Positions 1-32,837 of a stretch of DNA of 32,837 nucleotides are shown in pieces (positions within the stretch are counted from its first letter, which is position 1; every line of letters starts with the position of its first letter). A program made the position numbers and the translations under genes. Location of the stretch: assembly GCA_947258705.1 (NCBI GenBank), contig CAMYJA010000019.1, positions 1-32,837 on the forward strand, written 5' to 3'. This stretch comes from an uncultured Hyphomicrobiaceae bacterium. Lineage in GTDB: Bacteria; Pseudomonadota; Alphaproteobacteria; Rhizobiales; CAMYJA01. The notes below the pieces were generated by a model, which saw only the letters and a list, made by a program, of their open reading frames with translations, was not told the origin of the DNA and searched no databases.

Positions 1-3000
1 TGGAAGGCACGGTGGATGCGGGCGAGGGCGGCAACACCCTGACCAACACGACGACGGCGGCGTCCGGCGATCAGACCGATCCGACGGCGGTGGGCGACGA
101 TCTCACGGAAAGCGTGACCGTGGACAACAATCCGGCGCTGACCCTGGTCAAGTCGACCACGGCTGCGGATTACAATGCCGTCGGTGACATACTGAATTAC
201 AGCTATCTCGTCACCAATACCGGTAATGTCGCTATTGCCAGTCTGGTGGTGAGTGATGATAAAATTCCAACGGTCAACTGCGATGTGACGGCCGTGGGTA
301 ATGGTGACGCCGTGCTCGATCCGGCGGAGGCGGTGTCCTGCACCGGTGCCTATACGGTCACCCAGGCCGATCTCGATGCGGGTTCGGTAACCAACAATGC
401 GAGTGCCGATGGTACACCTTCGAGTGGCGTTTTGACACCTCCGACCGATAGCGTCACGGTCAATGCCATCCAGAATCCGAGCCTTGCCACAACCAAAACC
501 CTGAACGGCGGCACCGCTGCCGATAACGGCGATGGTACCTTTACCGCGAGTTTCCAGTCGGTTGTGCAAAACAACGGGAACGTCACACTGTCAAACGTCA
601 ATGTGGCGGACGATTATGATGCGCAACTGCCTTCAGGAGCAAGCGTCACGGCCGCGGCGACGATTTCCGCCGTGTCCTCGACCCGCGGCGCGCTTGCAAG
701 CGCCAATGCCGGTTATACAGCTACGTCTGCCTCACCGAACCTGATCGCAGGCGCAGGAGAGAGTCTCGCCGTGGGTGAGACGATCACAATCGTCTACACA
801 ATTACATTCGATCCCGGCACCAATGCGTCCGGCCCCGCCTTCGACAATGTCGCGACGTCGAACGGTACCAATGCCGGCGGTCCGGATCCGGCCCCCACTC
901 CCTCGCCACCCATATCGGTGCCGTTTGCAGCAACGCCCGTAGTAAACACGGTCAAGGCGACGTCTGGAAATCTCACTCCGCTTGGCGGCGGTGCATATCG
1001 CACGACCTATATGATATCGGTGAAGTCCATCGGTAACGTGCCCATCGAAGTGACGTCTGTGGTGGATGATCTGGTGCAGACTTTCGAGCAGGGCGCCGCG
1101 CAAGTGACATCGGTCTCGGTACCCGTGATAACCTCCGCGCCGGCTGGCTTCCTCGGCGCTGCGAATCCTAGTTTCGATGGCGGAGCTCTTGCCACCAACG
1201 ACACCAACCTCATCGGAACTCCCGGTATCCTGCGCCCTGGCGAAGTTCTGACAATTCAGATCACAGTGGATTTCGTGCTAAACAATGATCCCGGGCCGTT
1301 CTCGAATACTGCGATTGCGACAGCAAACTCGGGCGGCAGCACCGTCACCGACAGCTCCGAGGACTCGCTAAATCCCGACGACACCGGGGCGTCGCCTACC
1401 ATCATTTCGATCGATCCCTCGGGCGTCGTCTATGACGCACAGACGGGCCTTCCCGTCACCGGCGCCGTCGTGCAAATGACCGATGCATCGGGAACGCCGC
1501 TGCCGGCGGCCTGCCTCGCGCCCGGGCAGCAGCCCCAAACCACCGGCGCGACAGGCGCCTATCGTTTTGACATACAACCTGGTGCTGCGCCGCAATGTCC
1601 GGTCGTCGAGACAACCTATCTCCTCAGCGTCACGCCGCCGCCGGGCTACGGTTTCCAGTCCGTTGTGATCCCGACCCAGCCGGGCGCCTATGACGCGACG
1701 GGATGTCCTTTGCCTGCAGTACTTAGCGGCGGTTTTTGTGAAATCGTGCCCTCGCCGACGGCCCCTGCGGGCGGTGCGGGTGGCGGTGGAAACCTCACCT
1801 ATTTTTTGAGTTTCTCCCTGGCGCCGGGCGATCCCGATGTCACGAACAATCATATACCACTCGATACGGCCGTCCCTGCCGGTGCGTTAACTGTCTCAAA
1901 ACGCGTATCGCAACGCACGGCTTCCGTTGGCGATCTCATCGATTACGCGATAACGGTGAGAAACGACACCGCGGTGCCCGCATTCAATATCAATGTGGTC
2001 GACAATATTCCACCAGGCTTTTCCTATGCAAAAAATTCCGCACGCATCGTCATTTCGGTTCCGGGACCATCGGTATTGGCCGTGGAGCCGATTCAGCAGG
2101 GCCGCCGCCTGACGTGGAACGTTAGCGCCGCCAATCCCACCCCATTCGATCTCGTACCCGCCGGTGGCGAATTAACGATCAGGCTGAAACTGATCGTTGG
2201 AGCGGGGCTCTCATTTGGCGATCACGTCAACCTGGCCCATGTGGAAGACCTGGCAGGTACCATCATCTCCAATGTCGCGCGCGCAACTGTTACCATCGTT
2301 CCAGATCCCGTATTGGATTGTTCTGAACTGATCGGCAAAGTCTGGGACGACCAAAACAGAAACGGTCGACAGGATCCCGGCGAGAAAGGTCTGCCCGGCG
2401 TCAAGCTTGCAACAGTAAATGGCTTCGTCATCACAACCGATCAGCATGGCCGTTATCATTTCCCCTGTGCGGTCGTTGCCGATTTCCAGAAGGGTACGAA
2501 TTTTATTCTTAAAGTGGACCCGGGCACGCTGCCGTCCGGTTATCAGATGACGACAGAAAATCCCCGCGTCATCCGCATGCGCAGGGGCCGGATGGGCAAA
2601 ATCAATTTCGGTGCAACCCTGCCGCCGCTGATCGAGGTCAACTTTGCCCAAAATGGACTTGAAAATCCGGCCAGGGTCTTGAACAACCTCAAGCGCGCGC
2701 TAACGATCGTCAACAAGCGCGGAGAATATGGAACTGTTGCCCTGCGCTTTACCTATCACGGTGGCGCAATCACCGGGGCGCGCATAGCCAACCGGCTTCA
2801 TCACATCGCAAATCTTGCCAGGGAGCGTTGGAGTTCCATGGCGGGTCAATTGCGCCTTGGAGAAGTCAGCCTTGAGGCGGTAACAGACAGAACTATGCCG
2901 GCCGGAGGATTGTCCGTCTCCATGGATGGCGATTATCTGGCAGGCTCCCCCGGAAGCACCGGCAGCTCGCCTCTTCGCCCTGACGTGCATGTGAAATTCT

Positions 3001-6000
3001 CCGGCAGGCCGGAGGATCGGGCATTGAACGTCACTGCCGAGCTTGCACAGGGCATAGGCATCCCGGCCCTTCGTTTCAAAGGATACTGGAATTACGGCTC
3101 ATGGATCAGACGTGCCGAAATTAGATTGTTTGGACCGGATGCAGGGGTGCTGACCCGGCCGTTCGCAATCATCCCCCTCGACAGTGGACGGCAAGCGCAA
3201 GCAGAGCTGTCAGCGGCCAATGGGAAAACGATCAAATATGTTCTCCGCGTCTATGACGCTCAGGACCGTTTTGACGAAACACGACCCAAGGAAATCAACA
3301 TCCGTCACCAAGCTGTCGGGCCGGACGGAGACGGAGACGGAGACGGGAACGGAGCAGGAGCAGGTAATGCGGGCATGGAGGGCTATGGCCGCAACACAAT
3401 TCGCATCGCCAACATACCTCTCGGTACAGGCACGATCACTGTTTCAGGTTCGGAACTACAGCCCCATGCCAGGATAACGGCGTTGGGTCAGACCGTACCC
3501 GCCGATCGCACAGGAAAATTCGTTGTCGAGCGGCTCGTCCATGACGGCGGCCACGATGTCGATATAATCGTCAGGTCGGGTGGACAGCCTGTCTATCGGG
3601 TCATCAAGCAGGGCGTAATTTCACCAAATGATTTCTTCTTCGTCGCTATTGGCGATCTTACGATCGGCCGTGACAAGCTGAAATCGGGAGGAACCCGAAC
3701 GACGAATGATTACACCGATGGACGCGCCGCCTTTTATTTCAAGGGTAAGGTCAAGGGCGATGTGCTTATTACGGCAATGGCGGATGCCCGCGACGGCGAT
3801 GTTCGTGAAATATTCGGGCGCATAAACAGCCGCGATCCGCGTAAATTCCTGCGCCGTCTCGACCCGGATCTATACTATCCCGTCTATGGCGACGATAGCA
3901 AAATTCACGAAGATGCTCCGACCTCTGGCCGCCTGTATCTAAGGATCGAGCAGGACGAATCATATGGCGTCTGGGGCAATTTCCGCACCGACTTCAATGA
4001 CACGGAATATGGACGTTCGGAGCGGGCTCTTTATGGCGCCAAAGTCAGGCTTCGGCCCTTCGGTCAAACGAGTTACGGCGAGCCGACGACCGAAATAAAG
4101 GCATTCGCAGCCAATCCGGACACGATGAGCGAACGCGACGAATTACGCGGCACCGGCGGATCGGTCTACCATCTGAGACGATCAGATCTGCTTCCTGGAA
4201 GCGAGAAACTTCGGGTGGAAGTCCGCGATCAGAATTCGGGCATTGTCATATCGTCCAGGCAGCTGATCCCGGGCGAGGATTATGATATCGACTATCTGCA
4301 AGGCAGAATCGTTCTCTCAAAACCCCTCGCCTCCACCGCGTCGGATGACAGCATCTTTTCGCAAGGAACCCTCAGCGGTGACAGGGTCTACCTCATTGCC
4401 GAATATGAATTCGCTGCCGACGCCGCTGAAACAACCGACATGATCTATGGCGCCAGAATGTCGCAATGGATCAACGACCATTTCAAAATCGGCGGAACGA
4501 TCCTGCAGGAAAATTCATCGTCAACCGGCGCCATGCCGTTTGAACTTCGTGGGCTCGATGTGACCCTGCGCTATCGACCCGGGACCTATATCAAGCTTGA
4601 ATGGGCCGAAACCGAAGGTTTGATGCAATCGGCATTCACATCAAGCGATGGCGGCTATTCATTTGATCAAAAACAGGTCGCGGGATCCGTGCGCAAGGCG
4701 ACCGGTTGGGCTGCGGAACTGGCCATCGACCTGTCCGATATAACAGAACAAGCCATCGACGGCTCGGTCGTCGCCTATTTCCGCGATCGGGATGCTGGTT
4801 TTGCCGCTCTTGGTTACGAGACAATTACTGCCACGACGCAATATGGCGCAAAAGCCGATGTAAAAATCAGTGACCAGACAAGTCTGCAGGCGAGTTTCGA
4901 TGCCAGCGAGGACGCGGCCGGCCAGGAGCGGAAACGCGCAGAACTGACGCTCTCCCACCATTGGGATTCAAATTGGGAAACAAAGGTGGGGATTGCCCAT
5001 GAAGAAACGACAATTCGCGGCGATCGTACCGATGCGGCAGCAAAGCTGATCTATCATTTCGATGAGGACATGAACGTCTATATCATCGGCCAGACCACCC
5101 TCGATACGAGCAATAACCGCGGTCGCGCCCGGCGTGGTGGAGCGGGCGCCGAAATTCCACTGAGTGAAAAAATAACTTTAAACGGTGAAGTAACCGCCGG
5201 AGATGGCGGATTGGGAGCGCTTGCCGGTATTCGTTATCATTATGACGAGAAGAACGAGCTATACATCGCCTATGAGCTGCCGGACCGTACGAATACCGGC
5301 ACCGCGGTTGGAAACCTCATCATCGGCGCGCGCAAGCGCTATAGCGATACGCTGTCAGTGTTTGGCGAAGATCGTGTTCTTCACACCAATAGCGGTGTCA
5401 CCGGCCTGACCCATGCTTACGGCATCGAGTATACGCCCACCACCAACTGGAACTTCAACATGTTGACCGAAGTGGGCGATGTCGACAATCTCGACCGTGT
5501 CGCCGTATCGGGCACGGCGGGATACAAGACCGAGAACACGAAAATCGGCGCGACCCTCGAATACCGAACGGACAAGGCGGACCAGATCTCCACCAGAGAC
5601 ACCTATGCGGGGCGTCTGTCGATGTTGCACAATCCCTATGAAAGTCTGCGCATACAGGCGAAGTTGAACGCAGCGCTGAGCGAATCCGATCAAAACGCGA
5701 ATGGTGCATTCGACGCCCGCTTTTTCGAGGGTTCAATCGGCCTGGCTTATCGTCCCGTCTGGAATGACAAGCTCAATATCCTCGCGAAATATGCGTTTCT
5801 CTATGATCTGCCTCCGGCGGAGCAGGTCAACGGTTCGACGCTCGGCCTCGCCGACTATCGCCAGCGCAGTCATATCCTGTCCCTGGATGCCATTCTCGAT
5901 GTCAATCACTGGTTGAGCATCGGCGCCAAATATGGCTGGAAACATGGCGAGCAGACAGGCTCCCGCACGACCAGTGACTGGTACAGTTCAAGCGCGCATC

Positions 6001-6242
6001 TGGCGTCAATCGGCGCCGACATCCATCTGCCGTTTGAATGGGATATCTATCTCGAAGGACGTATTCTGCACCTTCCCGAAGCCGATGAGACGACAAAAGG
6101 CTTTACCGCCGGCCTGTATCGCCATGTTGGTGAAAACGTCAAAATAGGTGGTGGTTATCACTTTGGCGAAGCCTCGGACAATCTGGCCAATCCCGAACGC
6201 GATCAGCAAGGCTGGTTTATAAACTTTATCAGCAAGTTCTAA
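1..6242 (+). CDS. Giant DUF11/SdrD-B repeat surface protein with C-terminal outer-membrane barrel (5' partial)
   Basis: The frame is open to the left edge, so the start and signal peptide lie outside; about 2,079 codons are visible. Numbering residues from base 12, residues about 40-460 are DUF11-like Ig-fold repeats (recurring VTNTGNV-type cores). About 467-620 and 774-865 look like SdrD-B/carboxypeptidase-regulatory modules (WDDQNRNGRQDPGEKGLPGV is characteristic), with another DUF11-like unit at about 623-770. An Asp-Gly run at about 1105-1118 precedes a long region (about 1207 to the end) rich in alternating aromatic/polar strands and ending in FISKF. A terminal Phe is typical of Bam-inserted barrels. 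I infer a cell-surface stalk anchored by its own barrel, perhaps an adhesin or secretion/assembly platform. The substrate is unknown. A weak hairpin follows at 6248-6272. Confidence 0.8.
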   Translation, partial: EGTVDAGEGGNTLTNTTTAASGDQTDPTAVGDDLTESVTVDNNPALTLVKSTTAADYNAVGDILNYSYLVTNTGNVAIASLVVSDDKIPTVNCDVTAVGNGDAVLDPAEAVSCTGAYTVTQADLDAGSVTNNASADGTPSSGVLTPPTDSVTVNAIQNPSLATTKTLNGGTAADNGDGTFTASFQSVVQNNGNVTLSNVNVADDYDAQLPSGASVTAAATISAVSSTRGALASANAGYTATSASPNLIAGAGESLAVGETITIVYTITFDPGTNASGPAFDNVATSNGTNAGGPDPAPTPSPPISVPFAATPVVNTVKATSGNLTPLGGGAYRTTYMISVKSIGNVPIEVTSVVDDLVQTFEQGAAQVTSVSVPVITSAPAGFLGAANPSFDGGALATNDTNLIGTPGILRPGEVLTIQITVDFVLNNDPGPFSNTAIATANSGGSTVTDSSEDSLNPDDTGASPTIISIDPSGVVYDAQTGLPVTGAVVQMTDASGTPLPAACLAPGQQPQTTGATGAYRFDIQPGAAPQCPVVETTYLLSVTPPPGYGFQSVVIPTQPGAYDATGCPLPAVLSGGFCEIVPSPTAPAGGAGGGGNLTYFLSFSLAPGDPDVTNNHIPLDTAVPAGALTVSKRVSQRTASVGDLIDYAITVRNDTAVPAFNINVVDNIPPGFSYAKNSARIVISVPGPSVLAVEPIQQGRRLTWNVSAANPTPFDLVPAGGELTIRLKLIVGAGLSFGDHVNLAHVEDLAGTIISNVARATVTIVPDPVLDCSELIGKVWDDQNRNGRQDPGEKGLPGVKLATVNGFVITTDQHGRYHFPCAVVADFQKGTNFILKVDPGTLPSGYQMTTENPRVIRMRRGRMGKINFGATLPPLIEVNFAQNGLENPARVLNNLKRALTIVNKRGEYGTVALRFTYHGGAITGARIANRLHHIANLARERWSSMAGQLRLGEVSLEAVTDRTMPAGGLSVSMDGDYLAGSPGSTGSSPLRPDVHVKFSGRPEDRALNVTAELAQGIGIPALRFKGYWNYGSWIRRAEIRLFGPDAGVLTRPFAIIPLDSGRQAQAELSAANGKTIKYVLRVYDAQDRFDETRPKEINIRHQAVGPDGDGDGDGNGAGAGNAGMEGYGRNTIRIANIPLGTGTITVSGSELQPHARITALGQTVPADRTGKFVVERLVHDGGHDVDIIVRSGGQPVYRVIKQGVISPNDFFFVAIGDLTIGRDKLKSGGTRTTNDYTDGRAAFYFKGKVKGDVLITAMADARDGDVREIFGRINSRDPRKFLRRLDPDLYYPVYGDDSKIHEDAPTSGRLYLRIEQDESYGVWGNFRTDFNDTEYGRSERALYGAKVRLRPFGQTSYGEPTTEIKAFAANPDTMSERDELRGTGGSVYHLRRSDLLPGSEKLRVEVRDQNSGIVISSRQLIPGEDYDIDYLQGRIVLSKPLASTASDDSIFSQGTLSGDRVYLIAEYEFAADAAETTDMIYGARMSQWINDHFKIGGTILQENSSSTGAMPFELRGLDVTLRYRPGTYIKLEWAETEGLMQSAFTSSDGGYSFDQKQVAGSVRKATGWAAELAIDLSDITEQAIDGSVVAYFRDRDAGFAALGYETITATTQYGAKADVKISDQTSLQASFDASEDAAGQERKRAELTLSHHWDSNWETKVGIAHEETTIRGDRTDAAAKLIYHFDEDMNVYIIGQTTLDTSNNRGRARRGGAGAEIPLSEKITLNGEVTAGDGGLGALAGIRYHYDEKNELYIAYELPDRTNTGTAVGNLIIGARKRYSDTLSVFGEDRVLHTNSGVTGLTHAYGIEYTPTTNWNFNMLTEVGDVDNLDRVAVSGTAGYKTENTKIGATLEYRTDKADQISTRDTYAGRLSMLHNPYESLRIQAKLNAALSESDQNANGAFDARFFEGSIGLAYRPVWNDKLNILAKYAFLYDLPPAEQVNGSTLGLADYRQRSHILSLDAILDVNHWLSIGAKYGWKHGEQTGSRTTSDWYSSSAHLASIGADIHLPFEWDIYLEGRILHLPEADETTKGFTAGLYRHVGENVKIGGGYHFGEASDNLANPERDQQGWFINFISKF
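3324..3365 (+). repeat. In-frame hexanucleotide (GACGGA) microsatellite coding Asp-Gly
   Basis: Three perfect GACGGA units (3324-3341) are followed by degenerate GACGGG, AACGGA, GCAGGA and GCAGGT units. The repeat is in frame with the giant surface protein and encodes alternating Asp/Asn/Ala and Gly. Because the unit is six bases, slippage would change hinge length without a frameshift. Its position between the stalk and the barrel suggests a flexible or calcium-binding linker (inference). Confidence 0.85.
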
Positions 6243-6247
6243 AGGTC

Positions 6248-6272
6248 CCAGCCGCCACTTTGTCCTGGCTGG
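6248..6272 (+). terminator. Weak hairpin after the surface-protein gene
   Basis: CCAGCC (6248-6253) pairs with GGCTGG (6267-6272) across a 13-nt loop, five bases past the stop codon. No T tract follows, so it is at best a weak terminator or an mRNA 3'-end structure. Confidence 0.25.
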
Positions 6273-6323
6273 CTTGAGGTAGAATTTAGCGCTTTTCCCG
6301 CCCGGATATGCTAAAGGGGCGTG

Positions 6324-6485
6324 ATGAAATCACAATCCATGGCCAAGCACGAAAATATTGCGGCCCGACCGGTTCCGGATCGGCTGTTTTCGGTCGCCCC
6401 CATGATGGAATGGACGGGAACGCTGAAGAACACGTTTTCTTTCAGAGCGCTACACGGCGCCCCCCCAGGGTATGAGCCATACTAA
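6324..6485 (+). pseudogene. Relic 5' end of dusA, disconnected from the gene
   Basis: An ATG at 6324, four bases after an AGGGG ribosome-binding site, opens a 53-codon frame. Its residues about 21-32 (DRLFSVAPMMEWT region) are the conserved N-terminus of tRNA-dihydrouridine synthase A. After the tryptophan-threonine the sequence leaves the family (GTLKNTF...) and stops at 6483. The conserved continuation (DRHCRYFHRLL) is found instead in the working dusA, 530 bp downstream. I read this as the original dusA start, left behind when something inserted into the 5' end of the gene. It keeps its own ribosome-binding site, so a 53-aa peptide may still be made. Confidence 0.8.
6396..6417 (+). repeat. 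Left copy of 22-bp direct repeat (att-like, in dusA relic)
   Basis: These 22 bases, beginning GCCCCCATGATGGAATGG, are identical to 6926-6947. Flanking bases differ on both sides (C versus T just upstream, G versus A just downstream), so the match is confined to a short core, as expected for a site-specific recombination junction. Both copies are read in the dusA frame. Confidence 0.85.
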
Positions 6486-6493
6486 AGTCATAC
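6470..6493. promoter_or_regulatory. Inverted repeat upstream of islet gene
   Basis: GTATGA (6470-6475) and TCATAC (6488-6493) form a perfect 6-bp inverted repeat with a 12-bp spacer. A nested GTATG-AGC-CATAC (6470-6482) shares the left arm. It lies 27 bp before the start codon of the 107-aa gene, where an operator or promoter element would sit. No matching regulator is encoded in the islet. Confidence 0.3.
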
Positions 6494-6520
6494 AAAAACA
6501 ACTGAACAGGAGAGGTCGTA

Positions 6521-6844
6521 ATGAACGCAAAGGATCATGAGACCGCTGCACGTGCGAAGCTTTTGGCGATGATGGGAACACCTGAGGGCGAGTGGGGTCC
6601 GACGGTATTTGTTTCCCATCACTTGGAAGAGCTGGAATCTGATTACTGGGAGAGATACTACGGGAGTTCCAAGCCAGAAGCAGAGGAAATTCTGGGCTCT
6701 TTGGTGTTAGTTAACACTTGGAGTTCCAATGATGACGAAAATATTGATACCTTTGATTTTAGCCTCCCCGGCAATGTTACAAACTACCTGTTATCTGTCC
6801 GTTTCAAAGGCGACGAGATCGTAGATGTTTCGATGGAGAGCTAA
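6521..6844 (+). CDS. Small acidic protein of unknown function, islet cargo
   Basis: This is a 107-aa soluble protein with no signal peptide or membrane segment. The start is supported by AGGAGAGG eight to nine bases upstream. It is strongly acidic, with an N-terminal helical segment (residues 1-20), a central E/D/W/Y-rich stretch (about 34-53) and a C-terminal beta-rich end closing in VRFKGDEIVDVSMES. I do not recognise the family with confidence. The size, acidity and compact ending recall small cytoplasmic immunity-type or DUF proteins, but that is only a resemblance. It is the sole gene inside the dusA islet and is more AT-rich than its neighbours, so recent acquisition is likely. Confidence 0.7.
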   Translation: MNAKDHETAARAKLLAMMGTPEGEWGPTVFVSHHLEELESDYWERYYGSSKPEAEEILGSLVLVNTWSSNDDENIDTFDFSLPGNVTNYLLSVRFKGDEIVDVSMES

Positions 6845-6892
6845 ATCAATTCAGAGTTTTCAGCGGTGTTTCTTACAGTGAAGGACCGGCAA

Positions 6893-7903
6893 ATGGAAAT
6901 CTCAGAACACGCACGCCTAAGCGTTGCCCCCATGATGGAATGGACGGATCGTCATTGCCGCTATTTCCACCGCCTGCTGACGCGAAGAACGCTTCTTTAC
7001 ACCGAAATGATCACCGCTCAGGCCCTCATTCATGGACCACGCCAACGGCTGTTGGCGTTCGATCCGTTTGAGCATCCCGTGGCCCTTCAAATCGGCGGAT
7101 CCGAACCATCCGAGCTGGCCAAGGCAACGCGCTTCGGTCATGAGGCCGGATATGATGAAGTCAATCTCAATGTCGGCTGCCCGTCCGACCGCGTTCAATC
7201 AGGCAGGTTCGGTGCCTGCCTGATGGCGGAGCCGGATCTTGTCGGCGACTGCCTGGCTGCGATGAAAGACGCCACCGATCGGCCCGTAACCGTCAAATGC
7301 CGCATCGGCATCGATGAGCAGGACGGTGAAAGTGATCTCGACCGTTTTGTCGAAACGATCGCCATACGCGGTATCACGACCTTCATCATTCACGCCCGCA
7401 AAGCATGGCTGCGAGGTCTCAGCCCCAAGGAAAACCGAGACGTCCCCCCGCTCCGACATGAGCGCGTTTATCGGCTGAAAGAGAAATATCCCGGGCTTGA
7501 AATCATTCTGAATGGCGGCGTCGAGACATTGCATGATGCGCGCGCTCATCTGGACCATGTGGATGGCGTCATGATGGGGCGCGCGGCTTACCACAATCCA
7601 TGGCAGCTTGCCGCAGCCGATGGGGTAATATTTGATGCGGCAGGGCCTGCGCGGACACGCGATGACATTATGCGCGATTTCACCGAATATGTACGTGGTG
7701 AACTCGACCGGGGTGCGCGCCTGCATCAAATGACAAAACATATTTTGGGATTTTATCATGGCCAACCGGGAGCGCGTGCCTTCAGGCGCCATCTGAGCCA
7801 GTATGCACCACGCGATGGAGCGGATATTACCGTTCTGAACGATGCGCTTGCCCATGTGCGGCAATCTGATGATTGTTCACTGAGCTCAACGGCAGTCTGT
7901 TAG
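6893..7903 (+). CDS. dusA: tRNA-dihydrouridine synthase A
   Basis: The enzyme reduces uridine to 5,6-dihydrouridine in the tRNA D-loop, using FMN and NADPH. The 336-aa protein shows SVAPMMEWTDRHCRYF near the N-terminus, the catalytic cysteine in NLNVGCPSDR (Cys96), the FMN-barrel strand VTVKCRIGID and the DusA ending region GQPGARAFRRHL. ATG 6893 is chosen because AAGGA lies seven bases upstream and the family N-terminus begins close by; a longer GTG-started frame from 6866 adds unrelated residues. The first eight or so codons come from the inserted islet rather than the original gene, whose 5' end survives at 6324-6485. The stop overlaps the ribosome-binding region of the next gene, implying co-transcription. 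Confidence 0.93.
   Translation: MEISEHARLSVAPMMEWTDRHCRYFHRLLTRRTLLYTEMITAQALIHGPRQRLLAFDPFEHPVALQIGGSEPSELAKATRFGHEAGYDEVNLNVGCPSDRVQSGRFGACLMAEPDLVGDCLAAMKDATDRPVTVKCRIGIDEQDGESDLDRFVETIAIRGITTFIIHARKAWLRGLSPKENRDVPPLRHERVYRLKEKYPGLEIILNGGVETLHDARAHLDHVDGVMMGRAAYHNPWQLAAADGVIFDAAGPARTRDDIMRDFTEYVRGELDRGARLHQMTKHILGFYHGQPGARAFRRHLSQYAPRDGADITVLNDALAHVRQSDDCSLSSTAVC
6926..6947 (+). repeat. Right copy of 22-bp direct repeat (att-like, in working dusA)
   Basis: This copy is identical over 22 bases to 6396-6417 and encodes APMMEWT-adjacent codons of DusA. Recombination between the copies would remove exactly 530 bp. It would rejoin the relic start to the gene body in frame, recreating a canonical dusA 5' end. 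Confidence 0.85.
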
Positions 7904-7917
7904 TTGAGGGTGGGCTG

Positions 7918-8748
7918 TTGATATTGAGCTTGCCATTTGGCGAAATCGTTCAATTCGTCGCCGTGCTCCTCGTCGGTGGCGCGTTCATGGGTTTCATCGC
8001 TGGACTCCTCGGCATTGGCGGTGGCGCCGTACTTGTCCCCATACTCTACGAACTGTTCCGCATCCTCGGTGTCGACCCTGTTTCGCTCATGCATGTGAGT
8101 GTCGCGACCTCCCTTGCCGTCATCATACCCACCTCCATCCAGTCGGCGCGCAAACATGACGAACGCGGCGCCGTTGACCGGGATCTGCTTCGCGATATCG
8201 CGTTGCCTGTCGTCTTGGGGGTCCTGATCGGCACTGTGATTGCGAAATTCGTACCGGGCGGCACCTTAAAAGCTGTTTATATTGGCGTCTGCACTTTTGT
8301 TGCCTCCAAATTGATATCCGGCGAGGGCACCTGGCAACTCGGCACGCAAATGCCCGAAGGTCGGCTCGGCAAGGCCATAGGCATGGTGATCGGTATTCTT
8401 TCGACGCTGATTGGCGTTGGCGGAGGCGCGATGATGACATCCTACATGACCCTCTACGGCCGCTCCATCCACCGGTCGGTTGCGACCTCTGCGGGCCTCG
8501 GCCCGATAATCGCTGTTCCTGCCACGCTGGGATATGTCTGGGCCGGGTGGAATATCGAGAACCTGCCAATTGGTTCTCTGGGCTATGTCAGCCTGCTGGG
8601 CGCCGTCATTGCCGCACCTGCAAGCGTGCTGACCGCGCCGATCGGCGTCAGTTTGGCGCACGGCATTTCCCGGCGGGCTCTGGAGCTCTCATTCGCCGCA
8701 TTTCTGATTATGGTGGCGATCCGTTTCTTTTCCGACTTTGTGTTCTAG
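7918..8748 (+). CDS. TauE/SafE (TSUP) family sulfite/sulfonate exporter-like membrane protein
   Basis: The 276-aa polytopic inner-membrane protein has about eight hydrophobic segments. The family signature glycine motif appears twice: GLLGIGGGAVLVPIL near the N-terminus and TLIGVGGGAMMTSYM in the second half, which reflects the internal duplication typical of TSUP permeases. Relatives export sulfite, sulfoacetate or other small organosulfur anions. The substrate here cannot be told from sequence. TTG 7918 is preferred as start because GAGGG lies just upstream; a TTG at 7873 would overlap dusA by about 30 bases. The gene follows dusA directly and converges on the phosphohexomutase gene. Confidence 0.85.
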   Translation: MILSLPFGEIVQFVAVLLVGGAFMGFIAGLLGIGGGAVLVPILYELFRILGVDPVSLMHVSVATSLAVIIPTSIQSARKHDERGAVDRDLLRDIALPVVLGVLIGTVIAKFVPGGTLKAVYIGVCTFVASKLISGEGTWQLGTQMPEGRLGKAIGMVIGILSTLIGVGGGAMMTSYMTLYGRSIHRSVATSAGLGPIIAVPATLGYVWAGWNIENLPIGSLGYVSLLGAVIAAPASVLTAPIGVSLAHGISRRALELSFAAFLIMVAIRFFSDFVF

Positions 8749-8787
8749 AGCAAGGCAGTCCTACCAGGGCGGCGTTTCGGGGCCAGC

Positions 8788-10287
8788 CTAGATTTTCTGA
8801 TTATATTCGCCGATTTCGGGGATGGTGCTCAAATGAGAATCGATCTCCGCAAATATGGCCCGCATGTTTTCCTCTGACGTCGGGCTCTCCACAACAATCA
8901 CAAGCTCGGGCTTGTTGGACGATGCCCGAACCAGCCCCCACGTCCCGTCCTCAAGTACGATCCGGATACCGTTGACCAGAACCACGTCCCTTATGGCCTG
9001 CCCGGCAAGCATTCCGCCATTTTCGGCTACGGCCTTGAAGTGCTCAACCACTCCGTCGACAATGCCGTATTTGATTTCATCCCCGCAATAGGGCGACATG
9101 GTCGGCGACTGCCAGGTTTTTGGCAGGTCGTTTTTGAGGTCAGCCATGGATTTGTCGGGATTGCGTTCAAGCATGTCGAGGACCGCAAGGGCCGACACAA
9201 TTCCGTCGTCATAACCCCGTCCGAGCGGCTTGGAGAAAAAGAAATGACCTGACTTCTCGAATCCGACCAGCGTTCCATGCTCATGATTATATCTCTTGAT
9301 ATAGGAATGCCCGGTTTTCCAGTAATGGGTCTCGGCGCCATTTTCCCGAAGCACGGGATCGGTCAGGAAAAGTCCCGTGGACTTCACGTCTACGACGAAT
9401 TTAGCGCCCTTGTGCTGGCTGGAGATGTCTCGGGCCAGCATCACCCCGACCTTGTCGGCGAAAATTTCATGCCCCTCATTGTCGACGATACCGCAGCGGT
9501 CGCCATCCCCGTCAAATGCGAGGCCGACATCGGCGCCTGATGAAACAACCGCATCCCGCACGGCGTTCAGCATTTTCATATCTTCCGGATTGGGATTGTG
9601 ATTGGGAAAACTGTGGTCGAGATCGCAATTGAGCGGTACGACCTCGCACCCCACTGCTTCGAGGACCTGGGGAGCGAACGCTCCCGCCGTGCCGTTTCCG
9701 CACGCCGCCACGACCTTGAGCTTGCGCTTGAACCGGGAATGATTGCTTAGATCGGCGATGTAGCGGTCGGCCATATCGCCGATGAAATTGTAGGATCCGG
9801 CGCCGCTGGTCTCAAATGCCCCCGCAAGCACGATCTCCTTGAGCTCCGACATATCATCCGGTCCAAATGTCAGGGGCCGGTCGAGGCCCATCTTGATGCC
9901 GGTCCAGCCATTGTCATTGTGACTGGCAGTGACCATCGCCACACCCTCCACATCAAGCTCGAACTGGGCGAAATAGGCTGTGGGCGAGAGCGCGAGACCG
10001 ATGTCGAAAACCTCCATGCCCCCGGCCATGAGCCCGTTCATGAGCGCCTGTTTCACCGACATGGAATAGGACCGGAAATCATGCCCGACAACAATCCGTT
10101 TCGGTACGCCGCGACGCTCGAACAATGCCGCCATGCCAAGGCCGACCGCCTGCAGGCCCATAAGGTTTATTTCATCGGGAAAAAGCCAGCGGGCGTCATA
10201 TTCACGAAATCCCGTCGGTTTGATCAGGGCATTTTTTTCAAACTCGGCAGAATTAGGTTTTAATCGCGCAAATGGTTTTGGAAACAT
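8788..10287 (-). CDS. Phosphomannomutase/phosphoglucomutase
   Basis: This 499-aa cytoplasmic alpha-D-phosphohexomutase interconverts hexose 6- and 1-phosphates, feeding nucleotide-sugar, LPS and exopolysaccharide synthesis. All four active-site loops are visible. The phosphoserine loop TASHNDNGW has Ser122, and the metal loop DGDGDR holds Asp259, Asp261 and Asp263. The sugar-specificity loop is GFEKSGHFFF and the phosphate-binding loop is RASSNKPEL. Length fits the AlgC/ManB-type enzymes. AAGG seven bases before the ATG supports the start. It lies 70 bp behind the aspartyl-protease gene on the same strand, so read-through is possible. Substrate preference (mannose versus glucose) cannot be decided. 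Confidence 0.92.
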   Translation of the reverse strand: MFPKPFARLKPNSAEFEKNALIKPTGFREYDARWLFPDEINLMGLQAVGLGMAALFERRGVPKRIVVGHDFRSYSMSVKQALMNGLMAGGMEVFDIGLALSPTAYFAQFELDVEGVAMVTASHNDNGWTGIKMGLDRPLTFGPDDMSELKEIVLAGAFETSGAGSYNFIGDMADRYIADLSNHSRFKRKLKVVAACGNGTAGAFAPQVLEAVGCEVVPLNCDLDHSFPNHNPNPEDMKMLNAVRDAVVSSGADVGLAFDGDGDRCGIVDNEGHEIFADKVGVMLARDISSQHKGAKFVVDVKSTGLFLTDPVLRENGAETHYWKTGHSYIKRYNHEHGTLVGFEKSGHFFFSKPLGRGYDDGIVSALAVLDMLERNPDKSMADLKNDLPKTWQSPTMSPYCGDEIKYGIVDGVVEHFKAVAENGGMLAGQAIRDVVLVNGIRIVLEDGTWGLVRASSNKPELVIVVESPTSEENMRAIFAEIDSHLSTIPEIGEYNQKI

Positions 10288-10357
10288 AGAGAAACCTTGT
10301 GAATATTACGGATCCAATAAATGGCTGAACTATTGGGCATAAGTGCATCGGCCATGA

Positions 10358-10951
10358 TCATTCTGTGAGAACCAGCTCGTCTCCCTTGATCTCGACCCGG
10401 CTGAGCTTGCTCAGAAACGTCATTCCCAAAAGTGTGATATGCAGCCGTCCAGGCTCGCTGACGGATGCGCGAACATCGTCAATCTCGATATCGCCAATAC
10501 GCACCCTGTCAAGAATGACCGGAGCCGACCGGGCATATCCGTTAGCTGTTCGCGATTTGAGCGTGAAATCCTGATCACGGACAAAGAGACCGACTGTTTC
10601 GGCGTCGTCATGGGTCAGTGCAACACCGGTTGCACCGGTATCCACCATGACATCGATCTGCCGGCCGTTGATATAGGCCCGGGCAAAAAAGTGTCCGCCA
10701 TGTTGAGCGGCCAGGTGGACCGTACGTCCACTGCCGCTTTGCAGGTCCTGCCGTCTGCGAGATTGCGAACGCGCACCGACTTCCTGTCGAATTCCGCGGC
10801 CAGCCTGTTGTCCGACCTCACCGGCGGTTTCAAAAGCCTGCCGCGCCAGAGCCTTGAGATCGTCGTAATAAAAAACACTGAAAAAAACTGATGCCATCAG
10901 GGTCAGCCAACTGGCGCCCTCAATCATAAAGCGTTTTGTTCCTGTCGACAT
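10358..10951 (-). CDS. TIGR02281-type retropepsin-like membrane aspartyl protease (second copy)
   Basis: The 197-aa protein has one N-terminal membrane segment (residues about 12-29), a basic, Gln/Arg-rich linker (about 48-75) and a retropepsin-like domain with the catalytic triplet VDTGAT (Asp104). The downstream hydrophobic-Gly signature is LLGMTFLSKL. Single-domain proteases of this type act as dimers. The Caulobacter relative PerP cleaves the polarity factor PodJ in the periplasm. The topology here also places the protease domain in the periplasm. It is paralogous to the gene immediately upstream (DTGA core, spacing and C-terminal LSRVE/LSRLR ending), so the pair probably arose by tandem duplication. 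Confidence 0.85.
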   Translation of the reverse strand: MSTGTKRFMIEGASWLTLMASVFFSVFYYDDLKALARQAFETAGEVGQQAGRGIRQEVGARSQSRRRQDLQSGSGRTVHLAAQHGGHFFARAYINGRQIDVMVDTGATGVALTHDDAETVGLFVRDQDFTLKSRTANGYARSAPVILDRVRIGDIEIDDVRASVSEPGRLHITLLGMTFLSKLSRVEIKGDELVLTE

Positions 10952-11027
10952 GAACTTATCAAGCCCTCACTATAAAACAGCCCTTTCAGGCAAATTTCAA
11001 ACATTGGGCTCACAGTCGATGAAAACA

Positions 11028-11735
11028 TCAGCTCCGCAACGTTAAAAAATCTCCTGAGAACTCATAAGACCTCAAACGGCTTAAAAAACTCATACCAAGA
11101 AGACTTTGATGCAATGCACCGGGTTTTGCGATCAACGCTTCGACCCTCCTGAGGCCGATATCGCCGACATTGACGTCGCGTAACTGCACCCGAGCGGCAT
11201 AACTTGTGCCATTCGCAGTCTGCACGGGCACGATATACCGCAATCCGGTAACGCTGAAGCCGATGCGCTGGGCGTCATTTTGTGTTAACACGACGGTGGA
11301 AGCACCGGTATCCACGATCATGCGCAGCGATACGCCGTTAACAATCGTGCGCGCTACAAATTGTCCATCCCCCATGCGGCGGATGCGTACGGCGCGCTGT
11401 CCGGCTTCAAGCCCCTCGACGCTCAACGCAGTGCCTGGTGGCGACAGTTCTCCGGTGACGCGCGAAAGGATAGGAGTGATCTCGTCCCTGAAGCTGTAAC
11501 CGGCGACCAGTACCAACGCCAGCACGGACCAGCTTATGATGTCCTTGGCGGCCTGACCGAGACGGCCCCGATACTCCCCAAGCAGTGGAAATCCAAGGAA
11601 AACAAGCAATGCCAAACCCGAGGCAAGGATCGCGATATCGGAGCTCTCAAGGCCCGATAGCGTTCCCGCATCCCGTGGCAAGACCAGAACAAGACCCGCA
11701 AATATCAACAATCCAAGGGCTAACCAGGCACCCAT
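11028..11735 (-). CDS. TIGR02281-type retropepsin-like membrane aspartyl protease (first copy)
   Basis: The 235-aa protein carries three predicted membrane segments (residues about 2-20, 31-50 and 67-82), then a protease domain with VDTGAS (Asp142) and the LLGMSFLSRL signature. It differs from the next gene by its extra two membrane helices. ATG 11735 is chosen because GGAGGAG sits eight to nine bases upstream and it begins one base after the DUF1289 stop codon, implying translational coupling. A longer frame from 11780 would overlap DUF1289. Family knowledge suggests a periplasmic regulatory protease; the target is unknown. Confidence 0.87.
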   Translation of the reverse strand: MGAWLALGLLIFAGLVLVLPRDAGTLSGLESSDIAILASGLALLVFLGFPLLGEYRGRLGQAAKDIISWSVLALVLVAGYSFRDEITPILSRVTGELSPPGTALSVEGLEAGQRAVRIRRMGDGQFVARTIVNGVSLRMIVDTGASTVVLTQNDAQRIGFSVTGLRYIVPVQTANGTSYAARVQLRDVNVGDIGLRRVEALIAKPGALHQSLLGMSFLSRLRSYEFSGDFLTLRS

Positions 11736-11736
11736 C

Positions 11737-11982
11737 TCAATTCTCCTCCGGCAACCGGACGCGGCGTCTGTCGAGTTCATCCATTATTGCCCGACGTTCT
11801 GCATCGGACATCGAAGCCCATCGGGCGATTTCATCGCTGCTACGACAACAACCGATGCAATATCCCGTTGCATGATTGATTTTGCAGATATCTATGCAGG
11901 GTGTCTCCACCGGGCCGTCCTCTGGTTCAAATGATCCATGCTCACCGAGATGAACGCCATTATTCATTACAGCGCCGAGCAT
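11737..11982 (-). CDS. DUF1289 cysteine-motif protein
   Basis: This is an 81-aa soluble protein. The signature runs TPCIDIC-x9[14 protein letters not shown], with cysteines spaced as in DUF1289 (E. coli YdhL-like) proteins, followed by a basic helical C-terminus. The cysteines probably bind a metal or Fe-S cluster; the function is not established. The start could be ATG 11982 or the in-frame ATG 11967; neither has a clear ribosome-binding site. It is the first gene of a three-gene minus-strand operon with the two aspartyl proteases, with a one-base gap to the next start. Confidence 0.85.
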
Positions 11983-12046
11983 AGCAGAAATGACAGCTCT
12001 ATATTTAGGTTCATTTGACCGGATTGCCAGGGGTTACGGGCAAACC

Positions 12047-12063
12047 AGGCCGTTTCCCGGCCT
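12047..12063. terminator. Short GC hairpin at the 3' end of the kinase gene
   Basis: AGGCCG (12047-12052) pairs with CGGCCT (12058-12063) around a 5-nt loop, immediately beyond the kinase stop codon. Only short T runs flank it, so termination is uncertain. Confidence 0.35.
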
Positions 12064-13695
12064 TTATTGCTGCATGGTTTGGCGTAAAATTTTGTCACGC
12101 CGGTCAGCCTTGACGACGGGCCTGTTTACGGGAGTGCGTTCAGATTTTGGCTGAACGATAGCCGATTTTCTACGGTGGCGTTCTTCACCCAGGGGTTGCA
12201 GCGGCGGCATCGCAACCATCACGCGCTTTTTCGGAAAATAGACGGTCACCGTCGTCCCTTTCCGGAGCTCGCTTGTGAGCTCGAAACGTCCACCATGAAG
12301 CTCGATCAAATTGATGACAATGGGTATTCCGAGCCCCGTACCCCCTTCGGCGTTCTCATGAGCAAGCGAACCTTGACCGAAAGCCTGAATGACTTTCGGA
12401 ATCTCGTCCTGGGGTATGCCCGGCCCTGTATCGGTAATACGGATAAACTGCTCACCCTCGTCGGTGATCCCGACTTCTGTGCGAATGGTTCCATGCCTCG
12501 GCGTGAATTTCACCGCATTGGAAAACAGATTGAGGTAAATCTGGTGAACGGAACGCTCATCGGCCCAAATGGGTTCAAGGTCGGGGGCATACTCCTCAAC
12601 AATATTTATGTCCTTGCACGAGGCTTTCAGGGAAAGGAGTCTATTGCAGTCTCGCGCAATTTCGCTGATCATGATGTCTTTCTCCATCAGCTCGAACCTG
12701 CCTGCCTCAATGCGCGTAAGATCGAGAATTTCATTGATCAGTTTGAGCAGATGCTTCCCGCTATCATGAATATTGTTGGCATATTCGCGATAGGTATCAT
12801 TTTCCACTGGTCCGAATAATTGCCGTCCCATGACTTCCGAAAAACCGAGAATGGCATTGAGTGGAGTTCTGAGCTCATGGCTCATTGTTGCGAGAAAGCG
12901 AGATTTAGCCATGGATGCGGCTTCGGCCCGTGCTCTCGCACTGTCTGAAATGGCCTTGGCCTCCTCCAGATCGCCAATGAGCATATCCTTCTCGGCGCGA
13001 AATTCGAGCATGGTATTGATGGTGGAATTGAGACCATGGGCCAGAAAAAGAAAATAGACATGAACGCCGCAGACCAGCGAACCCATGGTTAAATAAAACT
13101 GGCTGTCCAGAGACGCCAGCCTGACGAACAGCATCATTGAGAGTGGTACCGTGCCCGCATAAACAATCGGCATGACCGACGATGCGAACATGACCCGAAT
13201 TGTCAGAACAACGATAGTTGCGGCAAATACGAACATATGTATAGCCGGGTTCGGCGATCCAAGTCCAATCAGGGAAATGCCGGCCCAGGCAATACCGTAC
13301 ATTAGCTCAACGCTGACCAGCCTGTTGCGCCAGCTATCCACATTGATTTCGCTTTTCTCGGTTTTTGCGAACTTTTGACATAGCGAAAGCAAGAGCGTTT
13401 TTACCGATAACAGGATGAGAAGCCAGATAACGACATCCTTCGCAGGCACCCAATGCAGCAATGACATTGCGATGACGATGGCGAGCAGCGGGATGGTAAC
13501 CTTGCCGCCAATCTCGTTTTGAACGAACATTTGGAGCCGGTCATATTCAAATTCCGGATTGAAATCTTCACCGTTGGCGAGTTTGGCGCGCACTTCACGA
13601 ATCTGAAAACGCGTTGAATTTCGCTCATCCCGACCAGATCGCCGATCGCTAACTGCGGGGCGTTCATCAGGTGTTATTGTTTCACTCTTCGACAT
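12064..13695 (-). CDS. Six-TM sensor histidine kinase of the DivJ/PleC/PdhS type
   Basis: The 543-aa inner-membrane kinase has a charged N-terminal tail (residues 1-60), six hydrophobic segments between about 65 and 221, and a coiled-coil stretch (about 228-262). A HisKA dimerisation domain follows with phospho-acceptor His273 in ATMSHELRTPLNAILGFSEV. The HATPase_c domain shows N, G1 (DTGPGIP) and G2 (GGTGLGIPI) boxes. A basic tail of about 40 residues closes the protein. The HisKA sequence, with FGP and YANNIHDSGKHLL following, is characteristic of alphaproteobacterial kinases acting on DivK/PleD-like regulators. No response regulator is adjacent. The start has only a weak upstream purine motif. 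It is divergent from the nuclease gene and upstream of the aspartyl-protease operon. Confidence 0.88.
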   Translation of the reverse strand: MSKSETITPDERPAVSDRRSGRDERNSTRFQIREVRAKLANGEDFNPEFEYDRLQMFVQNEIGGKVTIPLLAIVIAMSLLHWVPAKDVVIWLLILLSVKTLLLSLCQKFAKTEKSEINVDSWRNRLVSVELMYGIAWAGISLIGLGSPNPAIHMFVFAATIVVLTIRVMFASSVMPIVYAGTVPLSMMLFVRLASLDSQFYLTMGSLVCGVHVYFLFLAHGLNSTINTMLEFRAEKDMLIGDLEEAKAISDSARARAEAASMAKSRFLATMSHELRTPLNAILGFSEVMGRQLFGPVENDTYREYANNIHDSGKHLLKLINEILDLTRIEAGRFELMEKDIMISEIARDCNRLLSLKASCKDINIVEEYAPDLEPIWADERSVHQIYLNLFSNAVKFTPRHGTIRTEVGITDEGEQFIRITDTGPGIPQDEIPKVIQAFGQGSLAHENAEGGTGLGIPIVINLIELHGGRFELTSELRKGTTVTVYFPKKRVMVAMPPLQPLGEERHRRKSAIVQPKSERTPVNRPVVKADRRDKILRQTMQQ

Positions 13696-13839
13696 TCAGC
13701 GCGACAAATCCCAAGCTTATGTTGCGGTAAACCAATCTGATACGGTCCAAAACTTGACTTTGACCTTAAATCCCTAAATTCAGGTTACTTCGGTGAATTG
13801 CATAAACGGGAATTTCACCTGAAAAAGTGGAGAATCTTG
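13696..13839. promoter_or_regulatory. Divergent promoter region, kinase / nuclease
   Basis: This 144-bp intergenic region serves two divergent genes. It contains a TTGACT element with an AT-rich downstream stretch (about 13754-13780), suggestive of a promoter for the plus strand. An imperfect inverted repeat, GGTGAATT (13792-13799) with AATTTCACC (13811-13819), may be an operator. No exact TTAA-N7-TTAA CtrA site was found by eye. Confidence 0.35.
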
Positions 13840-14325
13840 ATGGATAGAAAGACCCTTTCACTCATTGCACTGATTATATTGGTGGCGGGCCTGAATTGGC
13901 TTTTTCCCGTCCATGACGATACCCCTGACAGCATCGAGGGAAGGGCTCGGGTCATCGATGGCGATAGTGTGGTGGTGGACGGATATGAGGTGCGGATGGT
14001 CGGAATCGATGCACCGGAGGGGCGTCAGAAATGCCAGCGAGAAGGCCGGGAATGGCCCTGTGGCGAGGTTTCGACGCGCGGATTGCGCAAACTAACCGAT
14101 CGCAAGACCGTCAAATGCGCCGTGGAGGGGCGCGACAAGCATCGTCGTCTCCTGGCAGTTTGCATGGTTGGCAATAGAGATCTCAACCGCGCACAGGTCA
14201 GAAATGGTTTGGCGGTCAGCTATGGTCGGTACAAAAATGAAGAGCACGATGCCAGAGAGGATAAAAAGGGCGTCTGGTCGGGAACCTTCGAATACCCGAA
14301 AGCCTGGCGTGATAAGAATTTCTGA
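13840..14325 (+). CDS. Membrane-anchored thermonuclease-like (SNase fold) nuclease
   Basis: The 161-aa protein has an N-terminal membrane anchor or signal (residues 6-22) and an SNase OB-fold domain: RVIDGDSVVVDG (about 37-48), VRMVGIDAPEG (51-61) and the basic strand DKHRRLLAV (99-107). The Arg and Asp/Glu positions of the staphylococcal nuclease active site appear present. Four cysteines (65, 74, 93, 108) could form disulfides in an exported protein, as in alphaproteobacterial thermonuclease-like proteins. ATG 13840 follows GGAG by eight bases; a TTG at 13798 is less likely. A 46-bp gap leads to the GST gene. Confidence 0.87.
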   Translation: MDRKTLSLIALIILVAGLNWLFPVHDDTPDSIEGRARVIDGDSVVVDGYEVRMVGIDAPEGRQKCQREGREWPCGEVSTRGLRKLTDRKTVKCAVEGRDKHRRLLAVCMVGNRDLNRAQVRNGLAVSYGRYKNEEHDAREDKKGVWSGTFEYPKAWRDKNF

Positions 14326-14371
14326 CATGCAGGGGATTTACAGCCCGATTGCCGTCTGAGGAGCACCGAGT

Positions 14372-14983
14372 ATGAAAATCATCGAAACCAGCAGAGCCCC
14401 AAATCCCAGGCGAGTCAGGATATTCCTCGCTGAAAAAGGGATCGACATGGTCTATGAGCAAATCGACATAATGCAGGAAGAACAGAGGCTTCAGCATTTT
14501 ACAGCGCTCAATCCACTTCAACGCGTGCCGGTTCTCGTGCTCGACGATGGAACCAGTCTATGCGAGACGATCGCCATCTGCCGTTATTTCGAAGCGCTGC
14601 AACCCGAACCGTCCTTGTTCGGCGCCTCCCCCATGGAAAAGGCCGTGATCGAAATGTGGAACCGGCGCATGGAGCTCAATCTGTTCTTTCACATCGCCCA
14701 GTATTTCCGGCACCTCAATCCCAACATGGCCCATCTCGAAGTTCCGCAGGTCGCAGAATGGGGTGAGGCGAACAAACCCAGGGCGATGGATGGAATGAAG
14801 TTGTTGGATGCGCAACTCGCCGCCAACGCTTTCGTCGCCGGGGACAAATATTCCGTTGCCGACATCACGGCCCTGGTGGCGATCGATTTTCTTAAACCAG
14901 CCGGGCTCGAGCAGCCACCTGGCCTGAACAACCTCGCCCGCTGGTACGGTGAAATATCAGCCCGCCCCAGTGCAAAGGCATAA
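14372..14983 (+). CDS. Glutathione S-transferase family protein
   Basis: The 203-aa cytosolic protein shows an N-terminal thioredoxin-fold domain: the loop SRAPNPRRVRIFLAEKG, the cis-proline region RVPVLVLDDG and the glutathione-binding ETIAICRYFE. An all-helical C-terminal domain follows, containing the SVADITALVAIDF motif. It probably conjugates glutathione to electrophiles or protects against oxidative stress; the class and substrate are not evident. The start has GAGGAG at good spacing. It sits between a nuclease and a uracil-DNA glycosylase-family gene on the same strand and could be co-transcribed with both. Confidence 0.9.
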   Translation: MKIIETSRAPNPRRVRIFLAEKGIDMVYEQIDIMQEEQRLQHFTALNPLQRVPVLVLDDGTSLCETIAICRYFEALQPEPSLFGASPMEKAVIEMWNRRMELNLFFHIAQYFRHLNPNMAHLEVPQVAEWGEANKPRAMDGMKLLDAQLAANAFVAGDKYSVADITALVAIDFLKPAGLEQPPGLNNLARWYGEISARPSAKA

Positions 14984-14993
14984 TCGCAAAATA

Positions 14994-15608
14994 ATGAGCA
15001 AGTCGCTTCGCACCCTCCTCAATGAAATCGCAGCCTGCCGCCACTGCGTCGATAATCCCGATGGCACAAGTCTGCCCCATGATCCAAATCCAGTTTTGCG
15101 CGCGGATAAAAGTGCTCGGATCGCCATATGCGGTCAGGCGCCAGGCACTCGCGTCCACAGCTCCGGCGTACCTTTCACGGATCCTTCCGGCGACCGTCTG
15201 AGAGACTGGATGGGTGTCAGCGAGGAACAGTTTTATGACGTGCAGCGCATCGCCATCATACCCATGGGATTCTGCTTTCCCGGTCTTGATGAAAAAGGTG
15301 GTGATCTGCCCCCAAGGCGTGAATGCGCCCGCCTTTGGCATGCTCGGCTTTTCCCGCACCTGACAAGGCTCGATTTGATATTGCTGGTCGGCAACTATGC
15401 ACAGAAATGGCATCTCGGTAAGGAGAGAAAATCGACACTGACCGAGACGGTCCGTAATTGGCGTCAATATTTGGAGATGCGGGAAGGGCCGGGATATATG
15501 CCCCTGCCCCACCCCTCATGGCGCAATAATTCATGGATCAAAAAGAATAGCTGGTTCGAGAAGGACGTGCTTCCGCGGCTGAAAGTCGAGATCAAAAAGC
15601 GCCTTTGA
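14994..15608 (+). CDS. Uracil-DNA glycosylase superfamily protein
   Basis: The 204-aa protein carries UDG-fold motifs. GQAPGTRVHSSGVPF and DPSGDRLRDWMGV correspond to the uracil-binding/catalytic motif A region, and LPHPSWRNNSW to the DNA-intercalation motif B. A CxxC near the N-terminus (ACRHC) and scattered cysteines are compatible with the Fe-S-associated COG1573 branch, but a full cluster ligand set is not obvious. The role is presumably uracil or deaminated-base excision. ATG 14994 is preferred. A GTG at 14949 would overlap the GST gene by 35 bases and adds a non-conserved extension. No strong ribosome-binding site precedes either, which suggests translational coupling to the GST gene. 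Confidence 0.85.
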   Translation: MSKSLRTLLNEIAACRHCVDNPDGTSLPHDPNPVLRADKSARIAICGQAPGTRVHSSGVPFTDPSGDRLRDWMGVSEEQFYDVQRIAIIPMGFCFPGLDEKGGDLPPRRECARLWHARLFPHLTRLDLILLVGNYAQKWHLGKERKSTLTETVRNWRQYLEMREGPGYMPLPHPSWRNNSWIKKNSWFEKDVLPRLKVEIKKRL

Positions 15609-15634
15609 TCGCGCGGACGGACCGGTTATGGCTG

Positions 15635-16165
15635 TTAAGCCGCCCGCGACGAACCGGACTCAAGATCTGCCTTACCTTTGAAAATTCTGAGCACCTGAGG
15701 GATCTCGCTGCCGGCACTTCTATCGGCGAGATACTTCGAAGATTGTTCCTCCATTTCCGGCGCGAGAATGTCGAACTCCTCAAATCCCTGTGACATGAGA
15801 TAGTCAAACACCAATTGCGCCGGTTGGAAGCGCGAAGCGGCCAGCGCCCACAATATCGTGCAGCGCGTACCCGACCGGCAGTATGCCAGGACCGGTCCGG
15901 GTTGATCACGCAGCTCGTCAATAAACCGCTCGATTGTTTCGTCTTTGTAGATCAGATGATTTTCCGCCGGCGCATAGGCGTAATCCAGATTATTCTGCAC
16001 AGCCAGAGAGGCCGCTTCATTTGAAGAGAAGTCGACGCCCTCTTCATGATCCGGCCGGTTGCTGATCACCTTGCGAAAGCCCTGTGAGCGAGCCTTGAGA
16101 ATATCGCTGGCGCCGATTTGTCCCGCAACGCTAAAGAGTGGGCTTACTGATCTGAACGCGGTCAT
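15635..16165 (-). CDS. TIGR01244-type phosphatase/sulfurtransferase-like protein (BLH N-domain fold)
   Basis: This 176-aa protein has a dual-specificity-phosphatase-like fold with the P-loop CRSGTRCTILWAL. NRPDHEE upstream is the other family signature (SNRPD-E). Members are found alone or fused to beta-lactamase-like (Blh/ETHE1-type) hydrolases linked to sulfide and persulfide metabolism. No such hydrolase gene is adjacent here. ATG 16165 is chosen because GGAG lies nine bases upstream; an upstream in-frame start at 16204 is less likely. About 15 residues after the fold form a Lys/Ser-rich tail. It is convergent with the UDG gene and divergent from the Lrp regulator. Confidence 0.82.
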   Translation of the reverse strand: MTAFRSVSPLFSVAGQIGASDILKARSQGFRKVISNRPDHEEGVDFSSNEAASLAVQNNLDYAYAPAENHLIYKDETIERFIDELRDQPGPVLAYCRSGTRCTILWALAASRFQPAQLVFDYLMSQGFEEFDILAPEMEEQSSKYLADRSAGSEIPQVLRIFKGKADLESGSSRAA

Positions 16166-16304
16166 GGATAAAAGCTCCAGTTTCAATGTTTCCGAGCGCC
16201 TCACGGGATGTCTCTAACTTGCGCCAATCCCTTGCTCTGGTCGCCGGAATGCCGGCTTGTTACAGGGAAAATGACACTCGAGCGCCCCGGTTACAAGGAC
16301 AAGA

Positions 16305-16415
16305 TGTACATGAATTAGAAAATAAAACTATTATTCTGACAAAAAACATAAATATTAAAATAAATATCCTGTATATTATGAATTAACAAAAAATAATTCT
16401 AATGAGGCTTTTTCC
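16305..16415. promoter_or_regulatory. AT-rich divergent regulatory region upstream of lrp-like gene
   Basis: About 110 bases are strikingly AT-rich compared with the flanking genes, with A/T runs and palindromic blocks such as AATATTAAAATAAATAT (about 16351-16367). ATTATTCT at about 16331-16338 is echoed by AATAATTCT just before the ribosome-binding site (GAGG, 16408-16411). Lrp-family proteins bind bent AT-rich DNA and usually autoregulate, so this is a plausible operator for the adjacent regulator and perhaps for the divergent gene. Confidence 0.45.
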
Positions 16416-16883
16416 ATGATTGACGCGACGGATCAAAAGATACTCGCCATCCTTCAAACTGACTGCACCACGCCGGTTGCGGAAATCGGCAAACGGATCG
16501 GTCTTTCCACGACACCGTGCTGGCGGCGGATTCAAAAGCTTGAAGAGACGGGGGTTATATTGAAACGGGTGGCAGTGCTCGATGCCGGGAAGGTCAATGC
16601 CGGCGTGACGGTGTTTGTATTTATCACGACCAGCAATCATTCAAAGACGTGGCTGGACCGGTTCCACGCAGTTGTTACGGAATTTCCAGAAATAGTCGAG
16701 CTTTACCGTATGAGCGGTCAGATCGACTATCTGATGCGCGTCGTTGTTTCAGATATCGCTGCCTATGATGATTTGTACAAGCGGCTCATCTCAAAAATAG
16801 AAATCAGCGATGTGAGCTCGACCTTCGCAATGGAGCAGATAAAATTCACGACGGCCGTTCCGCTTAATTTTATCGAGAAATAG
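16416..16883 (+). CDS. Lrp/AsnC family transcriptional regulator
   Basis: The 155-aa protein has the standard two-domain layout. An N-terminal winged helix-turn-helix (residues about 3-60; AEIGKRIGLSTTPCWRRIQKLEE in part) binds DNA. A C-terminal RAM/AsnC ligand-binding domain (about 65-150; VELYRMSGQIDYLMRVVV in part) senses amino acids or related effectors and mediates octamer formation. Such regulators usually control a neighbouring amino-acid gene and themselves. The nearest candidates are the divergent TIGR01244 gene and the 3-hydroxyisobutyrate dehydrogenase-family gene convergent downstream. The effector is unknown. Confidence 0.93.
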   Translation: MIDATDQKILAILQTDCTTPVAEIGKRIGLSTTPCWRRIQKLEETGVILKRVAVLDAGKVNAGVTVFVFITTSNHSKTWLDRFHAVVTEFPEIVELYRMSGQIDYLMRVVVSDIAAYDDLYKRLISKIEISDVSSTFAMEQIKFTTAVPLNFIEK

Positions 16884-16919
16884 CTTCCACCCGTAAGCAT
16901 GAACACCGCACGGATAAAT

Positions 16920-17795
16920 CTACTTTGCACGCCTCAAACGTTCAATAAGACTAGAGGTGTCCCACCGGCCGCCTCCCATATCCTGTAGCTCGCCATACCA
17001 GCCTTCGATTACCTCTGTCATTGGCAGCCGGGCGCCATTGCGCTTCGCCTCTTCCATACAGATGTTAAGGTCCTTGCACATCCAGTCGACGGCGAAGCCA
17101 AAATCGTACTCACCCGCTGCCATCGTCTCCCAGCGGTTTTCCATCTGCCATGATTGCGCCGCACCTTTGGAAATGGTCTCCATGACCAGGGGAATATCGA
17201 GACCGGCTTTCTCGGCAAAATTTATCCCCTCTGCAAGCGCCTCAATAAGTCCGGCGATGCAGATCTGATTAACCATTTTGGTAAGCTGTCCCGCACCCGC
17301 TTCTCCGATCAAGGAAATCTTCCGGGCATAATTCTCCATGATTGGTCGGGCGCGGTTAAAATCGCTCTCCGTGCCGCCGACCATGACCGTGAGCTGGCCG
17401 TTTTCCGCCCCCGCCTGTCCGCCTGAGACCGGTGCGTCGAGAAAGCCGGCCTGGCGGCTCCGCGCCGCTTCATTGAGTTCGCGGGCGACTTCGGCCGAAG
17501 CTGTCGTATGGTCTATAAAGAGCGCGCCCGGTTTCAGGTTGTGAAACGCGCCATCCGGACCGGTCGTAACATGACGCAAATCATCGTCATTGCCGACGCA
17601 GCTCAAAACGATATCGGCATCCCGCGCCGCATCCATGGGTGTAGCCGCGACCCGCCCGCCATTTGCCGCAACCCAGTCCGTAGCCTTCGATTGTGTGCGA
17701 TTATAGACGACGATTTCCTGCCCGCCCTTTTGCGCGATATGCCGGGCCATCGGCGTGCCCATGACCCCAAGTCCAATCCATGCAATTTTGCTCAA
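16920..17795 (-). CDS. 3-hydroxyisobutyrate dehydrogenase-family NAD(P)-dependent oxidoreductase
   Basis: The 291-aa beta-hydroxyacid dehydrogenase has an N-terminal Rossmann fold with the dinucleotide motif GLGVMGTPMA, the substrate motif DAPVSGGQAGA and the catalytic-lysine segment GQLTKMVNQI. Relatives oxidise 3-hydroxyisobutyrate (valine degradation) or reduce tartronate semialdehyde or glyoxylate/succinic semialdehyde; the sequence alone does not decide. TTG 17795 is chosen because AAGGA lies nine bases upstream and the protein then begins with the family-typical SKIAWIGLGVMG. A TTG at 17819 adds an unconserved leader. It is convergent with the Lrp-type gene. Confidence 0.9.
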   Translation of the reverse strand: MSKIAWIGLGVMGTPMARHIAQKGGQEIVVYNRTQSKATDWVAANGGRVAATPMDAARDADIVLSCVGNDDDLRHVTTGPDGAFHNLKPGALFIDHTTASAEVARELNEAARSRQAGFLDAPVSGGQAGAENGQLTVMVGGTESDFNRARPIMENYARKISLIGEAGAGQLTKMVNQICIAGLIEALAEGINFAEKAGLDIPLVMETISKGAAQSWQMENRWETMAAGEYDFGFAVDWMCKDLNICMEEAKRNGARLPMTEVIEGWYGELQDMGGGRWDTSSLIERLRRAK

Positions 17796-18116
17796 ATCAA
17801 TCCATCCTTGCCCTGTCAATCCAGTGCCGACAACTTTATGCGGCGCGATTTCGAAAGTGAACTACTAAATGGCCGATGCGGGATGGAGCGTGCAAAAAAT
17901 GGAGGGGCAGGCCGCCCACACTTGATAGTGTTGGTTTGATATGATGTCAGACTGAAATAGTGTCAGACTGAATTAGTGGCGGCTTGAGCGACTTGTGATT
18001 GTTCGCCGGCCAATTGAAAATCCACAGCCTTCATCTTCAATAACGGGCGATTAGAGGGGGGCGATGGGATCTTATTCAACAAGCCCACTTATGAAAAAGC
18101 GTTCAAAAAGGGCACA
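17796..18116. other. Gene-poor stretch between oxidoreductase and small ORFs
   Basis: No convincing protein gene occupies these 321 bases. They hold the oxidoreductase leader, a short 16-bp tandem duplication at 17945-17976 and a 19-codon plus-strand ORF at 18064-18123. That ORF has an unusually strong ribosome-binding-like AGAGGGGGGCG directly before ATG. Confidence 0.6.
17945..17976. repeat. 16-bp tandem duplication
   Basis: TGTCAGACTGAAATAG (17945-17960) is followed directly by TGTCAGACTGAATTAG (17961-17976), with one mismatch. It lies upstream of the oxidoreductase. It could be a duplicated regulator site or replication slippage. Confidence 0.7.
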
Positions 18117-18314
18117 TCAGTGAAAAAGACTATCTAAAATTTTTTCATCGGGCTGCGACATTGCGGCATCGTCGCCAATGAGGTCTGTTCCATCGTCTTC
18201 ATCGCGCATGCAGGCGCCAAGAAGTTCAAGGAGCGAAGCGTGCACGCGCCGTTCCGCCTCGAGTTTGGGCGGATTTTGCGCAAGAAACCTCAATATATCG
18301 CCATAGTCGGGCAT
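18117..18314 (-). CDS. Small hypothetical acidic protein
   Basis: This 65-aa ORF starts at ATG 18314, six bases after TAGGA. It is acidic, especially in the second half (MRDEDDGTDLIGDDAAM), with an amphipathic first half (DYGDILRFLAQNPPKLEAER). There are no membrane segments or cysteine motif. No family is recognised. The upstream in-frame extension to 18443 has a different, basic composition and is probably not translated. It may share its upstream region with the divergent WD40-caspase gene. Confidence 0.5.
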   Translation of the reverse strand: MPDYGDILRFLAQNPPKLEAERRVHASLLELLGACMRDEDDGTDLIGDDAAMSQPDEKILDSLFH

Positions 18315-18598
18315 CAAATTCCTACCTCGGTCGTTTCGCAAACAAGTTTCACGCAGCTCATTGCGCATGAGTGTGCAGGATCCTTTTGACCAAATTTTGT
18401 CATGAAACTTTTGGAAACGCGTTTTAGGGAATGGTTCTGGCAAAAGTCGAAGTGGATATGACTGGAATCTATTGGCAGAACAGGCCGAAAGGGATAGGCT
18501 TTTAAAATTAATGGGTGAAATCCGCTGCGTATCGCGGAGTGAAATTCACAAGGTGAGAAAGAGATTATAGGGCAAACTGTAACGCATAGAGGTATACG

Positions 18599-21592
18599 AT
18601 GCTGCATAGAGGATCTGACCGGGGCACAAGAACACAAGCAGATACAACACATTCCTGCATTGCTCTGAAATCAACGCACCGAAAGAGCTTTTGCCTGATG
18701 GTGGCAATGGCCGCGCTTTCGCTATTCATCCTGATCTCCGATTATGCACACGCGGGCAAACCTCCGCCCCAGGAACCGATCCTGCGAATCGAAGCCGGTA
18801 TGCACACCTCCGTTATCAATCGCGTTGGTGTGGACGCCAAATGCCAGACCGTAGTGACCGGCTCCGACGACAAAACCATACGCCTGTGGGCAATTCCAAA
18901 GCGCCGTGGCGACACACCACGTCTTTTACGCACCATGCGCCCGCCCGTCGGTCCGGGAAATAACGGCAAGGTCTATGCCGTCGCCCTGTCACCGGACGGC
19001 CGCTGGGTCGCGGCGGGTGGATGGGACCCGGATGACAGCGTCTACATATTCGAAGCCTCCACCGGCAAGCTCAAAAGGCGGCTTTCCGGTCTTGGCGACG
19101 TCATACTGCATCTGGTCTTTTCCAAAAATGGCGGATTGCTCGCGGCCACGCTCGGCGGTGGCAAGGGTGTTCGCATCTGGGATGCCAAAAACTGGCGCAT
19201 GGTCGGCTCAGACCGCAACTACAACAAACTGGATAGCTATGGCGCCGATTTCGATGCCAAGGGCCGCCTCTATACAATCGCTTATGACAATCGCATCAGG
19301 CGATACAGCACCGGTTTCCGCCTCGAACAAATATCCGACAAACTCGCGGTGAACCGGCCATTTTCAATATCGGTCAATCCCGTCAACAATCATCTGGCGG
19401 TCGGATTCCGCGACAAGCCCAAAGTCTATATCTATGACGGCTATTCCCTGAAAAGGACATTTGCCGCTGATACCGAAGATGTCAAAAACGGCGAGGTCTC
19501 GAGTGTGTCCTGGTCTGCCGATGGCAAACACCTGTTTGCGGGCGGCGAATACGACGTTGGCGGACGCAGCCAGGTACGTTTCTGGGATCAGGATGGTCGT
19601 GGAACCGGTAAAAACATCGCCGGCACCCGCGACACGATCATGCACATCGTTGCCTGTGGAAATAACGTATTGCTAAGCGGCGCCGACCCGGCTTTCGGAC
19701 TTGTTTCCACGCGTGGGGAAACGCTTTTCTGGCAGGACACAGTCAAGCCCGATCAACGTGGAAAGCGCTACGAACATTTCACTGTTTCTGACGACGGCAA
19801 GCGCGTACGTTTCGGATTGCGCGAGTGGAGCGGTGATGCGGTTATGTTCGACCTCACGAATGAACGTATCGAAGACGCGCCAAATCCAGCGCCGGGCCTG
19901 AACAAGGCCGATGTGAAAAGCCTCAAGATAGAGGGCTGGGTCAATTCGCGTAATCCCAGGCTCAACGGCAACAAGCTGAAAATCATGCGTTATGAAGTTG
20001 CCCGTTCGCTGGCAATCGCTCCCGACAAAAGGCATTTTGTGTTGGGGGCCGACTGGCGCATACGGGGCTATGAAGCTTCGGGCAAGGAGTTATGGGCGCA
20101 TCAGGTGCCCAGTGTCGTTTGGGGCGTGAATATTCCGAAATCGGGCAAGCTCGTCGTTGCAGCCTATGGCGATGGTACAATTCGCTGGCATCGACTGTCG
20201 GATGGCAAGGAATTGTTGGCTCTTTTCGTCCAGGCCGCGACAAGGCGCTGGGTCGCCTGGACGCCGACGGGCTATTACACAGCTTCGGAAGGGGGCGAGG
20301 ACCTGATTGGCTGGCACTTGAATCCCGCGACATGGAACAAGGAAGCCGTCTTCTATAAGGCTCACCGCTTTCGCAAGCGTTACTACCGTCCGGACATCAT
20401 TCATCAAATCCTTGAAACGCTTGATGAAGCCAAAGCCATAGACGCAGCCAACCAGCAATCCGGCCGGGGAGAGGAGTCGGATAAAATCCGCAATAGCCTT
20501 CCGCCATTGATCAAAATCGAGAGCCCGGTCAATGGCATGGGTTTTTCGGGAAAATTTATTGAGATTCAATACACCACATCCTCCCCCTCGGGACGTCCGG
20601 TGGACAAGGTTGATGTTCATCTCAACGGCCGCCCCCTGCCCCGGGCAAAGGGTCTCGTGCCCAAGCGAGAAGGCGGAAAAAAAACCACAACCAATTCCAT
20701 CAAGGTTGATCTGCCGCCGCGCGATGTGAGTATTCAGCTTTATGCGCGGTCGGGCAATCTGACAAGCGAACCCGCCCAGATTTCACTCAAATGGACCGGC
20801 AAAACGCGCGTGGCGACTCCCGACTATCTCAAGCCCAAGCTCTATGCGCTCGTGATCGGTGTAAGCGACTATCCGCACCCCGGTTTGAAGCTATCCTTCG
20901 CTCACAAGGATGCAATCGATTTTTCCAACGCGCTCAAGGCCCAGAGCGGTGGTCTCTATCGAGATGTAAAGGTCAGGTTGCTGACCAATGCAGAGGCCAC
21001 AAGGTCCAATATACTGGAAGGCTTGGGCTGGCTCGAAAGCGAGGTCACGGCACGCGATGTCGGTATCGTGTTCATGTCGGGTCACGGCAAAAGCGACCGC
21101 AAACGGCGCTTTTACTACCTTCCCTATGATGCAGTCATTGGCAAATTAAGATCGACGGCCGTGAAACAATCCGACATTCATGACGCCCTGGTCGGTCTGC
21201 CCGGTAAAGTGCTGATGTTCCTTGATGCATGTCACTCGGCCGATGGAATTGCGGCAGTGCGAACCAAAGGCACGGGTGGCACAGTCGATATGATCAATAT
21301 CATCAATGATCTGTCGAGCGCTGAAAACGGGCTCGTCATGTTTTCTTCATCCACCGGACGCGAGCTTTCGGTTGAAGCGGACATCTGGAAAAACGGTGCC
21401 TTCACCAAAGCAATCCTGGAAGGTTTTCAGGGGCGCGCAGACTATAATCGGGATCAGGCGATTTCCATAGCCGAACTCGAAGTATGGATATCGGACCGGG
21501 TCAAGGAGCTGACGGACAAGAAACAGCATCCTGTCGCCCGCCGCCCGGACACGGTACCGAATTTCCCCTTTGCCGTCTCCAAACCGAATTAG
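18599..21592 (+). CDS. Exported WD40-repeat / caspase-family (peptidase C14) fusion protein
   Basis: This 997-aa protein begins with an N-terminal signal or anchor sequence (hydrophobic core about residues 34-51, AHA cleavage-like site). A WD40-type propeller occupies residues about 65-560, with recurring units ending in IRLW, VYIF, VRIWD, VRFWD and RWH. An Ig-like domain lies at about 640-735. The C-terminal p20-like caspase domain spans about 745-990, with the catalytic dyad His829 (MSGHGKS) and Cys878 (DACHS). DAC as the lead-in to the cysteine is typical of bacterial caspase homologues. GAGG precedes the ATG by six bases. A rho-independent terminator lies 28 bp after the stop. Export would place the protease in the periplasm or outside, unlike most intracellular caspase-like effectors. 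Substrate and trigger are unknown; it stands alone as a transcription unit. Confidence 0.9.
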   Translation: MLHRGSDRGTRTQADTTHSCIALKSTHRKSFCLMVAMAALSLFILISDYAHAGKPPPQEPILRIEAGMHTSVINRVGVDAKCQTVVTGSDDKTIRLWAIPKRRGDTPRLLRTMRPPVGPGNNGKVYAVALSPDGRWVAAGGWDPDDSVYIFEASTGKLKRRLSGLGDVILHLVFSKNGGLLAATLGGGKGVRIWDAKNWRMVGSDRNYNKLDSYGADFDAKGRLYTIAYDNRIRRYSTGFRLEQISDKLAVNRPFSISVNPVNNHLAVGFRDKPKVYIYDGYSLKRTFAADTEDVKNGEVSSVSWSADGKHLFAGGEYDVGGRSQVRFWDQDGRGTGKNIAGTRDTIMHIVACGNNVLLSGADPAFGLVSTRGETLFWQDTVKPDQRGKRYEHFTVSDDGKRVRFGLREWSGDAVMFDLTNERIEDAPNPAPGLNKADVKSLKIEGWVNSRNPRLNGNKLKIMRYEVARSLAIAPDKRHFVLGADWRIRGYEASGKELWAHQVPSVVWGVNIPKSGKLVVAAYGDGTIRWHRLSDGKELLALFVQAATRRWVAWTPTGYYTASEGGEDLIGWHLNPATWNKEAVFYKAHRFRKRYYRPDIIHQILETLDEAKAIDAANQQSGRGEESDKIRNSLPPLIKIESPVNGMGFSGKFIEIQYTTSSPSGRPVDKVDVHLNGRPLPRAKGLVPKREGGKKTTTNSIKVDLPPRDVSIQLYARSGNLTSEPAQISLKWTGKTRVATPDYLKPKLYALVIGVSDYPHPGLKLSFAHKDAIDFSNALKAQSGGLYRDVKVRLLTNAEATRSNILEGLGWLESEVTARDVGIVFMSGHGKSDRKRRFYYLPYDAVIGKLRSTAVKQSDIHDALVGLPGKVLMFLDACHSADGIAAVRTKGTGGTVDMINIINDLSSAENGLVMFSSSTGRELSVEADIWKNGAFTKAILEGFQGRADYNRDQAISIAELEVWISDRVKELTDKKQHPVARRPDTVPNFPFAVSKPN

Positions 21593-21620
21593 GGATCAAG
21601 AAAAATAACCGCCGGACGAT

Positions 21621-21660
21621 AAAAGACCCGCCTCACATAAATTGTGAGACGGGCCTTTAT
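21621..21660 (+). terminator. Intrinsic terminator after WD40-caspase gene
   Basis: CCCGCCTCACA (21627-21637) pairs with TGTGAGACGGG (21643-21653), with one mismatch and a 5-nt loop, followed by CCTTTAT. AAAA precedes the left arm, so it may also serve the opposite strand, where a small ORF ends at 21702. Confidence 0.75.
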
Positions 21661-21701
21661 CAGGAGAGGGAGTAGAGACGGGTCAGGCAGTTAAGTTTGT
21701 A

Positions 21702-21908
21702 TTATTTGAGCAATCCAGTCCTGGCGAGATTGTCCCCTTGGTGCGAGAAATTCACAAGCGGACTGTGTGCTCTTTCGATGTCGAAAACCGAATGATCTTT
21801 TGCGAAGGTCAATGCCATCGATCCGGCGGCCGTGACGAAACAGGCCGCAACCCCCGCCCGGATATAGCAAAAGTTGCGTCTTTGGTTTTGATTTGGCGCT
21901 GGTGGCAT
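21702..21908 (-). CDS. Possible small single-pass membrane protein
   Basis: This 68-aa ORF has a basic N-terminus followed by one hydrophobic segment (residues about 15-34; AGVAACFVTAAGSMALTFA) and a polar tail, a common layout for small inner-membrane or exported proteins. The third-position GC pattern looks coding. No good ribosome-binding site precedes the ATG, and an overlapping frame is also open, so it is uncertain. It lies between the convergent terminator and an AT-rich intergenic region that could hold its promoter. Family unknown. Confidence 0.4.
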   Translation of the reverse strand: MPPAPNQNQRRNFCYIRAGVAACFVTAAGSMALTFAKDHSVFDIERAHSPLVNFSHQGDNLARTGLLK

Positions 21909-21918
21909 ATGCGATCAT

Positions 21919-22087
21919 TTCGTTTTCATCTCAGTAAAGTTCGTTATCAAAAACCTAACAAAAATTATACAAATTGTCACTGATATAGAAGTATTAACAT
22001 TAATAGGTAGGGTTTTATTAAATTTATAAACTGATTGTTTACAATTCATTTACCATAAAACCAAAGTATATATTCATACAACAAGTC
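21919..22087. other. AT-rich intergenic region
   Basis: This 169-bp stretch is far more AT-rich than its neighbours, with many A/T runs. It separates the 3' end of the TPP-enzyme gene from the small membrane ORF. It could hold a promoter for that ORF on the minus strand; no specific operator was recognised. Confidence 0.5.
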
Positions 22088-23692
22088 TCAAGGGTCGGTT
22101 TTTAGTTCAATCATTGCAAGACCATCATGATCAAGAGCCCGTTTGAAGGCTGGTCGAAAGTCAAGCGTTTCCTCGACGGTTTCTGCCATAGCGCCGAAAC
22201 TCATCGCTAGGCTTTTAAAGTCCGGATTGGCCAATCCCGTTCCGATCATGCGACCCGGAAAATTCTTCTCCTGCTGCGTTCGGATCGTACCGAGCTTGCC
22301 ATTGTTGACAACAATGACAACGATATCGAGCCCATATTGTTGCGCCGTCGCCATTTCCTGCACGGTCATCATCAGGCAGCCATCTCCGGCAAATGCGACC
22401 ACCTGCCTGCCCGGATGCTCGAGCTTGGCTGCAATCGCGGCTGGAAGTCCATAACCCATGGATCCCGCAATCGGAGCCAGCTGCGTGGCAAATCCCTTAT
22501 GCTGAAAGTAGCGGTGCAGCCAGTTTGTATAATTACCTGCACCGCTTGCAATGATCGCATCATCATCGAGTATGTCCGAGACGGCCTTTACGACCTGTTC
22601 AAGCCGGACCCTGCCTTGAGATGTAACCGGAACAATATATTCGAGATAATCAGCGCGTGCCGAGAGGCACCAGTCCGACCGCATTTCGGTATGGGATGGC
22701 TCAAGTCTGCTCAAGGCATTTGCCAGCGACGCAGATGAGCTGACAATCGGCAAATCCGCGCGACATATCCTGCCCGTCTCCTCGGGAGCCGGAGAGGCAT
22801 GAATCAGAAACTGTTCCGGCGCCGGAACAGTCAGGTGGGAAAAACCGCCGGTCGTAACCTCGTCCAGCCGGGGACCGAGTATGAATACAAGATCCGCCTC
22901 GCTTATGCGCTCGCCAAGTTTCGCATCGATATTACGGCCGAAATGACCGCAATAATTGTCATGACGATTGTCGAAATGACCCTGGCAGCGGAATGCAGCC
23001 CCCACCGGAATTTGAAACCGTTCAGAAAAACCTTCGATTTGAGTTTGTATGGTTTTGCTCCAGCCGCCCCCACCCACGATCATCAAAGGGCGGCTGGACT
23101 TGTTGAGGGCCGAGAGCATCAACTCAACATCAGCGTCAGACGCCTGTGCGTATGCCGGACGGGAGGCAGGGGCATCGTCGATCGCAAGCCGCTCATAAAG
23201 TATGTCTTCCGGCAGACCCAATACGACCGGTCCGGGTCGGCCTGAAAGCGACAGGTGATATGCACGAGAAATATATTCAGGAATTCGCGAAGCCTCGCCG
23301 ATGGTCGCAACCCATTTTGTCATCCCTCCAAAAAGGGACCGTGGATCGATTTCCTGGAACGCCTCCCGATCCGTTTGATCCCGCCGCTCAAGACCGACAA
23401 AACATAAAAGTGGCGTCATATCCTGTTTGGCCACAAATATGCCGGATGCGGCATTGGCGGCCCCTGGCCCCCGTGTTACGAACGCTACACCGGGCGCCCC
23501 CGTCAACTTTCCATGGGCCTCTGCCATCATCAAAGCCCCGCCCTCGTGACGGCAGACAATTGTTGCAATGCTACCGTGGTCGTAAAGACCGTCGAGAGCC
23601 GGCAAAAAGCTCTCGCCAGGCACGCAGAACACGCGCTCGCAGCCATTAACCGCGAGCTGATCGATTAATATCTGACCGCCATGTCTCATCAT
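22088..23692 (-). CDS. Thiamine-pyrophosphate-dependent acetolactate synthase-like enzyme
   Basis: The 534-aa protein has the three-domain layout of the acetolactate synthase / benzoylformate decarboxylase superfamily. The PYR domain carries catalytic Glu50 (VCRHEGGA). The middle domain has the GPVVLGLPEDI joint. The C-terminal PP domain has the TPP-magnesium motif running from GDGCLMM to VVNNGKLGT. It is slightly shorter than IlvB (about 570 aa) and has no IlvH-type small-subunit gene beside it, so a stand-alone 2-oxo-acid enzyme is as likely as a branched-chain synthase. The start has no obvious ribosome-binding site (ATG 23692 or 23689). It is divergent from the cytochrome genes. Confidence 0.88.
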   Translation of the reverse strand: MMRHGGQILIDQLAVNGCERVFCVPGESFLPALDGLYDHGSIATIVCRHEGGALMMAEAHGKLTGAPGVAFVTRGPGAANAASGIFVAKQDMTPLLCFVGLERRDQTDREAFQEIDPRSLFGGMTKWVATIGEASRIPEYISRAYHLSLSGRPGPVVLGLPEDILYERLAIDDAPASRPAYAQASDADVELMLSALNKSSRPLMIVGGGGWSKTIQTQIEGFSERFQIPVGAAFRCQGHFDNRHDNYCGHFGRNIDAKLGERISEADLVFILGPRLDEVTTGGFSHLTVPAPEQFLIHASPAPEETGRICRADLPIVSSSASLANALSRLEPSHTEMRSDWCLSARADYLEYIVPVTSQGRVRLEQVVKAVSDILDDDAIIASGAGNYTNWLHRYFQHKGFATQLAPIAGSMGYGLPAAIAAKLEHPGRQVVAFAGDGCLMMTVQEMATAQQYGLDIVVIVVNNGKLGTIRTQQEKNFPGRMIGTGLANPDFKSLAMSFGAMAETVEETLDFRPAFKRALDHDGLAMIELKTDP

Positions 23693-23949
23693 ACATTTGT
23701 GCAGTCATTCCCCGTTTCAGGCAATCCCGGACAAGGAATGTCGTTAAGAGATGAATGCGTTGGTCAAGCGTTCGCAAAAGCCTGTTAAAAACAGCTCGCA
23801 GAGTTGTGAAAACAGAACAATCACCAAAAACTGGCCTTTAAGAACGAATAAAAATAACATGTTGGACGTTTAGATAAGTTGTCGGGCTGATAATTTCTGC
23901 CCTGCAAGAAATGAGCAGCAACAGAGAATGCACAAGGGAGAAAAGTGCC
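23693..23949. promoter_or_regulatory. Divergent promoter region, TPP enzyme / cytochromes
   Basis: This 257-bp non-coding region must hold promoters for both divergent units. No clear sigma-70 or regulator consensus could be fixed by eye. The ribosome-binding site GGGAG for the cytochrome gene lies at its right end. Confidence 0.45.
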
Positions 23950-24405
23950 ATGAGCTTTAACCGATTGATGACAATGTTGATTTGCAGCTTGGTGTATACG
24001 GGGCTGATCACTCAAGCCGCCGCCGACCCGGTTGAAGATCGCCGGGCACTGATGAAAAAAACGGTGCTACCCAATACCAAGCTTTCAGGTGGCATGGCGC
24101 AGGGAAAAATACCCTTCGATGCCGCCAAGGCGGAAGCTGCGGCACGTGCCATAGCAAACGTGCCGAAAAAATTTGTGAAGCTCTTTCCCGAAGACAGCGC
24201 GGGTGATCCGGAGTCAGAAGCCAAGGATACGGTATGGAGCGATATGAAAGGCTTCCTGGCCGCAGCGGATAAACTGACCGTCAGCGCAACCGCCGCCGCG
24301 GATGCCGCTGCAAAAGGACCTGAAGCGTTCAAGGGAGCGTTCGTGAAAATGACGCAATCCTGCAAAGGCTGTCATGAAGTTTATCGACTGAAAAAAGAAC
24401 AATAA
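23950..24405 (+). CDS. Cytochrome c' family protein
   Basis: The 151-aa exported monohaem protein has a signal peptide (residues about 1-25, cleavage near QAAA-DP), a four-helix-bundle-like sequence and a C-terminal CKGCH haem site, the position typical of cytochrome c'. In this family the fifth ligand is that histidine and the sixth position is usually open, allowing NO or CO binding. Whether it retains a distal methionine is not obvious. ATG 23950 follows GGGAG by nine bases. It precedes a diheme cytochrome c by 24 bp, so the pair is almost certainly one operon for periplasmic electron transfer or NO protection. Confidence 0.9.
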   Translation: MSFNRLMTMLICSLVYTGLITQAAADPVEDRRALMKKTVLPNTKLSGGMAQGKIPFDAAKAEAAARAIANVPKKFVKLFPEDSAGDPESEAKDTVWSDMKGFLAAADKLTVSATAAADAAAKGPEAFKGAFVKMTQSCKGCHEVYRLKKEQ

Positions 24406-24429
24406 TTTTCTGTCACGAGGGATGGTCGA

Positions 24430-25395
24430 ATGCGAAAAGTTTTTCTCATTTCCATTCTTGCTACAATTCTGGTCGCGGGCGCTGGCTATTTCATGTCCAT
24501 GCCCGCGTCCCTGCCGGCTTCGGTACTCCCTCAGGACTATCGCGGCGATACCGTAAACGGAAAAACCTTATTCTATGCGGGTGGCTGCGGTTCGTGCCAC
24601 GGCTCGCCTAAGGGGGGAAAGTGTGACCATCCCCGCGTCGAGAACAAGGAAATTCTTGCGGGCGGACGCTGTCTCAAAACGGCGTTTGGCACCTTTTTCG
24701 TCCCGAATATTTCACCCGATAAGGAAAATGGTATTGGCCGCTGGTCGAAGATCGATTTCGCCAACGCGATGCTGCGTGGGGTTTCTCCGCGCGGGCAGCA
24801 TTACTTTCCGGCATTTCCCTATACATCTTACCACCTGATGCCCATCGAGGACGTTCTCGATCTTAAGGCCTTTATGAATACGCTCGCCCCTTCCAAAGGG
24901 CGCAATAAACCCCATGAACTAGATTTTCCCTATTCGATGCGCAGAATGGTCGGACTTTGGAAATGGCTCTATTTCGATCATAAGACCGCGGCCCATCGGA
25001 AAACCGGGAGCGCCTCCCAACTTGCGCGCGGACGCTACCTGGTCGAAGGCCCGGCCCATTGCGGTGAATGCCACACGCCGAGAGACAAGCTCGGAGGACT
25101 ACGACGCGACCTGGCCTATTCAGGCGCACCGGCGCCAGGCGGTGAAGGGTGGATTCCGAACATCACCCCGCACAAAACAGGATTGAGATCCTGGACAGAA
25201 AGCCAGATAGCCGATCTCCTCGCCACCGGACTAACGCCGGATTTCGATAGCATCGGCGGTGAAATGGTATCCGTTCAGGAGAACCTGGCCAAGATCAGCG
25301 CAAGCGACCGGGCTGCCATCGCCCATTATCTGAAAACGCTCAAACCCATCCAGGGATTGAAACGGCCAAAGAAGAAAAAGAGCAGCGCCAAATAG
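24430..25395 (+). CDS. Diheme cytochrome c, membrane-anchored or exported
   Basis: The 321-aa protein has an N-terminal hydrophobic segment (residues about 4-23) and two CxxCH haem sites: CGSCH (about residue 53-57) and CGECH (about 215-219). Candidate axial methionines lie in the C-terminal halves of each domain. The layout resembles cytochrome subunits of periplasmic dehydrogenases and oxidases (gluconate/alcohol dehydrogenase-type). A very basic tail (RPKKKKSSAK) ends the protein. No dehydrogenase catalytic subunit is next to it. It is co-directional with the cytochrome c' gene and convergent with the YeeE/YedE gene, 14 bp away. Confidence 0.88.
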   Translation: MRKVFLISILATILVAGAGYFMSMPASLPASVLPQDYRGDTVNGKTLFYAGGCGSCHGSPKGGKCDHPRVENKEILAGGRCLKTAFGTFFVPNISPDKENGIGRWSKIDFANAMLRGVSPRGQHYFPAFPYTSYHLMPIEDVLDLKAFMNTLAPSKGRNKPHELDFPYSMRRMVGLWKWLYFDHKTAAHRKTGSASQLARGRYLVEGPAHCGECHTPRDKLGGLRRDLAYSGAPAPGGEGWIPNITPHKTGLRSWTESQIADLLATGLTPDFDSIGGEMVSVQENLAKISASDRAAIAHYLKTLKPIQGLKRPKKKKSSAK

Positions 25396-25409
25396 AGAGA
25401 CGGGCCGGT

Positions 25410-26513
25410 TCAGAGGCTCTTCATGAGTTGACGTTCAAGATATTTGACGCCCGAAACGCCGCCAAGAACAATCGCTATAAATGTCAGGATCGATCCGAGG
25501 GCCAGCGTTGAAACACCCGTAACCGCCTGACCGATGGTGCAACCCAATGCGAGCACACCGCCCACGCCCATGGCCGCCCCGCCAAAGATATTGCGTACAA
25601 GATCGCCTGTATCGTTAAAGCCGGCAATCTTGAATCGTCCCATCATAAGCGAACTGAGAAATGCGCCCAGAACGGCGCCGAACACGGTCGCTACGCCGAA
25701 CCCCGGAATGGTGTTCGCCGTATAGCGTCTTAGATATTCCAGAGTGTCGCCCGTGGGACGCACATAAGAAAGCGAGATCACGGCTTGAGGGTTATCGGCA
25801 AATTCATCATAGGCCATGCCCGTCAAAGCCCAGCCCGCGATACAACAGAGGCCGATACCGAACCCGGCTATAAGATTTGAAGGCGACGTGACAAAATCGC
25901 GATTTGTCAGACAATAGACCAGGAGTGCACCTGCTATCGCGATCGTGGCGATCAGTGTGCCGGTCCCGCTGCTGAGGCCGAATGAACCGGCCAATAGATC
26001 TCCAGCGCCCTGTCCGGCAAATCCGGCAGCATTGAAATCGACGCTCAAAAATTGGGATACATCGGCGCGTAACGGCCCAAGTATGCCACCGATGGTCATA
26101 TAGGCAAACAACCCGACGACCATCATAACCATGAGCGATCTTAAATCGCCGCCGCCGACGCGGATCAGATTGCGGCTGGTGCAACCGCCGCCATAGACCA
26201 TGCCTACGCCAAAAATGAAGCCACCGACAACATTGCCGACCCAGAGCATGGTGTTTGACAGGTACATGGATTGGCCAAGATTGACATATCCGTAATATTG
26301 CAGTGCCTGAGCGCCGATTATCGCCACCGCAGTGGCCAGCAACCAGGCGCGGAACCGCCGGTAATCGCCGAAGGATAAAATATCGGAGATCGATCCCATG
26401 GTGCAGAAATTGGTTCGCTGCACTATGAAACCAAAAACAAATCCGATAATCAGACCACCGATGACAAGTGAATATGGGCTATTTTCCAAAATAACCTCTT
26501 TGAGCGCTTCCAT
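25410..26513 (-). CDS. YeeE/YedE family sulfur (thiosulfate-type) transporter
   Basis: The 367-aa polytopic membrane protein has about nine to ten hydrophobic segments. Conserved cysteines of the Sulf_transp (PF04143) family are present in NFCTMGSISD, GGGCTSRNL and LGCTIGQ. In the characterised homologue TsuA such cysteines relay thiosulfate through a narrow channel. The protein therefore probably imports thiosulfate or a related reduced-sulfur species, though TsuB/TusA partners are not seen nearby. The start has GGGAAGAG just upstream. The 232 bp before it hold its promoter. Confidence 0.9.
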   Translation of the reverse strand: MEALKEVILENSPYSLVIGGLIIGFVFGFIVQRTNFCTMGSISDILSFGDYRRFRAWLLATAVAIIGAQALQYYGYVNLGQSMYLSNTMLWVGNVVGGFIFGVGMVYGGGCTSRNLIRVGGGDLRSLMVMMVVGLFAYMTIGGILGPLRADVSQFLSVDFNAAGFAGQGAGDLLAGSFGLSSGTGTLIATIAIAGALLVYCLTNRDFVTSPSNLIAGFGIGLCCIAGWALTGMAYDEFADNPQAVISLSYVRPTGDTLEYLRRYTANTIPGFGVATVFGAVLGAFLSSLMMGRFKIAGFNDTGDLVRNIFGGAAMGVGGVLALGCTIGQAVTGVSTLALGSILTFIAIVLGGVSGVKYLERQLMKSL

Positions 26514-26745
26514 ATGTCTCTTCCCTGCGATTAATTGTTATCGAGCGCCCACAAATCCTGACTCTCGCGTCGCTGCGTGCGGAAAAAACCGCTTGATGCG
26601 ACGATTTGTTGCCGAATTAAGGACAGTTTTGCATATGGGTCAAGGGCGGGACCGGGGCGGGGCGTCAATAAAATCCTATAAATTCGAATATTAAGAGATA
26701 ATCATCGTTAACATGCAAATTTACCCGATAGATGCTGCTCTTAAG

Positions 26746-27651
26746 TCACACTTTTTCATCAGGCAGAAGTGCATAACTGAGAATTTTGTAGGCCAGACGT
26801 GCCACTGTAAAATCAGCCGCATGCAGCCCGGATATGGGCGCGAGCTCCACCACATCGGCACCGACCACCCGACCCGCTTGTGCGACCGCGCGTAAAACCC
26901 TGCAGGTTTCATCCCAGAAAAGACCGCCCGGTTCCGGGGTTCCTGTGGCGGGCACAAGCGACGGATCGAAAGCATCGACATCGAATGTGAGATAGACAGG
27001 CCGGCCGTTAATGCGATCCATGATCTCACCGATCGGCCAGTTGTCCTTATCGCGCGCCCAGTGGATTGATATCCTGTCCGAATACTGCTCAAAGATCCGA
27101 GCATCCTCCGATGAGAGACTTCGAGGACCGAATGAGACAATCGATGTATTGTCGAAATCGAGAACACGGCGCATTGCCGAAGCATGGGAAAATTTTTCAC
27201 CCAGATACCCATCCCTGAGATCCGTATGCGCATCGAATTGCACAACGACAATCTCGTCATGGATCTCCGCGAACGGACGAATTGCAGCCGGGGTAATCGC
27301 ATGCTCGCCGCCCAGTATCAAAGGAAATTTATTCTGGCCGAGCACAGCTCCAACAAGACCGGCCAACTGGTCGAGCGCTGGACCGAGCCCCGGTTCAACC
27401 GTTCCGCAATCAAGTGTGGCAACGCCAAATGTTTCATGGGGTGCACACCATAATTCCTCATCAAAAAGCTCAAGCGCGTGCGAGGCCCTGATGATCGCCT
27501 CCGGCCCGTCCTTCGTGCCGTGTCCGTAGGTAACGGACTCCTCAAGACCAAAAGGAATAACGCAGGCCATTGCATCGCCGGGCTTGCTGGCATCGATCCT
27601 GTCGGGATCGAGAAAGGCGCGATCCGCTGACCTGAAAATTAGCTGTTCCAT
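26746..27651 (-). CDS. Agmatinase/arginase-family ureohydrolase
   Basis: The 301-aa binuclear-manganese hydrolase keeps the metal ligands. His117 is in GGEHA, Asp140/His142/Asp144 in FDAHTDL, and Asp224/Asp226 in FDVDAFD. It hydrolyses a guanidino group, most likely agmatine to putrescine and urea, but other guanidino substrates are possible in this family. ATG 27651 is chosen because GGAG lies close upstream and it avoids the overlap with the preceding gene that a start at 27747 would create. It lies 52 bp behind the decarboxylase-like gene on the same strand, so both belong to a polyamine operon. Confidence 0.9.
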   Translation of the reverse strand: MEQLIFRSADRAFLDPDRIDASKPGDAMACVIPFGLEESVTYGHGTKDGPEAIIRASHALELFDEELWCAPHETFGVATLDCGTVEPGLGPALDQLAGLVGAVLGQNKFPLILGGEHAITPAAIRPFAEIHDEIVVVQFDAHTDLRDGYLGEKFSHASAMRRVLDFDNTSIVSFGPRSLSSEDARIFEQYSDRISIHWARDKDNWPIGEIMDRINGRPVYLTFDVDAFDPSLVPATGTPEPGGLFWDETCRVLRAVAQAGRVVGADVVELAPISGLHAADFTVARLAYKILSYALLPDEKV

Positions 27652-27703
27652 GGATCTCCAAAATGCCGTGCCCGGCAATATGATCCAGGCCAGGAAATGA
27701 CAG

Positions 27704-28900
27704 TCAACTGATTGAGCTCTGGACGTTATCCGGTCCCGACGCGACATTCATATCCCGGTACATGGATAATATGGGCTCGTCTTCAAGAAGAACATCCTGA
27801 TACGCACCAAAACCGCAAAATCCGCTCGATAATGACCGGCCATAGGCGCCAAGCTGACCAATTTCGATATAGTCGCCTTCCGCAACGTCTTCGGGCAGAA
27901 AAAACGGTCCTTTCATATAATCGATGGAATCGCAGGTCGGCCCCCAGAGCGAAAACGGATGAAGCGAGCTTTGCCGCGCCGGACCGGGGCCCAAGCGCCG
28001 GGCGGGGAAGGTAAAACCGGCATGTGCCGCGTCATAAAGCATGCCAAAGGCGCCGTCGGAAATGAACAATTCTTCATTGCGGCGGGCATCCACCCTCACA
28101 ATGACCGATTCAGCCTCCGCCACGAGCGCACGTCCCGGTTCGCACATAAGGCGGCATGCACTGCCAAGCGCCATGGACTCGTACTGACGGCCTATGCAAT
28201 CCATGAAAAGGGCGAGCGAAGACGGCGTGCAGTCGGGATAGCGGGACGGAAATCCGCCACCGATATTGAGCACGTCTATGAGAACGCCGGACCTGACAAT
28301 GACCTTCTCGGCGGCTGCCATTGCGGTGGTAAAGGCGTCCGGGTTAAGGGCCTGGCTGCCAATGTGGAACGTCAACCCGACTTCATCGGACGCCTGCCGA
28401 GCCAGCTTGAGAAGCTCCGCCGCGGCCTCGCCATCGACTCCATATTTGCGGTCGAGCGGTATGCGGCTGAGATGCCCCTCACATGAAAGACGAACAAAAA
28501 CCCTGAGATCCTGGGCCCGCTTGGTTTCCTTGATCAGCTTTTCGAGTTCTTCTCGTGAATCGACGGCAAAGCTTCGCACTCCGAAATCAAAATAGGCCCG
28601 AGCGATCGATTTCCGGGACTTGACGGGGTTCATGTAATGGATGGTGGTGGCGCCAAAGGATGCCGCCTTGTCGATTTCACGAAGCGAGGCAACATCGAAC
28701 TGCGAAATGCCAGCATCGGTGAGCGATGCCACAAGTTCCGGTGAGCTATTGGCTTTTAAGGCATAGACGACGTCTCCGGGAAAGTTCTCAAGAAACCACC
28801 GGGCGGCGCGGGCGCTCGCCTGTGGACGCAATCCGCGTACCGGCCCGTCTGGCTCGAGCGCCAAAACCATTTCATCCGCTGAGTTGAATGTCTGAGGCAT
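27704..28900 (-). CDS. Ornithine/lysine decarboxylase-like PLP enzyme (fold type III)
   Basis: The 398-aa cytoplasmic enzyme of the alanine-racemase fold has the PLP lysine in VYALKAN (Lys49), the HIGSQ motif, GGGFPSR and CEPGRALVAE phosphate-binding segments, and the catalytic cysteine in GPTCDSID. These match the eukaryotic-like ornithine decarboxylase / L/ODC group of alphaproteobacteria and not diaminopimelate decarboxylase. It makes putrescine (or cadaverine). GGGGG six bases before ATG 28900 supports the start; the in-frame GTG/ATG five codons earlier is less likely. First gene of the pair with the agmatinase-like enzyme. Confidence 0.9.
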   Translation of the reverse strand: MPQTFNSADEMVLALEPDGPVRGLRPQASARAARWFLENFPGDVVYALKANSSPELVASLTDAGISQFDVASLREIDKAASFGATTIHYMNPVKSRKSIARAYFDFGVRSFAVDSREELEKLIKETKRAQDLRVFVRLSCEGHLSRIPLDRKYGVDGEAAAELLKLARQASDEVGLTFHIGSQALNPDAFTTAMAAAEKVIVRSGVLIDVLNIGGGFPSRYPDCTPSSLALFMDCIGRQYESMALGSACRLMCEPGRALVAEAESVIVRVDARRNEELFISDGAFGMLYDAAHAGFTFPARRLGPGPARQSSLHPFSLWGPTCDSIDYMKGPFFLPEDVAEGDYIEIGQLGAYGRSLSSGFCGFGAYQDVLLEDEPILSMYRDMNVASGPDNVQSSIS

Positions 28901-28947
28901 ATGCGACCCCCGCATTGTTTCCGATCAATATGCGGTTAAATTTACGG

Positions 28948-29934
28948 TCAACGCGCGATCATCACCGTATTATGCGCATTTTCCAGAACGCGATTGGCGA
29001 CACTGGTTGCGAAGAGCCGGCGCCAGCCCTGCTTTTTGGTTGGTGCGGAAAGGACAATCACTGAATAATTTTTCCCTTCTTCCACAATTTTCTCGACCGG
29101 ATCGCCGATGACGACCTTCTCGCCGGAAATTTTAATGCCGACCTCTTCTATCGCCTGTTTCGCCTGTGCAATGGCGCGTTCGGCAGATGCCAGATCATTT
29201 TCGTCGCTGGCAACCGAAAACAAATAAACAGGGCACGCACAGCGGCTGGCGATGACCGCGTCGCGCCTCGCCGCATCGATGGACTCGTTGCTTTCCGAAA
29301 CGCAAACGAGGTGTCCGTGGCTTTCCTCGAGCTCATGAACGATCAGCACCGTGCCGCTATGTTCAAGTGCTATATCTTCTGCCATTTGCGGACTGATAAA
29401 ACCAAGACCGCTTGCGTCATGACTATCGGCGCGGGCGATAATCGTGATGTCATAATCGCCCATATCGCTTTCATCGAGAATGCCGTGAGTAACCGACGGC
29501 GCCACCATCAGTTTTAAAGTGATCGTTCGGCCGCTCTCCGTCGAATAGATGATCATATTATCGCCCAGCGGATCGCCGACGACATCCGTATGCTTGAAAT
29601 CTTCCTGGGTTTCATCGGAGAGCAGCCCAAGCTCGATGAGCTGGTCGCGGGCATTTTTAAGAACCTTCATGCCTGGCAGCTCAATGCCCCAGTTCAGCAG
29701 GTTTTCCCGGGCAACGGAAAATTGCAGCCCCCCCGTTCTGAGCTCCTGATCGATAGGCCGGACATAGAGCAGCGTTAGATTTGCATCTGTGCCGGACCCG
29801 AGCCGGATCGCATATCTCAATGCCCGGTCGGATTCGCTCGAGCCGTCGACACAGACCAGAATACTGAAATTTGTTGGCACGGAATCTGTAATGTCCATAT
29901 GCTCGCCAGGGCTATGTTCAGTGCTGTCGGTCAT
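28948..29934 (-). CDS. Tandem universal stress protein (two UspA domains)
   Basis: The 328-aa cytoplasmic protein has an N-terminal UspA domain beginning ILVCVDGSSESDRALRYAI (residues about 24-42) and a C-terminal one with a VIVLSAPTKKQGWRRLF segment and the ending ANRVLENAHNTVMIA. The linker is irregular, and the nucleotide G-rich loop in domain 2 is not canonical. ATG 29934 starts one base after the TAA of the DASS transporter gene, with GGGG seven bases upstream, so the two genes are almost surely translationally coupled. USP proteins sense or respond to stress and can regulate partner transporters; that role here is inferred from position only. Confidence 0.85.
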   Translation of the reverse strand: MTDSTEHSPGEHMDITDSVPTNFSILVCVDGSSESDRALRYAIRLGSGTDANLTLLYVRPIDQELRTGGLQFSVARENLLNWGIELPGMKVLKNARDQLIELGLLSDETQEDFKHTDVVGDPLGDNMIIYSTESGRTITLKLMVAPSVTHGILDESDMGDYDITIIARADSHDASGLGFISPQMAEDIALEHSGTVLIVHELEESHGHLVCVSESNESIDAARRDAVIASRCACPVYLFSVASDENDLASAERAIAQAKQAIEEVGIKISGEKVVIGDPVEKIVEEGKNYSVIVLSAPTKKQGWRRLFATSVANRVLENAHNTVMIAR

Positions 29935-29935
29935 A

Positions 29936-31465
29936 TTAATTCCCCAGCAGCGGCCAATAGAAATTCGCGACCAGTAACAAAAGGATGGTCGATACAATCA
30001 CCATTCTGTAACCCACAACAAGGAAATCGGTGGTCTTGAGATAGCCCGATGAGTAGACGATTGTACAGGCTGGCGTTCCAATGACGGTCAGATAGGCAAA
30101 GGCCGAAGAAACGGCGGTGACGAAGCCGATGATGATCGGGCTTTCCCCCGCGGCCTTCGCCATATTGAGAGTAATCGGACCGAGGACCGCGACGGCAGCG
30201 CCATTCGACATGGTATTGGTCACACCCGTTGTCAGCGTGGATATCGCCGTCATGAGAGGAAGGCCGCTATCGACATTGAACGGCGCAAGCAAATCAAGAA
30301 AGCTTTTCGCAACCCAATAGGCGCCGCCCGTATCCTTCATCTGTACGCCGAGCGAGATCGCCGCCGCATAGAGCAGAACCACACCCCAGTTGACGCCCGA
30401 ATTCACATCTTCCCAACGCACGAGACCGACAACGAGAAAGGCGATGGCGCCGAGCAAGGCCACGGTCCCGAGGCCGATCTGGTCGGAAAAACCCACCCAT
30501 CCAACAAGAATGAGGGCAAAGAGGGCAAATGTCACCCAGTCCGATGACTGCATGGGCCCCTGATCCTCGATCTGCTTGCGCAATCGTACGACCGAGCGCG
30601 ACATGTTCGAATATTCGGGTTTAAAGGTCATGAACAGAATGACCGTCACAAACGGGATTTGCAAAAGGAAGACCGGGTAGCAATAAATAATCCAGGTAAC
30701 GTAGTCGATAAGATATTTCTGCGTCTCAGGATTGCCTGGATCGAAGAAAAACTCTTTCCAGTAACCGATCATGATTGCGTTGCGCGCGCCGCCTGAAGGC
30801 GTGCCGATGCCGGCGATCGAACAGCCATATGAAATTGAGAAAAGAAGCACGGCGGCCAGTTTGCGCACCTCGCGCGGGTCATCGGACGTCAACGTAATCA
30901 GAGTAATCGCAACCGGCAGCATCATGGCCGCAACCGTATGCTCGCCGATGACGGACGCCAGCAGGCCGCAAACAAGCGTTATGCCCATGCAGACATTTAC
31001 GGTTTTCGTACCGGTCATGCGGACGATCAGATAGGCGATCCGTGTATCGAGCTTCTGTTTCACGATCGCAACCGCGAGCATCAACGAGCCCATGATGAAA
31101 AGAACGGAATCGCTCATCAGACTCTTGGCGACAATTGTGGAGTCCTGACCGAGAAGCAGCACCTGCCCGACAATGATAAGAAGCGCTACGGACGGCAAGG
31201 GGATCGGTTCGGTGACAAACAGAATGACCGACATTATCGACATGGTCAGGACGATATATCCCGGCCGTTCAAGGCCCGCGGGCGGATCGAAACTCAGCAT
31301 CAGGGCGCCGACGGCGAGCGATATAAGAAACCACCTTTTTTCCCAGAGAAAAAACGCAATCCCGCGAAGTGCCGGAGCCCGGGTCAGTCCCCGGCCCGCG
31401 CGACCGATCCGTATCGACGGAACGCGCGGTAGTCGAGCAAGACGCGGAAATTGACGCCGTCCCAT
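29936..31465 (-). CDS. DASS/SLC13-family sodium-coupled anion symporter
   Basis: The 509-aa inner-membrane protein has about eleven to twelve hydrophobic segments after a basic N-terminus of about 40 residues. Two pseudo-symmetric binding hairpins are visible: SIAGIGTPSGGARNA in the first half and GVTNTMSNGAAVAV in the second (the SNT-like motif of the sodium/dicarboxylate or sulfate clamp). Members carry di- or tricarboxylates, sulfate or phosphate with sodium. The first hairpin departs from the usual SNT, so substrate specificity is open. AAGGA precedes the start by 11 bases. It leads a two-gene unit with the tandem universal stress protein. Confidence 0.88.
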   Translation of the reverse strand: MGRRQFPRLARLPRVPSIRIGRAGRGLTRAPALRGIAFFLWEKRWFLISLAVGALMLSFDPPAGLERPGYIVLTMSIMSVILFVTEPIPLPSVALLIIVGQVLLLGQDSTIVAKSLMSDSVLFIMGSLMLAVAIVKQKLDTRIAYLIVRMTGTKTVNVCMGITLVCGLLASVIGEHTVAAMMLPVAITLITLTSDDPREVRKLAAVLLFSISYGCSIAGIGTPSGGARNAIMIGYWKEFFFDPGNPETQKYLIDYVTWIIYCYPVFLLQIPFVTVILFMTFKPEYSNMSRSVVRLRKQIEDQGPMQSSDWVTFALFALILVGWVGFSDQIGLGTVALLGAIAFLVVGLVRWEDVNSGVNWGVVLLYAAAISLGVQMKDTGGAYWVAKSFLDLLAPFNVDSGLPLMTAISTLTTGVTNTMSNGAAVAVLGPITLNMAKAAGESPIIIGFVTAVSSAFAYLTVIGTPACTIVYSSGYLKTTDFLVVGYRMVIVSTILLLLVANFYWPLLGN

Positions 31466-31610
31466 GGAAATGACAATCCTTGAATGCTTTAAAGAGAGGG
31501 CCCAAATTCGCTGAAATAAACGAAAATAGCAAGCCCGCTGATTGTGTTTATATTTCTAGTAGGTTCCCCTACCCCGGGCGTGGACATTCTCTCAACGCCG
31601 CGAGGGAACT

Positions 31611-31643
31611 TAAAAAAAACGGTCGGCAATTTTGCCGACCGTT
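31611..31643 (-). terminator. Strong intrinsic terminator of the OmpP1/FadL gene
   Basis: AACGGTCGGCA pairs perfectly with TGCCGACCGTT (11-bp stem, 4-nt loop, 31618-31643). The plus-strand A8 run at 31612-31619 becomes a T tract directly after the hairpin on the minus strand. It ends transcription 38 bp past the porin stop codon and insulates the DASS unit. Confidence 0.9.
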
Positions 31644-31681
31644 ATTGTCTTTAAATGAGGCCTCTTACCTCACTTCAGTTC

Positions 31682-32837
31682 TTATTCACCCAGATGATAG
31701 ACAATACCGAAGGTGACTTCATACTGTTTCATGGCCAGCTCGATCGGATTTGTAGGATTAGCACCCGGGATGCCGAGTTCAAATCCTCTCACAGTATTTT
31801 CCGGTACATACAGAGCTGCAAATTCCAGATCCAGACTATCGCTCATCTTGTACGTTCCGCCCGCAGCAATGTGATGCTTGACGATTCCCGGTGCGAGGAT
31901 ATTGAACATCACATCCCGTGGCCCAATCGGATTTTCGCTGTAAGCATAACCGGCACGCAAGGTCAGACCGGGCGCTACATCGCGCGCTTCGATACCAACC
32001 TTATAGACATTGATGTCGTCCCAGCCAAATCCAGCACCAGTTGTTTGACCGAGACAGCCTGCAAGGTTTCCAGGACCAGTACAGTTGAAAATATTGGTCG
32101 ACGGATTGCTGACCGAATTCGTATAGCCATACCAGATCCGCTTGAAATCGGCCATGATTGTTACATTTGGCGTAACGTCCACGGCCAAGCCGATCTGCAA
32201 GGATGGTGGAATGTCGAAATCGCCCTGTTCGGCAAAGAGGCCGGCATATTTGTCGAATTCGGACATCCACATCGGCGTCGTGCCGGTAATACCCAGTCTG
32301 GCATTCGATGTAACCGCGGCTTCAAGGCCAAAGCGCAAACCAAATCCCCAGGAATCATCCGTGCCTTGATTGGTAACAGCAGATGGGTTCACTGATGGGC
32401 CGGGGACTCCTGTAAATGAACCCAAGCCTTTAATATGTATGACCTGCCGCGCCAGAATAGCACCGACACCGACTGAAATACCACTTGTAACCTGTTTAGC
32501 CACCGTGGCCTGGATCAGCATTTGTTCGAGATTGACGCCAGATTTGCCGGCACGAAAAACACCATTAGGACCTGGATCAAGATTAACATTACGGTAATCC
32601 GTATTCATGCCGCCATTACCGGAAACCGACAAGCCAATGACATCAAAAAGAGGAATGCCCTCCACCCGTTGCGAATAGGCCATGTTCGGTATGACAAAAT
32701 AATTCGATTTGCTTTTGACCGTGCCTTGCGGGATGAATGTAGGACCAGCTAGGGGAGGACCAGACGTAAACTTGCGCCGGGGAGAGAAGATCGATGCTGA
32801 AATCGCCACCTGATCATCCACGTTAACCAGACCGGCG
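31682..32837 (-). CDS. OmpP1/FadL-family outer-membrane transport protein (5' partial)
   Basis: The frame stays open to the right edge, with upstream codons reading AGLVNV before DDQVAISASIF, so the signal peptide and start are outside; about 385 residues are visible. The AGLV-DDQ region is the FadL hatch/N-terminal signature (NPAGL-type). The remainder shows alternating beta strands, such as SVGVGAILARQV, GLRAGYAYSENPIGPRD and FGIVYHL, typical of a 14-strand barrel for long-chain fatty acids and other hydrophobic substrates. Two cysteines about ten residues apart in an extracellular-loop-like region may form a disulfide. The gene ends at a strong terminator and is a separate transcription unit. 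Confidence 0.9.
   Translation of the reverse strand, partial: AGLVNVDDQVAISASIFSPRRKFTSGPPLAGPTFIPQGTVKSKSNYFVIPNMAYSQRVEGIPLFDVIGLSVSGNGGMNTDYRNVNLDPGPNGVFRAGKSGVNLEQMLIQATVAKQVTSGISVGVGAILARQVIHIKGLGSFTGVPGPSVNPSAVTNQGTDDSWGFGLRFGLEAAVTSNARLGITGTTPMWMSEFDKYAGLFAEQGDFDIPPSLQIGLAVDVTPNVTIMADFKRIWYGYTNSVSNPSTNIFNCTGPGNLAGCLGQTTGAGFGWDDINVYKVGIEARDVAPGLTLRAGYAYSENPIGPRDVMFNILAPGIVKHHIAAGGTYKMSDSLDLEFAALYVPENTVRGFELGIPGANPTNPIELAMKQYEVTFGIVYHLGE

Follow-up and report, generated by a model that had tools for sequence, protein, structure and literature searches.

The closest described counterparts of the locus studied here are the dusA-associated genomic islands (Farrugia et al. 2015, PMC4482086) and the gene cassettes of integrons. 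Published dusA islands measure between 4,758 and 184,808 bp, the integrase is the only gene that all of them have in common, and the island supplies the 5' end of dusA, the original end being restored upon excision (PMC4482086). Because the integrase has served as the marker for cataloguing such islands, islets that lack this gene would have escaped notice. In a window of 32,837 nucleotides (the whole stretch of DNA that was analysed) we found an islet of this kind. It resembles the described islands (PMC4482086) in its insertion site at the 5' end of dusA, in its att core and in the way element sequence has taken over the dusA 5' end, whereas it carries no integrase and is only 530 bp long. 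With integron gene cassettes it shares the presence of a single promoter-poor gene in a mobile unit, but it is bounded by dusA att repeats and has no attC.

The dusA insertion site

Two copies of the dusA core, located 530 bp apart, delimit the insert, in which there is one substantial ORF (Table 1). By chance, a repeat pair like this would be expected about 2e-8 times in 700 bp, and exact matches to CCNATGATGGANTGGAC are present at two places only in the 2.77-Mb genome, both being the islet repeats. The core within the left repeat is the target of dusA-associated integrases (PMC4482086). The displaced 5' end of dusA reads on into the islet up to a stop codon at 6483-6485; when fused to position 6948 onward, it yields an uninterrupted DusA of 349 amino acids, and its RLFSVAPMMEWT agrees with the DusA N-terminal consensus from other genomes of the order. 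The re-started dusA has a Shine-Dalgarno sequence that is supplied by the islet (GAAGGA at 6880-6885); dusA islands elsewhere in the order are organised in the same manner, the element contributing the dusA N-terminus. Accordingly, the characters of a dusA island that we observe are the att duplication, with direct repeats of the core at both ends in the dusA 5' end, the displaced native 5' end and the re-supplied N-terminus. No gene for a dusA-type tyrosine integrase, or for any other integrase, is present in the insert, and for this reason we classify it as an integrase-less islet and not as a full dusA island.

Table 1. Features of the islet and of the dusA gene that it interrupts (window coordinates)
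Position	Strand	Feature	Basis or remark
6324..6417	+	Native dusA 5' end, displaced; start ATG 6324, MKSQSMAKHENIAARPVPDRLFSVAPMMEWT	Rejoining test, N-terminal consensus
6393..6417	+	Left attachment-site repeat (attL-like dusA core), GTCGCCCCCATGATGGAATGGACGG	24/25 identical to 6923-6947
6418..6520	+	Left non-coding part of the islet, with inverted hexamers and Shine-Dalgarno sequence AGGAGAGG (6508-6515)	Sequence
6521..6844	+	Single cargo gene for a 107-aa acidic alpha4-beta4 protein (predicted fold) of an undescribed family	
6893..6922	+	New dusA start and N-terminus from the islet; ATG 6893, MEISEHARLS	Sequence
6923..6947	+	Right attachment-site repeat (attR-like dusA core), GTTGCCCCCATGATGGAATGGACGG	24/25 identical to 6393-6417
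6948..7903	+	dusA body, intact	PF01207 E=2.5e-80; NCBIfam DusA equivalog E=1.5e-151

The GC content of the islet is 48% (47% within the ORF), compared to 57% for both the dusA body and the gene upstream. BLAST searches with the islet against all fetched loci gave matches that were limited to the dusA flanks and to a homologous gene of Pseudaestuariivita rosea (L029), so that the ends of the islet have no known source. The inverted hexamers GTATGA (6470-6475) and TCATAC (6488-6493), which are separated by 12 nt and precede the islet gene, could possibly serve as an operator or a recombinase arm site. A 12-mer repeat, ACGAAAATATTG, starting at 6349 and 6735 was judged to be due to chance.

To place the islet among the dusA islands of its order, we surveyed 397 genomes for exact cores, sized the pairs that share a contig, and checked some intervals at most for an integrase. 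Ten other genomes were found to contain, in all, 11 intervals between same-contig core pairs, with lengths from about 12 to 69 kb, and the 530-bp interval of the window is the sole small one among the same-contig pairs of the order. Several of the 11 larger intervals were read, and their left and right ends are as in the window islet. The genome to which the window belongs has one DUF4102-type integrase (the one integrase family searched), which is located on another contig and is approximately 24-31% identical to the integrases that adjoin dusA in relatives.

The islet gene and its family

The ORF begins with ATG, its strong Shine-Dalgarno sequence lies 5 nt ahead of the start, and the product ends in ...IVDVSMES with 21 D/E residues against 7 K/R residues in total. 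The original prediction had described an unrecognised gene, alone in the 530-bp islet, with a strong ribosome-binding site of its own, an AT-richer composition and an acidic product ending in VDVSMES, and the present data bear out all of these points. In particular, the islet protein had no match in Pfam, NCBIfam, PHROGs or PADLOC, and a comparison with PDB sequences returned only chance-level glucosyltransferase rows.

Genome searches, carried out with the protein and then with a profile, traced relatives to 12 GTDB-collection loci; three additional genomes of the phylum proved to carry relatives too. Relatives show 38-62% identity, and the family is distributed over Alpha- and Gammaproteobacteria, Verrucomicrobiota and Planctomycetota. 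Within these searches the family is rare: it was found in 3 of the 397 genomes of the order, where one match is weak, and in 4 of 398 genomes of the phylum, the window's own genome being included in both counts. Two weak rows (E about 0.007-0.009) from 385 genomes of the class were not accepted as relatives.

An alignment of 14 full-length members revealed 15 invariant residues (A10, F30, H33, H34, E37, W43, P52, L61, D79, L82, P83, Y89, M105, E106 and S107) and the signature FVSHHLxE...LPxxxTxYxxxVxF...MES, in which MES forms the C-terminus. All 11 members for which charges were counted are acidic, and a longer relative of 167 aa (L040) has an extra N-terminal part of three strands. Between the window gene and that of P. 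rosea, the differences at the three codon positions amount to 0.33, 0.22 and 0.62. The preponderance of differences at third positions shows this to be a protein-coding gene under purifying selection, and on the strength of these sequence comparisons the ORF at 6521-6844 is a real, conserved gene. In a weakly resolved tree of 14 short rows, the window gene grouped with L029 and L030 (support 95/92), and a verrucomicrobial gene (L032) was placed as the sister of the alphaproteobacterial group that includes the islet gene (87/87). The Woeseiaceae MAG MO_074.B2 has two copies of the family (L031, 4000-4335; L037, 5974-6327), which are located on different contigs and have unrelated neighbours.

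We consider it probable that the islet is a defective, integrase-less dusA islet with one mobile accessory gene, which is probably co-transcribed with dusA. DNA would have entered dusA via site-specific recombination at the attachment core, and the insert would now consist, through reduction or from the start, of a single cargo gene with an att repeat on either side. The islet contains no promoter recognised by a consensus scan for sigma70-type sites, the start region of the native dusA now leads into the islet gene, and only 48 nt separate the end of this gene from the re-supplied dusA start; a single transcript, comprising the leader, the islet gene and dusA and starting from the displaced native dusA promoter, is therefore probable. 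From this transcript, the islet gene would be translated by means of its own strong ribosome-binding site, with the re-started dusA next in line, and the reliance of the islet gene on an outside promoter would be like that of an integron cassette.

The alternative that comes nearest to an even chance in our estimate is that a dusA island of 10-70 kb has lost nearly all of its genes, including the integrase, and that the remaining gene owes its survival to chance or to a recent deletion rather than to selection. This would agree with the sizes of the order's other same-contig intervals, none of which is below 12 kb, with the invariable presence of an integrase in published islands (PMC4482086), and with the location elsewhere of the genome's only DUF4102-type integrase, which is distant in sequence from the dusA-side integrases of relatives. 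However, both att repeats are nearly perfect, and the ORF is intact, has a good Shine-Dalgarno sequence and matches the family from end to end, the invariant C-terminus included, so that the gene itself shows no onset of decay. The view of the original prediction that the gene stayed behind when the rest of the element's genes were lost fits the data, but the islet may also have begun as a single-gene unit, and with one copy at hand both a shrunken island and a minimal unit are compatible with it.

Relatives in integron cassettes and at other loci

At least three relatives (L032, L159 and L161) are genuine integron gene cassettes. Their attC sites were called by eye and with the help of repeat tables; the genomic attC finder was over-strict and recovered only some integron sites, and repeat tables and sequences were used alongside it. 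In the Verrucomicrobia MAG of L032, the gene is located between an attC at 5857-5917 (GGCTAAC...GTTAGGC) and a second element of the form GCCTAAC...GTTAGCC, with an integron integrase at a distance of about 2 kb (TIGR02249 E=4.5e-134). L159 stems from a complete gammaproteobacterial genome in which the family gene is part of a large integron. Here, GCCTAAC...GTTAGGC repeats of 125-147 nt lie on both sides of the gene and recur every 500-650 bp, the copies that bracket the gene being 138 nt long and 83% identical; attC-like sites extend across roughly 100 kb, and IntI is encoded on the same chromosome (TIGR02249 E=1.6e-135). The gene of L161 is flanked by 115-nt repeats of the TATAAC...GTTATGC type, which are two of a nine-copy attC array.

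The remaining relatives are solitary chromosomal genes at varied places, with no mobile element demonstrated for most of them; the P. rosea gene, for example, is positioned antisense between rplW and rplB. According to the original prediction, homologues that are ordinary vertically inherited genes outside mobile contexts would speak against cargo status. This was not what we observed, although most relatives do occupy such solitary positions. No member of the family was found in other dusA islands, or in plasmids, phages or viral contigs of the collections searched. Near the islet gene itself there is no R''/R' pair that would qualify as attC. The islet was therefore rejected as an integron cassette, and no attC remnant that would testify to passage through an integron was found in this copy.

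At L033, at least 10 copies of an imperfect palindrome of 62-84 nt (GACCGCTTCTGGCCGAAAGCAGCC...GGCTGCTACTGACCCAAAGCGG) occur between 1615 and 12216, where they part single ORFs every 400-700 bp, one copy being located just upstream of the family gene. L162, on the same contig, shares this array, and a weaker form is seen at L038. The series resembles a cassette array but is without the canonical attC core, and tblastn detected no IntI on the 58-kb contig of L033 and L162.

With respect to function, small anti-phage systems are frequent in integron cassettes, at least 16 of 179 V. cholerae cassettes being of this kind (summarised in PMC12409362), and the islet family is cassette-borne. The notion that the islet gene is an anti-phage defence or another host-protective cassette nevertheless seems rather doubtful to us, as this is an argument by association only and a PADLOC match is absent. 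With respect to mobility, the rare family of acidic proteins of about 110 aa probably passes between bacteria as a single-gene unit. The islet itself consists of little beyond its att ends, with repeats that are identical at 24/25 positions, and one gene. It could thus be pictured as a non-autonomous unit (att, gene, att) that is moved in trans by a dusA-type integrase, in analogy to the single-gene cassettes in which family members travel. We regard this as unlikely, because a second copy of the islet is absent from all genomes searched and no dusA-type integrase was recognised in the window genome, as far as the one integrase family searched is concerned.

Predicted fold and distant kin

A structure prediction and a profile-profile comparison, both of which had been proposed together with the original prediction, were carried out. 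AlphaFold, run with the family alignment, modelled four helices followed by a four-stranded sheet (pLDDT 91.7, pTM 0.83), and we are confident in this alpha4-beta4 fold as a prediction. When the model was compared with PDB and BFVD by Foldseek, no match reached E<=0.001, and the best VIA-align score was Z 5.9; values below 8 count as noise, and many unrelated folds score equally well; a fold that is absent from the Foldseek or VIA-align lists may still be a true match. In the profile-profile comparison, residues about 60-167 of the Listeria protein WP_014600520.1 (labelled DUF2004) were aligned by hhalign with the whole length of the family at a probability of 95%, with an alignment score of 49 compared to at most 20 in 100 shuffles. 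This supports a distant link between the family and the C-terminal half of the Listeria protein, the N-terminal half of which has no counterpart in the islet family. The Pfam model PF09406 (DUF2004) matched none of 11 family members at E<=10, and it exceeded its curated cut-off in 0 of 101 genomes of the order. Even the Listeria protein matches PF09406 below threshold only, and does so in the half that is not aligned with the family. Since no family member matches the Pfam model, we do not claim membership of DUF2004.

Small size, acidity, an alpha+beta fold and a patchy distribution would also suit an orphan immunity protein of a polymorphic-toxin or T6SS system. The model weakly resembles the colicin M immunity protein (Z 5.2, with 75 aligned residues at an rmsd of 3.3) and Tai3 (Z 4.6), but these scores are in the noise range and level with those of cystatin-like and NTF2-like folds; for the colicin M immunity, Tai3 and UGI-like folds together, Z is at most 5.9. 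Moreover, no toxin gene was seen beside the islet gene or its relatives by ORF inspection and selected Pfam scans of some neighbours, and we consider this explanation quite improbable. It would be more speculative still to assume a minimal dusA cassette in which a protective gene between att sites is mobilised in trans, its family using both integron and dusA recombination and encoding small proteins of a new kind, for defence or immunity, whose fold would be undescribed.

The proposal of the original prediction that the gene is immunity or defence cargo thus gained no support from PADLOC, from any above-noise fold match or from a toxin partner in the loci inspected. We see the gene as mobile cargo of an unnamed family, for which an immunity or defence role is a guess. 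As part of the defective-islet reading that we prefer, the small cytosolic product might bind a partner via its conserved HHL helix, Trp43 and the C-terminal MES, and the gene might confer an occasional advantage, for which protection against phage or a competitor's toxin would be the leading candidate, plausible by analogy and at clearly less than an even chance.

The window islet shows that a single cargo gene can remain, or be carried, at the dusA site, and its family links two routes of mobility, the integron cassette and the dusA site. The family is absent from the libraries tried and from the phage, plasmid and viral collections, and its islet member, being short and expressible, lends itself to screening for phage defence and immunity.

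Two further observations concern the neighbourhood. A repeat-rich, surface-type protein of 2,076 aa is encoded directly upstream of dusA (12-6242, + strand), and two adjacent genes for retropepsin-like aspartyl proteases (gag-asp_proteas, E=9e-24 and 1.5e-25), apparently a tandem pair, are located on the minus strand of the window at 10358-10951 and 11028-11780.
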